64,000 bases of DNA. It comes from Paenibacillus silvisoli. GTDB lineage: Bacteria > Bacillota > Bacilli > Paenibacillales > Paenibacillaceae. Made by a program: the position numbers and the translations under genes. This document shows positions 1 to 64,000 of the stretch, one piece after another (the first letter of the stretch is position 1; the number at the start of each line of letters is the position of its first letter). The notes under the pieces were generated by a model. That model searched no databases. It was not told where the DNA came from and saw only the letters and a list, made by a program, of their open reading frames with translations. The stretch covers positions 3,578,001 to 3,642,000 of the forward strand of contig NZ_CP133017.1 in NCBI RefSeq assembly GCF_030866765.1, in the 5' to 3' direction.

Positions 1-498
1 GTTCTCCAAGCGATGGGAGCCGAGGTGTACCATACATCCTACGACTACAACTCGATTTACGGAAGTCAATTCAATTACGCGAAATCATACGTTTATTCGG
101 GAAAATCGATTGCCAATCAATTGGCCTCGCATCCGCAAATCAAATACTTATTCGATATTCATCGCGATACGAGTCCCCGAATCGAGACGACAGTCAATGT
201 TCGCGGCACGAGCTACGCCAAATTATATTTCGTGATCGGGCTCGAAAATCCGAATTGGAAGCAGAACGATGCCTTCGCCAAAAAACTGCAAGCGCTGGTC
301 ACGGCCCAATACCCGGGTCTGTCCAGAGGGATCTACTACAAAGATAGCAGCGTCGGCAACGGGTGGTACAATCAGAACTACTCGTCTGCCAGCGCGTTGA
401 TCGAAGTCGGCGGAACGGCAAATACGCTTGCGGAATCGAATCGAACGATGGATATTTTGGCTCAAGCCATCAACCAAATCCGGTTGAGCGGGAAATGA
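1..498 (+). CDS. spoIIP: Stage II sporulation protein P (SpoIIP), C-terminal part
   Basis: The reading frame is open from base 1, so the N-terminus lies outside the window; about 165 residues remain. SpoIIP is the cell-wall hydrolase of the DMP complex (SpoIID, SpoIIM, SpoIIP) that thins septal peptidoglycan and drives engulfment of the forespore. The sequence shows LFDIHRDT, carrying the conserved catalytic or zinc-binding histidine, and SALIEVGGTANT near the end, carrying the conserved glutamate, in the spacing usual for this amidase family. The expected N-terminal membrane anchor is not in the window. The gene ends just before a strong bidirectional hairpin. Family assignment is firm; activity is inferred from the family. 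Confidence 0.9.
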   Translation, partial: VLQAMGAEVYHTSYDYNSIYGSQFNYAKSYVYSGKSIANQLASHPQIKYLFDIHRDTSPRIETTVNVRGTSYAKLYFVIGLENPNWKQNDAFAKKLQALVTAQYPGLSRGIYYKDSSVGNGWYNQNYSSASALIEVGGTANTLAESNRTMDILAQAINQIRLSGK

Positions 499-503
499 AC
501 GAA

Positions 504-543
504 AAAAGGACAGCTCCGACCAATCGGAGACTGTCCTTTTTTG
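504..543 (+). terminator. Bidirectional terminator between spoIIP and the 59-aa gene
   Basis: Inverted repeat GGACAG-(t)CTCCGA with a short loop, an A-run on the left and a T-run on the right. It can end spoIIP on the plus strand and the 59-aa gene on the minus strand. Confidence 0.8.
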
Positions 544-555
544 TAGCATTGTTTC

Positions 556-735
556 TTAATTAGTCACTGTTCGGCTTTTGTTCACGCTTTTCAACTCGAA
601 ATCGTCTTTGGAAATACCCATATCTGCGGCCAGCTTCTTCTTGATCACCATAGCCTGCTGCAAACTGGTCGCTCGATATTCAATCGTAGTGCCGGACGGA
701 TCTTCGAAGGAATAGTAGCTCTTCTTATTGGACAT
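556..735 (-). CDS. Small 59-aa hypothetical protein
   Basis: The ORF begins MSNKKSYYSFEDPSGTT and ends SVNKSRTVTN. A purine-rich AGAGAGGTG lies 8 bases before the ATG. The protein is charged and soluble, has no signal peptide or membrane segment, and includes a short helical stretch (SLQQAMVIKKKLAADMGIS, about residues 24-42). It ends at the bidirectional hairpin shared with spoIIP. I do not recognise the family; the good ribosome binding site, coding-like composition and terminator support a real gene. Confidence 0.6.
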   Translation of the reverse strand: MSNKKSYYSFEDPSGTTIEYRATSLQQAMVIKKKLAADMGISKDDFELKSVNKSRTVTN

Positions 736-813
736 AAACGTTGCACCTCTCTTTGCTGACAGTTATCAACATCATTATGTCCCTGATTGTACGTAATAAA
801 CGCTTCCCGCACG

Positions 814-3800
814 TTATTTACCGTTGGATTTGACGGTTACCGAAATGTCGTGCTGCACCGTGACAGTCGCGGTTTGCACCGATTGATTACCGGCGGTATC
901 GATTATGGTGTAGGTAATCGTGTAGATTCGTCCGGTCCCATTACCGGAGCGTTCCGCTCTCAAACTGAATGCAGTATCTGGCGTTCCGTAGTCGGCGCCT
1001 TGAATATCATTCGGCGTATCGCCGTCGCCTAATCCATCGTCCGGCTCGCTGCTCGTAATCGATGTCAATACGACGGATTCGATTCCGGAAGTGCGATCGT
1101 CGAATTCCAGTGTCACTTTAATGTCGACCATTTTATGGTTCGGCGGCCACATGGCGGATTGATTCAAGTTAACCGTTAAGGTCGGAGCGGTGGTGTCCAC
1201 CCGAATCGTGATCGCTTGCTCCGTTTCCGCATTCCCCGCGTTGTCTACGCTTCGGTATTCCACCAAGTACTCCCCATCCTTGAATGCGGGGATTGAACCC
1301 GTGTAGGCCATCCAATCGCCTTGATTGATCCGGTATTCCGTCATGGCAACGCCGGACAATTCGTCAGATGCGTCAAGCGTAAGAACAGCATCGGCGTTAT
1401 GCCATCCGGTTGGTCCAGCCGGGTTAACGGCAGCTGTCGTCACCGGTGCGACCCGATCGATGTTTGCGATCCGAATCACCTTGATCGCTTGGTTTCCGGC
1501 TTCATCTTCGGCATACAAGGTGTAGTCGCCGTTCAAGGTCGCCGTGAAGCGGTTACCTGCGATATTGTCGCCTTCGGCCGCAAAAAACGCGGTTGTCCGC
1601 TCGCCGGCGGCCCATTTCAAGGCGGTTATCGCGCTGCCCGTTCCGTCAGCCTCCACCGGCACGTCTAGGTCGGCGTTCGTCCAATCGGCAGGGAAATCGG
1701 CCGAGATTTCAGGATTGATGGAGTCTACCATAATCGTGAAGGTTTGCGCTGCGGATTCGTTATCGCCGGTGTTTGCCGCGCCTCCGTCATCCGTCAGCGT
1801 GACGGAAACCGTTGCTTTACCGCTGACGTTATCCGCCGGCGTGAAGCTCAAAGTGCCGTCTGAAGCGATTAACGGCTGAACGGCGAATAAGTCGTTACGA
1901 TCATTGGTAACGCTGAACGCAAGCGTTTGACCGGACTCGTCAGCCGGACCGGCAGATATGTCTGCAGCCCAACCGGGAACGCTTACTCCTTGAACCGCGT
2001 CAGCCTTATTCGCCTTCCGGTCCTCTCCTTTACTAAACGACGGAGCGTCATTGACCGGATCAATCGTAACCGATACAACTGCGGCCGCGGAGTCAGCCAC
2101 CCCGTCATTTGCTTTGAAGGAAAAGCTGTCCGTTCCGTTCCAGTCCGCGCCTGGCACGTACGTAAATTGTCCGGATGGACTCACGGAAAGCGTGCCTTTC
2201 AAAGGCTGATTCACCAGGCTGAAGGTGACCTGATCGCCATCCGCATCGCTGGCTTGCAATTGACCCGTCAGCGGCTGATCCTCAAGTCCGTGTACGGTTG
2301 CTTCTTCCGCAACCGGAGGCGAATTCGCAAACTGGACGATCGTTTCTCCGAAGGCGCCGCCAGCCGCCTGCGCCTTTACGGTTGCACGCCCGACAATCGG
2401 CGACGTCAACACCGCCGTTGCCGCGCCATTTGCATCGGTTACGGCGGTTTGGGTAATCGTGCCGAGCGTCGTCGTGAACGTGACCTCGATACCCGGCATA
2501 AATTGCCCCTTTGAATCCTTGACAATCGAGGTAATGGTGCTCGATTGGCCGGCGCTAAGAACGGCTGGATTTGACGTAACCGTTACTTCCGCAGGCGCCG
2601 GATCTTTCATTTCGTACAATTGCTCGATCTCCGCCTCGGAGAGAGGGTAGTTGTACATCCTAAAATCATCCATCATGCCATTGAAATATTCCGTCGCTCC
2701 CGGTGGATCGAACCCGATCGTGAGCTTCTCTGTCGTATTCGCGAAAATCCCCTTAAACGGCAACGATGCCTTGTATTCGCCGTTAATATAGTACTTCGCT
2801 ACCGAGCCATCCCAGGTCACGGTCGTCATATACCATACTTTATTTGGCATCGGCGTGGTCGGGAAGAGGTGGGTATACCCGTCGCGGTCGCCGCTTACCA
2901 AGCGCATACCCGGGGATTCCCCCCTGCCGTCATGCAAGAACGAATACGGTCCGTAATTTTCCGTGTGGCCTTTGGTTAAGATCGGCGCGTAACCGCCGGT
3001 GCCCGCAGTCTCTTTGTACACCCACATGGAGAAGCTGAAGGATGTCGCCAAATCAAGCGAGTCGCTGTCCTCTACCAATACGCCGCTCTTTCCGTCAAAC
3101 TTCGCTGCCTGCCCGACAATCCCTTCGACAAAGGTCGGATTGCCGATTTTCGACGTTCCATGGTTTCCGTTACCGGATGAATCCTGGAAATTGCCATCGA
3201 ATGTGTAATAAGCAATCTGTCTAGGCGTTTGCTCCGCGCGAGCCGTCACTTTAAACGAATCGGCGCCTACTCCGCCATCGTCATCCGTTACCGTGACGGT
3301 TGCCGTATACGTGCGATCGGGCGAATCCAGCGGCATCGCCGGATAGGCATGATCGAAGTGACACTTCGTAGATGTAGTGCCATCGCCGAAATCCCATACG
3401 CAAGTGTGGCGGTCCTCCCTGCTCGGATCATTAATTCGGGTCGTTCCTAAAAACGTTTGTCCGCCAAGGACCGTTACATCTCTCCCTACATCGATGGTCG
3501 GGGCTATGTTCGCAGGGGTGACCGGTTTTTTCACCGTATATTTCTTTCCGTCCTTCATCACGATTTCAAGCGAAGTTAAATAGGTGTTGTTATCCCAGTA
3601 CGTGTGGTTAACGGTCATGCCGCTGTCCGTAAACGTATTGTCGCCGAAATTCCACGTACTGGTCGAAATAAGGCCTAGGTCCCCGCCGGCCGTCGTATTG
3701 ACGAGCGTGACCGGATACCCTTCTTTCGGGTCTTGTTGAAGAACCTCGAAATCCGCAGGCTCGACGGTCTGCTCCAGCGTAACGCTGCCCGACTGGCCTT

Positions 3801-6800
3801 GCGAATCCGTTACCGTCAACGTAACCGGATAGGTACCTGGTCCCGGGAAGGTATGGGTAGGCTCCTTCACCGTACTCTTTGGCGTGTTATCGCCGAAATC
3901 CCACTCGTAAGAAACAATATCGTTGTTTTTGTCCGTGGACAGGTTTTGGAACGTGACGGTTTCGCCGCCGATCTGACCGGTCTTGACTTTGAATTGCTGC
4001 GTGGAAATGATGGAACCGTTGCTCTGGGAAGAAAGCGGCCTATACAAGATATATTTGGCCTTCATTGGCTTAGGAAGCATAAATTCCTGCAGCTCCCCGT
4101 TGTTCTCCAGCGTGCCTTTGAGTACAGGAGAGAAGCTCGTCAATGAATCCTCTGAAATCTCGACTTCGAAATCCTTTACCCTCTGATCTACAAAGCCAGG
4201 ACGCGGCCGGATTTGGATACGATCAATGAGGTACGTCCCGCCATCCGCCAAGCTGATCTTCACCCATTGATCGACTTTCGATTTTGTCGCCCAAGGGTTG
4301 CCGGAGGTTGAGCCGAATCGCAGCATGTTCTCTGCGCTATGACCGGAGTCGTAATTGCCGGACACATCCTCAATCTTGGCTCTTTCTTCGAGCAGCGCGA
4401 CGTTTTTACCCGCAGTAACGGGATTGAAGAACGCATGCGGGATCTCCGATGCGCCTATCACAAACGATACTTGCTTCACGGCTTCGACGTTTCCTGCATG
4501 ATCCGTGCTCCGATAGGCAATGGTGTACGTACCGTCCTCGTTAATGGTGAACGGAGCGGAATACGTTTCCCACTCTCCTTCATTCACCCGGTACTCCGTC
4601 TTCGCCGCACCGCTGCTGTCATCTTCAACGGTTAACGTAACCGTGACCGGGTTAAGGTACGAGCCGCCTGAGCCGTCAGGTACCGCTGGAGACAAGGCTG
4701 CAGACGTCGTAGGCGCGGTTAGATCCTCCGTACTCCAGACCGCAATCGCAGGATTGCTGGTTATGGAGCCGTCCTTCGCGACGATCCGATCTTCTCCCGT
4801 CTGCGTGCCCGTATATTGGATGGCTGCTACGCCGGCATGATCCGTGCTTGCGTTATGCGTTCCCGGGTTAGCGCCGGTAACGACGAAGGATACGGGCGTT
4901 CCGGCCACCGGCTGGCCTTGTTCGTCAAGGACAGTCGCGTGCAAAGTATGCTTTGCGCCAAGCGTAAGGGATGCGCTCTCGGGAGTCAGCTCGATGACCG
5001 CTGGCGGCTGCTGCTGAACGACTTTTACCACCCAACGAACCCGAAATGCTCCTCCAAGCGGATGCGTATCCGTTACGACCGCTTCCACCGCATGCAATCC
5101 GACGGAATCCGGAACATACGTAAATGCATTGCCGATTGTATTGCCCGTAGTTGCTCCGTCAACAAACCATTCGACTGCGATTGGATCGTTATCGGGATCC
5201 ATAGCCGTCAGTTCGAATGATGCCGCCTCTCCTGCATGCTGTTCCACTTGATTGACGGCAGGCGATTTCGAGACAAGAAGGGGGGATCGGTTCACGTCCG
5301 AAATTACGGTTTGCGCGTAATGAATCGCTTGTTTGCCGTTATTGTCGGTCACTCTTAAGCCGATCAGCCCGTTGAATGGCTTCGAATACGACTGCGTTAC
5401 CTGAACGCCTTGGGCATCATCGAAAAATCCGTCGCTATCCAAGTCCCAATCATAAGCAGCGATGCCGGCAGCGCTCTCCGACCATGTGCCTTTGAAGGTG
5501 ATCGGTTCTCCTTCCTTCCCGGAGTAAGGACCGCCTGCGTCCGCAACAGGAGCGTCGTCAATAACGGTCGGGTCCTGCAATAGCTGGTTGATGTTTCCGA
5601 CCACATGACTGCCGAAGGCTAACAAGTTGGTACCGAATTGGTTATTGTCGTTCATGATGGCCGCGCCTTCAGCCAGCATGGCTTGCTTTGTAAATTCGAA
5701 ATCCATCGCTTCTAAATCCAATTTAAATTGATTGATGTCCGACTCGGTAAAGCCAAGCGAGCCGAAATATTGCATTTCCTCATCCGTGAAGCCTGAAGCT
5801 GCAACTCGCGCCTGAAGCTGCGACAGTTCGGCCGCTTTCTGATCCAACGCTCCGCTATCTTGCGTCAGCGCTTGATTGAACCAGGAAATGCTTCCGCTGG
5901 TGAATTGCAGCTGGTAGAGCAAGAGATTGATGTTGTCGCTAAGCGCCTTACCGTGGATTAGCGCCCAATTCACATCGCCCGCCGCTTGCGCGCCTTGATA
6001 ACGTTCGAGAAGCGTCCACATTTGACGGGTTATGGCTTGCTCATTGGAGATATCGTTCACGAGATCCTCCATGGCGGCTTCTACAAAACCAAGTCCTTGC
6101 AAGTCGGCAAGCGGCCTCTCTCCTAGCGGGGTAAGATGTTTATAATCCGGATCCGGCGGGTCATCCTTAATGCCTTGATAGTGTTTGGCTTGATTGGCCA
6201 ATTGAAGCAAGGCTGCAGTCCTCGGATCTTGAAGGCCGCTGCGCATGAGGAGATCGACGAATTTCTCATTCGGATTTCGTCCGGCATCCGCCGCTTTCTG
6301 CAGCTTGAACAATTTATCCGCGTATTCCCGGTACTTCTCCCACCGCTCCGCCAGCTTTCCCGCGTCTTCCTTCAGCTGGGTCAGGTCAAGCGGCGGAACG
6401 ATGCCCGCCGTGTAATCTACTTTGAAGGCAGGATCGATGACGCCATCGACGAGATAGTCGAACTTTCCGTCTTGACACTCATCGAACACGACGGCATATT
6501 CGCCAGGGGGGATTTTCCCATCCGGCCCCGTGTAGCCGATCGTTTCCGAAATGAAGATTCCGCTTGAAAGACTCATGACGGCGTTCGGTCCTTCGCCGCC
6601 GACATCCTCTAGTTCCTCCCCGTGGGAGAGGGCGTTCAGGCTTCCGCTCTCCACGATATAGAGATCCGTCCAAGAGGTTAATCCGTCAGGGCTTCCTTCC
6701 CCGCATTGCGGTATGATTTGCATCTTTCCGGTGTTAATCGTTATGCTGGCGTTTCCTCCGAATATTTTGTAGGCCTCGCCTTCATCGGTCCACCAGATCC

Positions 6801-6900
6801 ACTGGCCGAGCCCCGAGTTTGCCTTAGCTGCAGGTTGAATTCCCCCAATTAGCAGCAAGCAGGTTAGCAGCATCGCAACTAGCTTACGAATAATGACCAT
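814..6900 (-). CDS. Very large secreted multidomain (PKD/Ig/LamG/cadherin-like) surface protein
   Basis: About 2028 residues. The N-terminal signal peptide is LVAMLLTCLLLIGGIQPAAKA. A helical region of unknown family covers about 30-440, followed by beta-sandwich modules: a PKD domain (about 455-560), an Ig-like Big_1 domain (about 655-745), a chitobiase/OmpL47-like domain (about 750-835), a discoidin-like domain (about 840-985), three PKD domains (about 990-1240), a LamG/concanavalin-like domain (about 1250-1440), another Big_1 (about 1450-1545), tandem cadherin-like repeats (about 1545-1770), a second OmpL47-like domain (about 1855-1935) and a C-terminal module with SSEPDDGLGDGDTPNDI. No LPXTG motif, SLH domain or recognisable catalytic domain is visible. 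It is probably an extracellular carbohydrate- or matrix-binding protein. TTG at 6903 directly precedes ATG at 6900, which follows GGGGAG by three bases; the ATG is preferred, though the spacing is tight. Confidence 0.85.
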   Translation of the reverse strand: MVIIRKLVAMLLTCLLLIGGIQPAAKANSGLGQWIWWTDEGEAYKIFGGNASITINTGKMQIIPQCGEGSPDGLTSWTDLYIVESGSLNALSHGEELEDVGGEGPNAVMSLSSGIFISETIGYTGPDGKIPPGEYAVVFDECQDGKFDYLVDGVIDPAFKVDYTAGIVPPLDLTQLKEDAGKLAERWEKYREYADKLFKLQKAADAGRNPNEKFVDLLMRSGLQDPRTAALLQLANQAKHYQGIKDDPPDPDYKHLTPLGERPLADLQGLGFVEAAMEDLVNDISNEQAITRQMWTLLERYQGAQAAGDVNWALIHGKALSDNINLLLYQLQFTSGSISWFNQALTQDSGALDQKAAELSQLQARVAASGFTDEEMQYFGSLGFTESDINQFKLDLEAMDFEFTKQAMLAEGAAIMNDNNQFGTNLLAFGSHVVGNINQLLQDPTVIDDAPVADAGGPYSGKEGEPITFKGTWSESAAGIAAYDWDLDSDGFFDDAQGVQVTQSYSKPFNGLIGLRVTDNNGKQAIHYAQTVISDVNRSPLLVSKSPAVNQVEQHAGEAASFELTAMDPDNDPIAVEWFVDGATTGNTIGNAFTYVPDSVGLHAVEAVVTDTHPLGGAFRVRWVVKVVQQQPPAVIELTPESASLTLGAKHTLHATVLDEQGQPVAGTPVSFVVTGANPGTHNASTDHAGVAAIQYTGTQTGEDRIVAKDGSITSNPAIAVWSTEDLTAPTTSAALSPAVPDGSGGSYLNPVTVTLTVEDDSSGAAKTEYRVNEGEWETYSAPFTINEDGTYTIAYRSTDHAGNVEAVKQVSFVIGASEIPHAFFNPVTAGKNVALLEERAKIEDVSGNYDSGHSAENMLRFGSTSGNPWATKSKVDQWVKISLADGGTYLIDRIQIRPRPGFVDQRVKDFEVEISEDSLTSFSPVLKGTLENNGELQEFMLPKPMKAKYILYRPLSSQSNGSIISTQQFKVKTGQIGGETVTFQNLSTDKNNDIVSYEWDFGDNTPKSTVKEPTHTFPGPGTYPVTLTVTDSQGQSGSVTLEQTVEPADFEVLQQDPKEGYPVTLVNTTAGGDLGLISTSTWNFGDNTFTDSGMTVNHTYWDNNTYLTSLEIVMKDGKKYTVKKPVTPANIAPTIDVGRDVTVLGGQTFLGTTRINDPSREDRHTCVWDFGDGTTSTKCHFDHAYPAMPLDSPDRTYTATVTVTDDDGGVGADSFKVTARAEQTPRQIAYYTFDGNFQDSSGNGNHGTSKIGNPTFVEGIVGQAAKFDGKSGVLVEDSDSLDLATSFSFSMWVYKETAGTGGYAPILTKGHTENYGPYSFLHDGRGESPGMRLVSGDRDGYTHLFPTTPMPNKVWYMTTVTWDGSVAKYYINGEYKASLPFKGIFANTTEKLTIGFDPPGATEYFNGMMDDFRMYNYPLSEAEIEQLYEMKDPAPAEVTVTSNPAVLSAGQSSTITSIVKDSKGQFMPGIEVTFTTTLGTITQTAVTDANGAATAVLTSPIVGRATVKAQAAGGAFGETIVQFANSPPVAEEATVHGLEDQPLTGQLQASDADGDQVTFSLVNQPLKGTLSVSPSGQFTYVPGADWNGTDSFSFKANDGVADSAAAVVSVTIDPVNDAPSFSKGEDRKANKADAVQGVSVPGWAADISAGPADESGQTLAFSVTNDRNDLFAVQPLIASDGTLSFTPADNVSGKATVSVTLTDDGGAANTGDNESAAQTFTIMVDSINPEISADFPADWTNADLDVPVEADGTGSAITALKWAAGERTTAFFAAEGDNIAGNRFTATLNGDYTLYAEDEAGNQAIKVIRIANIDRVAPVTTAAVNPAGPTGWHNADAVLTLDASDELSGVAMTEYRINQGDWMAYTGSIPAFKDGEYLVEYRSVDNAGNAETEQAITIRVDTTAPTLTVNLNQSAMWPPNHKMVDIKVTLEFDDRTSGIESVVLTSITSSEPDDGLGDGDTPNDIQGADYGTPDTAFSLRAERSGNGTGRIYTITYTIIDTAGNQSVQTATVTVQHDISVTVKSNGK

Positions 6901-7048
6901 CAACTCCCCAATATACAGTTCTATTCATTAATCGGTCCGTATCGGATCGCTTCGCCCGAGCAAACACCTCCATTGCAGGTTTATTTTCAACCGCTTTTTT
7001 CACTCAATCAGCATAAACGGGGAGAGCGCTGTGCGAAATGACACCAAA

Positions 7049-7066
7049 GTATACAAAATGGTATAC
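7049..7066 (-). promoter_or_regulatory. Paired GTATAC element upstream of the giant surface protein
   Basis: Two perfect GTATAC palindromes are spaced 12 bp start to start, about 150 bp upstream of the 2028-aa gene. A near-identical arrangement lies upstream of the STAND/LuxR regulator, so this may be its operator. That is inference. Confidence 0.4.
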
Positions 7067-7094
7067 GCCAGTATTCGATTCCGGCCCGAAATGT

Positions 7095-7127
7095 AAAAAA
7101 GCCCAGAGGCTCCCCTCTTGGGCTTTA
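7095..7127 (-). terminator. Terminator of the STAND/LuxR regulator gene
   Basis: The stem AAGCCCAAGAGG/CCTCTGGGCTT, read on the minus strand, has one mismatch and is followed by a six-base T-run, shortly after the stop codon at 7144. Confidence 0.85.
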
Positions 7128-7143
7128 TTCGACATGATATGGT

Positions 7144-9150
7144 TTAGCTCAATAACTTTTTAACCAGCTCCGTTTTCCCTTTCACTTCCAGCTTCTCGTA
7201 AATTCGGCTCAGGTTTTTCTTCACCGTGATCTCCGATAGGTAAAGCTTCTGGGCGATTTCCTCATTAGATGAACAGGTTGTGGCCAGAAGAGCAATCTCC
7301 CGTTCGCGCGGCGTCAGTCCCGATAGAACCGCATCGAGAGCCTCATCCTTATTGTCGACCTTCGTTGACCGATATAAATTATCGACGAATTTCTTCATGT
7401 CCTTATCTTCCCTGAAATCGAGCGCAAACACGGGTGCCGGAAAATCCGGGCCAAAGGCTTTATGCGTGGCTCTTGGTACTTCAATATAGCCGATTCCTTT
7501 TACCGCTTCCTGAAGATATTTCATAGGCGTCGAGTAAATCATCAGTCCGCCTTTCAAATAATAGGAAAGGTACGATTGGAAGAACATGAACCGAGCAGCC
7601 GCGCTGCCGTCCTTTGAGAAATCGATCTTATATTGAAACCACCCCGCAGGCGACTCCGGAGACACGTTCAGTTTATCCCGCTCCTGTCTGGATAAGGTTC
7701 GGAAGTATGATCGGGTAATCGGATTCTGTTCTAATAGCGGGAGAGATTGACGATGAATGGGAATATAAACGAACATGCCCACCGCTTCGTGCTTCTCATT
7801 CTTTAGCAGTCTAATGGCATCGTTTCCTAATGCAATGATCTCGGCAAGCCGAATCGAGGTGAACCATTTCTCGTTGACGCTTTTTGGAATTTTATAGATG
7901 TACTTTTCATTCGTAACCGGATCGAACATCTCTTGAACGAAGTCTTTCAAGGTCGCAAGGACATCTCGAACGTATTGCTCCGCTTCATGCAAGTTATCCT
8001 GATTAATGGATTCGAGATAGTACGTTTGATCGATCGCATCATCGAAAAACATGGCTCGAAAGCCGGGATCGCCGACAACATAGATATAATCCAGCAGCAG
8101 CAGGTTTCTTTCTTCCATCGATACATGACTCGAGGACACAAGGCCATAGTGGTACATGACGCTTCGCTGCCAAAGACGATGGTACTGTTGAGGCTTTCTT
8201 AGTCTGAAATCCTGGTAAAGCGCTTTGCGGAGAACCTGATGCAAATACCATCCCCGCTCCGTTTTTCTAACAAATGAAAGATGAATCAATTTGTCGAACT
8301 CATCGTTGTCGACCTCTCGATCCAGCATCGTTTCTAGAATTTCCTGATTAAACACCCGGACCATGGTTGCCGCTTCCAGCAGCTCGCATAAAGCGGGATC
8401 CGGAAGCTCTCGCAGCCACCGGCCTGCAATCTCCTTAAAGGTTTCCTTCCAAAGCTGCATTTCGGGCTCTTGCTCCCGGTTAAGTACGCCCATATAAAGA
8501 GACAGCGCTAATGGAAGTCCCTTCGTGATCATATAGGATTTTCGAACGATGCTTTCATCTTGTTCGCCGTAAATGGAACTGTATGCTTTGCAGGTTTCAT
8601 AGTCAAATGGCGACAATGGCATAAATTTGATCAATCTTCTCCAAGCGGGAGATGAAACCCAACCGCCTCTTAACGGAAATCGCCCGGCTAACAAAATGAC
8701 GATGCGGTTGGACAATCGGACCAGGAAGGAATTGCGGAGCCAATCATCCAGCTCATCCATCTCCTCATAGGTATCGATTGCCAAGACCAATCGACCGTGG
8801 CCCGCCAATTGATTCATCTGCTGCTCGGCCTGCTGCAGGAGCTCGTCTTCCCGGCTTTCCGCAGGTGTTTCGGTCTTTAAGATGGCCAACAACCTCGAGG
8901 TAAAGCCCGTTGGCGTTTTCGTAAAATCCACGCAGTCCAAATGGAAGAATGGAACGCCTTCATGGGCACATATTCGCCGGAACTGATCCAGCAAGGAGCT
9001 TTTCCCGATTCCCCCGGTACCGCTTATGTTTAGTATGGTTGACGTGCTTTTCGAGCTGAAGACGATATTTCGAAAGGCATCAAGCTCCACGCTGCGCCCA
9101 ACGAAGTAATGGTCTTCCAATTGTCGAATCTCCTCTCCAAAGTTGCCCAT
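7144..9150 (-). CDS. STAND-type ATPase transcriptional regulator with LuxR C-terminal HTH
   Basis: 668 residues. The N-terminal FVGRSVELDAF followed by GTGGIGKSS (Walker A, about residue 44) and LVLAIDTYEEMDE (Walker B) marks an NB-ARC/AAA-like STAND ATPase. A long helical middle follows. The C-terminal GLTPREREIALL...SEITVKKNLSRIYEKL is a LuxR/NarL DNA-binding domain. In the MalT-like class, ligand-induced ATP-dependent oligomerisation activates transcription; the ligand here is unknown. An upstream in-frame ATG exists at 9177, but ATG 9150 is preceded by GGAGG at good spacing and is preferred. Its upstream region carries a GTATAC-type pair like that of the adjacent giant surface-protein gene, which suggests autoregulation and control of that neighbour. 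Confidence 0.85.
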   Translation of the reverse strand: MGNFGEEIRQLEDHYFVGRSVELDAFRNIVFSSKSTSTILNISGTGGIGKSSLLDQFRRICAHEGVPFFHLDCVDFTKTPTGFTSRLLAILKTETPAESREDELLQQAEQQMNQLAGHGRLVLAIDTYEEMDELDDWLRNSFLVRLSNRIVILLAGRFPLRGGWVSSPAWRRLIKFMPLSPFDYETCKAYSSIYGEQDESIVRKSYMITKGLPLALSLYMGVLNREQEPEMQLWKETFKEIAGRWLRELPDPALCELLEAATMVRVFNQEILETMLDREVDNDEFDKLIHLSFVRKTERGWYLHQVLRKALYQDFRLRKPQQYHRLWQRSVMYHYGLVSSSHVSMEERNLLLLDYIYVVGDPGFRAMFFDDAIDQTYYLESINQDNLHEAEQYVRDVLATLKDFVQEMFDPVTNEKYIYKIPKSVNEKWFTSIRLAEIIALGNDAIRLLKNEKHEAVGMFVYIPIHRQSLPLLEQNPITRSYFRTLSRQERDKLNVSPESPAGWFQYKIDFSKDGSAAARFMFFQSYLSYYLKGGLMIYSTPMKYLQEAVKGIGYIEVPRATHKAFGPDFPAPVFALDFREDKDMKKFVDNLYRSTKVDNKDEALDAVLSGLTPREREIALLATTCSSNEEIAQKLYLSEITVKKNLSRIYEKLEVKGKTELVKKLLS

Positions 9151-9181
9151 GAAAACCTCCAACGACGCAAATTTCATATCT

Positions 9182-9199
9182 ATATACGTATGTGTATAC
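9182..9199 (-). promoter_or_regulatory. GTATAC-type pair upstream of the STAND/LuxR gene
   Basis: ATATAC at 9182-9187 and GTATAC at 9194-9199 have the same 12-bp start-to-start spacing as the pair at 7049-7066. It lies 32-49 bp before the chosen start codon. Functional role is inferred. Confidence 0.4.
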
Positions 9200-9251
9200 T
9201 CAGGGGTCTATCCATCAAAAACATACTACCCTTGAAGTATTCTATACATCG

Positions 9252-9273
9252 ACGAACGATCCTGCTCGTTCGT
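9252..9273. promoter_or_regulatory. Perfect 8-bp inverted repeat upstream of the STAND/LuxR gene
   Basis: ACGAACGA and TCGTTCGT are separated by six bases, about 100 bp upstream of the regulator start. No T-run follows, so an operator is more likely than a terminator. Confidence 0.35.
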
Positions 9274-9314
9274 ATGCTGTGTTCGCAATCTGCCGGCGGC
9301 TTTGCACGATAACA

Positions 9315-9341
9315 TAAAAAAAATCCGCGGAATCCGCGGAT
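9315..9341 (-). terminator. Terminator of the epimerase gene
   Basis: ATCCGCGG and its complement form a compact hairpin followed on the minus strand by a run of eight T, directly after the epimerase stop codon. Confidence 0.85.
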
Positions 9342-9352
9342 CTACGTCAATC

Positions 9353-10201
9353 TTATTTATCGAGCTGCTCGCGCCATTTATGCTTCGGCTGCCAGCCAAG
9401 CAGCTTCTTCGCCTTCTCGCTGCTAAGCAGCGTCTCGTATCCTTGCATAGGCTCGCGGAAGTCGGAAACTTCCGGATAACGCGCGGACATCAAGTCACGG
9501 CTCGGGATGTCCATGCTGGTTTCATCGGATGCGAGGTTCAACGCTACAGACCCGAGTCCATCCGCTTCGATAGCCAAGCGGCAGGCTTCCGCCGCATCCC
9601 TGGTGTCTATGTAGCTCCAAAGGATCCGTTCGCGCTCTTCCGGTTTATGGATGAAGGATGGGAACCGTTCATACCATTCGGGAGGGATGACGTTGCCAAG
9701 GCGCAGCGACACAACCTGCATTCCGGTCCTGCGGTAGAACATATCGGCCGTCGCTTCGTTCACGACTTTGGACAAGCCGTAGCTGTCCTGCGGCAGCTGC
9801 GGATGCGCTTCGTCCATCGGCACATATTGAGGACCGAACGGATGAACCGCAAAGCAGATGCCATATGAGGATTCGCTGGAGGCGATTACCGCTTTACGAA
9901 TGCCTAGGCCAGCTGCCGCTTCCAGCACATTATACGTGGACATGACGTTGTTGCGGAACGTGACCTCCGGTGGAACCATGCCCGCTCTAGGGATCGCCGC
10001 CAGATGGACGACCGCATCGGCTCCCGCAAGCGCGCCGTACGTTTGGCCTAAATCCTCAAGATCCACGATGAGCGTGGGGCAAAGCGATTCTACCGGCTGA
10101 CGGGTATCGACGTTCAGCACGTCATACCCCTGCTCTACAAAATGACGTACGACCCAGCTGCCCAGCATGCCGCTTCCGCCGGTAATAACTACTTTTTTCA
10201 T
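9353..10201 (-). CDS. NAD-dependent epimerase/dehydratase family protein
   Basis: 282 residues, the usual length for a compact extended short-chain dehydrogenase. The N-terminal VVITGGSGMLGSWVV is the GxxGxxG Rossmann motif binding NAD(P). SSESSYG and the later DSYGLSKVVNE (the YxxxK pair near residue 150) give the Ser/Tyr/Lys catalytic set. The C-terminal half would bind a nucleotide sugar or related polyol. The protein resembles UDP-glucose 4-epimerase and uronate dehydrogenase relatives, but the substrate cannot be read from the sequence. It is followed by its own terminator. It is preceded on the same strand by an aldo/keto reductase 81 bp away, so the two could be co-transcribed. Family sure; substrate unknown. 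Confidence 0.85.
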   Translation of the reverse strand: MKKVVITGGSGMLGSWVVRHFVEQGYDVLNVDTRQPVESLCPTLIVDLEDLGQTYGALAGADAVVHLAAIPRAGMVPPEVTFRNNVMSTYNVLEAAAGLGIRKAVIASSESSYGICFAVHPFGPQYVPMDEAHPQLPQDSYGLSKVVNEATADMFYRRTGMQVVSLRLGNVIPPEWYERFPSFIHKPEERERILWSYIDTRDAAEACRLAIEADGLGSVALNLASDETSMDIPSRDLMSARYPEVSDFREPMQGYETLLSSEKAKKLLGWQPKHKWREQLDK

Positions 10202-10282
10202 CGATAGCCCTCCGTCTTCTCCTGTTGCTCGTTTTCTTGCGATATTATTTACGCAGCTAAACTGGTTAATACCGGAAATTCT

Positions 10283-11224
10283 TTAGTTACTCAAAATTTC
10301 TTCGATTCGGTCTATTATATCTTGGCTAAGCTCAATACCCGATGCTTTGGCATTCTCCGTGACTTGCTCCGGACGGCTTGCTCCGACAAGCGCGCTTGCG
10401 ACGTTAGGCTGACGGAGAATCCAGGCCAGAGCGAGATTTCCAACGCTGATCTCCAGCTCTTGGGAGATGCCTTCCAGCTTGCGTACCTTCTCGATCTTCT
10501 CGTCGGTAATGCCTTTGCGCACCCACTCCAGCTTAGCGGCGCGGCTATCGGCCGGAAGGTCTGCGGCCGACGTATATTTACCGGTCAGCAGCCCTTGCGC
10601 CAGCGGCGAGAATACAACCTGTCCGATGCCGCTGCGCTCGCCCAGCGGAATGACTTCCTTCTCGATGTAACGCTCGAACATGTTGTAGATAGGCTGGTTG
10701 ACGACGATGCGGTCCAGCAGGAAGCGGTCCGCGATGCCAAGCGCTTCCGCCATTTGCGAAGCCTGCCATTCGCTGACGCCGACGTACAGCACTTTGCCCT
10801 GCCGTACCAAATCGTCCAGCGCTCGCAGCGTCTCCTCGAGCGGCGTCTCCGGATCGTAGCGGTGGCAGTAATAGAGGTCCACATAATCATGGCCGAGCCG
10901 CTTCAGGCTTGCATTTGCTTGTTCGATAATATGCTTTCTCGACAAACCGCGATCGTTCGGTCCGTCCCCCATCTGTCCGAATACTTTGGTCGCCAGCACG
11001 TACGATTCGCGCGGGTATGCTTTCAGCGCTTCCCCGACAAGCTCCTCTGCCGCGCCACGCTCGTATACGTTCGCCGTATCAAAGAAATTGATGCCGAGCT
11101 CGTAGGCCGTTTTGATCGCATTGACCGCATTTTCGCGCTCGACGTAGCCGCCGTATGTCAGCCAGCTGCCCAAACTGATTTCGCTTACCTTTAGGCCTGT
11201 CCCGCCCAGTTTCCGGTATTTCAT
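10283..11224 (-). CDS. Aldo/keto reductase (Kv-beta/YhdN-like)
   Basis: 313 residues beginning MKYRKLGGTGLKVSEISLGS. The catalytic tetrad of the family is visible: FFDTANVYERG (Asp and Tyr), VLATKVFG (Lys) and LYYCHRYD (His). The fold is a TIM barrel using NADPH to reduce aldehydes or ketones; the sequence is closest to potassium-channel-beta/glyceraldehyde-3-phosphate reductase-type enzymes. A longer in-frame start at 11272 exists, but the ATG at 11224 has AGGAGGG at ideal spacing and starts at the conserved family N-terminus. It lies upstream of the epimerase on the same strand, without an obvious terminator between them. Confidence 0.9.
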   Translation of the reverse strand: MKYRKLGGTGLKVSEISLGSWLTYGGYVERENAVNAIKTAYELGINFFDTANVYERGAAEELVGEALKAYPRESYVLATKVFGQMGDGPNDRGLSRKHIIEQANASLKRLGHDYVDLYYCHRYDPETPLEETLRALDDLVRQGKVLYVGVSEWQASQMAEALGIADRFLLDRIVVNQPIYNMFERYIEKEVIPLGERSGIGQVVFSPLAQGLLTGKYTSAADLPADSRAAKLEWVRKGITDEKIEKVRKLEGISQELEISVGNLALAWILRQPNVASALVGASRPEQVTENAKASGIELSQDIIDRIEEILSN

Positions 11225-11354
11225 GAAGATTTCCCTCCTGTTTCGCGAATCGATTTGGTAACCTCTTTCCAAGAAGCCTACTTCATTGTAAAAGAGTTCC
11301 TATCATTTTTGAAGAAGTGAAATAATTATCATTTAATTATAGAACCCATACTAA

Positions 11355-12461
11355 CTATTCTTTTGTATAGTTACGAGACGGTGTTTTCTTGAAGAGGGTC
11401 AGTACAAATAAAAAAGGAATATAAGCGAAAAGGAAGTAAAATCCGACCGAAGCATAGAAGTCGGCCATCTGTTTGATCATGATTTCGTTCTTCACGAATG
11501 CAACGACGATCAGAAATCCGGACAAGAACAGCATTAATGCGACAGGCTGGTTCATGCGCAGGCTATATTTCGCTCCGCGGCATGCGGACCATAATCCAAG
11601 CGCTATGGAAGCCATGATTTTGACAAGCAATATGGAAATGACTAAATATTCGACCCTTTGAATCAGAGGAAGCTTAATTAGCGCGACCCTATGCAGCGTC
11701 GGCCATATCACCTTCTGCAGCTGGCCCTCGCTATAATACATAAACGTAAGCAGAGCCGTAATCAAGTAATACACCGTGACGAGCAATACCGTCCAATGGG
11801 CCCATTTTTTCGATTTTTCCGGGGTTTGAATGAACGGGTAATAAATCAGCAGCGTTTCAATGCCCGTAAAGGAGAACACCATGCTTTTTGCGGAGAGCAG
11901 CTGCTCGGCTGCCGAATGGTTCCAGAGCGGAAACAGATTCTGAGGGTGCAAATAATTGAGGCCCAGCAAATTTAACGGGACGACGAAGGCGAACGAACAA
12001 AGCACGCCCCAGAAACAGAGCCCCGCAATCGAACGAAAGCCTCCCGATACCGTGTAATACAATAGAATGGCGATGATTGCGCTTATGAATACGAGGTTGA
12101 TTTCCGGAAAAAGCATGTATTGAATCAGGGCCAGATACACTCTGAACGTAATGAACGCCCCGAAAGCAAAATAACAAACGATGGCGGCGTTTAGGGCTCT
12201 GCCGATCCATGAACCGAAATATCGCTGGTTGATCTCGATCACGTCCGTGCCCCCATTCGAGGAGCAAATTCGGTAAATCATCCAGATCACAAGATGCATG
12301 CCGATTCCCGTTATGGGAATGGCCATCCAGGCATTATAGCCCGCATACTGTACCAAAGCTTTCTGGTAGTTCAATATGCCGACTTCGACCATGCTGGCGT
12401 AGAGCACGAAAACTATAAGATAGGGTGAAATGGCCAATGTCTGGGTCGCTGCTTGTCTCAT
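11355..12461 (-). CDS. GerAB/GerKB-type spore germination permease subunit
   Basis: 368 residues with about ten hydrophobic membrane segments, typical of the B subunit of germinant receptors (APC superfamily, endospore germination permease). It sits in the spore inner membrane and is thought to take part in germinant recognition and ion release. The start follows AGGAGG at 6 bases. It is the last gene of the A-C-B operon, the order also seen in gerK of Bacillus subtilis. The 36-bp gap to the C subunit has no terminator, so co-transcription is expected. The germinant cannot be predicted from sequence alone. Confidence 0.9.
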   Translation of the reverse strand: MRQAATQTLAISPYLIVFVLYASMVEVGILNYQKALVQYAGYNAWMAIPITGIGMHLVIWMIYRICSSNGGTDVIEINQRYFGSWIGRALNAAIVCYFAFGAFITFRVYLALIQYMLFPEINLVFISAIIAILLYYTVSGGFRSIAGLCFWGVLCSFAFVVPLNLLGLNYLHPQNLFPLWNHSAAEQLLSAKSMVFSFTGIETLLIYYPFIQTPEKSKKWAHWTVLLVTVYYLITALLTFMYYSEGQLQKVIWPTLHRVALIKLPLIQRVEYLVISILLVKIMASIALGLWSACRGAKYSLRMNQPVALMLFLSGFLIVVAFVKNEIMIKQMADFYASVGFYFLFAYIPFLFVLTLFKKTPSRNYTKE

Positions 12462-12497
12462 CGAAAGCCTCCTGCGGATATTCGTCGCCGTTCTTCA

Positions 12498-13583
12498 TTA
12501 TTGGGTCAATACGGGTTGGACGATCGTAAAATCAACGTTCACGTTCACTTCCATTTTCGGGTATATCGCCCGGAATTGCTCGGCGCTCCAATTGTTCGAT
12601 TTGCTTCGGACAAAGTCGCCGATGCCTGCGGGATCGACCCCGTTTGTTTGGCAGAAGGCAACAACCTTCCGCAGTTCTTTTTCTATGTAGACGCCGGTAT
12701 CCTTTTCTAGCCTGGCTACTTGTTCGATGGATTCGAAATCGACGCTGGCCGGGTATTGTTTGGCTTGCGCATGCAGCCGTACATCGATGCGGACCGAAGG
12801 TGTCGGCTTGAGCCGATTCAAGCGGTAAACCGCTTTGGAGCCTGCGCTCGTAAATTGAATATATGGATCTTCCGTGTTGCCTGCCCCTGCTAAAGGCACT
12901 AAAATATGCCCGTTCTTCGTGTTTTGCATCATGAGCTTTAGGAAGAAGGCCTTTCGGATCTCCATCGTCGCCATCATTTTGTCGTCTCTGAATAACGCCA
13001 AGCCATCGATGCGGATATCTTCCCCATCCAACTTGAAATGCGGCAAGAACAGGTCTCGGCCTTCGCCGAAATAATTGAATATCGCCGTTTGCAAATTATT
13101 TCTCGGCAAATTGCCGTTCTTGACGTTTTGCTCGATCATGCCGTGCAAATAATAGGCGTCGCGCGATTTTCGCGTTTTGGCTAACAGCTCCGAGGCAGTC
13201 GTATCCGTCACCCCGAGCATCAAGCTGCTGGATATTTTGGGATTGCGGCAGAGGCTTTCCAAGACCGTCCCGATACCGCGCTCGGCATAGCTTTGTCCGA
13301 AGAGCACCATACCCAGTTGGCCGTACTCGATCCTGTGTTTCGCCATCACGTTTAATCGCGGAACGATTTCGTACATGCTGTCTGCCGCCGTACTCAGCGC
13401 TTGAAGGTCGGTCTCTCCCTTTTTCTTGAAGCTCCCGATAAGCACCGTGCAGTTCAATCCCTGCTTCAAGGCATCCAGACCCATCGTTTGGACGATATGG
13501 ATCTCGTTCACGACTCTCTGATCGCTGCAGCCCGTGAGCAAGCCCGCGGCCAGCATGATGGCAAGTAGCTTTTTGAATGGCAA
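12498..13583 (-). CDS. Ger(x)C-family spore germination lipoprotein
   Basis: About 361 residues. The short lipoprotein signal KKLLAIMLAAGLLTGCSD has the lipobox LTGC, so it is anchored in the spore inner membrane as the C subunit of a germinant receptor. Three starts are possible: TTG 13626-13628, ATG 13614-13616 (overlapping the A-subunit stop as ATGA) and TTG 13581-13583. The last has AAAGGAG at good spacing and gives a normal-length lipoprotein signal; the ATG would add eleven polar residues. The gene lies between the A and B subunits. Confidence 0.88.
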   Translation of the reverse strand: MPFKKLLAIMLAAGLLTGCSDQRVVNEIHIVQTMGLDALKQGLNCTVLIGSFKKKGETDLQALSTAADSMYEIVPRLNVMAKHRIEYGQLGMVLFGQSYAERGIGTVLESLCRNPKISSSLMLGVTDTTASELLAKTRKSRDAYYLHGMIEQNVKNGNLPRNNLQTAIFNYFGEGRDLFLPHFKLDGEDIRIDGLALFRDDKMMATMEIRKAFFLKLMMQNTKNGHILVPLAGAGNTEDPYIQFTSAGSKAVYRLNRLKPTPSVRIDVRLHAQAKQYPASVDFESIEQVARLEKDTGVYIEKELRKVVAFCQTNGVDPAGIGDFVRSKSNNWSAEQFRAIYPKMEVNVNVDFTIVQPVLTQ

Positions 13584-13612
13584 TGCCGGCACTCCTTTAT
13601 TTGCATCGATCG

Positions 13613-15094
13613 TCATCTCTCGTCCCAATCCATGCGCCGTTTTAAAGGCTTTGGCAAGTAACGAAGCTTTGACTTTGGTTTCAAGTAATCAGGCCTCGAT
13701 TTCGTATATTGAAACGAAGAGCGGATCAAGCTGTCCTGAAGATCTTTAATCCGCAAAGGAAATAACGGCACCGTATAGGGGAACCCCAACGATTGCAGCC
13801 TGGTGATGTGGACGATTAAAAAACAGACTCCGATGAACATCCCCACGCTGCCCCAGAACGCGGATAACAGAATGATCGGAAAGCGCAAGAAGCGAATCGT
13901 ATTCGACATCTTGTAAATTGGCGTGGTAAAGGAAGCTAATGCCGACAGGGATACGATAATGATCAGAATGTTGCTTGTTAACGCGGCTTCGACCGCAGCT
14001 TGTCCGACGATGATGCCTCCGACAATGCCTAGCGTTTGGCCGATCTTAGTGGGCAAGCGGGCACCCGCCTCGCGCAGAAACTCGATTGTCGTTTCCAGAA
14101 ACAGCACTTCGAGTACGGGCGGAAAAGGCACATTGAGTCTCGAAAACACGAGAGGAGCCAATAAATTGTGCGGAATCACCTCATAATGGTAGGTCATTAC
14201 CCCGACATACATGGCCGATGCAAACAAGGAGAAGATGACCCCCAGAATGCGAATGATACGGAAAAAAGACCCTAATATCCAAGGCATATAATAATCTTCC
14301 GGGGAAATGAAAAAATCGAACAAGCTTGAAGGACCCGTAATAAAATAAGGCGATCCGTCGCAGGTCACGGCGATTTGCCCGGAAATGAGCGCGTACACCA
14401 CCCGGTCCCTGCGTTCCGTGCTTACGAACAAAGGAAACGGCGACGCGGAATTGTCCGAAATGATCTGATCCAGCTCGGACGAGTCGAATACGACGTCGCA
14501 GTCGATCGCCTTCAATCGCTGCTCTACCGTCTGAACGTTCTGTTCATTCGTCACGCCGTCGATATACACGACCGCAACCTTCGTTTTGGACATGCTGCCG
14601 ATGGTGATTTCCTTGACGATTAAATTCGGAATATTGATCTGCGCTCTTAATAGACTAACGTTCGTGACGATATCCTCGACGAAGCCCACTTTCGGACCCA
14701 CAACGCTGAATTCGTTCTCCGTATCGTTGTTGCTCCGCATCCCACGCTTGTTGGCTAACGGAATCAAGCCGCAAACCGTATCCGTTTCGTGTAGGCGAAC
14801 GATAACAGAGCCTTTAAGCAGCTTGGACTGGATGTCCTCGATCTTGTCCGTAAACTCGCATTCATCGACGGGGATCCACTCCCGAAGCTCCTCGAGAGAT
14901 TGAATGACCGTTAACGTACATTGCTGCAAGGGCTGGATGACAAACTCTTGGAGCTGCTTCTGCTCGATTAATGTATTGTAATAGGCGATATAAAGCTGCT
15001 GATTCGGAAGAGAAATGGTCCCTGTTCGAAAATCGCTCGATTGACTCGATAACCGCAACAATGCGTCAATGTCCGTTTGCTCCGTCTTCAGCAT
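13613..15094 (-). CDS. GerAA/GerKA-type spore germination protein (A subunit)
   Basis: 493 residues. The N-terminal half is cytosolic (DIDALLRLSSQSSDF onward). Four or five membrane helices follow from about residue 290 (FRIIRILGVIFSLFASAMYVG), with the family-typical stretch EVIPHNLLAPLVFSRLNVPFP and EVLFLETTIEFLREAGARLP. The A subunit forms the oligomeric channel core of germinant receptors. It is the first gene of the receptor operon, with a candidate forespore promoter about 40 bp upstream, and its stop is close to or overlaps the lipoprotein start. Assignment firm. Confidence 0.92.
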   Translation of the reverse strand: MLKTEQTDIDALLRLSSQSSDFRTGTISLPNQQLYIAYYNTLIEQKQLQEFVIQPLQQCTLTVIQSLEELREWIPVDECEFTDKIEDIQSKLLKGSVIVRLHETDTVCGLIPLANKRGMRSNNDTENEFSVVGPKVGFVEDIVTNVSLLRAQINIPNLIVKEITIGSMSKTKVAVVYIDGVTNEQNVQTVEQRLKAIDCDVVFDSSELDQIISDNSASPFPLFVSTERRDRVVYALISGQIAVTCDGSPYFITGPSSLFDFFISPEDYYMPWILGSFFRIIRILGVIFSLFASAMYVGVMTYHYEVIPHNLLAPLVFSRLNVPFPPVLEVLFLETTIEFLREAGARLPTKIGQTLGIVGGIIVGQAAVEAALTSNILIIIVSLSALASFTTPIYKMSNTIRFLRFPIILLSAFWGSVGMFIGVCFLIVHITRLQSLGFPYTVPLFPLRIKDLQDSLIRSSFQYTKSRPDYLKPKSKLRYLPKPLKRRMDWDER

Positions 15095-15130
15095 GCAAAT
15101 CTCGCGCTCCCAAATTTAGGCATAATGCAG

Positions 15131-15159
15131 TAGTATGCACAGATCCATGGCGTTCATTC
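15131..15159 (-). promoter_or_regulatory. Candidate sigma-G promoter of the germination operon
   Basis: On the minus strand, GAATG (15159-15155) and CATACTA (15137-15131) match the forespore sigma-G consensus (GHATR and CATWHTA) with a 17-bp spacer, about 30-40 bp before the A-subunit ATG. Sigma-G control is established for gerA-type operons in Bacillus; here it is a motif match only. Confidence 0.55.
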
Positions 15160-15219
15160 GTCCATCGTCACTCCCTCATGGAAGCCCCTTTCATTGCATT
15201 CCGTTCATTACCGAAAAAT

Positions 15220-15246
15220 GAAAAAGCCCGCGATTCCGCGGGCTTC
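15220..15246 (-). terminator. Terminator of the WD40/TolB-like gene
   Basis: AAGCCCGCG pairs with CGCGGGCTT across four bases; TTTTTCATTTTT follows on the minus strand. Confidence 0.85.
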
Positions 15247-15263
15247 AAGGTTATCGTTTCCTG

Positions 15264-16115
15264 TTACTCTTTCAATCGATAGCTAACGAACGCCAATCGG
15301 CCGCTATCTGGAGACCAGGAGTTCACGTTGATGGTTCCCTGTCCTCCGAACAGCTTGACGAGGGTGCGGAATTCGCCGCCAGAGCTAGGCATGAGACGGA
15401 TTTCTACGTCTTTGTTGGCCGGATGGTCGCCTGGAGCGACATCACCCTTGCGATACGTAATATAGGCCACCGTCTCTCCATCGGGAGAGACATGCGGAAA
15501 CCAGCTATTGCTCTCATCGAATGTCATCTGAAGCTGTTCGCTGCCATCGGCGTTCATGCGCCAAATCTGCATAAGTCCCGTGCGTACCGAATTAAACCAA
15601 ATATGCTTGCCGTCCGGTGAATATTCGGGGCCGTCATTCAGTCCGTCCGAATCCGTTAACTGCGTTTCGATGCCTCCGGTGACGGGAATCGTGTAGATAT
15701 CGTATTGACCGTTCCGCTCCGCGCAATATGCCAGCGTGGCACCGTCCGGCGACCAGCCATGCAAATAGCTGGGAGCCATCGGCGTAATGAGCACAGGGTT
15801 GCAGCCCTCCAGCGGAAATACATAAATGCGGGACTGGCCATCCTCGTACGTATGATGGCTTACCGCGACATGCGAGTTATCGGGCGATAGCACATGATCG
15901 TTATTGCATTGCATCGCAAAGCCCGAATCGATGACCGTGCTCTCCCCCGTGCCAAGGTCAAATGCATAAAGACGACCCAGGCTGTTATAGATGAGATGCT
16001 TGCCATCGCGGGTCCAATTAGGCGCCTCGATCAAATAATCGAACTCGGCCAGAACGCTGCGCTCGCCGCTTCGCACGTCAACGGATTCCAGGATACTAAT
16101 TACGTTACGCTTCAT
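15264..16115 (-). CDS. TolB/PD40-like beta-propeller protein
   Basis: 283 residues without a signal peptide. Repeated blades contain the PD40 signature: [65 protein letters not shown] and [12 protein letters not shown]. This gives a six-bladed WD40-like propeller, which usually binds proteins or small ligands rather than catalysing. The sequence resembles TolB-family or oligogalacturonate-lyase-like propellers of Firmicutes, and it is predicted to be cytosolic. GAGGAG lies 7 bases before the ATG, and its own terminator follows. The ligand is unknown. Confidence 0.8.
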
Positions 16116-16791
16116 CGTGCATTCTCCTCATCTCTGGTCTAAAGCTTCAATGCTAAGAGTGTTTCTTATTAGGTAAAATTCGCCAACCAACAGGGTTTTC
16201 CTCTAATCATAACTTGAACGCCCGAACCGTTAACAGCCGGCAGTTTAGTGCAGTTCTCATCGCATAGTTAGTGATTTTGCTTGGTGCCAGCAAGCTTAAC
16301 AGTCTAGGCTTCCTTCGTTGCTGCGAGCTCGGCAAACATCTTGATTTTCTCAACCACACTCCTAAATCTAACCCCATCCCAACGGAATCGGATTATGGTA
16401 TAGTTCTGTAAACAAATTCCAAAAGGTGGTTAATTGATTGTTTATCAAGACCGATTCTTTTTTCTGCATGCAGTGCAAGATTGTCCATATTCGCCGGAAA
16501 GGGGACCTCATTATGACGACCGGTTGGATCTATATCAGCAGAGTCCAGCACGCGGTCGGGTTCTGCAGCGCCTGCAAGCCGCAGTCGCATCGCACAGCCC
16601 ATGAGTCCCTCTACGCAAAGGTAACCTAGCGAAGTGAAACGAAAAGCTCCGTCCTGTTGGGACGGAGCTCGGGCTGTCTAGAAGTCACTCGTGCTTCCGC
16701 GAGTCGCGATACTGGGGCACCAACCTGCCATGCATCTGCACGCTGCTCGGCAGGTGCCGTGATCGCGACGAGATCGTCGAGGAACATACGC
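16116..16791. other. Gene-poor stretch with possible coding remnants and hairpins
   Basis: I find no convincing full gene here. A minus-strand frame at about 16318-16400 reads RFRWDGVRFRSVVEKIKMF and ends at a stop, like the tail of a lost gene. A hairpin at 16639-16670 (GCTCCGTCC/GGACGGAGC) has TTTTCGTTT on its minus side. A larger imperfect inverted repeat spans about 16704-16770 (GTCGCGAT and ATCGCGAC arms). A possible 63-aa plus-strand ORF is listed separately. Confidence 0.4.
16438..16629 (+). CDS. Possible 63-aa zinc-ribbon-like small protein
   Basis: The TTG-start ORF reads MFIKTDSFFCMQCKIVHIRR and later AVGFCSACKPQ, giving two CxxC pairs about 30 residues apart, as in a zinc ribbon. 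AAGGTGG precedes the start by about 10 bases. No family is recognised. A longer overlapping minus-strand ORF (16393-16602) looks less protein-like. It could equally be chance. Confidence 0.3.
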   Translation: MFIKTDSFFCMQCKIVHIRRKGDLIMTTGWIYISRVQHAVGFCSACKPQSHRTAHESLYAKVT

Positions 16792-16974
16792 TAACGGTTG
16801 TCAGGAACGCTATTTGGCCTGAATAGGCCTTTTTGAATTTCTAACGGTTATCAGGGACGCTATTGGGTCAATTGTACAGCGAATTGTGCCGATTGGGGCC
16901 AAATAACCTCTGTGACAACCGTTAGCTGTCAAAAAGAGCTGTTTTTGTGCCAATAAGCGCTGGTACAACCGTTC
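16792..16974. repeat. 183-bp intergenic repeat, copy 1
   Basis: Four 28-bp units start at 16792 and 16842 (forward) and at 16897 and 16947 (inverted). The unit is TAACGGTTGTCA, a variable five to seven bases, then a TATTTGGCC-like end. Forward units are 50 bp apart, and so are inverted units. Copy 2 at 54845-55027 has the same total length and the same unit offsets (0, 50, 105, 155). The spacer TTTTTGAATTTC before unit 2 and the CAAAAAG/GCTGTTTTTGTG block between units 3 and 4 are conserved too. No target duplication is evident. Confidence 0.85.
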
Positions 16975-17008
16975 GAAGATTCAGGCGCTCTCTCAAGCGA
17001 CCGCTTTC

Positions 17009-17419
17009 TTAACCGGCAGGATCAGTTGGCCAGCCGCTCCATAGATCTAGCTTATTACCTGCAGGATCAAAGGCATAGAAATTACAACCGCAACCGCCAT
17101 TATCTTCGATGTCCGTCACATGAGCGCCAGCCCGTTTCATTTTGGAATGAAGCTCTTCCAAATCGGCGACTTCCATGGTTAGGATGCATTGCTCCGAGCC
17201 ATTGATTTCCGTGTAATTCGCGTTGCCTGGCTCCTTGGACTTAATCAAAAATATCGTCTGCTCCTGGCTGATGCCAAGCTGTGCCTGATTCTCATGCACA
17301 GGTCGCAACAGCTTCAAGTCGAGGTGCTCGATATACCAATTAGCCGACTCTTCCGTATTTGCCGCCGGCAAATATATGCAGTCTATTCTCTTTGCAATTG
17401 TGCTCGTTCTGTCTGTCAT
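17009..17419 (-). CDS. VOC (glyoxalase/bleomycin-resistance) superfamily protein
   Basis: 136 residues with the beta-alpha-beta-beta-beta pattern of the vicinal oxygen chelate fold: IDCIYLPAANTEESANWYIEHL at the start and NFYAFDPAGNKLDLWSGW at the end. VOC proteins include glyoxalases, dioxygenases and antibiotic-binding proteins; substrate and metal use cannot be judged here. The internal GGCGCNFYAF replaces the more usual residues before the last strand. It lies 34 bp downstream of another VOC gene on the same strand, so the two probably form an operon. Confidence 0.8.
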   Translation of the reverse strand: MTDRTSTIAKRIDCIYLPAANTEESANWYIEHLDLKLLRPVHENQAQLGISQEQTIFLIKSKEPGNANYTEINGSEQCILTMEVADLEELHSKMKRAGAHVTDIEDNGGCGCNFYAFDPAGNKLDLWSGWPTDPAG

Positions 17420-17453
17420 TGATTAATTACCATCCTTTTCTGCAAAAGTAGAT

Positions 17454-17846
17454 TTACTCTTCGGACGCCCAAAAACGGTTTCCGTAGGGATCAAAAAACA
17501 TCATGACTCTGCCAGGCCCGCCTATTTGAAGAATATCCCCCGTTTTGACGCCGCTGCGAATCATATCGGATTGCAGCTGTTCGATATTATCCGTTGTGAA
17601 TTGTATCGAATAGTGCGGATGCAGCTTAACATTTCCTGTATACCAAATACCGTTCTCGTCCTCTTCTTCCCCGAAAAGCAAAATTTCTTGCCCGTTTGCT
17701 AGTTTAAGACTGGCTATGCCCATCTTCCATATGAGCTCGAAGCCCAGAACATTCACATACCATTCGATTGCTTTTTCGTATTCATCGAAATTTCCCGATT
17801 TCGTTACCGGAATGCCGAGGACGATTTCTTTCACGATGCTGCTCAT
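17454..17846 (-). CDS. VOC superfamily protein
   Basis: 130 residues. EKAIEWYVNVLGFELIWKM is the first VOC half, and GRVMMFFDPYGNRFWASE the C-terminal strand and helix. YSIQFTTDNIEQLQSDM is the linker helix. AAGGAGAG lies 8 bases before the ATG. It is first in a two-gene VOC pair, differing clearly from its downstream partner, so this is not a recent duplication. Function beyond the fold is unknown. Confidence 0.8.
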   Translation of the reverse strand: MSSIVKEIVLGIPVTKSGNFDEYEKAIEWYVNVLGFELIWKMGIASLKLANGQEILLFGEEEDENGIWYTGNVKLHPHYSIQFTTDNIEQLQSDMIRSGVKTGDILQIGGPGRVMMFFDPYGNRFWASEE

Positions 17847-17898
17847 GTTCTGTCTCTCCTTCGATTATTAAAATTCGATTTTTGCGTTTCGTTGCGAG

Positions 17899-18144
17899 CT
17901 AAACGAAGTGATTACTAAATACGATTAGGGAAAAGCTTACTAGAATCATGAATATACCAATTGGTTTAGATCGTTGCCTATTTGCCGCCCCGCTCTTCTC
18001 GATTAAGAAAAAGGAAAACCCGACTAACAATCCGTATAGGATGGACTTCATGATGGAATTATGTATCCAATGAATAAGGAGCTTATCCGAAAAAATAGTT
18101 AGTAGACAAGCGCAAACGCAATATAAAGGTATACGTAGCTTCAT
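17899..18144 (-). CDS. Small two- or three-helix membrane protein, 81 aa
   Basis: The sequence starts MKLRIPLYCVCACLLTIFSD and ends IFMILVSFSLIVFSNHFV. Hydrophobic segments lie at about residues 5-20, 33-50 and 63-79. An upstream TTG at 18156 is in frame, but ATG 18144 follows GAGGGA by six bases and is preferred. No family recognised. It lies 52 bp upstream of the VOC pair and may be co-transcribed with it. Confidence 0.6.
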   Translation of the reverse strand: MKLRIPLYCVCACLLTIFSDKLLIHWIHNSIMKSILYGLLVGFSFFLIEKSGAANRQRSKPIGIFMILVSFSLIVFSNHFV

Positions 18145-18249
18145 TTGATCCCTCAACTTATGTAACTAAATTGGTAAAATGTTACCTCTTATTAATGGTA
18201 TCGTCAACAGTTAACTAGTATGAATCTGCCCCCTCGCCCTCCCCGACAA

Positions 18250-18278
18250 TAAAAAAGACTGCCGTTACCGGCAGCCTT
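18250..18278 (-). terminator. Terminator of the PspA operon
   Basis: CTGCCG-TTAC-CGGCAG hairpin, followed on the minus strand by TCTTTTTTATT, just after the pspA stop. Confidence 0.85.
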
Positions 18279-18295
18279 CAATATGGTTCTCGCTA

Positions 18296-18964
18296 TTATT
18301 CTGCTGCCGGCTGATGCTTCAATTGGGCCAGCGACGCTTCGATCTCCGCCGTTAGCGTCGGATCAAGATACTGCGGCGCGGACCGTTTTGCCGGCGCGTT
18401 AAAATGCTGCATGGCTTCCAGCTCCGCCTCGATCATCAGCACCTTTTCCTCCGCGCGGGCGAACCCTTTGACAATGCCGTCCGTCTGAAACGATACGACG
18501 CTTTTATTCAGCTCCTTTAGAGAGCTTGCCACATTCACCCGGGATTGGAGCAGCAGCCGGCGGTGATTGTATTCTTCCGATTGCACCAGCAGCTGAGCGA
18601 TGCGCTCCTCAAGCTGCTTTGTTTGTTCCTGGATCGTCGCGTACTGCTCGCGGTAAACGGCCAGCTTCTTCTCCTGCAGCAGCTTCTCCTGCAAAGCAAG
18701 CTTCGCGATCTGATCCTCGCCCTGGCCTACCGCAAGCCTCGCTTGGCGGTCCCGTTTCTCGACGGCCGACTCGGCATTGGCGATCAGCGCCGCTTGCCGC
18801 TTCTCAATAAACAGCTGGTGCGCCAGCGCCCGCTGCCCTTTCTCCAGTTCAACGCTGAATTCCCGCATATATTGATTCACCATATGTAGCGGCTTCTCGC
18901 ATTTATCGATCAGCTCGTTCGTTTCGGCAAGAAACACATCTTTAACGCGTTTGAGGATTCCCAT
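18296..18964 (-). CDS. PspA/IM30 family membrane-stress protein
   Basis: 222 residues beginning MGILKRVKDVFLAETNELID, the amphipathic N-terminal helix of PspA/IM30 (ESCRT-III superfamily), followed by a long coiled coil to about residue 190. These proteins form peripheral membrane scaffolds that stabilise a damaged membrane. The in-frame extension to 19048 lies inside the upstream gene; AAGGAG before ATG 18964 and the conserved N-terminus decide the start. The upstream membrane-protein gene ends one base before this ATG, so the pair is translationally linked. A 17-bp box identical to that before the neighbouring response regulator precedes the operon. Confidence 0.88.
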   Translation of the reverse strand: MGILKRVKDVFLAETNELIDKCEKPLHMVNQYMREFSVELEKGQRALAHQLFIEKRQAALIANAESAVEKRDRQARLAVGQGEDQIAKLALQEKLLQEKKLAVYREQYATIQEQTKQLEERIAQLLVQSEEYNHRRLLLQSRVNVASSLKELNKSVVSFQTDGIVKGFARAEEKVLMIEAELEAMQHFNAPAKRSAPQYLDPTLTAEIEASLAQLKHQPAAE

Positions 18965-18965
18965 C

Positions 18966-19457
18966 TTATTTCGACTCCTTCGCTTGATTTTGCTGCATTT
19001 CCCATTGGTCCAGGAAGTCCGATGCCGACGGAATGCCCGCAAGCGCATTCGGCCCGTCCACCGCTCTCGAACGTTTGCTTCGCTTGCTCACCCAGAACAA
19101 AAACAGTCCGGCGATTAGAATCGTTCCGCCTACGACTACGCCAGGACCAATACCATACTCATGGCCCCGCTCGATGCGGATGCGGCCTTCTTGGAGCAGC
19201 GGAATTTCCGCCGTAGGAGGTAATGCGGGTAGAGCTTCGCTGAAACCGCGCAGCGCCGGCACGGCCGCATCCGCGCCGCCTCTAATTTCAACCTTCATGT
19301 TGTCCGCAGGCCTGCCATGAAACTCCTGACTCACCTTCACAATACCCGGTACATCGCGGCCGTGCTCGCCAGCCACCATACTGAAGCCGGCGCCGACAGC
19401 GACGACGATGACCGTTACGAGCAGCGCTTTTTTCACCCAAGGTCTAATGCGTTTCAC
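18966..19457 (-). CDS. Bitopic or two-helix membrane protein encoded with PspA
   Basis: 163 residues with a GTG start after AAAGGAT. TM1 is ALLVTVIVVAVGAGFSMVAG (about 11-30) and TM2 is GPGVVVGGTILIAGLFLFWV (about 104-123), with an extracytoplasmic region of about 70 residues between them and a basic then polar C-terminal tail in the cytosol. I do not recognise the family. By position it is the likely membrane partner or anchor of PspA, comparable in role (not in visible sequence) to LiaI or PspB/C-type partners. Expression is probably controlled by the adjacent two-component system. Confidence 0.75.
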   Translation of the reverse strand: MKRIRPWVKKALLVTVIVVAVGAGFSMVAGEHGRDVPGIVKVSQEFHGRPADNMKVEIRGGADAAVPALRGFSEALPALPPTAEIPLLQEGRIRIERGHEYGIGPGVVVGGTILIAGLFLFWVSKRSKRSRAVDGPNALAGIPSASDFLDQWEMQQNQAKESK

Positions 19458-19503
19458 GCTTTAATCATCCTTTCATAGCTATGTTCTTGTCTCTACGTTT
19501 CCA

Positions 19504-19535
19504 ACTATATCGGGCAATGGTAAAAGTACGGTAAA
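19504..19535 (-). promoter_or_regulatory. OmpR-type box and -10 element upstream of the PspA operon
   Basis: GGTAAAAGTACGGTAAA at 19519-19535 (minus strand: two TTTACC half-sites about one helical turn apart) is followed 9 bp later by TATAGT (19509-19504). The box sits where a -35 element would be, as for class II activation. It is identical to the box at 21581-21597. Confidence 0.6.
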
Positions 19536-19551
19536 GAGCAAATAAATCGTG

Positions 19552-20862
19552 CTAAACGGGAAATTCGATCGAAAATGTACTGCCTTTGCCGGGCGCACTC
19601 TCGAGTACAACCGAAGCCCGATGGGCGATCGCAATCTGCTTCGCAATCGCGAGTCCCAGCCCCGCGCTGCCTTCTTCGCGGGAGCGATGCTTCTCGACCC
19701 GGTAGAACCGGTCGAAGATGCGCGGCTGATCGGCTTCGGCGATGCCGATGCCGCTGTCTCTGACAATGATCCGCCATTGCCTCGGATTCGGGTCAAGACC
19801 GACGTCCACCTTGCCTTCCTCAGGCGTGTACTTGATCGCATTATCCAGCAAAATATAGACCAGTTGCTTCAGCCGCTCCGGATCGCCTTTCACGGTCAGT
19901 GTATCCGGCAGCATCGTCCGCAGCTTAATCGCCTTTTTCTGAGCCACGCCTTCGAAGGCAAGCACCCATTGGCGGAGCTTCGGCACAATGTCGAACGCGG
20001 CCATCTCGAACTCGGCGGAGCCTGCGTCGGAGCGGGCAAGCAGGAGCAAATGCTGCACCATGCGGCTCATGCGGCCAATCTCTTCCTTCATATCCGAAAC
20101 GACTTCCTTCGAATACGGCGTAATGGTATCCCCGTTCTCCAGTTCAATGACATCGAGGGACGTGTTCATAATGCTCAGCGGCGTCCGCAGCTCATGCGAA
20201 GCATCCGCCAGAAACTGCTGCTGCTGCTTAAACGATTGCTGAATCGGAATCATCGCTTTTTTGGACATCGAGGAGCTGAGCTTGATGGCCGCAACAATGA
20301 AAACGATAAGAATAAGGACAAACACAAGGAGCAGATTGCGGAGGATATCCCAATAAAACGTAATATCCTTCGCTGCATAGATCGTAGCAGGCCCGGTCGT
20401 CGTCATGATCGGATGCGCGCCTACGAAGAGCAGCCGGTCATCCGTCCTGATGATCAGATCCCCATACAGCCGCTGCTGCTCGGGCTGCCAGCGCAAACGG
20501 AACGTATCCCCGTCCGGCCGCCACTTTTCGATCACCGCCATATTGCGCTCGCGAAGCTGCGGAATTGCGTCGCTCTGAGCAAGCACTTGCCCTTGATTAT
20601 CCAGCACATAGAAGAAGTACAAATCACCGCTTGTGCTATTCTCCAAATCCGGCACGACAACGCGGTCGTCCTCGGTTGCATAAAGGATCGAACTAAGTGA
20701 ATTACTTTGCTCCCGGTATGCCATGAAGATGAAGAAGATTGAAACGATGATCGAAAATAACGCCAGAAACAGAATGATGAGCCACGTGTAGGTAAACGTA
20801 AGCTTCTTCTGCGTGTATTGGAACAAGTCGCGCTTCTTCCCTTTTTTAAGCGTCCATTTCAA
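19552..20862 (-). CDS. Sensor histidine kinase of a two-component system
   Basis: 436 residues. TM1 is at about 26-50 and TM2 at about 178-200, enclosing an extracytoplasmic sensor domain of about 125 residues. The phospho-acceptor is FLADASHELRTPLS (H box). DNAIKYTPEEG (N box), DSGIGIAEADQPRIFDRFYRV (G1/F box) and GSAGLGLAIAKQIA (G2) form the ATP-binding domain. No clear HAMP domain is visible between TM2 and the H box. The start is a TTG at 20862 overlapping the regulator gene by 17 bases; a second TTG at about 20826 behind AAAGGGAAG is also possible. It partners the response regulator and probably responds to envelope stress, given the PspA operon next to it. Confidence 0.92.
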   Translation of the reverse strand: MKWTLKKGKKRDLFQYTQKKLTFTYTWLIILFLALFSIIVSIFFIFMAYREQSNSLSSILYATEDDRVVVPDLENSTSGDLYFFYVLDNQGQVLAQSDAIPQLRERNMAVIEKWRPDGDTFRLRWQPEQQRLYGDLIIRTDDRLLFVGAHPIMTTTGPATIYAAKDITFYWDILRNLLLVFVLILIVFIVAAIKLSSSMSKKAMIPIQQSFKQQQQFLADASHELRTPLSIMNTSLDVIELENGDTITPYSKEVVSDMKEEIGRMSRMVQHLLLLARSDAGSAEFEMAAFDIVPKLRQWVLAFEGVAQKKAIKLRTMLPDTLTVKGDPERLKQLVYILLDNAIKYTPEEGKVDVGLDPNPRQWRIIVRDSGIGIAEADQPRIFDRFYRVEKHRSREEGSAGLGLAIAKQIAIAHRASVVLESAPGKGSTFSIEFPV

Positions 20863-21526
20863 ACCGGTAGCCTACCCCCCTGATACTGTGAATGACCGTT
20901 TCTCCCCCGGAAGCGTCCAGCTTGTCCCGAAGCATCTTCACGGTCACATCGACGTTTTTGTAGGAGACATCGCTGCCGAGTCCCCAGATGCGATTGAGAA
21001 TCGCCTCCCTCGTCAGCACGTTGCCGGTGTTCTGCAGGAAAAAGTCGAGCAGCTGATACTCCCTCGGACTAAGCTGGATCTCCGCGCCGTCTCGCGACAG
21101 CTGATGCGAGGTACGATTGAGCGTGAAAGGCCCGAACGTTACGATATCCGACTGCCTTGGGGCAAAATTCCGCCGTGCCAGCACACGAAGACGAGCGAGC
21201 AGCTCGTCCATCTCGAAAGGCTTCGTCAGATAGTCGTCGGCACCAGCGTCGAGGCCGAAGATTTTATCCTGCAGCGAATCTTTAGCCGTCAAGAGGACGA
21301 TGGCTTGTCCATAATTGTCGCCCCGAAGCCGTTTACAGACGTCGACGCCGTCCATGAGCGGCATCATCCAGTCCAGGATCAGCACGTCATAAGCCGATCC
21401 GCGGGCATAATCGAGCGCATCCTCGCCGTTCTCCACCCAATCGACGTGATAGCCGCCCTTCTTCTCCAGCATGTATTTGACAAGCTTGCCGAGCTTCTTA
21501 TCATCTTCCGCCAGCAAAATATTCAC
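20846..21526 (-). CDS. OmpR/PhoB-family response regulator
   Basis: About 226 residues. The receiver domain has ILLAEDDKKLG (acidic pocket), DVLILDWMMPLMDG (phospho-accepting Asp), VLLTAKD (Thr switch) and DDYLTKPFEMDELLAR (Lys). The C-terminal winged helix has LSPREYQLLDFFLQN and VDVTVKMLRDKLD...IRGVGYRF. Starts at 21547 (ATG, no ribosome binding site) and 21526 (GTG behind GGTGAG) are both in frame. The promoter -10 at 21565-21570 would leave only about 10 leader bases before the ATG, so the GTG is favoured. It probably binds the 17-bp box in front of itself and of the PspA operon. Confidence 0.92.
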   Translation of the reverse strand: MNILLAEDDKKLGKLVKYMLEKKGGYHVDWVENGEDALDYARGSAYDVLILDWMMPLMDGVDVCKRLRGDNYGQAIVLLTAKDSLQDKIFGLDAGADDYLTKPFEMDELLARLRVLARRNFAPRQSDIVTFGPFTLNRTSHQLSRDGAEIQLSPREYQLLDFFLQNTGNVLTREAILNRIWGLGSDVSYKNVDVTVKMLRDKLDASGGETVIHSIRGVGYRFEMDA

Positions 21527-21564
21527 GTTTACGCTCACCGCCGCCATAGTCGAAATAATAGGTT

Positions 21565-21597
21565 AGTATACCAAATAAACGGTAAAAGTACGGTAAA
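21565..21597 (-). promoter_or_regulatory. Autoregulatory OmpR-type box and promoter of the two-component system
   Basis: GGTAAAAGTACGGTAAA at 21581-21597 is followed on the minus strand, 10 bp later, by TATACT (21570-21565). The geometry matches the PspA-operon promoter within one base. Confidence 0.6.
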
Positions 21598-21632
21598 AAA
21601 TAACCCCATCCGCTAGATTGGCGGATCGGGTT
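21594..21632 (-). terminator. Terminator after the decayed hydrolase gene
   Basis: AACCCGATCCGC and GCGGATGGGGTT form an imperfect stem with a TTTTTT run on the minus strand, directly after the old stop codon at 21634. It overlaps the start of the box at 21581-21597. Confidence 0.75.
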
Positions 21633-21633
21633 T

Positions 21634-22008
21634 CTACTCGTTCCATACGCTATGTAGGAATGTCATTATTTCCTCATTGGCGGCCTTTGGCTTCTCCAAG
21701 TTCACCGCGTGCCCGGCCAGTTGGATGACGCGAAACGAAGTCGAAGTCGATCTTCTCCGAATCGTACATCCCGAACTTCCCTTCCTCATCATTTAATATT
21801 TTCGGTGTTTGATCAATATCGATGACGGAGCTAATGTTCTCCTCCCCATACTGATGCAGATAAGAGAAGATGGTTGACGCCCCCATCGATTGCCCCACGA
21901 GAATGCAATTTTTCAGCAGCCTGAAACGAATACGATCGGTCGTCCAGTGCCTTGCACGGCATAGGCCAATTTCACATGATCATCGGTGGTGAAATAGTCA
22001 AAGTTCAC
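21634..22008 (-). pseudogene. Alpha/beta hydrolase, decayed by internal deletions
   Basis: Three pieces of one alpha/beta hydrolase appear in order on the minus strand but in different frames. The first is FDYFTTDDHVKLAYAVQGTG followed by RPIVFVSGC, starting at GTG 22008 behind GGGAGCG. The second carries the nucleophile elbow VGQSMGAS and YLHQYGEENISSVIDIDQTP. The third is the C-terminal LAGHAVNLEKPKAANEEIM, holding the catalytic His. Together they give about 125 residues, where the family has about 250-270. The strand, helix and Asp-bearing segments between pieces are missing, so no active enzyme can be made. Its ribosome binding site and terminator are still in place, which suggests recent decay. 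It directly follows the HD-domain gene. Confidence 0.8.
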
Positions 22009-22029
22009 TTAGACGCTCCCTTCAGCAAA

Positions 22030-22689
22030 TTACTCCTCCCATTTGGAATGTAGGACATGATGGCAGAAGTTGGGGCGCTTATAGCCCGGAAGCAGCAGCT
22101 CGCACACGTCGGCGTTAATCGTGCCGTATGTCGTTTCCGGCTTGTGTTTGAATCCTTCCATGAATGCATGAAGGATGTTGCGCTTGAACCCGTTGCGCGG
22201 AAATGCCTCGACGACCTGCTGCCGCGCTTCGGCCGAGATGAGCTCGAAGTTCTTCCCTACCACATCATAACCGACGCCGAAATTCATAAGCGCTGCTTCG
22301 GGTTCCTTATATTCGACGATTCCGATGGTCGTATGCAGGGCAACGGCATCCCATACAAGCCGTATGGATTCCTCCGGCACGCCGCGGCTTTTAAGAAAAT
22401 CGCGGGCGGCATTAGCTCCATCGACTTCAAAGCGTTTGTCCGGGCTCCGGAAAGCGGGCGTAAGTCCGATATCATGAAAAAGCGAGCTGATATATAGCAA
22501 TTCAGCATCGTATTTCATTTGATTCTGGCTGCCCCTCATAGCCGCAAACAAATATACCCGGTTCGAGTGGTTCCAGAGAAGGTCGTCGCCATGCTCACGC
22601 AATAATTCAGCAGCCTCAACGGCTAATTTGCTGTCGGGAATCTTAATATCAGCGATAAAATTCGTCAACGGAGCTTCCCCCTTCTTCAT
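22030..22689 (-). CDS. HD-domain phosphohydrolase-like protein
   Basis: 219 residues. The metal-binding HD signature is spread as HSNRVYLFA, SSLFHDIGLTPAF (HD pair) and DAVALHTTIG, the arrangement seen in cyanamide-hydratase-like HD proteins. GANAARDFLKSRGVPEESI lies between. The protein is cytosolic. Substrate unknown; cyanamide-type hydratase or a small-molecule phosphohydrolase are both possible. GGGGTT is a weak ribosome binding site before the ATG. The decayed hydrolase lies 21 bp downstream and would have been in the same operon. Confidence 0.82.
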   Translation of the reverse strand: MKKGEAPLTNFIADIKIPDSKLAVEAAELLREHGDDLLWNHSNRVYLFAAMRGSQNQMKYDAELLYISSLFHDIGLTPAFRSPDKRFEVDGANAARDFLKSRGVPEESIRLVWDAVALHTTIGIVEYKEPEAALMNFGVGYDVVGKNFELISAEARQQVVEAFPRNGFKRNILHAFMEGFKHKPETTYGTINADVCELLLPGYKRPNFCHHVLHSKWEE

Positions 22690-22875
22690 AATTTAACCCC
22701 ATTATAGAAATTGATCCAAGCGAGAGCAATACGCCCGATCGACCGCAAACGCATTGTTACCGGCATGTAACTGATTCGTTACCTTTCTGTCATTCCTTGC
22801 GAGGCTAGAGTAGTTACTATGAAGGTGTAAGTCAATCGTCCCTTGTCTCCACAAAACAGAAGAGGTGAATCGTTT

Positions 22876-23472
22876 ATGCAAAACAACAAAGCCTTGAAAA
22901 TAGTCAATAAACTTGCTTTGGCAGCACTGATCGCGGTCGGCTCCACGGCGGTTATCTCCCATTCGGATGTCCATGCCGCGGCAGCAGATACCGGCCTTAG
23001 CGCCCAGCAGGGCAGCACATATATCAAGAGCATCTACAAGCTGGCGAGCGAAGGTAAAATTCCCGGATTAAACGCCATCGCCGGCAAAACGCCGATCTCC
23101 GCCGTTCATTACAAATGGGGCGACCCGGAGGTTGGCGGCGACCTGAAAGGCAACCATTACGAAGTTTACAATTTCGGTATGGGACAAGGCGCATACGGCT
23201 TCGGTATCAACAAATCCGGCGTCATCTACGACTTACGCAACTTCGGGCAGTCCATCGATCAGACAAAAGGAGTCAAGTCGCTGACCTTCACGTCCGTCAT
23301 CAAGACACTTGGCATGCCCAAAGAAGTTCGCTTCACCGGCACGGACAAAATATATGTCTACCATCCTTCCAAAGCGTATGAATTGAAATTCGTCGGCCCA
23401 AGCAAGGTTGCCAAAGGCAACATCGCGCATATTGACCACATCAACGTCTATGCTGCCAAAGCGAACACCTAA
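22876..23472 (+). CDS. YjgB-like secreted protein (DUF4309)
   Basis: 198 residues. The signal peptide is ALAALIAVGSTAVISHSDVHA, with cleavage near AAADTG. The mature part has SIYKLASEGKIPG, KWGDPEV and YEVYNFGMGQGAYGFGI, characteristic of the DUF4309/YjgB family. In Bacillus subtilis YjgB is a secreted protein of unknown role. The start ATG 22876 follows AGAGGTGA; an upstream in-frame start at 22843 is less likely. A perfect 14-bp hairpin follows the stop. Upstream, GTTACC occurs twice 22 bp apart (22756 and 22778), a possible regulator site. Confidence 0.82.
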   Translation: MQNNKALKIVNKLALAALIAVGSTAVISHSDVHAAAADTGLSAQQGSTYIKSIYKLASEGKIPGLNAIAGKTPISAVHYKWGDPEVGGDLKGNHYEVYNFGMGQGAYGFGINKSGVIYDLRNFGQSIDQTKGVKSLTFTSVIKTLGMPKEVRFTGTDKIYVYHPSKAYELKFVGPSKVAKGNIAHIDHINVYAAKANT

Positions 23473-23490
23473 ACGTATTTCCCCATAAGC

Positions 23491-23527
23491 CGAACAGGCT
23501 GCCGATGCGTCGGCAGCCTGTTCGATG
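23491..23527 (+). terminator. Terminator of the YjgB-like gene
   Basis: GAACAGGCTGCCGA pairs perfectly with its complement across a TGCG loop. The following tract is only moderately T-rich (TGTTGTTATTG). Confidence 0.7.
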
Positions 23528-23552
23528 TGTTGTTATTGTAACCTGTTACGAC

Positions 23553-23822
23553 TCATACCAACGGCAGCTTTTTCTTCACCCAGTGAATTTGCTCGCAAAT
23601 CCGATTATAGTTCTCCATGCTGTCGTATATCGTGAAATTGCTGGCCGGGTAGTTTCTGGACGAATATTCGTAGAGTAAGATTGCGCCATGCTGCAGCTGC
23701 CATGCCGTATGGATGCGAGTCACCCTCTCCCCTTCGATCAGCACCTCATCGACAATGCTTCGGATGATTTGGTTGGAGAACATGCCAACTGCAACTTCGT
23801 CTTCCATAACGCTCCGACCCAC
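23553..23822 (-). CDS. Hypothetical protein, 89 aa
   Basis: GTG start at 23822 behind GGAGG at seven bases; the in-frame TTG at 23837 would overlap that ribosome binding site. The sequence begins MGRSVMEDEVAVGMFSNQII and ends CEQIHWVKKKLPLV. It is acidic-polar with predicted beta strands (AWQLQHGAILLYEYSSR), soluble, with no signal. No family recognised. It is divergent from the AraC gene at 23979 and shares about 150 bp of upstream DNA. Confidence 0.6.
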   Translation of the reverse strand: MGRSVMEDEVAVGMFSNQIIRSIVDEVLIEGERVTRIHTAWQLQHGAILLYEYSSRNYPASNFTIYDSMENYNRICEQIHWVKKKLPLV

Positions 23823-23978
23823 AACAATCGCCTCCAATTACTTTTCTTGGTGCATAGTCTGATCAATGGAACTAACCTTTTCGGAGATATCGTATCGCAA
23901 AAAAAGCCGATCACCAATGTCTGTTATCGTCATATTGACTAACCAAAACTGATATAATTCTGTATGGGAGGCGATTGC

Positions 23979-25037
23979 ATGAATGTCGAGGAATTGGATC
24001 GGTTGTTATTTGAGCTGACGGATCTGGAGATCAAGTTAAAGGATAAGGATCTCACGGATGACATGATAAGAAGCCGGATTCTGTCTCGCTCCGCGCCCTC
24101 TCAGCCGATGACCATTACCCACCCGCCCAATTACCACTACACATTAGAGGGTGATGTGCTTCGCTTGAACGTCACGGGAGATGTCTTCTCCATTTCCAGG
24201 CATACCCGATTCGTCAAAATGGTCAAGCACACCCATAATCTTTTTGAGATGAATTACGTTTACAGCGGCACCTTTTATCAAGAGATTCAGGGTGAACGGT
24301 TTGAATTAAAAGAAGGGGATTTAATTATCCTCAATAAGAATGTCGAGCATTCCATCGACAAGGTGGGCGAAAACGATATTCTCATTAACTTCCTCGCGAA
24401 GAATGAGTTTTTTGACAGTTCCTTCATTTACAAAATCGTCGGCGACAATATACTCGGTAAGACCATTGCCGGGATTATTACAAATGCTTCGAAAGAAAAA
24501 AATTTTCTATTATTCCATACGGCGAATAACGGGCAAATCAAACAAACGATCCAGAGCCTGTTATGCGAATCTTTCGGCAGTACAAACGCGAACCGAGAAA
24601 TCATGAAAGCTTATATGACGATCCTGTTCAGCAGACTTCTTGAAAGCGATCGGTACGAAATGTTTTTAAACAAAGGCGTCAGACGTTCGAATATCCCGGT
24701 CATCGACTTGTTAGCCTACATCAACAACAACTATCTAAACACGACATTGGAGCAAACCGCTAAGCACTTCGGGTATTCAGCGGAGCATTTAGGGCGGATC
24801 GTTAAAAACGTGACCGGAAGCACCTTCTCTTCGTTGGTCCAGGAGCAAAAATTCAAGCATGCGGCTCTGCAGCTGAAGCTGACGGAGCAAACCGTCGAGG
24901 AGATATCCAAAGAGATCGGATACAACAATCTGACCTTTTTCTATCGGAAGTTTCATTCCTTGTACGGCGTTACGCCAAAGGAATACCGCAGATTAGTCAA
25001 GCAAGACGAAGCTAATCCGCTATTGGGGCTAAGTTAA
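23979..25037 (+). CDS. AraC-family regulator with N-terminal cupin domain
   Basis: 352 residues. A short N-terminal extension precedes a cupin (HTHNLFEMNYVYSGTFYQEI, ELKEGDLIILNKNVEHSI, about 75-130). Two C-terminal helix-turn-helix motifs follow (LEQTAKHFGYSAEHLGRIVK and VEEISKEIGYNNLTFFYRKF), ending VTPKEYRRL. The cupin would sense a small carbohydrate or related effector, as in other Firmicute AraC activators. ATG 23979 is chosen over 23964 because GGGAGG lies seven bases before it. TATAAT at about 23950 is a plausible -10. No metabolic partner gene is adjacent, so the regulon is unknown. Confidence 0.88.
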   Translation: MNVEELDRLLFELTDLEIKLKDKDLTDDMIRSRILSRSAPSQPMTITHPPNYHYTLEGDVLRLNVTGDVFSISRHTRFVKMVKHTHNLFEMNYVYSGTFYQEIQGERFELKEGDLIILNKNVEHSIDKVGENDILINFLAKNEFFDSSFIYKIVGDNILGKTIAGIITNASKEKNFLLFHTANNGQIKQTIQSLLCESFGSTNANREIMKAYMTILFSRLLESDRYEMFLNKGVRRSNIPVIDLLAYINNNYLNTTLEQTAKHFGYSAEHLGRIVKNVTGSTFSSLVQEQKFKHAALQLKLTEQTVEEISKEIGYNNLTFFYRKFHSLYGVTPKEYRRLVKQDEANPLLGLS

Positions 25038-25053
25038 GACGTACATATATGCA

Positions 25054-25082
25054 CCGGCCGTTCGCATTCGGACGGCTTTTTT
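25054..25082 (+). terminator. Terminator of the AraC gene
   Basis: GCCGT and ACGGC form a short stem followed by TTTTTT. Confidence 0.65.
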
Positions 25083-25157
25083 GGTATATTTCTCCGTGAG
25101 GTTCGCAGATTAAGTCCGGCGACGAGCTGTCGCAGCTTCATGTAAAGGAGACGTACA

Positions 25158-27188
25158 ATGGAATTATTTTTTACGATCTTAATTCTGCTTGGGCTGATCG
25201 GCGTGTCCAACGTCTTGAGCGGCCAATTCCCGCTCGTGCCCGTTCCGCTCATGCAGATCGCGCTCGGCATGATTGCTGCCGCGATCCCGTTCGGCCTGCA
25301 CATGCACCTGGAGCCGGAGCTATTCTTTATCTTGTTCATCGCCCCGCTGCTGTACAATGACGGGAAACACGCGTCGAGGGCCGAATTATGGAAGCTGCGC
25401 GTGCCGATCCTCCTGCTTGCCGTTGGCTTGGTCTTCGCGACGGTGTTCCTGATCGGTTTCGCCATCCACTGGATGATCCCGTCCATCCCGCTGCCCGTCG
25501 CGTTCGGGCTTGCGGCCATCCTATCACCGACTGACGCCGTTGCGGTCGGCAGTTTGGCGGGCCGCATCCGGCTGCCGAGCAGTCTCAAGCACTTGCTCGA
25601 AGGCGAGGCGCTCATGAACGACGCTTCCGGTCTCGTCGCGTTCAAGTTCGCGATCGCGGCCGCGCTCACCGGCAGCTTCTCGCTTGGAAACGCAAGCGTC
25701 AGCTTTCTCCTCATCGCGATCGGAGGCATTGCAGTCGGCGCGGTAACGGCGCTGCTCATCTCCGGCATCCGGGTATGGCTTAGCCGGTCGGGCCTCGAAG
25801 ACGAGACGATGCATATGCTCGTTCATCTGCTGACGCCGTTCGCGCTGTACATGATCGCCGAGCATCTCGGCGTGTCCGGCATCCTGGCCGCGGTTGCCGG
25901 CGGTGTCGTGCACGCGGTCGAACGCGACCGGATGTCGAGCATCAAGCCGTTGTCTCACGAGCTGTCGGACAACACGTGGTCCGTCATCGTCTTCATTCTC
26001 AACGGACTCGTATTCGTTATTCTCGGCCTGCAGCTGCCAAGCGTGTTCAACGAGGTGTTCCAGGATACGACGCACAACAACGGTGAGGTGGTCGGCTACG
26101 CGTTTATCATCTTCCTCCTGCTGCTGGTCCTCCGCTTTCTGTGGGCATACTCGTTCTCGCGGGGCGGCCGATGGATCGGCAAGAAGACGGAGTCCAACGT
26201 CAAGATTTCGTTCAAAATGCTCGCCATGACCGCTCTTTCCGGCGTACGCGGAGCGGTGACCCTCGCCGGCGCCTTCTCGATCCCGCTGCTGCTGGACAAC
26301 GGAGCGCCGTTTCCGGAGCGAAGCCTTGTCATCTTCTTGTCGGCAGTCGTCATCTTGCTGTCGCTCGTCTCCGCGAGCGTGCTCTTGCCGCTGTTCGCGC
26401 AGAAGCCTGCCAAGGACAAAGCGGAGGAGCGCGCGGCCGCCGAGCGAACCGGAGAACGGTTGATCATGGGCGCCGCTATCCGCGCTGTCCATTCCGTGAC
26501 AACCGAAAACAATGAAGTGGAGTCGGCCTCCGTTATCGCCGATTACGAACGCTGGCGCAGAAATCCGGAAGCTGACCTGCGCCGCATGCAACGCGGCAAG
26601 AGCGATCTGGAGGAGCGGGAAATGCGGCTCAAAGCGATCGAGGTGGAGCGTCGCACCGTGAACAAGATGCTCCAGGAAGAGCGAATCACCGAGACGCAAG
26701 CGACTCTGTTTCAGAGTAACTTGGATCAGATGTCGATGGTCTTGTCCGCGCGTACGAACTTGCTCGTCCTGCTGGTGAAATTTTGGGGGCAGGAGCTGAA
26801 GGCGTTATTGACCAAACAAGAATCCCGCTTCAAGGCCGTTCGCGACTTGTCGGTTGCGGATCGGGAAGCGATCCGCGGTTTGAAGGTGCAAACCTGCGAA
26901 GCAGCCCTCTCCTCGCTCCGTACGGAACGCAAATGCGATGCCAGGGCGGCCGTCATGACCCAATACGAGCACGTGCTGGCTAAATTGACGTCCCCCTATT
27001 CGTTCGGCAAGCCGCTTGAAGGCGACGAAGAGGTACGGCGCGACCTGCAATGGATCGCTATTCAAGCCGAGCGGGATGAGGTGCAGACGCTGTTCGAGCG
27101 AGGCGAAATCACCCGCGATGTCGCCAACAAGCTGCGCCGGACGATTCGAACGCGCGAAGCGACGATTTTGAGCGAGGTTTTAGATTAG
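25158..27188 (+). CDS. CPA1-family Na+/H+ antiporter (NhaP/YjcE-like)
   Basis: 676 residues. About twelve membrane helices fill residues 1-420. Ion-binding and dimer motifs include AAILSPTDAVAVGSLA and LLEGEALMNDASGLVAFKFA (the conserved ND pair), and GVRGAVTLAGAFSIP. The C-terminal 250 residues are a charged, helical cytosolic tail (EERAAAERTGERLIMG onward), probably regulatory. Function in the family is sodium or potassium export and pH control. AAAGGAG lies 9 bases before the ATG. Its third-position GC looks higher than in the flanking AraC genes, which may reflect expression or transfer. It is monocistronic, ending at a convergent terminator. Confidence 0.92.
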   Translation: MELFFTILILLGLIGVSNVLSGQFPLVPVPLMQIALGMIAAAIPFGLHMHLEPELFFILFIAPLLYNDGKHASRAELWKLRVPILLLAVGLVFATVFLIGFAIHWMIPSIPLPVAFGLAAILSPTDAVAVGSLAGRIRLPSSLKHLLEGEALMNDASGLVAFKFAIAAALTGSFSLGNASVSFLLIAIGGIAVGAVTALLISGIRVWLSRSGLEDETMHMLVHLLTPFALYMIAEHLGVSGILAAVAGGVVHAVERDRMSSIKPLSHELSDNTWSVIVFILNGLVFVILGLQLPSVFNEVFQDTTHNNGEVVGYAFIIFLLLLVLRFLWAYSFSRGGRWIGKKTESNVKISFKMLAMTALSGVRGAVTLAGAFSIPLLLDNGAPFPERSLVIFLSAVVILLSLVSASVLLPLFAQKPAKDKAEERAAAERTGERLIMGAAIRAVHSVTTENNEVESASVIADYERWRRNPEADLRRMQRGKSDLEEREMRLKAIEVERRTVNKMLQEERITETQATLFQSNLDQMSMVLSARTNLLVLLVKFWGQELKALLTKQESRFKAVRDLSVADREAIRGLKVQTCEAALSSLRTERKCDARAAVMTQYEHVLAKLTSPYSFGKPLEGDEEVRRDLQWIAIQAERDEVQTLFERGEITRDVANKLRRTIRTREATILSEVLD

Positions 27189-27199
27189 TTAAAAATATA

Positions 27200-27232
27200 A
27201 ACAGGCTGCCGTTACTATCGGCAGCCTGTTGT
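27200..27232. terminator. Bidirectional terminator between antiporter and AraC gene
   Basis: ACAGGCTGCCG pairs with CGGCAGCCTGT. TTGTCGTTT follows on plus and TTTATATTTTT on minus, so it can serve both convergent genes. Confidence 0.8.
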
Positions 27233-27254
27233 CGTTTCGGTTCACCTTCCCCTT

Positions 27255-28145
27255 TTATGCTAAGCTCCTGCCCGCCTTCCTGCACGCATTGGGGGTCACC
27301 GCTTCCATTTTCTTGAATGTGTTGGAGAAATGATGAATATCGGAAAATCCGCAGTACTCGGCTATTTTTTCAATGGAGTAGTCGGTATTAAGCAGCAGCT
27401 CTTTCGCATATCGGATGCGTAAATCCAACAAATACCGATGCGGAGGCGCGCCAAAATGCTGTCTGAACAGCTCGCGGAATCGAGATATGGATAAATTGGC
27501 GCGGCTGGCCATATCCTCGACGGTAATCGATTCGTTCAGATGCAGGGATAGATAGGACGGCAGCCAGCTAATGGATGGAATAGGTTCAGCGCTCTTCTTG
27601 TAAATCTCCGTATGGTCGTAAAGAATGGATGTAACCAGCTGAGACGCCAACGTTTGCGCTTCCAGCTGTCTTAGCGGATTGGGATTCCGCCAGCATGCGA
27701 TCATTTGGATCAGATTTCTGGAAAATTGATTCGGGTCTTGAGGATTTAAGCGTACGGGAACGTTGATCCCCTCGATATCATTCAACCGGGGCTGCATAAG
27801 GTGCATGTAGTCTCTTAAATCGGTTTGTCCGGCCCGCGTCGGGAAGCTCTCCGCTCGGAGCGGATGTGAAAAAATATCCAAATGAGCATAAGGGGTACTC
27901 GTCGCCGTCACGCCGTGCATCACCTTCAAACTGCCTGGTTGTACGAGGCAGCAATCCCCCGGATAGAAATCGTATTCCTCGCCGTCGACCTGAAACACGC
28001 AATGCCCTTCTTGAAAGTAAACGAGCAAATAATCGAGCAGCCTTCTTTCCGGCGAATGCCATGCGGAACGAACGGCATAATTGCATGTTCGGATGTAGGG
28101 ATGGAACGGATGCGTTTGAAGCAGCTCGTGTAATAACAGTGGCAT
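27255..28145 (-). CDS. AraC-family regulator divergent from PhyH
   Basis: 296 residues. An N-terminal cupin (LLVYFQEGHCVFQVDGEEYD, FYPGDCCLVQPG) is followed by two C-terminal HTH motifs (VEDMASRANLSISRFRELFR and IEKIAEYCGFSDIHHFSNTF). ATG 28145 behind GAAGGGG is preferred to an upstream in-frame start at 28178. It is transcribed away from the phytanoyl-CoA dioxygenase-like gene, with 144 bp between start codons, the classical layout of a local activator and its target. The effector is unknown. Confidence 0.88.
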   Translation of the reverse strand: MPLLLHELLQTHPFHPYIRTCNYAVRSAWHSPERRLLDYLLVYFQEGHCVFQVDGEEYDFYPGDCCLVQPGSLKVMHGVTATSTPYAHLDIFSHPLRAESFPTRAGQTDLRDYMHLMQPRLNDIEGINVPVRLNPQDPNQFSRNLIQMIACWRNPNPLRQLEAQTLASQLVTSILYDHTEIYKKSAEPIPSISWLPSYLSLHLNESITVEDMASRANLSISRFRELFRQHFGAPPHRYLLDLRIRYAKELLLNTDYSIEKIAEYCGFSDIHHFSNTFKKMEAVTPNACRKAGRSLA

Positions 28146-28256
28146 GAACCCCTTCCGCGGTGCTAGTAGGTTTATCATAGCAAATCCCTGCGCGAAGAAG
28201 CGATTTATACAAAAATTTAAGATGATCTACACAACGTATGTAACGATTTTTTTCTT

Positions 28257-28262
28257 TATAAT
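28257..28262 (+). promoter_or_regulatory. -10 element of the PhyH promoter
   Basis: Perfect TATAAT with no good -35 at the expected distance, as often seen at activator-dependent AraC targets. The ATG lies 28 bp downstream. Confidence 0.5.
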
Positions 28263-28289
28263 GGACCTACCTAAAGGGAGGCCATGGAC

Positions 28290-29123
28290 ATGAACATGAA
28301 TCAAGATGCCAAGCGTCAACTGCCCGATTTACGCGATAGCTACGAGCTTACGGCGGAGCAAATCACGGATTACCAAAGAGATGGACATATCCTGCTGCGC
28401 CAAGCGGCGGCATCGAATGAAATCGCGGCCTACAGACCGCTGATCGACGGCTTCGTCCAGGAGCATGCCAAGCAATATGCCCCTATCGACAAACGGGATA
28501 CATACGGGAAAGCGTTCATACAGGTGGGTAATTTGTGGCGAAGGAGCGAGGAGCTCAGGCGCTTCGTTCTGGCGCGCCGCTTCGCGAAGCTGGCAGCCGA
28601 TTTAATGGGCGTTGACGGCGTCCGCATTTATCAGGATCAGGCTTTGTTTAAGGAACCCGGCGGAGGCCACACGCCTTGGCACCAGGATCAAACCTACTGG
28701 CCGCTCGAAACGCCGCATACGATTACGATGTGGATGCCTTTAACCGACATACCGGATAGCGTCGGGTCGATGACATTCGTGCCGGGATCGCATTTGAAAG
28801 GCTATATGAGCCGGATGGCGATTTCTGATGAATCCCATAAAACGCTGGGTGAATATATCGAGAAGAAAGCGATGCGGAAGATTTCCTATGGAGCGATGAA
28901 AGCCGGGGATGCAACGTTTCATGCGGGATGGACGCTGCACTGCGCGCCAGGCAATCCGACGAACGCGATGCGGGAAATTATGACCGTCATCTATATAGCG
29001 GACGGGTCCGTCGTAGCCGAGCCAGACAGCAACGCAAGGAGAAACGAGTTGAAAATATATCCGAATTTGAAGGCTGGAGACGTGTTCGATCATGAGCTTA
29101 CGCCTCTGGTTTTCAAACGGTAA
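28290..29123 (+). CDS. Phytanoyl-CoA dioxygenase (PhyH) family protein
   Basis: 277 residues of the Fe(II)/2-oxoglutarate oxygenase superfamily. The iron triad is visible as HTPWHQDQTYW (HxD) and HAGWTLHCAPGNPT (distal His), followed by the Arg in NAMREIMT that would hold 2-oxoglutarate. Such enzymes hydroxylate small molecules, lipids or antibiotic precursors; the substrate here is unknown. Three ATGs occur at 28284, 28290 and 28296; GGGAGG gives the best spacing (8) to 28290. Its divergent AraC neighbour probably controls it. The convergent terminator downstream is shared with a VOC gene. Confidence 0.88.
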   Translation: MNMNQDAKRQLPDLRDSYELTAEQITDYQRDGHILLRQAAASNEIAAYRPLIDGFVQEHAKQYAPIDKRDTYGKAFIQVGNLWRRSEELRRFVLARRFAKLAADLMGVDGVRIYQDQALFKEPGGGHTPWHQDQTYWPLETPHTITMWMPLTDIPDSVGSMTFVPGSHLKGYMSRMAISDESHKTLGEYIEKKAMRKISYGAMKAGDATFHAGWTLHCAPGNPTNAMREIMTVIYIADGSVVAEPDSNARRNELKIYPNLKAGDVFDHELTPLVFKR

Positions 29124-29132
29124 ATGCCCCAG

Positions 29133-29166
29133 CAAAGGCAGTTGATCGGAACGATCGCTGCCTTTG
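29133..29166. terminator. Hairpin between PhyH and VOC genes
   Basis: CAAAGGCAG and CTGCCTTTG pair, with a second inner pairing (CGATC). It lies between convergent stop codons; T-runs are weak. Confidence 0.6.
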
Positions 29167-29190
29167 CCTTCGTGCCGTTTTCATAACGCT

Positions 29191-29538
29191 CTACTTCTCC
29201 CAAAGCTCGATCATTCGGCCCTCAGGATCTTTAATCCAAACGAACTTGCCGTATTCGCTGCTTTCTTTTTCTTTGGCAAGCGGTACGCCGATACGTTCAA
29301 GATGCCGGATGGTCTCGTCTAGATCATGGACTTGGAAATTCAGCATCACTTGCTGATCCGTTGGAAAATAGCTGTCATCTGCGGCGAAGAAGGAAAAGAT
29401 CGTCTTCGTATCCGATTCGGGCTTGATCATCGTTCCGTTCCAATCGTTAATATCAAGCTTCAACGCTTCGCTGTACCATTTTTTGACGGCTTCCATATTG
29501 TTCGTCCGCCAAAATATGCCCCCAAAACCTTTGATCAT
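29191..29538 (-). CDS. VOC superfamily protein
   Basis: 115 residues: GGIFWRTNNMEAVKKWYSEA, MLNFQVHDLDETIRHLERIG and KFVWIKDPEGRMIELWEK give a full VOC monomer. The C-terminal Glu in IELWE matches the position of a metal ligand in glyoxalase-type members, while the others are not clear. Function unknown beyond the fold. It is monocistronic and convergent with the PhyH gene. Confidence 0.82.
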   Translation of the reverse strand: MIKGFGGIFWRTNNMEAVKKWYSEALKLDINDWNGTMIKPESDTKTIFSFFAADDSYFPTDQQVMLNFQVHDLDETIRHLERIGVPLAKEKESSEYGKFVWIKDPEGRMIELWEK

Positions 29539-29577
29539 CGTTATCTGACTCCTTTTTCAACTATAGTGCCCGAGGTG

Positions 29578-29871
29578 TTACAATCTAATCAACACTTCCG
29601 TGCCGTCCTGCGCCTGCACATCGACCAGAACCGTTCCTTTGCAGCGCCGCAGCTCCCTGATAATCAGCCTGATCGCTTGCTTTGTGCGATGCTGATCGAG
29701 AATCGACAATACCATTTCAATCCCTGGCTTTTCGCTTTGCTTGAACAGCCAATGCCTCAGTTGGCGATGAACGAGATTGGAAGTCAGGATCCCGCTCCCC
29801 ATGCTCAATACGACATACGGGACCGGAATCGTAAACGCGTGCTCCTTGCTTTTAACCTTCACGATCATCAT
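29578..29871 (-). CDS. Hypothetical protein at the end of the DUF2089 operon, 97 aa
   Basis: The sequence starts MMIVKVKSKEHAFTIPVPY, followed by a mildly hydrophobic stretch (VVLSMGSGILTSNLVHRQL). It ends with basic helical RTKQAIRLIIRELRRCKGTV and a strand pair (VLVDVQAQDGTEVLIRL). The pattern resembles the C-terminal parts of SHOCT-like/YvlB-type proteins, but I cannot assign a family with confidence. It is six bases downstream of the SHOCT-like gene, so co-translated. Probable partner of the two upstream proteins. Confidence 0.65.
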   Translation of the reverse strand: MMIVKVKSKEHAFTIPVPYVVLSMGSGILTSNLVHRQLRHWLFKQSEKPGIEMVLSILDQHRTKQAIRLIIRELRRCKGTVLVDVQAQDGTEVLIRL

Positions 29872-29877
29872 GACCCA

Positions 29878-30309
29878 TCACTCAATGACTACGGAGATGG
29901 TATCATTTTCACCGGAGCGGATGTCAATGATTTGTCCGTCAAGCTCGTTCTCGATGGCATCGAGCAGCAGGTTGATATCGATATCCTTGACGTACTTTGC
30001 AGCCTGCGGAATGTTGGACGCAATGCTGTGCCCCGCTCCGAGAACGGCCTTCACCAGTTTAAGGGGCAGATTAACGTTCACGTTATCGTTATCTTGGGAT
30101 TTGATCCGCACTTTCAACGTTTTGTCTAAATAAGCTCCGGACGCTGATCTCGCATGCCTTGCAAAGTCCGGTTTGCCAAGCACCTGCACCGCTTGCGATG
30201 CTTGAGCCGTCTGCTTCTCCTTTAGCGCGTCGATCAACGCCGAAGCCTGCTCCGAATTGATTTTGCCCTCCTGTAGCATGGACAACACTTTGCTGATCTC
30301 TTCTTTCAT
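29878..30309 (-). CDS. SHOCT-like-domain protein
   Basis: 143 residues. The N-terminal KEEISKVLSMLQEGKINSEQ is the short amphipathic SHOCT-like/YvlB N-terminal helix-turn-helix element, often involved in oligomerisation. A linker follows, and then a beta-rich C-terminal half (KTLKVRIKSQDNDNVNVNLP onward). ATG 30309 behind GAGGAGG is chosen; ATG 30330 would overlap the upstream stop and hide that ribosome binding site. It is the middle gene of a three-gene operon. The neighbour's C-terminus carries a similar short motif (KVISMLENGEITADEAVKML), so the two proteins may interact through these segments. Confidence 0.75.
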   Translation of the reverse strand: MKEEISKVLSMLQEGKINSEQASALIDALKEKQTAQASQAVQVLGKPDFARHARSASGAYLDKTLKVRIKSQDNDNVNVNLPLKLVKAVLGAGHSIASNIPQAAKYVKDIDINLLLDAIENELDGQIIDIRSGENDTISVVIE

Positions 30310-30322
30310 GGTTTCATCCTCC

Positions 30323-30688
30323 TCATTCATCCTTCAGCATTTTGACCGCTTCATCCGCGGTAATTTCGCCATTCTCCAGCATGGAAATGACCTTCTGCTT
30401 GTCGACTTCCGGCTTCTTCCGCGTTTCGTATCCGAGAGCCGTAATAATATCGTTGAGCTTGCCGCGCACCGTCGGGTAAGAGATGCCGAGCTCTTTCTCC
30501 ACTTCCTTGATGTTGCCTCTGTTCACTAGAAAGGTTATGGCAAAATGGAGCTGTTCGGGCGAGAGTGATGCCAGCTTCGATAATTCAAAGGTGTTCTCGA
30601 TCGTCGTGCGGCAGTGTCCGCATGCCAGCTTGACGGCGTGCAGCGTATGGTCGCATACCGGACACTGCGTGAGGATGGGATATCTCAT
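30323..30688 (-). CDS. DUF2089 family protein with zinc ribbon and HTH
   Basis: 121 residues. CPVCDHTLHAVKLACGHC (two CxxC) forms an N-terminal zinc ribbon. GNIKEVEKELGISYPTVRGK is a helix-turn-helix, so DNA binding is likely. The C-terminus has KVISMLENGEITADEAVKML, resembling the SHOCT-like element of the next gene. It is first of a three-gene operon, and a perfect 11-bp inverted repeat lies 40 bp upstream, suggesting autoregulation. DUF2089 genes next to SHOCT-like genes are common in Firmicutes; their role is not established. Confidence 0.85.
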   Translation of the reverse strand: MRYPILTQCPVCDHTLHAVKLACGHCRTTIENTFELSKLASLSPEQLHFAITFLVNRGNIKEVEKELGISYPTVRGKLNDIITALGYETRKKPEVDKQKVISMLENGEITADEAVKMLKDE

Positions 30689-30727
30689 ACAGTCCTCCTT
30701 CCTTCCTTTTAATTGAATTATAAATTA

Positions 30728-30755
30728 ATAAAATCAATCTGTAAATTGATTTTAT
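30728..30755. promoter_or_regulatory. Perfect inverted repeat before the DUF2089 operon
   Basis: ATAAAATCAAT and ATTGATTTTAT are separated by CTGTAA. The AT-rich palindrome lies 40 bp upstream of the DUF2089 start, the size of a homodimeric regulator site. Confidence 0.6.
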
Positions 30756-30800
30756 CAACTGTTTTTAACTTTATTATTAACTTTATTGAATTCACCCTCA

Positions 30801-30832
30801 ATAAAAAGAGGCCGGCGCGTTCGCCAGCCTCC
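30801..30832 (-). terminator. Terminator of the aldo/keto reductase gene
   Basis: GAGGCTGGCG and CGCCGGCCTC (one mismatch), then TTTTTATT on the minus strand. Confidence 0.85.
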
Positions 30833-30843
30833 TTATCTTCGTC

Positions 30844-31740
30844 TTAGCCTTGGCCGAACCAATCGGCCTGCGCCCTCGTCTTCCACTGCGCGCGAATCGC
30901 CTCGTACATTTCCGCCGGGAGCAAGCCTTGCGACAGCAGTCGGGCATTCTCCGTCCAACGGTCCGGCTTCGTCGTGCCGACGATGGCGGCGTGCACGCCC
31001 GGTACCGTCAGCGTGAAGCGGAGCGCCGTGCCGATCGATTCGCTCAGGTCGTTCTGCAGAAAATCATAGCCTAACGCCTGCAGCCGATCCCAATACGTAT
31101 GATGGTACCCGGATTCCGGCTTGCTGCCGGTCTTCCAGGCGGCGTTCGCGATGGGCCGTTTCGCGACGACGCCGATGCCCCGCCGCTGCGCCTCCGGAAT
31201 CGTCAGCGTTACGGCCTCTTGGTCGGCGATGTTGACCGAAGTTTCGAGCGAATCGAAGGCGCCGCATTGAACGGCGTAAAGCGCGGCTTTATGGTCGCCG
31301 CTGTAGCCGATGTAACGCGTCTTGCCCTTCTCTTTCGCCCTCAACAGCACATCGATCACGTCGCCTTGGCGCAGCAGCTCCTCGGAACAGCTGTGCAGAT
31401 GCACGACGTCGACGTAGTCCGTTCGCAGCCGTTTCAAGCTGCGCTCAATGCTGGCCTCCAGCATGGCCGGATCCCAGTCAGGCTGGTTGAAGCCGGACGC
31501 GTGGCCGCATTTGGTGAACAAATAATAGTCCCCGCGCCGCTGCGAGATCGCCTTGCCGATCAGCTCCTCGCTCGTGGCGTAACATTCCGCCGTATCGATG
31601 ACATTCAGCCCCGCGTCGAGCGCGCTGCCAAGCAGCTTGTCCGCCTGTTCGGCGCTAATTCCCTCGAAGCCGATCTCCGCGCCTCCGAAGCCGAGAATGC
31701 TCACGTTCATGTCGGTTTTGCCATACTGCCGTTTTTCCAT
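30844..31740 (-). CDS. Aldo/keto reductase
   Basis: 298 residues starting MEKRQYGKTDMNVSILGFGG. The tetrad is present in VIDTAECYATSEELIG (Asp and Tyr), YLFTKCGH (Lys) and VVHLHSCSEE (His). It belongs to a different aldo/keto reductase branch from the protein at 10283-11224 (shorter, HLHS rather than YYCHRYD). It is an NADPH-dependent carbonyl reductase with unknown substrate. The coding region looks GC-rich relative to the DUF2089 operon beside it. It is single-gene, with its own terminator. Confidence 0.88.
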   Translation of the reverse strand: MEKRQYGKTDMNVSILGFGGAEIGFEGISAEQADKLLGSALDAGLNVIDTAECYATSEELIGKAISQRRGDYYLFTKCGHASGFNQPDWDPAMLEASIERSLKRLRTDYVDVVHLHSCSEELLRQGDVIDVLLRAKEKGKTRYIGYSGDHKAALYAVQCGAFDSLETSVNIADQEAVTLTIPEAQRRGIGVVAKRPIANAAWKTGSKPESGYHHTYWDRLQALGYDFLQNDLSESIGTALRFTLTVPGVHAAIVGTTKPDRWTENARLLSQGLLPAEMYEAIRAQWKTRAQADWFGQG

Positions 31741-31869
31741 CCTGCATGCCGCCTCGCTTTCGTGATTGGACTAGCTTTGACGTCTCTCATTATAGGCCGT
31801 CCGCCAGATCCTTGAAAGAGGTGAAATGTTTGTCAGCTGGTAACCCTGCGTATAGTAACTAAACGCGAA

Positions 31870-31901
31870 GAAGGGAGCAGCCATCGCCGGCTGCTCCCTT
31901 C
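31870..31901. terminator. Terminator of the Bcr/CflA transporter gene
   Basis: AAGGGAGCAGCC pairs perfectly with GGCTGCTCCCTT over six bases. The minus-side tract TTCTTCG is only moderately T-rich. Confidence 0.7.
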
Positions 31902-31924
31902 CATTCTCTCGTGCTCGATGTTGT

Positions 31925-33148
31925 TTAAGCGGATTTTGCCGGAGCGTTGGCTGCCGAGCTGTGTCCAGACCTTCCCAGCAGGAAGTAAGCGAGTATCGCG
32001 GTCGTGCTCGACAATAATATAATGATGCCTAGCGGAACGGCCGTATCCTCGCCTGCAATGCCTACCAACGGAGCGACGACCGCGCCCAGCAGGAACGGAA
32101 CGACGCCAAGCAGCGCGGCAGCGCTGCCCGCCATATGAGCCTGCCCCTCCATCGCAAGAGGAAACGCAGCCGTTGACGTAATGCCGATTGCAGCTACAAA
32201 GAAGAACAATGGAATGACCAACGAGAAGAGCGGTCCGTGGACGAGCGATACCACTACGACAGCGACGCTAGCCATTAAGGCAAGCCCTAAGCCGAATAAA
32301 AGGAAGGCTTGCTCGGATACGCGGTGCGACATCCGTCCAACGATTTGGGAGCCGATGATAAGGCTGATGCCGTTCGACCCGAATAGAAGCGCGAATACGG
32401 TCGGGCTGACTCCGTAAATATTCTGATAAATAAATGGCGTTCCCGATACATACGCGAAAACCCCGGCGATCATAATGCCCTGAGCCAGCATGTAGCCTAG
32501 AAATTGGCGGTCTCGCAGGAGCAGTCCATAGTTGCGCAACTGATGCGCGAAATTCATCGGACTGCGGCGATCCGACGGCAGCGTCTCCCGAAGACGCATT
32601 TTGGTCATCGTGAATAAGTACGTTCCGAGCAGCGCCAGCGCGATAAAGACGCCGATCCAAGTCGAGAACGAAAGCACGCCGCTTCCTGCGACCGGAGCCG
32701 CGAGAGGTCCCAAATTGCCTACGAGCAGCAGCATCGAGAAAAATTTCGTGAGCTCGTTACCGCTGTACAAGTCCCGCGCAATCGCGCGCGAGATGACGAT
32801 GCCCGCCGAAGCCGCAAAGCCCTGCACAAACCGGAACGCGATCAGAAACCCGATTGATGGCGAGAATGCGCATGCGAACGATGAAAGGACATAAAACGCC
32901 ATGGCAATGAGCAATGGATTCCGCCTGCCGTATACGTCGCTCAGCGAGCCCATCACGAGCTGGCCTACGCCTAGTCCAAGCAAACAAGCGGTTAGACTGA
33001 ATTGAACGAGTGAGGCGGTTGAATCAAATTGCTTGACTATCTCCGGGAATGCCGGCAGATACATATCGATCGTAAATGGCCCAAGCGTCGAAAATAAGCC
33101 CAGCAGCAAAGCCAGTTTGACTACGGACTGATGGTTAGTTTTGGCCAT
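31925..33148 (-). CDS. Bcr/CflA-family MFS drug exporter
   Basis: 407 residues with twelve membrane helices. Motifs include TLGPFTIDMYLPAFPEIVKQ (the D/Y-L-P signature of DHA1 Bcr/CflA exporters), MGSLSDVYGRRNPLL (MFS motif A) and FVQGFAASAGIVISRAIARD. It exports small drugs or metabolites such as bicyclomycin or chloramphenicol in known members; the substrate here is unknown. It is divergent from a MocR regulator, with a clear sigma-A promoter (TTGACG, 17 bp, TATTCT) of its own, so local regulation by MocR is plausible. Confidence 0.9.
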   Translation of the reverse strand: MAKTNHQSVVKLALLLGLFSTLGPFTIDMYLPAFPEIVKQFDSTASLVQFSLTACLLGLGVGQLVMGSLSDVYGRRNPLLIAMAFYVLSSFACAFSPSIGFLIAFRFVQGFAASAGIVISRAIARDLYSGNELTKFFSMLLLVGNLGPLAAPVAGSGVLSFSTWIGVFIALALLGTYLFTMTKMRLRETLPSDRRSPMNFAHQLRNYGLLLRDRQFLGYMLAQGIMIAGVFAYVSGTPFIYQNIYGVSPTVFALLFGSNGISLIIGSQIVGRMSHRVSEQAFLLFGLGLALMASVAVVVVSLVHGPLFSLVIPLFFFVAAIGITSTAAFPLAMEGQAHMAGSAAALLGVVPFLLGAVVAPLVGIAGEDTAVPLGIIILLSSTTAILAYFLLGRSGHSSAANAPAKSA

Positions 33149-33216
33149 GAAAATCTCCCCCTATCCTTCCAACTAATGAAGCACGCCGGTAAGGGCGCGC
33201 CTCAGAGCATTCTGTA

Positions 33217-33245
33217 AGAATATAAGAGCGGAGCGGGATCGTCAA
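33217..33245 (-). promoter_or_regulatory. Sigma-A promoter of the Bcr/CflA gene
   Basis: On the minus strand TTGACG (33245-33240), 17-bp spacer, TATTCT (33222-33217). Confidence 0.65.
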
Positions 33246-33291
33246 GCCCCAAATCTCGCCTCCATGCAATCGAAGCCAGCCGTTGATAAGG

Positions 33292-33319
33292 TTGAAAAGT
33301 TATGTAAATATTTTATAAT
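33292..33319 (+). promoter_or_regulatory. Sigma-A promoter of the MocR gene
   Basis: TTGAAA, 16-bp spacer, perfect TATAAT; transcription would start about 30 bp before the ATG. Confidence 0.65.
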
Positions 33320-33357
33320 GATCTGAATTGACGTACTGTGGTAAGGGGAATCGTAGC

Positions 33358-34794
33358 ATGTGGAAGCCGGATCGCGGCACTAAAAAGGCGCTTTATCAAC
33401 AGATCGCCGATCATCTCGAGCAGCGAATTTCGTACGGGGAATTCCCTCCCGGCAGTCTGCTCCCCTCGGAGCGGAAGCTAGCGGATCAGCTTGGCGTAAA
33501 TCGTAGTACCGTTATTTTGGCATTTGCCGAGCTTCGATCCATGGGGATTATCGACAGCCGCACCGGCAGCGGTACCCGAGTGAGCGCGACCAAATGGGGC
33601 GCGACGCCGCGAATTACCCCGAATTGGAGCCGATATGCCGAAGGCGGAAGCTTTCTTCCCAGCCTGCCGTTTATGAGACGGATTCGTGAGGCGCTCATCC
33701 AGCAGCCTTCCTTGATCGATTTCGCAAGCGGCGAGCTGGCTGCCGATTTGGCGCCGACCGAAGAAATCGCCCATTTAATGAGCGAAAATCAATATACGTC
33801 CTATTTGGGCTACGACAATCCGCAAGGATCGATGCCGCTTAGACAAGCGCTGGTCGACTATCTGGGGAAATACCGGCAAATTCGGACGACAGAATCATCC
33901 ATTCTGATCACTTCCGGCTCTCAGCAATCGTTATACTTAATTACGCAATGTCTTCTTTCCCCGGGTGATGCGGTGGCCATAGAAGATCCATCTTATAACT
34001 ACTCCCTCCCCATGTTTCAGTCGGCAGGCATTCGATTATTCCGGCTTCCGGTCGATTCACAGGGGAATCAGCCGGAGGAGATTCGCTCGTTGTTCAAGGA
34101 GCATCGGATTAAAATGGTGTTTCTGAACCCTAATTTTCAAAATCCCACCGGCACGGTGCTAAGCCATGAGCGTCGTCGGCAATTGCTTGAAATCGCCAGC
34201 GAACTTCGGCTTCCCGTCGTTGAAGATGATCCGTTCAGTTTGACCGCGTACGATGGCAATCCGCCTTCGCCTTTAAAGGCATCGGATTCCGTCGGGTCCA
34301 TCATCTACATCGGCTCGTTTTCAAAGATAGCCGCGTCCGGCTTGCGAGTCGGCTGGATGGTGGCTCCCCACTCCATTGTAAATCGCCTTGCCGATGCCAG
34401 ACAGCAGATGGATTTCGGGTTAAGCATCATCCCGCAGCAGGTAGCGGGGCAGTTTTTGCAATCCTCGCTTTTCGAGCCGCATTTGGAGCGGCTGCGCATG
34501 AAATTGAGATTCAAGCGGGATCTGACGATCGATGCGCTGAATAAGGAGCTTCCCGGCGAACTTACGTACACGGTCCCCGATGGCGGCTTGCATTTATGGT
34601 GCAGGTTAAACAGCGCGATTCAAGACGGCAGGCTCCTCGAGGAAACGATCAAACGAGGCGCCGTCTTCGTTCCGGGCAGCGTATACGGTTCGGACTCGGG
34701 CTTCGTCCGGTTCACGTTTGCAAGGCCTAAGACGGAAGAGATTGAACGGGGAATCTCTCTCTTTAGCGAAGCGTTCCGGCAGCTGCATGCTTAG
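33358..34794 (+). CDS. MocR-type GntR/aminotransferase fusion regulator
   Basis: 478 residues. The N-terminal GntR winged helix (LYQQIADHLEQRISYGEFPP, LPSERKLADQLGVNRSTVI) is joined to a fold-type I aminotransferase-like domain (about 110-478). The PLP lysine is in YIGSFSKIAASGLRVGW, and NPNFQNPTGTVLS is the conserved substrate/PLP loop. MocR proteins sense PLP or an amine and control nearby genes. ATG 33358 follows AAGGGGA by eight bases and is preferred to 33328. It probably regulates itself or the divergent exporter. A 15-bp perfect hairpin follows. Confidence 0.92.
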   Translation: MWKPDRGTKKALYQQIADHLEQRISYGEFPPGSLLPSERKLADQLGVNRSTVILAFAELRSMGIIDSRTGSGTRVSATKWGATPRITPNWSRYAEGGSFLPSLPFMRRIREALIQQPSLIDFASGELAADLAPTEEIAHLMSENQYTSYLGYDNPQGSMPLRQALVDYLGKYRQIRTTESSILITSGSQQSLYLITQCLLSPGDAVAIEDPSYNYSLPMFQSAGIRLFRLPVDSQGNQPEEIRSLFKEHRIKMVFLNPNFQNPTGTVLSHERRRQLLEIASELRLPVVEDDPFSLTAYDGNPPSPLKASDSVGSIIYIGSFSKIAASGLRVGWMVAPHSIVNRLADARQQMDFGLSIIPQQVAGQFLQSSLFEPHLERLRMKLRFKRDLTIDALNKELPGELTYTVPDGGLHLWCRLNSAIQDGRLLEETIKRGAVFVPGSVYGSDSGFVRFTFARPKTEEIERGISLFSEAFRQLHA

Positions 34795-34810
34795 TGTATC
34801 CCCCTAAATT

Positions 34811-34845
34811 AAGAACACCCGCAGGCATCCTGCGGGTGTTCTTGT
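34811..34845 (+). terminator. Terminator of the MocR gene
   Basis: A 15-bp perfect stem from AAGAACACCCGCAGG with a CAT loop; also able to stop the convergent microprotein operon. Confidence 0.85.
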
Positions 34846-34848
34846 CGA

Positions 34849-34953
34849 TTACTCGACATCTTTCTTGATCAGGTAGACAGCTCCGCCGCCAAGCACAATC
34901 GATCCCCCAATCATAACGAAAAATAATATCGCCATATAAAGGATATCTGTCAT
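34849..34953 (-). CDS. 34-aa single-span membrane microprotein
   Basis: MTDILYMAILFFVMIGG continues into SIVLGGGAVYLIKKDVE: one membrane helix of about 22 residues with a short N-terminus and a basic then acidic tail. GGAGGAG lies 7 bases before the ATG, which is much stronger than chance ORFs here. It starts 16 bp after the stop of the 45-aa gene, so the two form a tiny operon ending at the MocR terminator. Size and topology resemble small subunits or regulators of membrane complexes (KdpF, CydS, transporter accessory peptides), but no such complex is adjacent and I assign no function. Confidence 0.65.
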   Translation of the reverse strand: MTDILYMAILFFVMIGGSIVLGGGAVYLIKKDVE

Positions 34954-34969
34954 TTAGCCGCTCCTCCTT

Positions 34970-35107
34970 CTACAATCGTCCATCGGTTTCGTTGCCGCTG
35001 TCTTCCCATCTTCTCGAGTACGCTTTATTCGTCACCCATATCGTAATCCATGTCACTGCGATTGCGATTACTGCGGCGGCAATCCATACTCCGGCCGGTA
35101 CGCCCAT
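34970..35107 (-). CDS. 45-aa single-span membrane microprotein
   Basis: MGVPAGVWIAAAVIAIAVTW, then ITIWVTNKAYSRRWEDSGNE and a polar end. One membrane helix at about residues 6-26, with the positive end (KAYSRRW) in the cytosol. GGAGGGGG lies 7 bases before the ATG. It is first of the two-gene microprotein operon. Topology resembles small subunits of sodium-coupled transporters (MetS-like), but sequence identity to that family cannot be judged here. Confidence 0.65.
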   Translation of the reverse strand: MGVPAGVWIAAAVIAIAVTWITIWVTNKAYSRRWEDSGNETDGRL

Positions 35108-35226
35108 ATGTTGACCCCCTCCAGGTTAAAACCTGTTTATGAACGTATCATAATCGTGTTTCACCCGTTTGTAACCGTCCAATTCGGTACCGCTTTGACC
35201 ATCCAATTCAATTGCATGGACATGGA
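35108..35226. other. Upstream region of the microprotein operon
   Basis: A weak minus-strand promoter-like pair TTACAA and TATGAT (16-bp spacer) lies at about 35146-35173. No other structure seen. Confidence 0.3.
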
Positions 35227-35260
35227 AAGCCCCGATCATGTTCGGTCATGATCGGGGCTT
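35227..35260 (-). terminator. Terminator of the DUF3231 gene
   Basis: A 14-bp perfect stem from AAGCCCCGATCATG with a six-base loop. Its core CGATCATG is shared with the hairpin at 41236-41269. Confidence 0.85.
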
Positions 35261-35280
35261 AATTTGCTCATACGTCCGGC

Positions 35281-36330
35281 TTATTTAAGGCCTGCTAATG
35301 CATCGCGATCGGCCGCTTCCGGCGGCTGCTCCAGCCATTCATGCTCGATCAGAATATTCGCGCCGTCCTCGACGTAATCGCCGACCTGGATCAGGAAGCG
35401 TCCGTATTTCGCGGCGATATCATGTCTTGCGCTCAACGAAAGCGCGTTCGCGTAAGCTCGGATCCGCATCGTAAACATATCCAGCTTATGAAACAGCATG
35501 AGCTTATCGGAGAAAGGAGCGATCGTGGAGGTCGACACGAAATGATCCACGATTGGAGGCGAGGCCAGGTTCTCCCGCTCGAGGAACCGGTTGAACTGGG
35601 CATGATGCTTCTCCGCTATTTCTTTTCCCCGCACGAAGTACGCTTTAGCTTGGTCGGATCGAGCTACTTGGCTGAATGCAATAAGAACGGCTTTGCTCGT
35701 TGCCGTATTTTCGATATTGTCGTACAAATGGGTAATTTCCATCGCTTGAAGCGGCCTTATTTCCCCGAAAAAGCCGTTCAGATAGCTTTGCTTCCGGATA
35801 AATTCGACCCTTTTCGGATAAGGGGTATAAGGCGGCTTGGCCAATAACCCTTTTGCGATCATCCCTTCGTTGACCTGGTTCATCAAATCGAGCGCTTGCG
35901 TGACGCATTGAGTGAAGAAGGAGCGGATATCGGGTCGAGTGACTAACGGTACCGCAATGGAATACATGCTTAACGCGGCTTTGCCCAAATATTTGAGATA
36001 ATGCAGGTAAAAGTCGTCCGCGAACAAGCGCGGAGCCCCTGCAACGAGATCATCCTCCATCGTAAATCCAATCGGAATCGGGAAATTCTCTTTGGTCATT
36101 ATTTCTTGGATCGTCTGGACGAACTGATGGGAGAGGCTCAGAGCTTGCGTAACAATTTCTTTGATAAGCGGATCTTCAACATGCTCACTCATATGGGTTA
36201 ATACGCAAATCGCCATCGTGTTCCCCATATAGGTGGCCCAAAGCTTGCCTTGCTCAGCTGAAGTTAACGTCTCGAGAGAATCACTGGCCGGATTGATTCC
36301 GGCTGCAGCAATCGGTTTAATAAATTTCAT
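35281..36330 (-). CDS. DUF3231 family protein
   Basis: 349 residues composed of two similar all-helical halves (about 10-165 and 180-345). Each has the family pattern of a His-containing helix (CVLTHMSEHVEDP; IEKHH-like AEKHHAQFNRFLER), reminiscent of a ferritin-like four-helix bundle. DUF3231 proteins are widespread in spore formers, and their role is not established. ATG 36330 follows GGTGGAG by six bases; the upstream GTG at 36342 overlaps that site. It is a single gene between a histidine kinase and the microprotein operon. Confidence 0.85.
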   Translation of the reverse strand: MKFIKPIAAAGINPASDSLETLTSAEQGKLWATYMGNTMAICVLTHMSEHVEDPLIKEIVTQALSLSHQFVQTIQEIMTKENFPIPIGFTMEDDLVAGAPRLFADDFYLHYLKYLGKAALSMYSIAVPLVTRPDIRSFFTQCVTQALDLMNQVNEGMIAKGLLAKPPYTPYPKRVEFIRKQSYLNGFFGEIRPLQAMEITHLYDNIENTATSKAVLIAFSQVARSDQAKAYFVRGKEIAEKHHAQFNRFLERENLASPPIVDHFVSTSTIAPFSDKLMLFHKLDMFTMRIRAYANALSLSARHDIAAKYGRFLIQVGDYVEDGANILIEHEWLEQPPEAADRDALAGLK

Positions 36331-36418
36331 TCTTGTCTCCACCTAAATAAGTTTACATTAATATATCCGTTTGCCGTTGATTCATACGACTTACGACTTA
36401 TTTAGGAGGCTTGATTCT

Positions 36419-38047
36419 CTATTCCAGCGGCAGTCTGATCTCGATCAACGTGCCTTCATTCACTTTGCTTGCATACGTAATCGTGCCGTGATGCTGTTTA
36501 ATGATCTTATGACAGATCATGAGCCCAAGACCGGTACCCTTCTCTTTCAAGCTATAGAAGGGCTGGCCCAGACGGTGAATCAGTTCATCCGGAATCCCGC
36601 AGCCTTGATCTTGAACGGTAATCAGGCACTGCCCTTCGGCTTCTTTCCGCAGACGGATGAATATGACGCCGCCTTTCGGCATAGCCTCGATGGCGTTCTT
36701 TAAAATATTGAGAAAGACTTGCTTTAACTGATTTTTTTCGCAAATAACCGGGAAGGCTGTTTCCTCTTCAAAGCTGCACTTGAACTCGATATTGTTCATA
36801 TTGGTCTGGGGAGTCAGGAACTCCACCGTATACGCAATGAGTTCTTGCACGTCCGTACGGGTAAGCTGAACCGCCTGAGGCTTGGCCATCGAAAGCAGCT
36901 CGCTAGTAATCGTTTCGATGCGTTCCAGCTCATCCAGGAGCAGATCGCCGTGCTTGACCGCTTGATTCTCTTTATTGTAAATCTGTAAAAAGCCTTTAAT
37001 GGTCGTAAGGGGATTTCGTATTTCATGCGCCACTCCGGCCGCCAGCTCGCCGATAATGGAGAGCTTCTCCGATTGGAGCAGAATTTCTTCCGCCTTCTTG
37101 CGCTCGGAAATGTCCCGGCTGATCATGACGATATGTTCAATCCCTTTGCTCTCCGTCTTAACCGGCCTGCACAGCGATTCGAACGCGATCCATTGCCCTT
37201 CTTTGTGCTTGAATCGAATTTCCACGGAGGCGCTCGTTTCTTTATGATCAAACAGCTTCTCGATCAAGCTTCGAAATTTGCCTTCATCGTCCGGATGGAG
37301 GATCGTACAAAGCGCTTTTCCTTCCAATTCATAAGTTCGATAACCCAAGACGAACTCATGGGACGGGGAAAAATAGCTGCCGGAATAATCTTTATCGATC
37401 AACAAGATAAGGTCCGATGTATGGTTCGCGATCAGCCGATACTTGGATTCGCTGGCTTCCAAAGTCTTCTCCATGTAATTGCGTTCCCTAATGATTCGTC
37501 TTAGCCGCTCATGGGATTCAATAAGCAAGCTGCCTATGGTGACGCCTAGCAGGACAAACAGCATATATTGCAGATGAAAGAACGGTTTATCGACTAGAAT
37601 ACGGAACGTAAATAGGATAAAAACATAAAGCACCAGATAGGTGCCCATTAAAGCCGCGCTTCGTTTAAACGGAGCCATCCGTTTTACGATCCATTCATGC
37701 ATGACGGTGAAAACAATCATGATGATGGCCCAACCGATGATCGCAGGCGCCCAATTTCCGCTCGCAAACAGCCTCGTTAATAAGGCAAAGAAACCGGTAA
37801 TAAAACCGGCTACCGGCCCCAGGTAAGCGTATACGAGAATGACAGGCGCATATCGGATGTCGTACGAATAGCCTTGCTGCTTAACCGACAGAATGACGAG
37901 GATAACGGAAACGAGACCTCCATAGAGACCGATCCAAAGGTGCGATTGTTTAAGCGGTTTACGATCCATGAATGAACCGATGACTAACGGCGTACTAATC
38001 AATAGCGAAAATATCGATAAATTAACAACATAGTCAAAAAGGAGCAT
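36419..38047 (-). CDS. Membrane-bound PAS histidine kinase (sporulation-kinase-like)
   Basis: 542 residues. Five or six N-terminal membrane helices (about 5-175) resemble the 5TM-5TMR-LYT sensor. A PAS domain follows at about 200-325 (YRLIANHTSDLILLIDKDYS; SRDISERKKAEE). The HisKA box is GELAAGVAHEIRNPLTTIKG and the ATPase has NAIEAMPKGG, DQGCGIPDELI and GTGLGLMICHKII. The overall arrangement is that of KinB-like kinases that feed the Spo0F/Spo0A phosphorelay. There is no adjacent response regulator, consistent with a phosphorelay input. The signal is unknown. Confidence 0.9.
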   Translation of the reverse strand: MLLFDYVVNLSIFSLLISTPLVIGSFMDRKPLKQSHLWIGLYGGLVSVILVILSVKQQGYSYDIRYAPVILVYAYLGPVAGFITGFFALLTRLFASGNWAPAIIGWAIIMIVFTVMHEWIVKRMAPFKRSAALMGTYLVLYVFILFTFRILVDKPFFHLQYMLFVLLGVTIGSLLIESHERLRRIIRERNYMEKTLEASESKYRLIANHTSDLILLIDKDYSGSYFSPSHEFVLGYRTYELEGKALCTILHPDDEGKFRSLIEKLFDHKETSASVEIRFKHKEGQWIAFESLCRPVKTESKGIEHIVMISRDISERKKAEEILLQSEKLSIIGELAAGVAHEIRNPLTTIKGFLQIYNKENQAVKHGDLLLDELERIETITSELLSMAKPQAVQLTRTDVQELIAYTVEFLTPQTNMNNIEFKCSFEEETAFPVICEKNQLKQVFLNILKNAIEAMPKGGVIFIRLRKEAEGQCLITVQDQGCGIPDELIHRLGQPFYSLKEKGTGLGLMICHKIIKQHHGTITYASKVNEGTLIEIRLPLE

Positions 38048-38149
38048 CGCCTACACCTGCACTTCGTTGTTCTAGTAAATATTCCTATCTATCATAAACC
38101 ACAACGATCGCGATTACTATGTGAACTTTATTCAAAAAATGGATCCAAA

Positions 38150-38180
38150 TAAAGAAAAAGTCCGTGGGTTCCACGGACTT
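38150..38180 (-). terminator. Terminator of the patatin gene
   Basis: AAGTCCGTGG and CCACGGACTT across a three-base loop, with TTTTTCTTT following on the minus strand. Confidence 0.85.
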
Positions 38181-38219
38181 CATACGGTTCCTATTCTTGT
38201 CGCTTTGCGAATAATCACT

Positions 38220-40514
38220 TTATAGAAGCCGTGCCGCTCCCTTAACAACGGCCGTAACGATACGCAGCGTTCCGATAGTCGCCCGTATGAATATTCCTTT
38301 ATTGCGATTGCGCGCGTACCGGCTCAAGGCGATCAAGTAGTTGTCTACGCTCGCCACGATGATTTTCGCTTTTACCGCGAAACGCAAATCTTTCCAGGAC
38401 TCGCTTCCGACCTTATATTCCTTTTCGAAAAATTGCTTGAGCAGCTTGATTTGTTCTTCTGGAGGCTTCCCGCAAAGCTCAAGTTCGCGGAACTTCGCGT
38501 ATAATGCCTCGTCCACCAACGGCAATTCTTCTTCGGCGATCGCGAGAAGGCGTTCCGCCCGCGCTATCAAGACACGCGCTTTCCAATCCTCTGAATCCAT
38601 TGCGTGAGTCTTGTACGATTGAAACAGCCGCTCGATTAAAATATCCGCCGTATCCATTCGTCCCCACATCATATCGTTTACCCGCCACTTCCTGTTCAAA
38701 AAAGCGGCAAATGCGCCTAAATCTTTGCCGACCAGCTTGTCGTCGCCGTTCGTTACGATCGTCTTCGTATCCGAAGCGCTAATACGCAAAAGCTCAATTC
38801 GGCTCAGCTCGCCTTCTTGGCCGATGCTCAGCGGGAACAAAAAGATATCCAAGGAGAGAAATCCGCGCATCGCTTTTTTTAGATCGCCGATCTTGGAAAC
38901 GACGTAGCTATCCTTCTGCAGCCGATCCAAATACCCGTTCAAGGATTGGTGCATGTAATCGACGATAGTGGCAGCATCCGCGGATGTAGGCTGAAGATAG
39001 AAACGTTTGATCGCTTCCGCGAGCCGTGGATGATACGGCTTGTCCTTGAAGTCATTCCACCACGTCCACTCCAGCTGGCGCAGCTCTTCCACGATCTCCC
39101 ACATTCGATTCTTGTCCTTAAGAAGCATTGGAAGTCGGCTATCATCATCCGGCATTTCTTGCAGCGTTCGATTGATTTTTTGAATATGCGAATGGACAAA
39201 GCGAACGCAAAACGCGACATCTGCGAGCCGGTTGTCGGCAATCAGGGTGCGAAGATCACCGTTCGTTATTTGATCGACCTCGAACGACTTGATGGTCTTC
39301 ATGGCAAGGTGATCAGATGGAATCAGTTTGCCGTCGGTGGAATAGCGATGCATGTACGTTTGGAGGTTGTCCGCCAGAGACTTTTTCCATTGCGACTTCC
39401 GCAAGCTGCAATACGGCAAAAACGAGGGCAGCTGTTCGGCATCCGCCGTACCGTCAGCCAAATCAATCCCATCGAACGCTTGTATGACGGCTTCCACTTG
39501 CGCCCGGCGGTCTTCAATCGCCTTCAAATGCTTGTAAATAGATTGATACCGCGGAATGGAGACGAGGCTGGTCGCCGCTTCCATTATGGTCGGAACCTTC
39601 TCGTACTGATCGGCGAACGTATCCGTGGGGACCGGATCGATAAATAACAGCCAACGGTCCACTTTGCGATCGGCAGAACGATGGAATAGCGTGTTCAGCA
39701 CCGGAGCAAACGGCTTATTGTCGGACAGCAGCCCGTCATGAAGATAGATTGCATCCCTATTGTCGACATTGGTTTTGCCGCCATACACCTCCGCGTTCGT
39801 GAACGAAACTTCCGGAAATACGGTCGGAATCGCCGAAGTCGCTCTCGATATTCGCGAAAGGGCATCGTTTTGATCAGGGGAGAAATCGTTTTGATCATAT
39901 CCTCTTTCCTCGTTCGGTCCGTACTTCTTCCGGTATTTCTTTTGAAACATGACGTCGTGCGTGTACTCTTTGATCTCGTTGCCTTTGTCGTCCTTGACGA
40001 GCCACCTCCGCCCTTTGATGTCGCTCGCCGAGACGAACAGGTCGAGAATGCTTACTTGATCGCGCCGATTCGATGCGATTTCGTTAGGGGTATCTCCACC
40101 CGTTTGCTCGTCCATGATGCGGAAGCATCTTTTTAGCTTGCCGAGCATGAACTCGCCATTTAACAGCGTATCCGGCTTTTTTCCTTGAAAATCGAGCAAG
40201 GTTTGAAGGTCTGCCGCTTCTCTCCACAAATTTTTGATTTCCTCGACGTCCAGATCGGCTCCCGTTGCCAACGCCTTGGCAAGAAGCACGCCATTAATGC
40301 CTCCTGCGGAATTGCCCGCAATAATGTCGATGGCGATTTCCGCGTTCATTTCTTTCAGCAAATCGGCATAGGGATTGTTTATCGCGTCGCATTGATCGCC
40401 TCTCCTCGCTCGCATGGCCATTAGCAGCTCTTGCACGAATCCGTTCATGTATACGGAAAGCGATACGCCTCCGTACAGAACAATGGCCAAACGGATTTCC
40501 TTGGTTACGCTCAT
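38220..40514 (-). CDS. Patatin-like phospholipase family protein (long form)
   Basis: 764 residues. The patatin domain carries the oxyanion segment IVLYGGVSLSVYMNGFVQEL, the nucleophile elbow IAGNSAGGINGVLL (GxSxG) and the dyad aspartate in IYLHDGLLSDNKPF (DG). In this long family the catalytic core is interrupted by insertions and followed by a large helical region (about 330-764), ending in a weakly hydrophobic, basic tail. It probably deacylates lipids at the membrane. ATG 40514 is preferred over 40520 because AGAGGG is better spaced. A perfect 10-bp inverted repeat lies 33 bp upstream and may regulate it. Confidence 0.88.
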   Translation of the reverse strand: MSVTKEIRLAIVLYGGVSLSVYMNGFVQELLMAMRARRGDQCDAINNPYADLLKEMNAEIAIDIIAGNSAGGINGVLLAKALATGADLDVEEIKNLWREAADLQTLLDFQGKKPDTLLNGEFMLGKLKRCFRIMDEQTGGDTPNEIASNRRDQVSILDLFVSASDIKGRRWLVKDDKGNEIKEYTHDVMFQKKYRKKYGPNEERGYDQNDFSPDQNDALSRISRATSAIPTVFPEVSFTNAEVYGGKTNVDNRDAIYLHDGLLSDNKPFAPVLNTLFHRSADRKVDRWLLFIDPVPTDTFADQYEKVPTIMEAATSLVSIPRYQSIYKHLKAIEDRRAQVEAVIQAFDGIDLADGTADAEQLPSFLPYCSLRKSQWKKSLADNLQTYMHRYSTDGKLIPSDHLAMKTIKSFEVDQITNGDLRTLIADNRLADVAFCVRFVHSHIQKINRTLQEMPDDDSRLPMLLKDKNRMWEIVEELRQLEWTWWNDFKDKPYHPRLAEAIKRFYLQPTSADAATIVDYMHQSLNGYLDRLQKDSYVVSKIGDLKKAMRGFLSLDIFLFPLSIGQEGELSRIELLRISASDTKTIVTNGDDKLVGKDLGAFAAFLNRKWRVNDMMWGRMDTADILIERLFQSYKTHAMDSEDWKARVLIARAERLLAIAEEELPLVDEALYAKFRELELCGKPPEEQIKLLKQFFEKEYKVGSESWKDLRFAVKAKIIVASVDNYLIALSRYARNRNKGIFIRATIGTLRIVTAVVKGAARLL

Positions 40515-40520
40515 CTTCAT

Positions 40521-40826
40521 CCCTCTTCACGTTTTGGGTTATGAAAAGATACATTTGTTTACTTTTATGATACGAAATGTATCTGGATTCGTGAAGTGGG
40601 GTGGAAAAATTTAATGGGCAATAGCATACGATCGAAAATCGCTGCTTTAGCGGCAACAGTTTTGGGTATATAAATAAAATGGTTCCGATTTATATGTCTA
40701 GAAGTACATATGTTCTCGTTTTTTTTATTTACTAATAAATAATAAACTGACCGCTTTCGTGATCCAGTCACTTCCAATGCACGTTGCGGCGTAATATGTT
40801 TTAATATACCAAAGGAGTGTGATTCA
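40521..40826. other. Divergent region between patatin and CBS genes
   Basis: It holds the inverted repeat at 40547-40584, a second short dyad (ATATGT/ACATAT near 40692-40711) and an AT-rich tract near 40730-40745. I see no further gene or riboswitch. Confidence 0.5.
40547..40584. promoter_or_regulatory. 10-bp inverted repeat upstream of patatin
   Basis: AGATACATTT (40547-40556) and AAATGTATCT (40575-40584) are perfect complements with an 18-bp spacer, close to the expected patatin promoter. Confidence 0.5.
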
Positions 40827-41231
40827 GTGGACATCCAATCGTTTTTATATCCCAAGGAAGAGGTGGCTTATCTTAAGACATCCTCCAATATGAAGGAAGC
40901 CTTGGACAAATTAGAGGCGAGCCACTATTCGGCCATTCCTATCTTGGATGACAATGGCTTGTATTTTGGAACGCTGTCCGAAGGAGATTTACTGTGGAAG
41001 CTGAAAGCCACGCCCGGCCTCGGCTTTGATAATATGCACGAAATTTCGGTGATCGCCATCAAAAAAAGGATGAAAATCGAATGCGTCGAAATCGGTGCCG
41101 ATCTGGACGATATGCTGGCGCTGGCGGCTGACCAAAACTTCGTTCCCGTCGTTGACGACAACCGCGTATTCCTCGGCATTATTCGCCGCAAAGACATCAT
41201 TGCCTACTATACCCGTAATATTGTGGATTAA
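40827..41231 (+). CDS. Two-CBS-domain protein
   Basis: 134 residues with GTG start, AAAGGAG 9 bases before. Two CBS repeats are visible: MKEALDKLEASHYSAIPILD with YFGTLSEGDLLW, and DDMLALAADQNFVPVVDDNR with FLGIIRRKDIIAYY. A stand-alone CBS pair forms a Bateman module that binds adenosine nucleotides and often reports energy state or cyclic dinucleotides. No effector domain is attached, so it must act through a partner. It is monocistronic with a strong terminator. Confidence 0.9.
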   Translation: MDIQSFLYPKEEVAYLKTSSNMKEALDKLEASHYSAIPILDDNGLYFGTLSEGDLLWKLKATPGLGFDNMHEISVIAIKKRMKIECVEIGADLDDMLALAADQNFVPVVDDNRVFLGIIRRKDIIAYYTRNIVD

Positions 41232-41235
41232 TTGG

Positions 41236-41272
41236 AAAGACCCGATCATGAGGACATGATCGGGTCTTTATT
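41236..41272. terminator. Bidirectional terminator between CBS and VanZ-RDD genes
   Basis: A 15-bp perfect stem AAAGACCCGATCATG with loop AGGA and T-run on the plus strand. It overlaps the stop codon region of the VanZ-RDD gene. Confidence 0.85.
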
Positions 41273-42395
41273 TTTCGGCGTTCTTACCACTGGCTGCCTT
41301 CACCGGTTTCTGAGTAATGATGTGGCCCGTAGCGCTGTGCCGTTCGTAGAACAGCTTTCGCTTTCGGTTAAACAGGCACATGACGAGATGTATGCCGAAG
41401 ACGGCGTTGATCGCGAACACAACCAATAGTAACGGCAATATGGCAATCGAGCCGCCTCCCCCACGCGCGCCAATGCTGATCATAAGAGCGTTTACTCCCC
41501 CGACGACGCCATACAGCAGGCCGTACCGGATCAGCAGCTCGCGCAGCTGGAGCCTGCTGCCGGTGCCGCGTACGCGAATGCGGACGAACCATTTGCCGAG
41601 CGTCTGTCCATTGCTGACATAAGGCAGGACGATGAAGTAGGCCGCGATTGCGATGACGTACGGCACCGGAACATGCAAGACCGCAAGCACCGCAATGACC
41701 GGGTTCACCACGAACCAATCCAGCAAGAGCGCCAGCCCGCGGCGGGTGTAGGATACTCGTTTTGCCGCCAAATCGACGTATTCGTCAAGCTTGTCGATGC
41801 GCGGCAATCGCGACGAGAGCCAGTCGGCGGCTAGAAAGCCCAGCATTCCGCCGATTGTGTTCGTCATCGCGTCATCGACGTCGAACAGCCGGTACGGATA
41901 GTCGTAGATGCCGTATATACCGGTCACCTGCGTTATTTCAAAGAAGAGCGAGAGCCCGAAGGTCAACAGCAGACACTTCAGCCAGCCGGTTCGGAAATAA
42001 TAGCGCAGGAACATGCCGAAAGGCACGGTCAGAAGCACGTTAAAGGCGACCTGCAGCACCGCCCTCTCTTTCACCAGACGGAGGTACGTCGAAGGCTGCT
42101 CCCAGGCGACGCCGGTCTCCCTCAGGATGTCGACGACAAAATGAAACGGAACCCACTGTGCATATGAAGCAGCCGACGGAGGCTCGTTGTGGACGCTCGG
42201 CGGGAGCGGCAGCAGAATCAGGTACACCGCGTTCATGATGTACAGCAGAAATAAATAGAGCAGCAGCGCCCGGTACTTGTTGATGTACCCATGCCTCCGG
42301 TATTGCACGAGCAGGAACGGAAGCGTAAATACCAAAGCCGCGACCGGAAAACTCAGAAACGCATACGAGATCGGAAATAAGTAAAACGTCAGCAT
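41268..42395 (-). CDS. VanZ-RDD fusion membrane protein
   Basis: 375 residues. The N-terminal VanZ-like domain has about five helices (VPFHFVVDILRET, VAFNVLLTVPFGMFLRYYF, FEITQVTGIYGIYDYPYRLF, DVDDAMTNTIGGMLGF). The C-terminal RDD domain (about 215-345) holds RRGLALLLDWFVVNPVI, NGQTLGKWFVRIRV and three more helices. VanZ-like proteins affect resistance to teicoplanin or lipoglycopeptides, and RDD domains may transport ions. The fusion is seen in several Firmicutes; its role is not established. It is single-gene, with GC-rich codon use. Confidence 0.88.
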   Translation of the reverse strand: MLTFYLFPISYAFLSFPVAALVFTLPFLLVQYRRHGYINKYRALLLYLFLLYIMNAVYLILLPLPPSVHNEPPSAASYAQWVPFHFVVDILRETGVAWEQPSTYLRLVKERAVLQVAFNVLLTVPFGMFLRYYFRTGWLKCLLLTFGLSLFFEITQVTGIYGIYDYPYRLFDVDDAMTNTIGGMLGFLAADWLSSRLPRIDKLDEYVDLAAKRVSYTRRGLALLLDWFVVNPVIAVLAVLHVPVPYVIAIAAYFIVLPYVSNGQTLGKWFVRIRVRGTGSRLQLRELLIRYGLLYGVVGGVNALMISIGARGGGGSIAILPLLLVVFAINAVFGIHLVMCLFNRKRKLFYERHSATGHIITQKPVKAASGKNAEK

Positions 42396-42569
42396 ACGGA
42401 CACCTTCCGCTCGGAACGGACTTCAACCGCGCCGGTTCAAAGTTTGTTTTACCCCTATTTTACCCCAAACACAGACTATTGTCAGATGACTGGAAAGAGC
42501 GCATACTAACATTTACATGTTTATTCTATGCGCTAAACCATTCAATCTGTTAGGAAGTGAATCGTCCAC

Positions 42570-43787
42570 ATGCAGTCAGATGCCGGAGCGACGCTCCATC
42601 AACCGCCTTTCACGAAGTTTTGGATTTCTCGCACGCTATCGTCCTCATCCTTCCAAATGCTCTCCGTCGCCATCGGCTGGCAAATGTATGCGTTGACGCA
42701 TGATGCCTTCAGCCTCGGCCTTGTCGGTCTTGCGCAGTTTTTGCCCATGGTGCTGCTGACGCTCGTTGTCGGCCAGGTTGCGGACCGGTTCGATCGCCGG
42801 CTGATCGTGTTTCTCTGCCAGCTCATTGAAGGCGCCATCGCGATCCTCCTGCTGGCAGGCAGCATCAACGGCTGGCTCGGGCGGACCGAAATTTTAGTGG
42901 CAGCGGCCGTCATCGGAGCTTGCCGCGCCTTCGAGGGGCCTTCGTCCTCTTCGCTTCTCCCCATGCTGGTGCCAAAGGAATTGCTGCCGAAGGCGATTGC
43001 CTGGACGACGTCAGCCGGACAGACCTCCATGATTCTAGGACCTACCATCGGGGGACTGCTATATGCCGCTGGACCAGAGCTAGTATATACGACTTCCGCA
43101 GTGGCCTTATTCGCATCTTGTATATTAACCTTTTTCATTCGAGTGGAGCGGGTCGCCCGCAAATCCGAGCCGGTGACGCTCAGTTCGCTGTTCTCCGGTC
43201 TGGTCTTCGTCCGGCGCCATCCGGTCATATTAGGCACGATCTCACTCGACCTGTTCGCGGTCCTGCTCGGCGGAGCAACGGCGCTGCTGCCGATCTTTGC
43301 GCAAGATATTTTACATACAGGACCTGTAGGATTAGGCGTGATGCGTACGGCTCCGGCCATCGGTGCGCTGCTTATGTCGCTCGCGCTGGCCTATTACCCG
43401 ATGAAACGGGCGCTTGGTCCGACACTATTCGGAGCGCTGGCGGTATTCGGCTTAGCGACGATGTTGTTCGCCGTTTCCACGCAGCTATGGATCTCGCTTA
43501 CCGCGCTGCTGCTAATCGGGGCATCGGATGTAATCAGCGTCGTGATCCGCTCCTCGCTCGTCCAGCTGCAGACTCCGGATGAAATGCGAGGCCGCGTCAA
43601 TGCGGTGAACTCGTTGTTCATCGGCACGTCCAACCAGCTCGGCGAATTCGAGTCGGGTACCTTGGCCGGCCTGGTAGGCCCGGTCCAGGCTGCCTTTATC
43701 GGCGGCCTTGGTACGATAGCCGTAGCCGGACTGTGGATGTTCTTGTTCCCGTCGCTCAGACGGTTGAAATCGTTAACCGAGAGCTGA
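42570..43787 (+). CDS. MFS transporter (EntS-like)
   Basis: 405 residues with twelve membrane segments. Motif A appears as VVGQVADRFDRRLIVFLCQ. The N-terminal FTKFWISRTLSSSSFQMLSVA and SLLPMLVPKELLPKAIAW place it with the EntS/MFS-3-type exporters, some of which export siderophores. No siderophore biosynthesis genes are adjacent, so the substrate remains unknown. GGAAGTGA lies about 10 bases before the ATG. It is monocistronic, divergent from the VanZ-RDD gene. Confidence 0.88.
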   Translation: MQSDAGATLHQPPFTKFWISRTLSSSSFQMLSVAIGWQMYALTHDAFSLGLVGLAQFLPMVLLTLVVGQVADRFDRRLIVFLCQLIEGAIAILLLAGSINGWLGRTEILVAAAVIGACRAFEGPSSSSLLPMLVPKELLPKAIAWTTSAGQTSMILGPTIGGLLYAAGPELVYTTSAVALFASCILTFFIRVERVARKSEPVTLSSLFSGLVFVRRHPVILGTISLDLFAVLLGGATALLPIFAQDILHTGPVGLGVMRTAPAIGALLMSLALAYYPMKRALGPTLFGALAVFGLATMLFAVSTQLWISLTALLLIGASDVISVVIRSSLVQLQTPDEMRGRVNAVNSLFIGTSNQLGEFESGTLAGLVGPVQAAFIGGLGTIAVAGLWMFLFPSLRRLKSLTES

Positions 43788-43939
43788 ATGGCATCATTAA
43801 AGGCATTAATAAATTCTCACTTATTTCTAATAAAGCGCGAAAATCGCCATTTTAGCAGTATTTTCTCTCTCAGAGGAAAAGTTTAGGTATTCGAATTTAT
43901 GGTAGAGTGAATCCGACTTCAAAACATGGAGGGATTCAT

Positions 43940-44683
43940 ATGTCCGCAAAACTTAATCTACGCAAAATAGTGGCCGTCGGCTTATTCACGGCTATTGGGT
44001 TCGGTGCATTAAGCATCGGACAAGCTCCGCTTCTGCCTAAAGCGTCCGCTGCGACTGTCTATGAAACAAAAGTTACATCCGGAGTGAACATGCGCGCATC
44101 CGCGAGCACGAGCGGCCGCGTCATTCGACTGGTTCCGACCGGCGAATCGGTTCACGTCATCTCCAAGGTCAATAGCTATTGGCTCAAAGTGTCCGATAGC
44201 CGAGGAAATACCGGCTACATATCCGCAAACGATAAATACACCACGTATGACAATTCGAGCACATCGGCTCCATCCAGCTCCGGCAGCTCGAGCAGCTCGA
44301 AAGCCGATAGCGTCATCAACATCGCGAAAAGCTACATGGGCCGCGTCCATTACGATTTCGGAACGCGCAACCCGTCGAAGCTGATTTTCGATTGCTCGTC
44401 GTTTACGGAATTCGTATTCGCTAAAGTAGGCGTCGATCTGAAATGGGGCACGAAATCCCAGAAGTACCAAGGCTCTTACACAAGCAAGAGCAACCTGCGT
44501 AAAGGCGATCTCGTCTTCTTCGATACGATCGGAAGCAACAACAAAGCGATCAATCATGTCGGGATTTACATGGGCAGCGGTCAATTCATTCACAATACGC
44601 CGTCCAAGGACGGGCTTGCGATTAATTCGCTGACGTCCGGTTTCTGGTCCACGCATTACGTAACGGCTAGACGTGTACTCTAG
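43940..44683 (+). CDS. Secreted SH3b-NlpC/P60 peptidoglycan endopeptidase
   Basis: 247 residues. The signal peptide ends near PKASAAT. An SH3b domain follows (about 36-90: VTSGVNMRASASTSGRVIRL). A Ser-rich linker (STSAPSSSGSSSSSK) leads to the NlpC/P60 domain (about 120-247), with the nucleophile in IFDCSSFTEFVFAKVG and the catalytic His in INHVGIYMGSGQFIHNTPS. It cleaves D-Glu-diaminopimelate bonds during wall turnover in known members. ATG 43940 follows GGAGGG by six bases; an upstream in-frame start at 43907 is rejected. A strong terminator follows. Confidence 0.92.
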   Translation: MSAKLNLRKIVAVGLFTAIGFGALSIGQAPLLPKASAATVYETKVTSGVNMRASASTSGRVIRLVPTGESVHVISKVNSYWLKVSDSRGNTGYISANDKYTTYDNSSTSAPSSSGSSSSSKADSVINIAKSYMGRVHYDFGTRNPSKLIFDCSSFTEFVFAKVGVDLKWGTKSQKYQGSYTSKSNLRKGDLVFFDTIGSNNKAINHVGIYMGSGQFIHNTPSKDGLAINSLTSGFWSTHYVTARRVL

Positions 44684-44691
44684 TCAAACGA

Positions 44692-44732
44692 AAGAGGCTG
44701 CCACTTGCGCACTTGCGGGCAGCCTCTTTTTT
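44692..44732 (+). terminator. Terminator of the NlpC/P60 gene
   Basis: AAGAGGCTGCC and GGCAGCCTCTT enclose a 15-base loop, followed by a T-run on plus; also usable from the minus side. Confidence 0.85.
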
Positions 44733-44749
44733 CGCGGTTTTTTAAATTG

Positions 44750-45275
44750 TTACCGATTCTGCATAAGGTTTTCAAATATCGTCCGAAAATGACCGCTTGC
44801 CTCTTCCCCGTGCAGCCTGGCTAATTCCTTCAGTCCGTATGCGCCATACTTCATATCCGCCGATGTGACGAAGCGCGCTTGACCGGTGTATGACGGGATG
44901 AACGAACCCTTCATGCGGCTCCGGCGAATGAAAGAGGTCACGGATCTCCTTTAACAGGGACAGTATATGACCCCGGGTGATGACTTCCGGCAGCTGCACC
45001 GTTGGATTCTGTCTGTCAAAGGGATGCAGATGTCCGCTTGCAGTCAGTAGACAGGGAGAGATCATCGGCTCGTTAGACGTTTCCAGAAAGCTCAATAACG
45101 GTTTATGCCAGTCCGGCGGAAAAATCATGTCCGGATGAATTTCGGAAATGTAGGGAACCTCCGGGAAGTGACCCCATATATACGCAAAGCATTTTCGTAT
45201 GCATGATTTCCGTCATGGGCATGGGCTGGAACCCCCTCAAGTTCGTAGTAACAGGTGAACCGACTCAGCTTACCT
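44750..45275 (-). pseudogene. Frameshifted hypothetical gene
   Basis: Coding-like sequence runs through three frames. It begins SRFTCYYELEGVPAHAHDGN with HAYENALRIYG near 45175-45270. It continues in another frame as GHFPEVPYISEIHPDMIFPP and LLSFLETSNEPMISPCLLTA. It ends in a third frame as ARFVTSADMKYGAYGLKELA with a stop at 44750. At least two single-base shifts (near 45175 and 44870-44940) separate the parts. No start codon with ribosome binding site is evident at the 5' end. Family not recognised. Sequencing error is the alternative. Confidence 0.65.
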
Positions 45276-45349
45276 TATGAACAAAGCCTTGTTCTTGTCA
45301 CCGTTCTTCCTCCTGCCGAGGCTCGTCTATCTAGATTAGGCGGAGTGTC

Positions 45350-45724
45350 TCATTTAGACAATAAGCGGAAAATATCCTTAGCGGATTCCTTCGATAACGA
45401 GTAAGTGGTATGCGTATCCTTTACATTTTCAATGGTGCCGGCTTGTTCCGTGAGCCAGAGGAAATAAGCTTCTTCGCCAATATCGACTTTGTACTGCGGG
45501 TCTGCCATATCGGCTATGCCAGCGTTCCTTTTCGCGCCTTTGATTGCCGAGCTGAAAAGCGCTATGTCCGATGTATACGTAATGACCTGTAATGAATCCG
45601 GCTTCGGTTTCTGAAAGCTTTCCATTTCATAAATATGAATGTATGCGATTTTATCGTTCGTGCAGCCTGCTAACCACGCGAATATGAAGATGACTGCACT
45701 GCAAAATGCGATCGTTCTTTTCAC
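45350..45724 (-). CDS. Small lipoprotein, 124 aa
   Basis: GTG start at 45724 behind GGGGGG at six bases; the longer in-frame start at 45787 lacks a site. The signal KRTIAFCSAVIFIFAWLAGC has the lipobox LAGC, so it is a membrane-anchored lipoprotein. The mature region (TNDKIAYIHIYEMESFQKPK to SAKDIFRLLSK) has no recognised domain. By size and layout it resembles the small uncharacterised lipoproteins common in Paenibacillus. It is a single gene. Confidence 0.75.
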   Translation of the reverse strand: MKRTIAFCSAVIFIFAWLAGCTNDKIAYIHIYEMESFQKPKPDSLQVITYTSDIALFSSAIKGAKRNAGIADMADPQYKVDIGEEAYFLWLTEQAGTIENVKDTHTTYSLSKESAKDIFRLLSK

Positions 45725-45774
45725 AATAATCCCCCCGCCTCTCAGACGTCCCGCAATGTCGTATTGTTTCAGTA

Positions 45775-45812
45775 AAAAGAGCCGCATGTGCTATTACACA
45801 TGACGGCTCTCT
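45775..45812 (-). terminator. Terminator of the GH9 gene
   Basis: AGAGCCGtCATGTG and CACATGCGGCTCT form an imperfect long stem, with TTTTTA on the minus side. Confidence 0.8.
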
Positions 45813-45837
45813 TGTTTAGGTTTTTGAAATTTAGCGC

Positions 45838-48800
45838 TTATTTGCTCTTAGATGCTTCAATAACGATTGCATCCGCAAGCGGTTGCTGGTCCTGCTCATT
45901 GTTCCAGAGATATGCTGCGGCGGAGAACATGCCCGAGCTGTTCGGAAGCTTAAGGCTGGCCGTGAACGTGACCGTCTCCTTGTCCTTCACGGTCTTAGTT
46001 GCATAGGTTACCGCTTGAGCCTTGCCTTTCTTATCGTACAAGACAAAAGCTAGCGTAACAGGCTGCGCTTCGCCGTGGCCGGTCACCGTTACTTCCGCCT
46101 TTACCGAGCCTTTCTTCGGCACAACGGAAACAACCTCGTTGGCGTCGTTCTTGAACACAGCCTTGTCAACCGTAATGCTTTGCGGCTCCGGTTCCGGTTC
46201 AGGATCGGTTACGGTGTCGCCGGACAGCGCGGCTTCTCCATAGCCCGATGAATCCGTCCAGTTGTTCATCGTACCGCTCCACATCAGTACGCCCGTGCGT
46301 CCGTTTCCGGTATCGTCATCGTTGGCGCCGATATCGAAGCCGATCTTCATATTGGCGTTAGGCGTGATACCAAATGTGCTCCAAGGTATCGCCATTTCCA
46401 TCGTATAGCCGGTGCTTGTAACGTTGGATTTGGTGATGACTCCCGCACTGTTCCTCCAGGATGTTACGGTCGTATCGCCCGGGCCGACCGCCAATTGACT
46501 GTTGTCGTTATCCCAAGCCGCCGTTTTCTGATTGCCCATATCGACGTACACTTCTACCCCATCGTTATTAAAGGCGTTCATTCCCGTGATGACACTGCCA
46601 TCCTCCACCTCGGCGCCGACGTACAAGTACTGACTGTCCCATAGCAGCCCGTAGCGAAGCGTATTGTCCGAATCGCCGGTTAGCTTGTCATCATGGATCG
46701 ACCTGTCCACGGTGCCGGTAATGGTGGTTTTCCATACGGAGTCGTCGATGCTTCCATCCAAGGTTGGAGCGGTTTGTGTCAAGTAAGCCGTCGTTTGTGC
46801 CGGCTGATTATAAGTGATATGAATAACCGCCGGTACCGCATCGTGACTGCCGTCCGCAGCCGTTACCGTAATCGTGTTGCTACCGGGGGCAAGCGTGACG
46901 CTCGTGCTGAATTGCCCTTCGTTAACGGCAACCGGCTGTTCGGCACCGTCTCCGACCTTTACTTTGACCGATTGCGCGTTCGTAACATTACCGGAAACGG
47001 TAAACTGCTCCTTCAATACAGCCGTATCCGTCTGGTCCAGCGTAATGACAGGCTGATCGATAAGGCTTGGATCCCGCGGCCATTCTACTTGGCTGAATTG
47101 AGCGGTCGTATATTTCGGCCACTGATCCGGGCTGCCTCCGATCGCAAACAGACCTGCGGTGATTTCCGGCGTGTTTGCATCCATCCAACCCCAGAAGTCG
47201 CCTTGCGTGAACAGCGTCCAATTGACGCCGTCGTTCGACGTATACGTTTTGATGCTCCAAGGATTCGGTACCCCTCGCGTTATTTTCATCCAAACCGGCA
47301 GCGTCGTCGCTTGCGTCAATTTCGTATCCGAATAGTCGCCTCCCATACGGAAACGGCTGACAAGCTGACCGTTCTGGACGAAAATATTCGCGTACGCCGC
47401 GTTATTTTCCGTGCTCGTCCTGACCATCAGACCGGCCATGCCATTGTTGTTGCCGACCTCCATGGAATCAAGCCGCGCGACGATCGAGAAGCTTCCCTTC
47501 AATCCGGCTTCGTAAACATAACGGAATGCGTCTGGCGCTGCCCATATATTCTCGCCTGCGGCCGTAATGGTGTAAACGCCATTGTCGACCTCCGTCTTGC
47601 CCGGAAGGATCGTCGTAATGTCTTGGCTGATAATGCCAAGCTTATTTTGGAAGTTCGCGGTAATCGTCTTCGAGCGGTCCATCGTGACGTCTACCGGATT
47701 CGTCATGCCTGCCAGATCGCCGCTCCAGCCCGTAAATACATAGCCGTTCCGCGGACTCGCGAGCAGCGTTACCGTGGTTCCATCCGCATATGACCCTGAG
47801 CCAGGCGTTACCGTACCGCCCTCGGTTTCGTTCAACTCCAGCTGATAACGCGGAAGCTGCCTGAAATTCGCCGTAACGGTCGTATCCTTCGTAATGGTCA
47901 CGACAGCCGGGTTGTTCGTGCTTACAAGTCCGCCGCTCCAGCCGTCGAATACGTAGCCTTCGTCAGGCACGGCTTCCAGCGTCACCGATTCGCCGACTTG
48001 ATAAACCGGCTTCTCCGGACTGCGGAGCACGCTGCCGCCGCTGCCTTCGATCGTCAGCGTGTGCGTCGGCGCAACTTCAAACTGAGCCGAGATTGTTTTG
48101 TCGCCATCCATCGCGATGAATGCCGGATTCGCTGCACCTGCATCACCGCCGCTTAGATCGCCGCTCCACCCTATGAACCGGTAGCCGATGTCTGGCACGG
48201 CCTGCACCTTGACCGTATCGCCTTCATTGTACACGCCGCCCGGTGGATCAAGGACGATCTTCCCGTGCTCCGCTGATGTCGCAAGCTCATGCGTCGGCGT
48301 CGGCGCGAAATTCGCAGTCAGCTGCATGGCCGCGTTCATGGTGACAGAGACCGGGTTATCCGCTCCTGTCGCGTCCCCGCTCCAGCCGATGAATTTATAG
48401 CCGAGATCCGGGGTAACGCTCAAGCTTAATTGAGTGCCTTTCGCATACTCGCCGCCGGCCGGGTCGATCTTGCCGTGATCAGCCGTTGTCGTAAGCGGGT
48501 AAAGCTCTGTCGGAATAAGCGGCACGATCGAAGACGCGCCTCTTGTCAACCAGACGGTAATGAATTCATTGGTCGTATTCCATGTATCCGTATAACGGTA
48601 TAAGGCCGGATAATCGGACAGTGCCGGGTACTTCTTGTTGACCCGCTCACGGTTCCAATCGTCGTTGAAATAGCTCGGGAACTTCCCGTCCTGCAAATCG
48701 GCGTTCGGAATGCCGGGGATCATCTCGCTCCAGCCGCCGTTGCCCGCTTTATACTGCATCCACTGATATTGGGAGATTTCATGCGTCAGCCACTTCGGAC

Positions 48801-50775
48801 TCCGCTGCGGATCGCCTAATCCGCTGATGTAGGAGTTGCTGAGCGGGTTAGAGCCGAGCAGGTAGTTCCAGGTTTTGATCAATTGGTCACGGTACTTTTC
48901 ATCTTGGCTGATACCGTAAGCAATCATCATCGGATAGCCGATCTGGCTGCCGGAGAAATACCACCCAACCTGCGAGTACGTATCGTCCACCATAGGTACG
49001 CCGTATGGCTGCTGACGCGAAGGAGCCATTGCCGTATCCGCCCAGTCCAAAATCGCGTTTCTTGCTTGGTCTCTAAGCTCGGCGCTTAAATGGACGTCTC
49101 CGTACAAGGACATAAACACGTCCAGCCAAGGACCCTCGTTCACCCAGCCCCACTTCTTCTGGGCGGAGCCAAGCGGCTTCGACGACATCTCGCTGTTAAT
49201 CCAGTCCAAGTACTTCTGCTCGCCCGTCATGTGATGCAAATTAGCCGCCGCGATCAGCATTTCGTCGGACCATGTATGAGGCGTGCCCATCTCCGCCGTA
49301 TCCTTATACAGGTCATCCTCCGGCTTCCAGAAGCTGTCGTCATCCTTGTGCGTTTCGAAGGCCTGGAATGCTCGCAGCGCCGCTGCCTTGTAGCCCTCCA
49401 GCTTTTCCGCCGGCAAATATTGCTTCAGCATCGGAGAATTGTACGCGCTCGCCAACGCTCCGGCGCCATACAGCGTTTCCGCTTTGTACGGACCGTGCGT
49501 CACGTCGTAATAAATGCGATCCGTCGCTCCCGTAAGCGGTTGTCCGGCTTCGTAGCCATCGTTATTCGGATGGATGTATCCGGAGATCGCACCGTCTTTG
49601 GCCGTATTCATGACGACTTTATAGAGAAAATCAAGCTCGTAGACAAGCTCGTCCAAGTAATCGGGAATGCCGTTACCCGATTCCGGAATTTCCAGCGACT
49701 CGCCTTGCGCTTTGATCTGGTCCGGGAACAAGGCGGCCGTAGCGATCATCGAGCTGGCCATCGAGGCTACGTTATACGGATATTTGCCTCTGTCGCCCGC
49801 ATCCATATGACCGCCGGTCAAATCAACCCGCTGTCCCGTCGCTTCATCGATCGCGTCATCCAGATGCGCATCCGGACGATTCCAATGGGTTACATCCGAA
49901 TCATTCAGCCCGGCGTCGCCATCGCGCTGCAGCGTCATGCCGCGCATCAGCGTATAGCCGATCTGCGTTTTATAGACGGAGCTGCTGATTGCGAAGGAGT
50001 AGGAGCTGCCGACGCCTGGAATGTACAGATGATAGCGGCCTTCCGGTTTAACGGAAGAGAAATCCATCGAGTATAAGTCGCTTTTCCCCCACTTCTCATC
50101 GGCGCCGGCTTTATCGAATTGAACATTACCGGTGTATACCGATTTGCCGGTCGCTTCATCGATCACTTGAAACGATGGCGAATCGTTGAAGCTGATCGAG
50201 CCTTGTCCGGTCCACCAAGACAGATAGGCAATCTTCGGTCCGTCCGTAATATAACCGACCTGATTGACGTGAATGACCTCGTTCGGAACGCTAAGATCGA
50301 ACTTCGTCGTCAAAGCACCGACATTCACGACCGCAGGATCAACCGTTACGGTATAGGTCATGTCCCCCTTCATCTTCTTGGATACCGGCAGCTTCAGGAA
50401 GATGCGGTAAATCTCATTGAGATGCGCGATATTCGCGGCTCCTGGCGCATCCGCGTACGGTCCGTCTTCCGGGAAGAAGCGATGTTGGACGGCAATCGGC
50501 GTTACCGGCGATGCAAAGTCCGGATCGTCGCTGCTCGTAATCGAATAATAGCTCGCATTCGATACTTGAGTCGCATTGTACTCGTTCTCCCTCATGTAAA
50601 TTTGAAGCCAGCTTGCATTCAGCACGCTCGCCTTATTGCCGACGCGCACCTTCTCCACCATGTCGCGTTCACGTAATGCGAATGCTTGACTCGCAAAGCT
50701 CATCGACACAATGGATACGAACAACAATATTGCGACAAATCGATTCGTCCTTACCTTCCTTACTCGTGCTTCCAT
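45838..50775 (-). CDS. Modular GH9 endoglucanase-type glycoside hydrolase
   Basis: 1645 residues. The signal peptide ends at SFASQAFA. An N-terminal extension precedes the CelD_N Ig domain (about 165-260, VIHVNQVGYITDGPKIAYLS). The GH9 catalytic domain is at about 265-755, with GGHMDAGDRGKYPYN (catalytic Asp pair) and the proton-donor glutamate in WNTTNEFITVWL. Four divergent InlB B-repeats (about 770-1095; GYKFIGWSGDATG-type) follow. Then come a DUF1349-like beta sandwich (about 1095-1280), an Ig domain (about 1285-1365), a CBM9-like domain (about 1366-1545, APTLDGSIDDSVWK) and a C-terminal Ig. It is a secreted plant- or bacterial-polysaccharide hydrolase; exact substrate unknown. Five ATGATC boxes lie in its upstream region. 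Confidence 0.92.
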   Translation of the reverse strand: MEARVRKVRTNRFVAILLFVSIVSMSFASQAFALRERDMVEKVRVGNKASVLNASWLQIYMRENEYNATQVSNASYYSITSSDDPDFASPVTPIAVQHRFFPEDGPYADAPGAANIAHLNEIYRIFLKLPVSKKMKGDMTYTVTVDPAVVNVGALTTKFDLSVPNEVIHVNQVGYITDGPKIAYLSWWTGQGSISFNDSPSFQVIDEATGKSVYTGNVQFDKAGADEKWGKSDLYSMDFSSVKPEGRYHLYIPGVGSSYSFAISSSVYKTQIGYTLMRGMTLQRDGDAGLNDSDVTHWNRPDAHLDDAIDEATGQRVDLTGGHMDAGDRGKYPYNVASMASSMIATAALFPDQIKAQGESLEIPESGNGIPDYLDELVYELDFLYKVVMNTAKDGAISGYIHPNNDGYEAGQPLTGATDRIYYDVTHGPYKAETLYGAGALASAYNSPMLKQYLPAEKLEGYKAAALRAFQAFETHKDDDSFWKPEDDLYKDTAEMGTPHTWSDEMLIAAANLHHMTGEQKYLDWINSEMSSKPLGSAQKKWGWVNEGPWLDVFMSLYGDVHLSAELRDQARNAILDWADTAMAPSRQQPYGVPMVDDTYSQVGWYFSGSQIGYPMMIAYGISQDEKYRDQLIKTWNYLLGSNPLSNSYISGLGDPQRSPKWLTHEISQYQWMQYKAGNGGWSEMIPGIPNADLQDGKFPSYFNDDWNRERVNKKYPALSDYPALYRYTDTWNTTNEFITVWLTRGASSIVPLIPTELYPLTTTADHGKIDPAGGEYAKGTQLSLSVTPDLGYKFIGWSGDATGADNPVSVTMNAAMQLTANFAPTPTHELATSAEHGKIVLDPPGGVYNEGDTVKVQAVPDIGYRFIGWSGDLSGGDAGAANPAFIAMDGDKTISAQFEVAPTHTLTIEGSGGSVLRSPEKPVYQVGESVTLEAVPDEGYVFDGWSGGLVSTNNPAVVTITKDTTVTANFRQLPRYQLELNETEGGTVTPGSGSYADGTTVTLLASPRNGYVFTGWSGDLAGMTNPVDVTMDRSKTITANFQNKLGIISQDITTILPGKTEVDNGVYTITAAGENIWAAPDAFRYVYEAGLKGSFSIVARLDSMEVGNNNGMAGLMVRTSTENNAAYANIFVQNGQLVSRFRMGGDYSDTKLTQATTLPVWMKITRGVPNPWSIKTYTSNDGVNWTLFTQGDFWGWMDANTPEITAGLFAIGGSPDQWPKYTTAQFSQVEWPRDPSLIDQPVITLDQTDTAVLKEQFTVSGNVTNAQSVKVKVGDGAEQPVAVNEGQFSTSVTLAPGSNTITVTAADGSHDAVPAVIHITYNQPAQTTAYLTQTAPTLDGSIDDSVWKTTITGTVDRSIHDDKLTGDSDNTLRYGLLWDSQYLYVGAEVEDGSVITGMNAFNNDGVEVYVDMGNQKTAAWDNDNSQLAVGPGDTTVTSWRNSAGVITKSNVTSTGYTMEMAIPWSTFGITPNANMKIGFDIGANDDDTGNGRTGVLMWSGTMNNWTDSSGYGEAALSGDTVTDPEPEPEPQSITVDKAVFKNDANEVVSVVPKKGSVKAEVTVTGHGEAQPVTLAFVLYDKKGKAQAVTYATKTVKDKETVTFTASLKLPNSSGMFSAAAYLWNNEQDQQPLADAIVIEASKSK

Positions 50776-50802
50776 TTCCTTGCTTCATCCTCCCATCATG
50801 AG

Positions 50803-50965
50803 ATGATCAAACTCGATACTTTTCGCACGTTCCTCTAAGTTGGATGATCGAAAATATCACTTGAATGATCGTTTTCACTCTGAATAATAACAGGATTCTG
50901 TTCAATATCAATTATTTTTTCAAATTTTAAGTATAATTTAATTGTAAAATGATCAAAAATGATCA
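50803..50965 (-). promoter_or_regulatory. Promoter region of the GH9 gene with five ATGATC boxes
   Basis: ATGATCA occurs at 50803, 50949 and 50959 and ATGATCG at 50844 and 50865. Spacings are 21 bp (downstream pair) and 10 bp (upstream pair). On the minus strand TTGATA and TATTAT, 16 bp apart, lie between the two groups. This could be a looping or activator-controlled promoter for a carbohydrate-responsive regulator. Confidence 0.45.
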
Positions 50966-51005
50966 TTTCCAATCATTTTGTTCGGGGCTGCCCGCTTTGA
51001 GGCCA

Positions 51006-51034
51006 ATAAAAAAAGCCTGATTTCTCAGGCTTTC
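51006..51034 (-). terminator. Terminator of the stalk-domain protein gene
   Basis: AAAGCCTGA and TCAGGCTTT, followed by TTTTATT on the minus strand. Confidence 0.85.
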
Positions 51035-51045
51035 CTTTAACGCGG

Positions 51046-51927
51046 TTATCTCGCCGGATAAATCGATTCGGTGGCAAGCGAGACATCTTTCGCTCCATCC
51101 TCATAGGTGTACACGGAGCCGGTTAGTCCAATTGGAAAGCCTTTATAGGGGTCGACCTGGCCATAAAATAGTCCTTCTTTGCTGCTCCGCCAATCTTGAA
51201 GCTGGGGAAATAACGACATGACCTGTTCGAACGTATCGCCTACGCGAATGCCTCTTGGACCGGCGTAATCGCCATGGATATCGACGACGCCCGGCGTCGC
51301 ATCATGGTTAAAATCAAAATACGTATACGTGACGATATCGTTGGCATACCGGGTCTCCCCGCCTAATTCATTGACCTCTTTGCGAAGTCCGATCTCCTCC
51401 ATCTGTTCTTTGGTCCAATCCGGTCGAAGAAGATCAAACTGAACGATTTCCCGGCTGGTGAACCCGCTTGGCAGGCTGTCCGAAGTAATTTGCGCGATTT
51501 TATGAGCATGATCCCAGCTAACCGTTGCTCCGGCAGCTTCACTAATAAATCGCAAATTTATATATAAAGTTCCCGTACCGCTGAGAAATGGCGCTTGTGC
51601 CAGCGGATATAGCTTGCCATTCACCTTCCCGATTTTATTGTTTACTCCCAGCTCAAGCACTAGCTTCTGCTTACTTCCGGTCACTTGTTTGGTCTTGTTA
51701 TCCCAGCTCACGCTCATTCCCAGCGCTTCGAAAATAGCCCGAAACGGAATCATGGTAGTCCCTTTGACGACGATGGGTTTCTCTTGCATAGGCATTGTTA
51801 TTCCATTTACAACGACAGCTCCGTTTACAGCAGGCTGTGCAGCACTTGCATTTGCTAAAGGGGACATGACAAGGATCAGAATCAGAGACAGAAGCAATCG
51901 TGAAAAACAGCTAGTTCTCTTCCTCAT
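51046..51927 (-). CDS. Secreted protein with copper-amine-oxidase N-terminal-like (stalk) domain
   Basis: 293 residues. The signal peptide is LLLSLILILVMSPLANASAA. A stalk domain follows at about 35-150 (VVNGITMPMQEKPIVVKGTT, FRAIFEALGMSVSWDNKTKQ, LRFISEAAGATVSWDHAHKI), found in very many Paenibacillus secreted proteins as a wall or matrix module. The C-terminal 140 residues (SGFTSREIVQFDLLRPDWTK onward) have no recognised family, but contain GIRVGDTFEQVMSLFPQLQD, seen in small extracellular proteins. No catalytic residues evident. Monocistronic. Confidence 0.85.
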   Translation of the reverse strand: MRKRTSCFSRLLLSLILILVMSPLANASAAQPAVNGAVVVNGITMPMQEKPIVVKGTTMIPFRAIFEALGMSVSWDNKTKQVTGSKQKLVLELGVNNKIGKVNGKLYPLAQAPFLSGTGTLYINLRFISEAAGATVSWDHAHKIAQITSDSLPSGFTSREIVQFDLLRPDWTKEQMEEIGLRKEVNELGGETRYANDIVTYTYFDFNHDATPGVVDIHGDYAGPRGIRVGDTFEQVMSLFPQLQDWRSSKEGLFYGQVDPYKGFPIGLTGSVYTYEDGAKDVSLATESIYPAR

Positions 51928-52005
51928 TGTATTAGGACCTCCGGTTCATGAGATAACGATCTGAACCTTTAGACGCGTACTGGTAAATTTTGTTGCGCTT
52001 TCAAT

Positions 52006-52039
52006 CAAAGAGCAGCATGCCACGGCACGCTGCTCTTTG
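52006..52039 (-). terminator. Terminator of the 130-aa protein gene
   Basis: CAAAGAGCAGC and GCTGCTCTTTG form an 11-bp perfect stem; TTTGATTG follows on minus. Confidence 0.75.
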
Positions 52040-52041
52040 TA

Positions 52042-52434
52042 CTACACCATTGGAGGACTCAACTGGGAAATGGGGATCAAATTCACATGATTAAAAAATT
52101 GACTCTCCACCAGATTTCCGAATTCGTTTAGACCCGTTACTGACATAATGACATTAGGATTTACGCTTGTCGTCGTTTGCGCCATCGAGTTCAGTTGAAC
52201 CTCATAGGTGACATTTCCTGCAATAAAAAACTCCCGCACGTCGTAAGCATTCGCCGGTACTACATACGAGAGCGAGTATGCGGTGTAGAAAATGCTAGAA
52301 TCGACAGAAGCGAAAATCTCGACGATAACGGTTACCGCGCTCGCCGGATCCAGATTTCGTGTGCTGACAACGATGTTAGACGCTGCTGTGCCAAAGTCCC
52401 TTGTGTTTGTTACAGGGCCGGTTGTAAAAGGCAT
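52042..52434 (-). CDS. Beta-rich hypothetical protein (spore-coat/exosporium-like), 130 aa
   Basis: The protein lacks a signal peptide. It is Thr/Ser/Val-rich with alternating strands (NIVVSTRNLDPASAVTVIVE, YVVPANAYDVREFFIAGNVT, EVQLNSMAQTTTSVNPNVIM) and few charges. The pattern resembles the DUF6385-like and spore-surface beta-sandwich proteins of Bacillales; I regard this as a weak resemblance. GAGAGGTGAGA precedes the ATG by about 5 bases. It is single-gene with its own terminator. No function assigned. Confidence 0.65.
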   Translation of the reverse strand: MPFTTGPVTNTRDFGTAASNIVVSTRNLDPASAVTVIVEIFASVDSSIFYTAYSLSYVVPANAYDVREFFIAGNVTYEVQLNSMAQTTTSVNPNVIMSVTGLNEFGNLVESQFFNHVNLIPISQLSPPMV

Positions 52435-52542
52435 GCCGTCTCACCTCTCTTTCTGCGTGGACATGCTTTATACTATGAATAATGCGATGATATGTTTGTA
52501 CATCTATGCCTAAATTTCCAATTTTATGTAAAATTTAACAAT

Positions 52543-52566
52543 GAAAAAAGCCGCTCATTAGCGGCT
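52543..52566 (-). terminator. Terminator overlapping the FabF stop codon
   Basis: The stem AGCCGC begins in the last two sense codons, encloses the TAA and TGA stops in the loop, and is followed by TTTTTTCATT. Confidence 0.8.
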
Positions 52567-53805
52567 AAAATCATCAAATCGTCGAAGCACGATTACAGCG
52601 TTGTGACCGCCGAATCCGAATGAGTTGGACATGCCGATACGCAGCTCCGCTTTGCGCGCGACATTGGGGACAACATCCAGATCGCATTCCAGATCGCGTT
52701 CGTCTTGATTGATCGTCGGCGGAATGATGCCCTCCCGCAGCGAGTTCGCCAGCGCGATCGCTTCGGCTCCGCCCGCCGCGCCGAGCATATGGCCGGTCAT
52801 CGACTTGTTTGCCGTAATCGGCACGCGATAGGCGTCCTCGCCGAACAGCCGCTTAATCGCCAGCGTCTCGGAAATATCGCCGACTGGCGTGCTAGTCGCG
52901 TGAGCGCTGACGACATCCACGTCGCTCGGCGTCAATCCCGCGTCCCTCAGCGCTGCTTTCATCGCAAGGTAAGCGCCTAGACCTTCCGGATGCGTGGCGA
53001 CGATATGGTAGGCGTCCGAGCTGGCTCCGTAGCCGATCACTTCCGCGTAAATCCGTGCGCCGCGCGCAAGCGCGTGGGATAACGATTCCAAGATGACGAT
53101 CCCTGAGCCTTCGGCGATAACGAAGCCGTCGCGCCGGCGATCGAAGGGGCGGCTCGCGCCGGCGGGATTGTCATTACGAGTCGAAAGCGAGGTTGCGTTG
53201 CCGAAGCTGGCTAGCGAAATCTCCGTTACAGCGGCCTCCGAGCCCCCTGCGAAAATAACGTCAGCGCCTCCCGAGCGAATAAGCCGATAGGCTTCCCCAA
53301 TCGCGGTGTTGCCGATTGAACAAGCGGTTACGGGCGACATCGTCGGGCCGAGCGCGCCATAGCGAATGCTGATCATGGCGGACGCCATGTTGGCGATCAT
53401 CATGGGTACGAGCGTTGGACTGACTCTCTCCGGCCCACGGTCGCGCAATACCCCGTCCTGCTCGATCAGCGTGTTCAGTCCGCCGATGCCTGAGCCGACA
53501 TAAACCCCCATCCGTTCGCGGTCGACTGAAGCGGTCTCCAATCCCGCGTCCGTCCACGCTTGCTCGGCTGCCGCCATCGCGAACTGAACGAAGCGATCCA
53601 TTCTTCTCGCTTCTTTGCGCCCGAATCTCGCTTCGCCGTCGAAATCGTGCACGAGGCCAGCGATATGCGATTTATACCTGCTTGCATCGATATGCTCAAT
53701 CTTAGAGATGCCGGATTCGCCTTTCTTCAGCTTCTCCCAGAAGACAGCCGTCTCGTTCCCCAGCGGCGAAATGATGCCCATGCCAGTAATAACAACCCGA
53801 TCCAT
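52558..53805 (-). CDS. fabF: Beta-ketoacyl-ACP synthase II (FabF-type paralogue)
   Basis: 415 residues, the standard length. The catalytic Cys is in SPVTACSIGNTAIGEA and the two His in VSAHATSTPVGD and NKSMTGHMLGAAGG. SNSFGFGGHNAVIVL is the C-terminal signature. It elongates acyl-ACP by Claisen condensation with malonyl-ACP. TACSIGNTAIG differs from the usual TACATGTNAIG of housekeeping FabF. It stands alone rather than with fabH, fabD, fabG or acpP, so it is probably a second copy. It is divergent from an MmyB-type regulator, which may sense an acyl ligand. Confidence 0.9.
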   Translation of the reverse strand: MDRVVITGMGIISPLGNETAVFWEKLKKGESGISKIEHIDASRYKSHIAGLVHDFDGEARFGRKEARRMDRFVQFAMAAAEQAWTDAGLETASVDRERMGVYVGSGIGGLNTLIEQDGVLRDRGPERVSPTLVPMMIANMASAMISIRYGALGPTMSPVTACSIGNTAIGEAYRLIRSGGADVIFAGGSEAAVTEISLASFGNATSLSTRNDNPAGASRPFDRRRDGFVIAEGSGIVILESLSHALARGARIYAEVIGYGASSDAYHIVATHPEGLGAYLAMKAALRDAGLTPSDVDVVSAHATSTPVGDISETLAIKRLFGEDAYRVPITANKSMTGHMLGAAGGAEAIALANSLREGIIPPTINQDERDLECDLDVVPNVARKAELRIGMSNSFGFGGHNAVIVLRRFDDFSR

Positions 53806-53884
53806 ACGATCTCCTCCATTTTACAGCTAGCAGAGGCTAGCGATTAGGGTACCGTCTTGCTTACAGCTCTATATTGAGCTACTA

Positions 53885-53915
53885 TTTATCCTATTACAAG
53901 TTATCGTTTATCCTA
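53885..53915. promoter_or_regulatory. TTTATCCTA direct repeat between FabF and MmyB genes
   Basis: TTTATCCTA occurs at 53885-53893 and 53907-53915, exactly 22 bp apart (two helical turns). A second element nearby has GCTAGC twice, 10 bp apart (53826 and 53836). These are likely operators for the adjacent XRE-type regulator. Confidence 0.5.
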
Positions 53916-53974
53916 GTATAAAGACTACCCGACTATCTTTTATCACCACACATAGGCAAGGAGTGACTTCAGAC

Positions 53975-54820
53975 ATGAATCGGCAAGCCAGGCTGCAAGC
54001 TCTATCTGAATTTCTGCAAAAGCGGCGCGCGCAGCTGATGCCTCAGACGGTCGGCCTCCCTGCGGGTACCCGCCGGAGGACGCCCGGGCTGCGCCGCGAA
54101 GAAGTCGCGCAGCTTGCGGGCGTAAGCACCACCTGGTATACGTGGCTCGAGCAAGGCCGAGATATTCAGGTTTCCGCTTCCGTGCTCGACTGCGTAGCTT
54201 CGGCGCTCCTGTTGACGACCGATGAGCGCAAATATCTGTTCTCACTGGCCATGGAATCAACTGGATCTTTCGCACCGGCATTGGAACGGACGTTGGAAAT
54301 CCGCCCGTCTCTCCAGCGCATTTTGCAGGAGCTTCGTTATTGCCCGACGATCGTCACCGACCGGAGGTTTCGCATCGTCGGCTGGAACGACGCGGCCACC
54401 CGCGTGTTCCTGGATTTTAACGCATTGCCCGCGGAAGACCGCAACCTGATTCGGCTGCTGTTCGAACGCAAGGATTTTCGCCGGCTTGCCGTCAATTGGG
54501 AGCATTTTGCCTTGGATTTCCTGGCGATCTTCCGCGCCTATTACGGACGCTACGTGGAGGACGAATGGTACAGCGGCTTCCTATCCGAAATGAGAGAATC
54601 GTATCCCGACTTTGATTCGCTGTGGGAGCGAAGCCGGGTCAGTCTAGCGCCGGAGATGCTGATCGAGTTCCGCCATGCGGCTGCCGGCAAAATGCTGTTT
54701 CAGCTGACCTCCCTGCAAGTGCAAGGCGAGGATGACCTGCGCTGCAGCATCTATACGCCGGCAGCGGATACGACGACCGAAACGAAGCTGCGCAAATTGC
54801 TCGATTCTCCCCATGAGTGA
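53975..54820 (+). CDS. XRE-type regulator with MmyB ligand-binding domain
   Basis: 281 residues. The N-terminal HTH has RREEVAQLAGVSTTWYTWLE. The C-terminal MmyB-like domain (about 105-270) has YCPTIVTDRRFRIVGWNDAA, a PAS-like fold. In a crystallised member of this family a fatty acid was found in this domain, so an acyl ligand is plausible here. GTG at 53963 is in frame but would overlap the AAGGAG; ATG 53975 is chosen. It is divergent from a fabF paralogue with repeated operator-like sequences between them. Confidence 0.88.
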   Translation: MNRQARLQALSEFLQKRRAQLMPQTVGLPAGTRRRTPGLRREEVAQLAGVSTTWYTWLEQGRDIQVSASVLDCVASALLLTTDERKYLFSLAMESTGSFAPALERTLEIRPSLQRILQELRYCPTIVTDRRFRIVGWNDAATRVFLDFNALPAEDRNLIRLLFERKDFRRLAVNWEHFALDFLAIFRAYYGRYVEDEWYSGFLSEMRESYPDFDSLWERSRVSLAPEMLIEFRHAAAGKMLFQLTSLQVQGEDDLRCSIYTPAADTTTETKLRKLLDSPHE

Positions 54821-54844
54821 GAAAAGAGCTCACCGCTTGTGCGC

Positions 54845-55027
54845 TAACGGTTGCCACGCACGCTATTAAGCCTTGAAAGGCCTTTTTGAATTTCTAACGG
54901 TTGTCAGGAACGTTATGTAGCGATTTGATCAGCGAATTGAGCCGATTTGGGCCAAATAACCTCTGTGGCAACCATTAGATGTCAAAAAGCGCTGTTTTTG
55001 TGCTAATAAGCGCTGATGTAACCGTTA
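54845..55027. repeat. 183-bp intergenic repeat, copy 2
   Basis: Unit starts are at 54845, 54895 (forward), 54950 and 55000 (inverted), the same offsets as copy 1 at 16792-16974. The unit TAACGGTTGTCA...TATTTGGCC is degenerate at the variable centre but conserved at the ends. It lies between a plus-strand gene and a convergent minus-strand gene, ahead of a terminator. No open reading frame is kept between the two copies. Confidence 0.85.
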
Positions 55028-55041
55028 GATATTTGTGTACT

Positions 55042-55085
55042 AAAACAAAAGAGAAACCCACCGTTTTACACGGCGGGTTTCTCTG
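55042..55085 (-). terminator. Terminator of the VOC gene at 55109
   Basis: AGAGAAACCCGCCG and CGGTGGGTTTCTCT, one mismatch, then TTTTGTTTT on the minus strand. Confidence 0.85.
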
Positions 55086-55108
55086 CAATCTGAGCGCTTT
55101 TTAAAATT

Positions 55109-55480
55109 CTACCGATGCTGATCGAATAAAATCCGATTCCCATCCGGGTCTTCAATAACAAAATGCGCCGGTCCTTCCGTCGCTTCATCCGCTTCGGTGA
55201 GCATGCCGATTCCATTGGCTTTGAGATGCTTTTGAATGTCGCGAATATCCGTGAACGCATCGAGATTTTCGGCATCTTCGCTCCACCCGGGGTTAAAGGT
55301 CAGAATGTTTTTTTCGAACATGCCTTGGAATAGGCCAATGATACAATTTTCGTTTTTCAGAATAAGCCACTTTTGCGCAATGTCGCCGCCGAAAACGTGA
55401 AACCCGAGGTGTTCATAAAACGATTGGGATGCTTGGATGTCCTTTACGTTTAAGCTTACAGAAAATGCACCTAGTTTCAT
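55109..55480 (-). CDS. VOC superfamily protein
   Basis: 123 residues: GAFSVSLNVKDIQASQSFYE, WLILKNENCIIGLFQGMFEK and AHFVIEDPDGNRILFDQH give both halves of a VOC monomer. It is the fourth VOC gene of the window and not a close copy of the others. The missing C-terminal Glu (FDQH) argues against glyoxalase activity; the fold may instead bind a ligand or antibiotic. GGAGCAG precedes the ATG. Monocistronic. Confidence 0.82.
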   Translation of the reverse strand: MKLGAFSVSLNVKDIQASQSFYEHLGFHVFGGDIAQKWLILKNENCIIGLFQGMFEKNILTFNPGWSEDAENLDAFTDIRDIQKHLKANGIGMLTEADEATEGPAHFVIEDPDGNRILFDQHR

Positions 55481-55565
55481 GGTTCTGCTCCTTCGCTTCC
55501 TACTTAGGATCGTTTATTGCTTTCACCATTGCTTTATACGTCGTTGGAGGTAAACTTGTCCCGTT

Positions 55566-56246
55566 TTAATTGCGTTTTCCAAAGAAAAGCTGACTCACCC
55601 GTTTCGAAAAGTCCTCGATCCCGAAGCTTGCGGAATCAATCCGGTTATACCAGTTCGTTATCGTTTCCAAGATCCATAACGGAACCTGCACCCCGCTAAT
55701 CAGCGGATAAAAATGATTGTACGTCCATACCAGGTGTTCCCATCTGCTATCGTTGCCTTCCTTGATATATTCCGATACATCAAGCACTTTCCCTCTTCCC
55801 TCTTGCAAAAGAACGTTTTTCAGATGAATATCCCTTGGGTTCAGCCCCAGACCGCGGACAAACTCCCGGGCATCTTCAACGTCTTGCATCACTTGCTCCG
55901 AGACCGGGATCCCATGCAGCAAACAATCGTATAACGTAATGCCTTGTTCAAAGCTTAAGACCAAATAGTTGGGTCCGGTTCCATAACAGTGAGGGAAATA
56001 CGGCGATCCTTCTAACCGCTTGTAGATCCCCGCTTCCACTTCTTTCTTCTCTATGGATTGGGGCGAATATACTTTATAGGCGTAATTGGGGGTGTTTGGG
56101 TGATAAAAGACCGCGGCATCCGTACCGATGCCGATGCAGCGCAGCTCTTCCGATAAACCGATGACGGAAACAGGCTTATTGTTATCATGTCCGACGACTT
56201 CAATGTCCTTCAGTGCTTCCTCAACTTGTTTCCAGTCAGCAGTCAT
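55566..56246 (-). CDS. Protein-kinase-like protein
   Basis: 226 residues with a reduced kinase core: GIGTDAAVFYHP (glycine-rich loop), YAYKVYS (ATP Lys), YLVLSFEQGITLYDCL (hinge), GLNPRDIHLKNVLLQ (catalytic loop with Asp and Asn-like positions) and KVLDVSEYI replacing DFG. It resembles the small atypical kinases of Bacillales (YrzF/YbdM class). Whether it phosphorylates protein or a small molecule is unknown. ATG 56246 is chosen because AAGGAG is well placed; ATG 56264 lies inside that site. Single-gene. Confidence 0.8.
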   Translation of the reverse strand: MTADWKQVEEALKDIEVVGHDNNKPVSVIGLSEELRCIGIGTDAAVFYHPNTPNYAYKVYSPQSIEKKEVEAGIYKRLEGSPYFPHCYGTGPNYLVLSFEQGITLYDCLLHGIPVSEQVMQDVEDAREFVRGLGLNPRDIHLKNVLLQEGRGKVLDVSEYIKEGNDSRWEHLVWTYNHFYPLISGVQVPLWILETITNWYNRIDSASFGIEDFSKRVSQLFFGKRN

Positions 56247-56342
56247 AACCATCTTCTCCTTCATTGTTTGTCATTCATTACGTCGAAGGATGCATTTTCC
56301 GACTTACGAATCTTTACGATGCACATGCGCGATCTGTTGCCA

Positions 56343-56375
56343 AAAAAATGAAAAAGCCGCAGCAGCGCGGCTTCT
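56343..56375 (-). terminator. Terminator downstream of the DUF1992 gene
   Basis: AAGCCGC and GCGGCTT with a six-base loop, then TTTTTCATTTTTTT on the minus strand, about 70 bp after the stop at 56445. Confidence 0.8.
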
Positions 56376-56444
56376 TATGTTACAAGAACAATACCCATAG
56401 CAACGGCCTTTTGAACCAGCGGTTTAAGAGGCAAAACGTAGCCG

Positions 56445-56957
56445 CTACTTCCAGCGCTCGGATTGCTGCCGCATGTTCCCACGAGTCAGCTTCGATTTCT
56501 GCAGCACCGGACTTGGCACCATGCCGTTATATTTGGAAATTTTCGCGTTAAGCTCATCTAGCGCAGAAACGGTGATACCGGCGGAATCGTTTTCGAGCAG
56601 CCGCTGCAGCTGATCGCGGATTTCATGCTGCAGCGTAAGCCAGGCCGGCAAGAAGTTCGCTTCCTTCAGCATACTGTTCATTGGATCCCCCGACTTGATT
56701 TCGAGCGGCTTGCCTTTGCCTGCTAAATGCTCGAATGCCCCTTTCCGTTCCTGCTCCCGATACATTTCGCTGATCCAATCCTGCGACGACATGCCGGAAT
56801 TCCAGAATTGTCTGGATGATACGGCCGTGTCTTCGGCCTCCTCTTCCTCCGCCGCTGTTTCGGGTGCAGCCTCGCTCCAATCGGATGACGCTGATGCTGA
56901 TGCTGATGCTGCCTCCGAATCCGTCCGTTTCTTCTTCCTTTTGAACCAAAACCCCAT
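56445..56957 (-). CDS. DUF1992 (DnaJ-homologue subfamily C member 28-like) protein
   Basis: 170 residues. The basic N-terminus WFKRKKKR is followed by a low-complexity segment (SEAASASASASSDWSEAA, then EEEEAEDTAV). The DUF1992 domain (about 65-150) begins WISEMYREQERKGAFEHLAG and includes GKPLEIKSGDPMNSMLKEAN. Despite the name there is no J domain. The Ala-Ser run is encoded by a GATGCT-type microsatellite, so length variation between strains is likely. ATG 56957 is preferred to GTG 56966. Role not established. Confidence 0.85.
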   Translation of the reverse strand: MGFWFKRKKKRTDSEAASASASASSDWSEAAPETAAEEEEAEDTAVSSRQFWNSGMSSQDWISEMYREQERKGAFEHLAGKGKPLEIKSGDPMNSMLKEANFLPAWLTLQHEIRDQLQRLLENDSAGITVSALDELNAKISKYNGMVPSPVLQKSKLTRGNMRQQSERWK

Positions 56958-57067
56958 CACGTTCACCGCCTCTTCAGGTTAACAAACCGGAAAAGCTTTA
57001 CAATATCAGTTTACCTTTCAACGCCGTGCCGCGTGCCGGCTGCCTTTGGCGATTTGATGAACGGACA

Positions 57068-57098
57068 CCAAAAAAGCCGCGATTGACGCGGCCTTCGC
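57068..57098 (-). terminator. Orphan minus-strand terminator upstream of spoVB
   Basis: GCCGCG-ATTGA-CGCGGC with TTTTTT on the minus side. No minus-strand gene lies immediately upstream of it; it may block antisense read-through or end a small RNA. Confidence 0.6.
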
Positions 57099-57129
57099 AA
57101 GGTGCTCATGCGTTTGTCTCCCGACAAAT

Positions 57130-57166
57130 CCGCATGCTTTTCCGTTAATTGAATACATTTAAGTAT
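57130..57166 (+). promoter_or_regulatory. Possible sigma-E promoter of spoVB
   Basis: GCATGCT and AATACATT, 13 bp apart, partly match the mother-cell sigma-E consensus. GAATAC-ATTTAA-GTATTC is also a perfect dyad (57149-57166). Confidence 0.35.
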
Positions 57167-57188
57167 TCCAGAAACAGGAGGACAAGAG

Positions 57189-58736
57189 ATGGCTGTACAA
57201 AAGGAATCGTTCATGAGAGGAACGATGGCCTTATCTGTCGCTGCATTCATCAACCGCATATTGGGCTTTATTAGCGGCATTTTTGTCGCTCGCATGCTAG
57301 GTGCGGAAGGAATCGGCTTGCTCATGATGGCACATCCTCTCGTGCCGCTTGTCATTACGATTACGGAGCTCGGCCTGCCCGTGGCGATTTCTAAGCTTGT
57401 TGCGGAAGCCTATGCGCGAGACGAAAAAACGAAGGTCAGACGAATTCTGTACGTTTCGCTGACGGTGACCGGCTTCTTGAGCGTAACGCTTACGACCCTT
57501 TCGCTGCTTGGCTCCCACTGGATCGCGTCGTTCCTGCTAAGCGACCAGCGCGCTTACTATGCGATGCTCGCGATTACGCCGATCGCGCCGATTGTCGCGG
57601 TTTCCGCGGTGCTGAAGGGCTATTTCCGAGGCATTCAGCAAATGAAAGTCATCGCCGCATCGGACGTGCTCGAATATTCGGTTCAGATTGCGTGCGTGCT
57701 CGCGTTAGTGCATTTGCTGCTGCCATATGGCGTTGCGTACGCGGCTGCAGGGGCGATGGCGGCTTCCGTCATTAGCGAGGCAATCAGTCTATTGTTTCTC
57801 GTGGTTAGCTACAAGGTACGCGGTGAAGCCAGAATGCCTGGCGAGACATGGGCCGGGCATTTGAAGAATGGCAAGCAAACCTTTATCGAGCTGCTGCAGA
57901 TCGGCCTGCCGACAACGGGGCAAGGCGTCGTGCAATCCGTTTACAGCGCATTCCAGCCTTTGCTCATCGCCACCAGTCTCGCGATGACCGGGATCAGTAC
58001 GGCTTTAGCCACGAAGCAGTTCGGCATGCTGGCCGGGTATGCGTTTCCGCTTCTCTTCATGCCGAGCTTTATTACGCAATCCTTGTCGACCGCGCTCGTG
58101 CCGGCGATCGGGGAGGCGGCTGCGCACAACAACGATCGGCTCGTTCATGAGCGAATGAATCAAGCGATGAGATTGGGACTGCTGATCGGCGCGCCGGCTA
58201 CCGTGATTCTTTTCGAATGGGCCACTCCGCTTACGACGCTGGTCTACGGTACGCCTGAAGCCGGATTGCTGCTCAAAATTTTAGCGCCAATGTTCTTCCT
58301 CCACTACTTCGACGCTCCCATGCATGCGATTCTGCTCGGTCTTGGCCGCGCGAGCGCAACGCTTTGGAATTATGTCGTGTCCACGGCCTTCAAGGCGATC
58401 GCGATATTCGTATTCGGCAGCCAATTCGGCATTGTCGGCATCACCTTTGGCATCGGCATCGGCATCGTCATGCAAACACTGTTGAATTTCTTCTCGATCT
58501 CAGGCTCGATCGGCATCTATATGAGCATTCAACCTTACTTGGTAGTCGGTGTCTCCATGCTGCTCATGGGCATTGGCGGTCACTGGTCGTTTGAATATTT
58601 AACCGTGGTTCACAGCTTATCGTTATTATGGAGCGTGGTGGGCTCCATCCTCTTCTCTTTGCTGGTTTACTTCACTGCGTTTCTAACGCTGAGCGCGCTT
58701 CGCAAAGCGTCACAGACGATATTAATACCGCGTTAA
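57189..58736 (+). CDS. spoVB: Stage V sporulation protein B (SpoVB), MOP-superfamily flippase
   Basis: 515 residues with about fourteen membrane helices. The family signature MAVQKESFMRGTMALSVAAF and ILGFISGIFVARMLGAEGIG at the N-terminus, and GLPTTGQGVVQSVYSAFQPL in the middle, place it in the MurJ/SpoVB/Wzx group. In Bacillus it is needed for spore cortex synthesis, probably moving lipid-linked precursors in the mother cell. AGGAGG lies 9 bases before the ATG. It ends at a terminator shared with the convergent XRE gene. Confidence 0.9.
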   Translation: MAVQKESFMRGTMALSVAAFINRILGFISGIFVARMLGAEGIGLLMMAHPLVPLVITITELGLPVAISKLVAEAYARDEKTKVRRILYVSLTVTGFLSVTLTTLSLLGSHWIASFLLSDQRAYYAMLAITPIAPIVAVSAVLKGYFRGIQQMKVIAASDVLEYSVQIACVLALVHLLLPYGVAYAAAGAMAASVISEAISLLFLVVSYKVRGEARMPGETWAGHLKNGKQTFIELLQIGLPTTGQGVVQSVYSAFQPLLIATSLAMTGISTALATKQFGMLAGYAFPLLFMPSFITQSLSTALVPAIGEAAAHNNDRLVHERMNQAMRLGLLIGAPATVILFEWATPLTTLVYGTPEAGLLLKILAPMFFLHYFDAPMHAILLGLGRASATLWNYVVSTAFKAIAIFVFGSQFGIVGITFGIGIGIVMQTLLNFFSISGSIGIYMSIQPYLVVGVSMLLMGIGGHWSFEYLTVVHSLSLLWSVVGSILFSLLVYFTAFLTLSALRKASQTILIPR

Positions 58737-58752
58737 TTCCATGCTCAATAGC

Positions 58753-58783
58753 GAAAAAGGCTGCCGATTTGGCAGCCTTATTT
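58753..58783. terminator. Bidirectional terminator between spoVB and the XRE gene
   Basis: AAGGCTGCC and GGCAGCCTT with a GATTT loop; TTATTTG follows on plus and TTTTTCG on minus. Confidence 0.85.
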
Positions 58784-58792
58784 GATCCCTTA

Positions 58793-59566
58793 TTAACTTT
58801 TTTCTTTTCTATTCCCCACAACCACATTAAAAAGTCCTTGTTTTTTGATCGTGTGATGAATAATGGCAAGCAGACGCACCACTAGGTCAGCCCTGTGATT
58901 GAGTCGGTAACCGCCACGTACCCTATCGACGAATCCGAGTTCAATACATTCCGACATGATTTGTTCAGCATTCTTTTGATCCGGCAAAAGCGACATCAGC
59001 TTCTTCTCTTCAATCGCATAGTCAGGCGCCAAATTATCGATATCCCGTAATAGAGCGAATAAAACGCATCGGACATCATCGGGCAAGATGGTGATCGGGA
59101 ACGTATCTTCTTCTCTACTAGTTTCAATCGCCTCTTCCAGAAACGACGCCGTTGCTAAACAGATAAGCCTGTCTTTCGCCCATAGTCCCATACCGCTAGG
59201 AGCGAGATGAATGTGTACAAGGGATGGATGTGATTGAGTCGATGGATGATGCAGAGATTCAGCAGCGGTAATTAGTTCGCCAAAGAATGCTATCTTCTCT
59301 TCAGTCTTCATATTGGCGAACGCTTCCCGAATTTGAGGAAGCAATGCATGCAAGCTACCTTCGCACCCCAACAAGTAGTCGGTCGAACAATTAAACGTAG
59401 TTGCCAGCTCAGTGAGAAGCGATATATCAGGAAAGGAGTCGCCATTTTCCCATTTTGAAATAGCTTGCGCGGATACGTTTAACCGTCTGCCCAGTTCCTC
59501 CTGCGTCATGTTACTCGATCGCCTCAGGAGAGACACTTTTTTGCCCAAATCGATGATCCCTGTCAT
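58793..59566 (-). CDS. XRE-family transcriptional regulator, 257 aa
   Basis: The N-terminal HTH_3 domain is clear (LRRSSNMTQEELGRRLNVSA, QAISKWENGDSFPDISLLTE). The remaining 185 residues have no recognised domain but include a winged-helix-like end (AEQIMSECIELGFVDRVRGG, YRLNHRADLVVRLLAIIHHT), which may be a second DNA- or ligand-binding part. GGGGGTG precedes the ATG by 3-4 bases. It lies downstream of the SAM-riboswitch gene on the same strand with a 136-bp gap, so read-through coupling is possible but not shown. Confidence 0.85.
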   Translation of the reverse strand: MTGIIDLGKKVSLLRRSSNMTQEELGRRLNVSAQAISKWENGDSFPDISLLTELATTFNCSTDYLLGCEGSLHALLPQIREAFANMKTEEKIAFFGELITAAESLHHPSTQSHPSLVHIHLAPSGMGLWAKDRLICLATASFLEEAIETSREEDTFPITILPDDVRCVLFALLRDIDNLAPDYAIEEKKLMSLLPDQKNAEQIMSECIELGFVDRVRGGYRLNHRADLVVRLLAIIHHTIKKQGLFNVVVGNRKEKS

Positions 59567-59702
59567 CCAACAACACCCCCGTGAAATGATTATCTTTACA
59601 TTATCGCTTCTTCCAAGTTTTAGGAAGAGAGGCGTGTGAGAGTAATCAACCTACAGTTGTAATGGAATCGACAGAGTTGAATGGGATCGGTAACATCATC
59701 GT

Positions 59703-60137
59703 TTAAAACGAGACATATGCTTGCGCATGCTCGAATAAATAGGCGCGATCAAACTGTACGCATGGCTTTCCGATTTGCTCATTGAGATTCACTAATGCCG
59801 ATTCGATTAACTCCATTCGAACAGAGCCCCAAATGTCTCGCTTTTGTTGTGTGAAATCGACGCTGTCCAGCAAAGCCATTCCTTTCATCCGCTGAAAAGG
59901 AGCAGCCCACATTGTAAAATCGCCCTTCAAGGATGTACATGGAATTTCGAATTCCTTCAAACCAACGATTCCGGTAGTTGTAGAAATCGCTATGAGTCCG
60001 CAAATATACGAATCGTCTCCATGCTGCAGCTCTTCACTCAGCTTACGGTCAAACCGGAAACATTCGATCCGGGTAATTCTGCACTGCCGCAAAACATCAA
60101 GGGGATGAACATCTAGAGTTGGAATCGCGATCGGCAT
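59703..60137 (-). CDS. Orphan protein under SAM-I riboswitch; resembles an enolase-superfamily N-terminal (capping) domain
   Basis: 144 residues behind GGAGGG. CRITRIECFRFDRKLSEEL, LIAISTTTGIVGLKEFEIP and RMELIESALVNLNEQIGKPC follow the pattern of the mandelate-racemase/muconate-lactonising N-terminal capping domain (strand-strand, T-x-GI-x-G, then the helix ending S-AL-D-L-x-GKP). The catalytic TIM barrel is absent: the gene stops 15 residues after that helix, and no barrel frame follows. The upstream SAM-I riboswitch makes it part of the methionine/SAM regulon. The domain resemblance is inference, and function is unknown. It could be a free-standing cap, a decayed enzyme or a divergent regulator. 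Confidence 0.7.
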   Translation of the reverse strand: MPIAIPTLDVHPLDVLRQCRITRIECFRFDRKLSEELQHGDDSYICGLIAISTTTGIVGLKEFEIPCTSLKGDFTMWAAPFQRMKGMALLDSVDFTQQKRDIWGSVRMELIESALVNLNEQIGKPCVQFDRAYLFEHAQAYVSF

Positions 60138-60164
60138 ACTGTCCCTCCGTCTATGTCATAGTTA

Positions 60165-60208
60165 TAAAAAACAAAAATGACCTTTCTCTGGAATAAGAGA
60201 AAGGTCAT
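60165..60208 (-). terminator. Riboswitch-controlled intrinsic terminator
   Basis: A 13-bp perfect stem ATGACCTTTCTCT/AGAGAAAGGTCAT and a T-rich tail on the minus strand, between the SAM-I aptamer and the 144-aa gene. In S-box leaders, SAM binding favours this terminator. Confidence 0.9.
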
Positions 60209-60232
60209 GTAAATTCAAAGTCATATCCTCGC

Positions 60233-60353
60233 TCTTATCTCCCAGAAACATCGCGTTTCTGCAAGAATTAGCACCGTGCATTCCTTTGATGAACAAAGGT
60301 CTGTCGGTTGCCGGGCTTCATCGGGCTAGTCCCTCCGCCTACTCTTGATAAGA
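60233..60353 (-). ncRNA. SAM-I (S-box) riboswitch aptamer
   Basis: On the minus strand the conserved core reads GAGTAGGCGGAGGGACTAGC, CCGATGAAGCCCGGCAACC, then GGTGCTAATTCTTGCAG and GGGAGATAAG. P1 is TCTTATC pairing with GATAAGA. All hallmark S-box blocks are present and in order. An intrinsic terminator follows at 60165-60208. This is one of the surest features of the window. Confidence 0.95.
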
Positions 60354-60378
60354 AAGTTCAACGTATTCAATTATTACA

Positions 60379-60406
60379 ATCATACTATAAAGCCATTTGT
60401 TGTCAA
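60379..60406 (-). promoter_or_regulatory. Sigma-A promoter of the riboswitch transcript
   Basis: On the minus strand, perfect TTGACA (60406-60401), 16-bp spacer, TATGAT (60384-60379), about 25 bp before the aptamer. Confidence 0.8.
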
Positions 60407-60417
60407 GAAATTTAAAG

Positions 60418-61227
60418 CTAAAGTGCGACCTTTTTTAGTCCTGAATTCAATGTGGAGATATACATATAATCCCCGGCGCAGCACATATCGGTTACCGGAT
60501 AACCGCTGAGCATCGCTTGCAGGATGACCCGGGATCCCAACATCTGAATTCGGTATAGTCCCTGGCTGGAGCAGACGTATACGCCTGTTTTCGTTGCTTT
60601 CAGGGAGTAAAGGGTTATACCTTCGAAGCCGCATAAAGTAAACCCTCCCTTTTGATTGCCTTGCACCAGTTTCCCCTGAAGACTGGCACCGAGCAATCGG
60701 CCTTGAACGACCGCTAAGCTTGTGACCGCATCTCCGAGCGGAAAATCGAACCCCGAATCCGTATAAAGGTCGTAGAGCGAAATGCCCTGTTGCGTGCCAA
60801 GCAAGTAATATTGCGGAGTCAGAAGCAGATCATACACGGCGATGTTCCGGTATGCGATATTTTCCCAGCGCATTCCGATTTTGTACCAGATCCCGTACTC
60901 TGTAGCCGCCGCGAAAAATGCGCCGTTTTTGACGACTTGGAAGCAAGGAATCGTTATTTCGGTCGCATACCACATATTCGCATCATGGTAAAACAATCCC
61001 TTATTCGTGCAGGCGTAGACCGAGCCGTCAATCACCCGCAGCCGGTTAACGACGGTTCCTTCCGGCAGCCCCTCATCTGCTTGCGACCATTTATCTTCAT
61101 GATTTTTGCGGAAAATGTGATTTCCGAATGCAGCGGCGAACATCATATCCTTATTCGCGCTAACGGATAAAATATCTGGCGATGGACAATCGGTCACATC
61201 GGAAACGACTTGAAATGGAGCAACCAC
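60418..61227 (-). CDS. Propeller-like protein under a Fur box
   Basis: 269 residues, GTG start at 61227 behind AAAGGAT. The listed in-frame extension to 61299 would run through the promoter and Fur box, so it is rejected. Repeated blades of about 40 residues (VFAAAFGNHIFRKNHEDKW-like, VYACTNKGLFYHDANMWYA, LLGTQQGISLYDLYTDSGFD, VYVCSSQGLYRIQMLGS) suggest a five- to seven-bladed beta propeller, with no signal peptide. Cysteines occur at the repeats (CFQVV, LCGFEG, VCSSQG, DMCCAGDY). The function is not recognised; iron-dependent control is inferred from the Fur box. Confidence 0.7.
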   Translation of the reverse strand: MVAPFQVVSDVTDCPSPDILSVSANKDMMFAAAFGNHIFRKNHEDKWSQADEGLPEGTVVNRLRVIDGSVYACTNKGLFYHDANMWYATEITIPCFQVVKNGAFFAAATEYGIWYKIGMRWENIAYRNIAVYDLLLTPQYYLLGTQQGISLYDLYTDSGFDFPLGDAVTSLAVVQGRLLGASLQGKLVQGNQKGGFTLCGFEGITLYSLKATKTGVYVCSSQGLYRIQMLGSRVILQAMLSGYPVTDMCCAGDYMYISTLNSGLKKVAL

Positions 61228-61277
61228 ACTGCCACATCCTTTACGTGATGAAGTGATTTTCACTTCTATATAGTAAT

Positions 61278-61299
61278 TGATAATGATTATCGATGTCAA
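61278..61299 (-). promoter_or_regulatory. Fur box overlapping a sigma-A promoter
   Basis: TGATAAT-G-ATTATCG (61278-61292) matches 14 of 15 positions of the 7-1-7 Bacillus Fur consensus TGATAATNATTATCA. Minus-strand TTGACA (61299-61294) is directly upstream, so the box fills the promoter spacer, a classical repressor position. Confidence 0.85.
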
Positions 61300-61391
61300 T
61301 TAAACGATTATCAGGTGCCTTTTCCGGCGAATAATGGTAAAATGCTAGTTTAGAACGAAACAATTCCACGACATGAAAGGTGTGCTTGACG

Positions 61392-62462
61392 ATGGCTTCA
61401 ACATTTGCTTTTATCGGCTCCTATGCGAATGCGGACGAGCCTGGCATCTACGCTTGCGCATATGACAAACAAACCGGCGCGTTAACGCTGATCGGTCAAG
61501 CGGACGGCCTGCAAAATCCGACGTTCCTCGCGCCTGCCGGGACGAATCGGATGCTGTATACGATTATGGAAGGCAAAGATAACGAAGGACGCAAATGCGG
61601 CGCTGCCGCCGCTTATCGCTTCGACCCAGCCGAAAGCAGCCTGATTCGCGTAAATGAAGAGATTACGCTTCCGGCGACGACATGCCATATTACATTGGAC
61701 GCAACAGGCCGCTTTGCCATGACGGCGAGCTATCATGGAGGTATGATCAGCCTCTCTCCTCTTCTCGACGATGGCCGTATCGGTCCGACGACAGACGTAC
61801 ATCGGCATGAAGGCTCCAGCGTACATCCGGCACAAACGCAGGCAAGAGCGCATTCGGTCATTGTCGATAACGCCGGCCGTTATGCGGTCGTGTCCGATCT
61901 AGGCCTTGATACGCTGTTTGTCTATGAGCTGGATCTTGCGAACCAGCGCATGCTGCCTCGCAGTAAGACAACCATCGCTCCCGGATCGGGTCCGCGCCAT
62001 TTTGTCTTCCATCGGGAGCTGGCAATGGGGTATGGAATTAATGAATTGAACAGCACGATTACGGTATATGCGTACGATGCCAACGAAGGGCAGCTTAGCG
62101 TCGTGCAGACGGTTTCTACGCTGCCGGAAACTTTCACAGGGGAAAGCTCTTGCGCGGACATCCACCTGTCGCCGGATGGAAAGTTCTTATACGGCTCCAA
62201 TCGCGGACATGACAGTCTGGCTGTCTACAGCGTCGACTCGGCTGACGGCCGCATTAAGCTGGTTGAATTCGCCCCTACGCTTGGCGGTCACCCGCGTAAT
62301 TTCGCGTTGTCGCCGGACGGACGATTTGCGCTTGTCGCGAACCGCGATGGCAACCATATCGTGACGTTCAGCCGCGATGCCGAAACAGGCAAGCTGCAGC
62401 CTACAGGCAGCGAGCTTCAGGTGTCCAAGCCTGTGTGCATTCGCTTCGCGGAAATGGACTAA
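61392..62462 (+). CDS. Lactonase family protein (6-phosphogluconolactonase-like)
   Basis: 356 residues. Seven propeller repeats include the family motifs FAFIGSYANADEPGIYACAY, HLSPDGKFLYGSNRGHDSLA and GGHPRNFALSPDGRFALVAN. It is cytosolic. Pgl-type lactonases hydrolyse 6-phosphogluconolactone; other members act on different lactones, so the exact substrate is not certain. ATG 61392 is preferred over GTG 61380, which overlaps the AAAGGTG. It is divergent from the Fur-box propeller gene; both encode beta propellers, but the sequences differ. Confidence 0.9.
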   Translation: MASTFAFIGSYANADEPGIYACAYDKQTGALTLIGQADGLQNPTFLAPAGTNRMLYTIMEGKDNEGRKCGAAAAYRFDPAESSLIRVNEEITLPATTCHITLDATGRFAMTASYHGGMISLSPLLDDGRIGPTTDVHRHEGSSVHPAQTQARAHSVIVDNAGRYAVVSDLGLDTLFVYELDLANQRMLPRSKTTIAPGSGPRHFVFHRELAMGYGINELNSTITVYAYDANEGQLSVVQTVSTLPETFTGESSCADIHLSPDGKFLYGSNRGHDSLAVYSVDSADGRIKLVEFAPTLGGHPRNFALSPDGRFALVANRDGNHIVTFSRDAETGKLQPTGSELQVSKPVCIRFAEMD

Positions 62463-62467
62463 CGCAA

Positions 62468-62504
62468 AGAAGGCAGCCGCTTCAATAGCGGCTGCCTTCT
62501 TTTC
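62468..62504. terminator. Bidirectional terminator between lactonase and isomerase genes
   Basis: A 14-bp perfect stem AAGAAGGCAGCCGC with a seven-base loop and TTTT on the plus side. Confidence 0.85.
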
Positions 62505-62516
62505 ATGCATGACTAT

Positions 62517-63350
62517 CTAACCAACAGAACGTTGGATCAGTTGAATCGTCTTACGAGCCCCTTCGATCTCATCGCCGTCGGCCGGCACGCTTTCGATTCC
62601 CCAAGTACCTTGAAACCCGCTGTCTACCATCAGCTTGCAGAAGGCGGGAACATTCTGGGTCAGCTCCTGTCCATCCTCCGTGAAATGGAAGGTTTTAATA
62701 TGGGTGGCCGTGGCGTATTTGGCGCACTTCAACCAGCCTTCAGCCTGCTTCCCGCGTGCCCAGTTCCAAGAATCGAGCAGCAATCCCAAGCCAGGGACCG
62801 ATTCCAGAAGCTTGACGGTATTATCCGGATCTACTGTAGGTCCCCAGTGATTTTCCACGAGCACCTTGATCCCTGCCTTCTGGGCACGATCAATGATATC
62901 CGTATAGCCTTCAACGACAATGTCAAATACTTCGTCCGTCCACTGCTGAGGTCCGCCCGAGTCGATACGAATCGAGGATGCACCGAGCTTCTCCGCAATG
63001 GCGATCCAGCGGTACGCGCGCAGCCGGTTGCTTAGTCTTGCTTCTTCGGACTCTTCGTAAATATGTGCGCCATCAACGGCGATACAGCCGAATGGCAATC
63101 CGGCCTCATCGGCCGCGAGCTTCACGCGCTCCAGAAATTCGTCGTCCACTGCCTTCAAATGCTGGGATTGGTCCGGGTTAGCCCCGGCATGCAGCGCATC
63201 GTCGCCATGATTCAATTGGGCCAGGTGCGCGTTCCAGGGATCGAGCTGCGTACATCCGAGTTGTTTGCAATCCTGTATGTATTGGAAAATATCCTGCTTT
63301 CCCGCCGCCAGCAATCTGTGAAAACTGAAAGAACAAATGCTAATATTCAT
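62517..63350 (-). CDS. Sugar phosphate isomerase/epimerase family protein
   Basis: 277 residues of the AP endonuclease 2/xylose isomerase-like TIM barrel. Metal-ligand positions are visible in IKVLVENHWGPTVDPDNTVK (Glu, His), LGLLLDSWNWARGK (Asp) and THIKTFHFTEDGQ (His). The final GTWGIESVPADGDEIEGARK holds the last Glu. It probably interconverts a sugar or polyol; the substrate is unknown. It lies downstream of the cupin gene on the same strand, separated by a terminator. Confidence 0.88.
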   Translation of the reverse strand: MNISICSFSFHRLLAAGKQDIFQYIQDCKQLGCTQLDPWNAHLAQLNHGDDALHAGANPDQSQHLKAVDDEFLERVKLAADEAGLPFGCIAVDGAHIYEESEEARLSNRLRAYRWIAIAEKLGASSIRIDSGGPQQWTDEVFDIVVEGYTDIIDRAQKAGIKVLVENHWGPTVDPDNTVKLLESVPGLGLLLDSWNWARGKQAEGWLKCAKYATATHIKTFHFTEDGQELTQNVPAFCKLMVDSGFQGTWGIESVPADGDEIEGARKTIQLIQRSVG

Positions 63351-63435
63351 TCTGTATTCCTCCCATGGTTACGGTTATGAATCGAATACGTCATTGGAAC
63401 ATATTCCATTAGCTTCATCTATTTTCCTTCTTGAA

Positions 63436-63463
63436 ATGAAAAAAGCCCGCGATATTCGCGGAC
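63436..63463 (-). terminator. Terminator of the cupin gene
   Basis: CCGCG-ATATT-CGCGG hairpin, then TTTTTTCATTTC on the minus strand. Confidence 0.75.
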
Positions 63464-63483
63464 CTCTGGACTTCGAGCGTTAG

Positions 63484-63882
63484 TTAAATGTCGTTATATT
63501 GATCGTCGCTGACTTTCTCCAGCCATTCGACCGCTTTCCCATCAAGTCGTTCTTGGATGGCAATATGGGTCATCGCCGTAGTCGGCGATGCGCCGTGCCA
63601 ATGCTTCTCGCCGGGCGGAAACCAGACGACGTCGCCCGGACTAATATCCTCGATCTGATCTCCCCATCGCTGGACCCGGCCTTTTCCCGAAGTGACAATC
63701 AGCGTTTGGCCCAGCGGATGAGTATGCCAGGCTGTCCGTGCCCCCGGCTCAAACGTAACGCTGGCGGCTGCTACCCGTGCAGGATCCGCCGTCTCAATCA
63801 ATGGATCGATACGAACCGTTCCGGTAAAATAGTCCGATGGTCCTTTTCCCGAAGGCTGCGATCCGATTCGTCTAATTTCCAT
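63484..63882 (-). CDS. Cupin-domain protein
   Basis: 132 residues. The cupin motifs are complete: [20 protein letters not shown] (motif 1, with both His) and [20 protein letters not shown] (motif 2, with the third His). Metal binding is therefore likely. The family includes carboxymuconolactone-decarboxylase-associated cupins and dioxygenases; the N-terminal [20 protein letters not shown] is typical of that quorum-like cupin group. GGAGGAAT lies 7 bases before the ATG. It follows a probable YCII gene by 41 bp and may share its transcript. Confidence 0.88.
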
Positions 63883-63923
63883 AAACTAAATTCCTCCAAA
63901 GAACATATATCCGAGCGCAAGCA

Positions 63924-64000
63924 TTATTTCGGCAAGACGGCCATCATCTGATAATACTCCATCGTCATTATACCAGCGATGACGGCAGGATCTTCAGCGA
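63924..64000 (-). CDS. C-terminal end of a probable YCII-related protein
   Basis: Only 24 residues are inside the window: AEDPAVIAGIMTMEYYQMM and AVLPK before the stop. The DPxxxAGI pattern at the end of a small alpha/beta barrel suggests the YCII family, but the fragment is short. It would be upstream of the cupin in an operon. Confidence 0.5.
   Translation of the reverse strand, partial: AEDPAVIAGIMTMEYYQMMAVLPK

What the first reader, a model, noticed from the sequence alone, without database searches (positions are those of the whole stretch)
59703..60406. SAM-I riboswitch controls an orphan enolase-superfamily-like capping domain
The S-box aptamer, its terminator and a strong promoter are unmistakable, but the regulated 144-aa protein is not one of the usual S-box products (metE, metI, metN, metK, yitJ, mtn genes). 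By eye it follows the N-terminal capping domain of mandelate-racemase/muconate-lactonising enzymes without the catalytic barrel. A cap-only protein in the methionine/SAM regulon would be new to me. It might bind a methionine-cycle metabolite or partner a barrel protein elsewhere.
Basis: partly seen in the sequence, partly recalled or inferred. Interest (0 to 1): 0.7.

Follow-up and report, generated by a model that had tools for sequence, protein, structure and literature searches.

The report
Methionine riboswitch captured by potassium-operon gene
A small protein shaped like the lid of enolase-type enzymes, whose relatives sit in potassium-uptake operons under a c-di-AMP riboswitch, has here come under the SAM (methionine) riboswitch of the metA gene, probably by fusing to the copied front end of that gene, so one protein family answers to two unrelated RNA sensors.

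Summary
A SAM-I aptamer (RF00162, 76.9 bits), terminator, antiterminator, promoter and Shine-Dalgarno lie upstream of a real 144-aa gene under purifying selection. The fold guess is right too: the protein is an enolase-superfamily (MR/MLE) capping domain without the barrel. Foldseek's best matches are all MR/MLE enzymes, and the family profile matches the N-terminal cap of full-length Paenibacillus proteins with an MR_MLE_C barrel (E = 6e-18).

It is neither an orphan nor a truncation. It belongs to an unnamed cap-only family found in 151 of 396 genomes of the bacterial family. Most relatives with a detectable leader use a c-di-AMP riboswitch; many lie directly upstream of kdpFABC or beside an RCK (K+-gating) domain gene. 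SAM-I-linked copies form one clade (19 rows, support 99/99) nested among c-di-AMP-linked ones. Their promoter, aptamer, terminator and first ~45 codons derive from metA. One species keeps a full-length MetA N-terminus on the cap protein. In all 20 genomes with the SAM-I copy, another SAM-I riboswitch controls metA.

So this is regulatory capture: a K+/c-di-AMP gene re-wired to SAM. The protein's biochemical role is unproven; I infer a non-catalytic accessory of K+ homeostasis made during SAM shortage.

The parts
60401..60406 (-). -35 box TTGACA of the leader promoter
   Evidence: Sequence; aligned with the metA promoter of Paenibacillus sp. Root444D2
60379..60384 (-). -10 box TATGAT (16-nt spacer)
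   Evidence: Sequence; conserved in the metA leader alignment
60232..60354 (-). SAM-I (S-box) riboswitch aptamer, RF00162
   Evidence: 76.9 bits, E 2.6e-16, model 1-108 complete
60193..60238 (-). Antiterminator: 3' P1 strand AUAAGAG (60238-60232) complementary to CUCUUAU (60199-60193) in the terminator arm and loop
   Evidence: Sequence complementarity and fold of the segment, -18.3 kcal/mol; predicted, not measured
60166..60208 (-). Intrinsic terminator: 13-bp hairpin (60208-60177) and U-tract (60177-60166)
   Evidence: RNA fold and coordinates; same position and near-identical sequence in the metA leaders of the P. aceris group
60144..60148 (-). Shine-Dalgarno GGAGG
   Evidence: Sequence
59703..60137 (-). 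144-aa cap-only protein gene (coordinates include the stop codon)
   Evidence: ORF; orthologues and purifying selection; cap fold
60120..60137 (-). Codons 1-6 (MPIAIP): remnant of the metA start; residues 10-13 (VHPL) may be a further remnant
   Evidence: Leader DNA alignment to Root444D2 metA runs through these codons; orthologues keep 20-43 MetA-like residues. The window peptide itself no longer scores as MetA (2.2 bits)
59703..60084 (-). Capping domain, about residues 19-144, ending in a conserved C-terminal strand AYVSF
   Evidence: AlphaFold secondary structure E20-29, E44-53, E58-66, helices 74-120, E138-143; family alignment

Best explanation
This is a SAM-I-riboswitch-controlled, stand-alone enolase-superfamily capping domain that arose by regulatory capture. 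Shown by sequence: (1) the family consists of cap domains that lost the barrel; (2) most members with a detectable leader carry a c-di-AMP (ydaO) riboswitch, and many sit directly upstream of kdpFABC or next to an RCK-domain gene; (3) one duplicate became joined in frame to a copy of metA's promoter, SAM-I aptamer, terminator, ribosome site and first ~45 codons, and all SAM-I-linked copies descend from that single event; (4) it has been kept under purifying selection in about 20 species. Regulation (inferred from S-box precedent and the leader's anatomy): high SAM closes P1, the terminator forms and transcription stops; low SAM lets the antiterminator form, so the cap protein is made together with MetA. 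Function (inferred): a non-catalytic accessory of K+ homeostasis. The c-di-AMP/kdp copy would be made when K+ (and so c-di-AMP) is low, and the captured copy supplies the same kind of activity when SAM is low. The anatomy and history are about 90% likely; the K+-accessory role about 35%.
For: Aptamer and expression platform. Cap fold: AlphaFold pLDDT 88; the 50 listed Foldseek hits are all MR/MLE enzymes, best E 6.7e-4; profile versus PDB best hit YitF 2gdq, E 0.008; three distant members touch PF02746, best E 0.0034; profile versus full-length MR_MLE_C proteins E 6e-18. c-di-AMP linkage: of 122 loci examined, 39 have RF00379 just upstream on the same strand, 21 have it on the divergent neighbour and 12 have SAM-I, against only 6-13 RF00379 per genome. 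kdp linkage: 16 of 16 checked non-SAM copies in the window's genus and in the metA-donor-like species lie 0.4-1.4 kb upstream of kdpA on the same strand; the divergent neighbour is an RCK/TrkA-N fold. Capture: in all 20 genomes with the SAM-I copy another SAM-I is on metA; MetA N-terminal profile hits L222 at 48.0 bits, L193 37.8, L174 29.2, L005 28.5, L002 19.9, against at most 9.2 for 500 shuffles each, and none of the c-di-AMP-linked members convincingly; leader DNA 73-79% identical to metA over 420-440 columns, window leader 75% over 319 columns; SAM-I-linked proteins form one clade 99/99 inside c-di-AMP-linked ones. Selection: dN/dS of the cap 0.17-0.43 in pairs where dS is at least 0.2. 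S-box on a metA operon is known in Paenibacillus (PMC5670726); c-di-AMP OFF-switch of kdpFABC is proven in B. thuringiensis (PMC6488665).
Against: No experiment shows that this leader responds to SAM or that the protein is made. The window protein's own N-terminus is too eroded to score as MetA; its origin rests on leader DNA and on its orthologues. It scores no Pfam or NCBIfam family. SAM-I copies are monocistronic without conserved neighbours, so the K+ role rests only on the paralogues. Fifty of 122 relatives have no detected riboswitch. Three genomes appear to keep only the SAM-I copy while their kdpA lies elsewhere (G007, G017, G430). One SAM-I copy carries an in-frame TGA (G004).
Confidence: 0.68

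Rival explanations
1. After capture the SAM-I copy took on a new task in methionine metabolism, for example binding a methionine-cycle metabolite or MetA (through the MetA-derived N-terminus), and no longer serves K+ homeostasis.
For: It is co-regulated with metA in all 20 genomes. It is not next to kdp or RCK genes. Some genomes keep only this copy. Its sequence has diverged from the kdp-linked paralogue (48% identity in the window's genome).
Against: The MetA-derived segment is not consistently conserved and is almost gone in the window, L003, L004 and L006, so it is unlikely to be the working part. No methionine gene is adjacent.
Confidence: 0.22
2. One reading: the cap partners a barrel protein encoded elsewhere and completes a two-piece enolase-superfamily enzyme.
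For: The cap fold is real, and natural caps close over barrels.
Against: The 11 solid MR_MLE_C matches in the genome are in ORFs of 371-476 aa with room for their own cap; the twelfth is a 60-aa scrap with a stop. No conserved barrel neighbour in the related loci.
Confidence: 0.05
3. A decaying relic: a truncated enolase gene that happens to lie behind a riboswitch.
For: It lacks the barrel and all catalytic residues; G004 carries a stop codon.
Against: More than 100 cap-only relatives, none with a barrel at this length; purifying selection; leader, terminator and start codon conserved across 20 species.
Confidence: 0.04
4. The S-box was gained independently of metA, and the MetA-like N-terminus is chance.
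For: The window's own N-terminus scores no better than shuffles, and its leader resembles its own metA only in the aptamer.
Against: Full-length leader and 43-residue N-terminal homology in P. alginolyticus and others. Aptamer identity to metA of the P. aceris group averages 0.86, against 0.57 to the metN-like S-box.
Confidence: 0.01

Closest known systems
SAM-I (S-box) riboswitch RF00162, in particular the metA leader of Paenibacillus
   Same: Aptamer, terminator and antiterminator layout, promoter and ribosome site; leader homologous to metA leaders. S-box on an operon encoding homoserine O-succinyltransferase is reported in P. riograndensis (PMC5670726).
   Different: The regulated gene is a cap-only protein, not a methionine enzyme or transporter.
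Mandelate racemase / muconate lactonizing enzyme N-terminal capping domain (PF02746), enolase superfamily; YitF 2gdq as best PDB profile match
   Same: Fold and sequence homology to the cap of full-length MR_MLE_C proteins.
   Different: No barrel, no catalytic residues, below the Pfam detection limit; ends in its own conserved strand AYVSF.
c-di-AMP (ydaO) riboswitch control of kdpFABC, B. thuringiensis (PMC6488665)
   Same: Relatives lie between a c-di-AMP riboswitch and kdpA.
   Different: The B. thuringiensis paper describes kdpFABC without a cap-only gene; the window copy has SAM-I instead.
RCK/TrkA-N gating domains of K+ transporters (KtrA, MthK, KefB)
   Same: The frequent divergent or operon neighbour (C0) has this fold.
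   Different: It is a free-standing N-domain without the C-domain or membrane part, and it is a neighbour of relatives, not of the window gene.

Membership tests
SAM-I (S-box) riboswitch, RF00162 | Covariance-model score above the gathering cut-off over the whole aptamer | tested here: met
   76.9 bits vs 44.4, model 1-108
SAM-I (S-box) riboswitch, RF00162 | Terminator / antiterminator expression platform downstream of P1 | tested here: met
   13-bp hairpin plus U-tract; P1 3' strand complementary to the terminator arm
SAM-I (S-box) riboswitch, RF00162 | SAM binding and SAM-dependent termination | not testable with these tools
   Needs in-line probing or in vitro transcription
Enolase superfamily (MR/MLE) enzyme | N-terminal alpha+beta capping domain | tested here: met
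   AlphaFold and Foldseek; profile match to caps of barrel proteins, E 6e-18
Enolase superfamily (MR/MLE) enzyme | C-terminal (beta/alpha)7-beta barrel with catalytic Lys and metal-binding acids | tested here: not met
   The protein is 144 aa and ends after the cap; relatives of 230-386 aa show no barrel either
Enolase superfamily (MR/MLE) enzyme | PF02746 gathering score | tested here: not met
   No Pfam match for the window protein up to E 10; best family member E 0.0034
Kdp / c-di-AMP-riboswitch-associated cap family (defined here) | Profile match to the family alignment | tested here: met
   E about 1e-53; the window is itself a row of the alignment
Kdp / c-di-AMP-riboswitch-associated cap family (defined here) | c-di-AMP riboswitch and kdp or RCK neighbour | tested here: not met
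   The window copy has SAM-I and unrelated neighbours; its paralogue in the same genome has both RF00379 and kdpA
MetA (homoserine acyltransferase) | MetA domain or significant N-terminal similarity | tested here: not met
   No MetA domain; window N-terminus 2.2 bits. Orthologues keep only the first ~43 residues

The most novel reading that the evidence does not exclude
A barrel-less enolase cap has become a free-standing regulator of K+ uptake working with KdpFABC and a free RCK domain, and capture of the metA leader produced a second version that ties K+ supply to SAM shortage (SAM synthetase needs K+; from my own knowledge, not tested here).
Probability: 0.2. Interest if true: 0.82.

Novelty: new variant of a known kind. 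Interest (0 to 1): 0.64.

Why it matters
Riboswitch regulons are usually explained by the ligand's pathway. Here one protein family is controlled by two unrelated riboswitches, and the switch from c-di-AMP to SAM can be read from the sequence: a piece of the donor gene's coding region is still attached in several species. That makes it a documented case of how a gene changes its RNA sensor. It also brings to light an apparently undescribed, widespread family of enolase caps without barrels in the c-di-AMP/K+ regulon, with a free RCK-domain partner. Both the regulation and the K+ role can be tested with simple knock-outs in culturable soil Paenibacillus.

Tried and rejected
Direct family look-ups of the window protein (Pfam, NCBIfam, PDB phmmer) gave nothing; the weak Tyw1 hits are chance. 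A scan of genome contigs with the whole-family alignment failed for lack of conserved words; the SAM-clade alignment worked. Conserved neighbours of the SAM-I copies were sought and not found. An orphan barrel partner was sought in the window's genome and not found. A fused barrel in the longest cap relatives was sought and not found. Plasmid and phage homologues: none. An aptamer tree alone is too short to resolve the donor: the window aptamer falls near its own metA in the tree although its pairwise identities favour the other cap-gene aptamers and then the P. aceris-group metA; the leader alignments decided it. A first proximity count missed aptamers that overlap the open frame; recounted. 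Papers: nothing held on a cap-only enolase family or on SAM-I or c-di-AMP switches of this gene.

Full report
Observation. The window holds one Rfam match, a complete SAM-I aptamer at 60354-60232 on the minus strand (76.9 bits, gathering score 44.4). Around it lie a -35/-10 promoter (60406-60379), a 13-bp terminator hairpin with U-tract (60208-60166), an antiterminator formed by the 3' P1 strand and the terminator arm, GGAGG, and a 144-aa ORF.

The protein. Alone it matches nothing. Homologues were found in 20 of 60 related genomes and, with a family profile, in 151 of 396 genomes of the same bacterial family. An AlphaFold model built on 29 homologues has mean pLDDT 88. The 50 listed Foldseek hits in the PDB are all mandelate-racemase/muconate-lactonizing enzymes, matched over about 110 residues. 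The sequence profile finds YitF (2gdq) at E = 0.008, and three distant members touch PF02746. The firmest link is by sequence: full-length proteins of about 395 aa in P. planticolens and P. chondroitinus (L249, L250), with an MR_MLE_C barrel above the Pfam cut-off, match the family profile in their N-terminal cap at E = 6e-18 and 8e-18. So the fold guess is right. The cap-only state is a property of the whole family, not a truncation of this copy; even the longest relatives (230-386 aa) lack a barrel. In this genome the 11 solid barrel matches are in ORFs long enough to hold their own cap, so a split enzyme is unlikely.

Relatives and their switches. Of 122 family loci examined, 39 have a c-di-AMP riboswitch just upstream on the same strand, 21 have one on the divergent neighbour, 12 have SAM-I, and 50 have neither at the thresholds used. 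A genome holds only about 6-13 c-di-AMP riboswitches and typically two SAM-I riboswitches, so this is far above chance. The paralogue in the window's own genome (L021) lies between a c-di-AMP riboswitch and kdpA. All 16 non-SAM copies checked in the window's genus and in the metA-donor-like species lie 0.4-1.4 kb upstream of kdpA. In 48 loci the cap gene has a neighbour, mostly divergent, that encodes a free RCK/TrkA-N domain, often with its own c-di-AMP riboswitch, sometimes two in tandem. In B. thuringiensis a c-di-AMP riboswitch shuts off kdpFABC when c-di-AMP is high (PMC6488665). The family therefore belongs to the K+/c-di-AMP regulon.

How the SAM-I copy arose. All 20 genomes found with a SAM-I-linked cap gene carry a second SAM-I riboswitch on metA; four comparison genomes with only a c-di-AMP-type or leaderless copy have the metA one alone. 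In one genome (G028) a third S-box precedes a gene that reads as a methionine ABC-transporter ATPase. The N-terminal extension that SAM-I-linked cap proteins have before the cap domain is MetA. In P. alginolyticus (L222) it reads [43 protein letters not shown], against [43 protein letters not shown] in the MetA of the same genome. A MetA N-terminal profile scores 48.0 bits there and 19.9-37.8 bits in four others, against at most 9.2 bits for shuffles; c-di-AMP-linked proteins do not match. The DNA agrees: metA and cap-gene leaders of the same genome align at 73-79% over 420-440 columns, from the -35 box to about codon 45. The window's leader aligns at 75% over 319 columns with the metA leader of Paenibacillus sp. 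Root444D2, from the -35 box to codon 6, but with its own metA only in the aptamer region. The 19 intact SAM-I-linked proteins form one clade (99/99) nested among c-di-AMP-linked ones, next to the kdp-linked copies of P. alginolyticus and its kin. Inference: the capture took place once, in a lineage with the longer metA aptamer, and the gene then reached the window's lineage by descent or transfer. In the window's branch most of the MetA peptide has been lost; its N-terminus no longer scores as MetA.

Selection. dN/dS of the cap domain is 0.17-0.43 in pairs with dS of at least 0.2, 0.26 for the window against its nearest orthologue, similar to or somewhat higher than kdp-linked copies. One copy (G004) has an in-frame TGA. 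The gene is maintained, not decaying.

Mechanism. Shown: leader anatomy, fold, homology and history. Inferred from S-box precedent: high SAM terminates transcription, low SAM lets it through, so the cap protein is co-expressed with MetA. Inferred from the relatives: the ancestral task concerns K+ homeostasis, and without a barrel the protein cannot act as an enolase-type enzyme, so an adaptor or regulatory role is most likely. The SAM-I copy either supplies that activity during SAM shortage (preferred) or has moved to a methionine-related task (main rival).

Novelty. The riboswitch class and the fold are known. The stand-alone cap family appears undescribed (no Pfam or NCBIfam model; nothing in the papers held). 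The change of riboswitch by in-frame capture of another gene's 5' end is a new variant that is directly readable in the sequence.

Noticed in passing
L249:1686-2873 (+), L250:1543-2721 (+): Full-length enolase-superfamily proteins (about 395 aa) whose cap is the closest barrel-bearing relative of the cap-only family. By eye they keep the K-x-K motif and two metal acids but lack the usual Lys near the C-terminal end of the barrel (NIHPGCAGSL).
   Followed up: partly
L074:390-953 (-), L112:3094-3513 (+) and 46 further loci: Small free-standing RCK/TrkA-N-domain protein (C0), usually divergent from the cap gene and often with one or two tandem c-di-AMP riboswitches; no curated family passes its cut-off.
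   Followed up: partly
L222 (P. alginolyticus), cap gene frame from about 1715 (+): Intermediate form: the cap protein still carries a complete MetA N-terminus (43 residues) behind the metA-type SAM-I leader.
   Followed up: yes
L010 / G004:C42:137221-137640: SAM-I-linked cap gene with an in-frame TGA; the copy looks broken in this species.
   Followed up: no
L022, L024, L025, L027: kdp-linked cap genes of the window's genus with no detectable c-di-AMP riboswitch even at E 0.1; how they are controlled is unknown.
   Followed up: partly
L059, L060, L064-L066, L068, L080, L081: A group of cap genes without any Rfam leader, mostly between the RCK-type gene and a convergent PTS permease gene; possibly another or a diverged regulatory element.
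   Followed up: no
L062, L063, L074, L075: Cap and RCK genes with divergent c-di-AMP riboswitches next to genes that read as proline dehydrogenase and/or an aldehyde-dehydrogenase-family enzyme (by eye), suggesting an osmolyte link.
   Followed up: no
window 60418-61299 (-): 293-aa protein with at best a weak beta-propeller match (PF23366, E 0.023), just upstream of the riboswitch promoter; no evidence that it belongs to the same unit.
   Followed up: no
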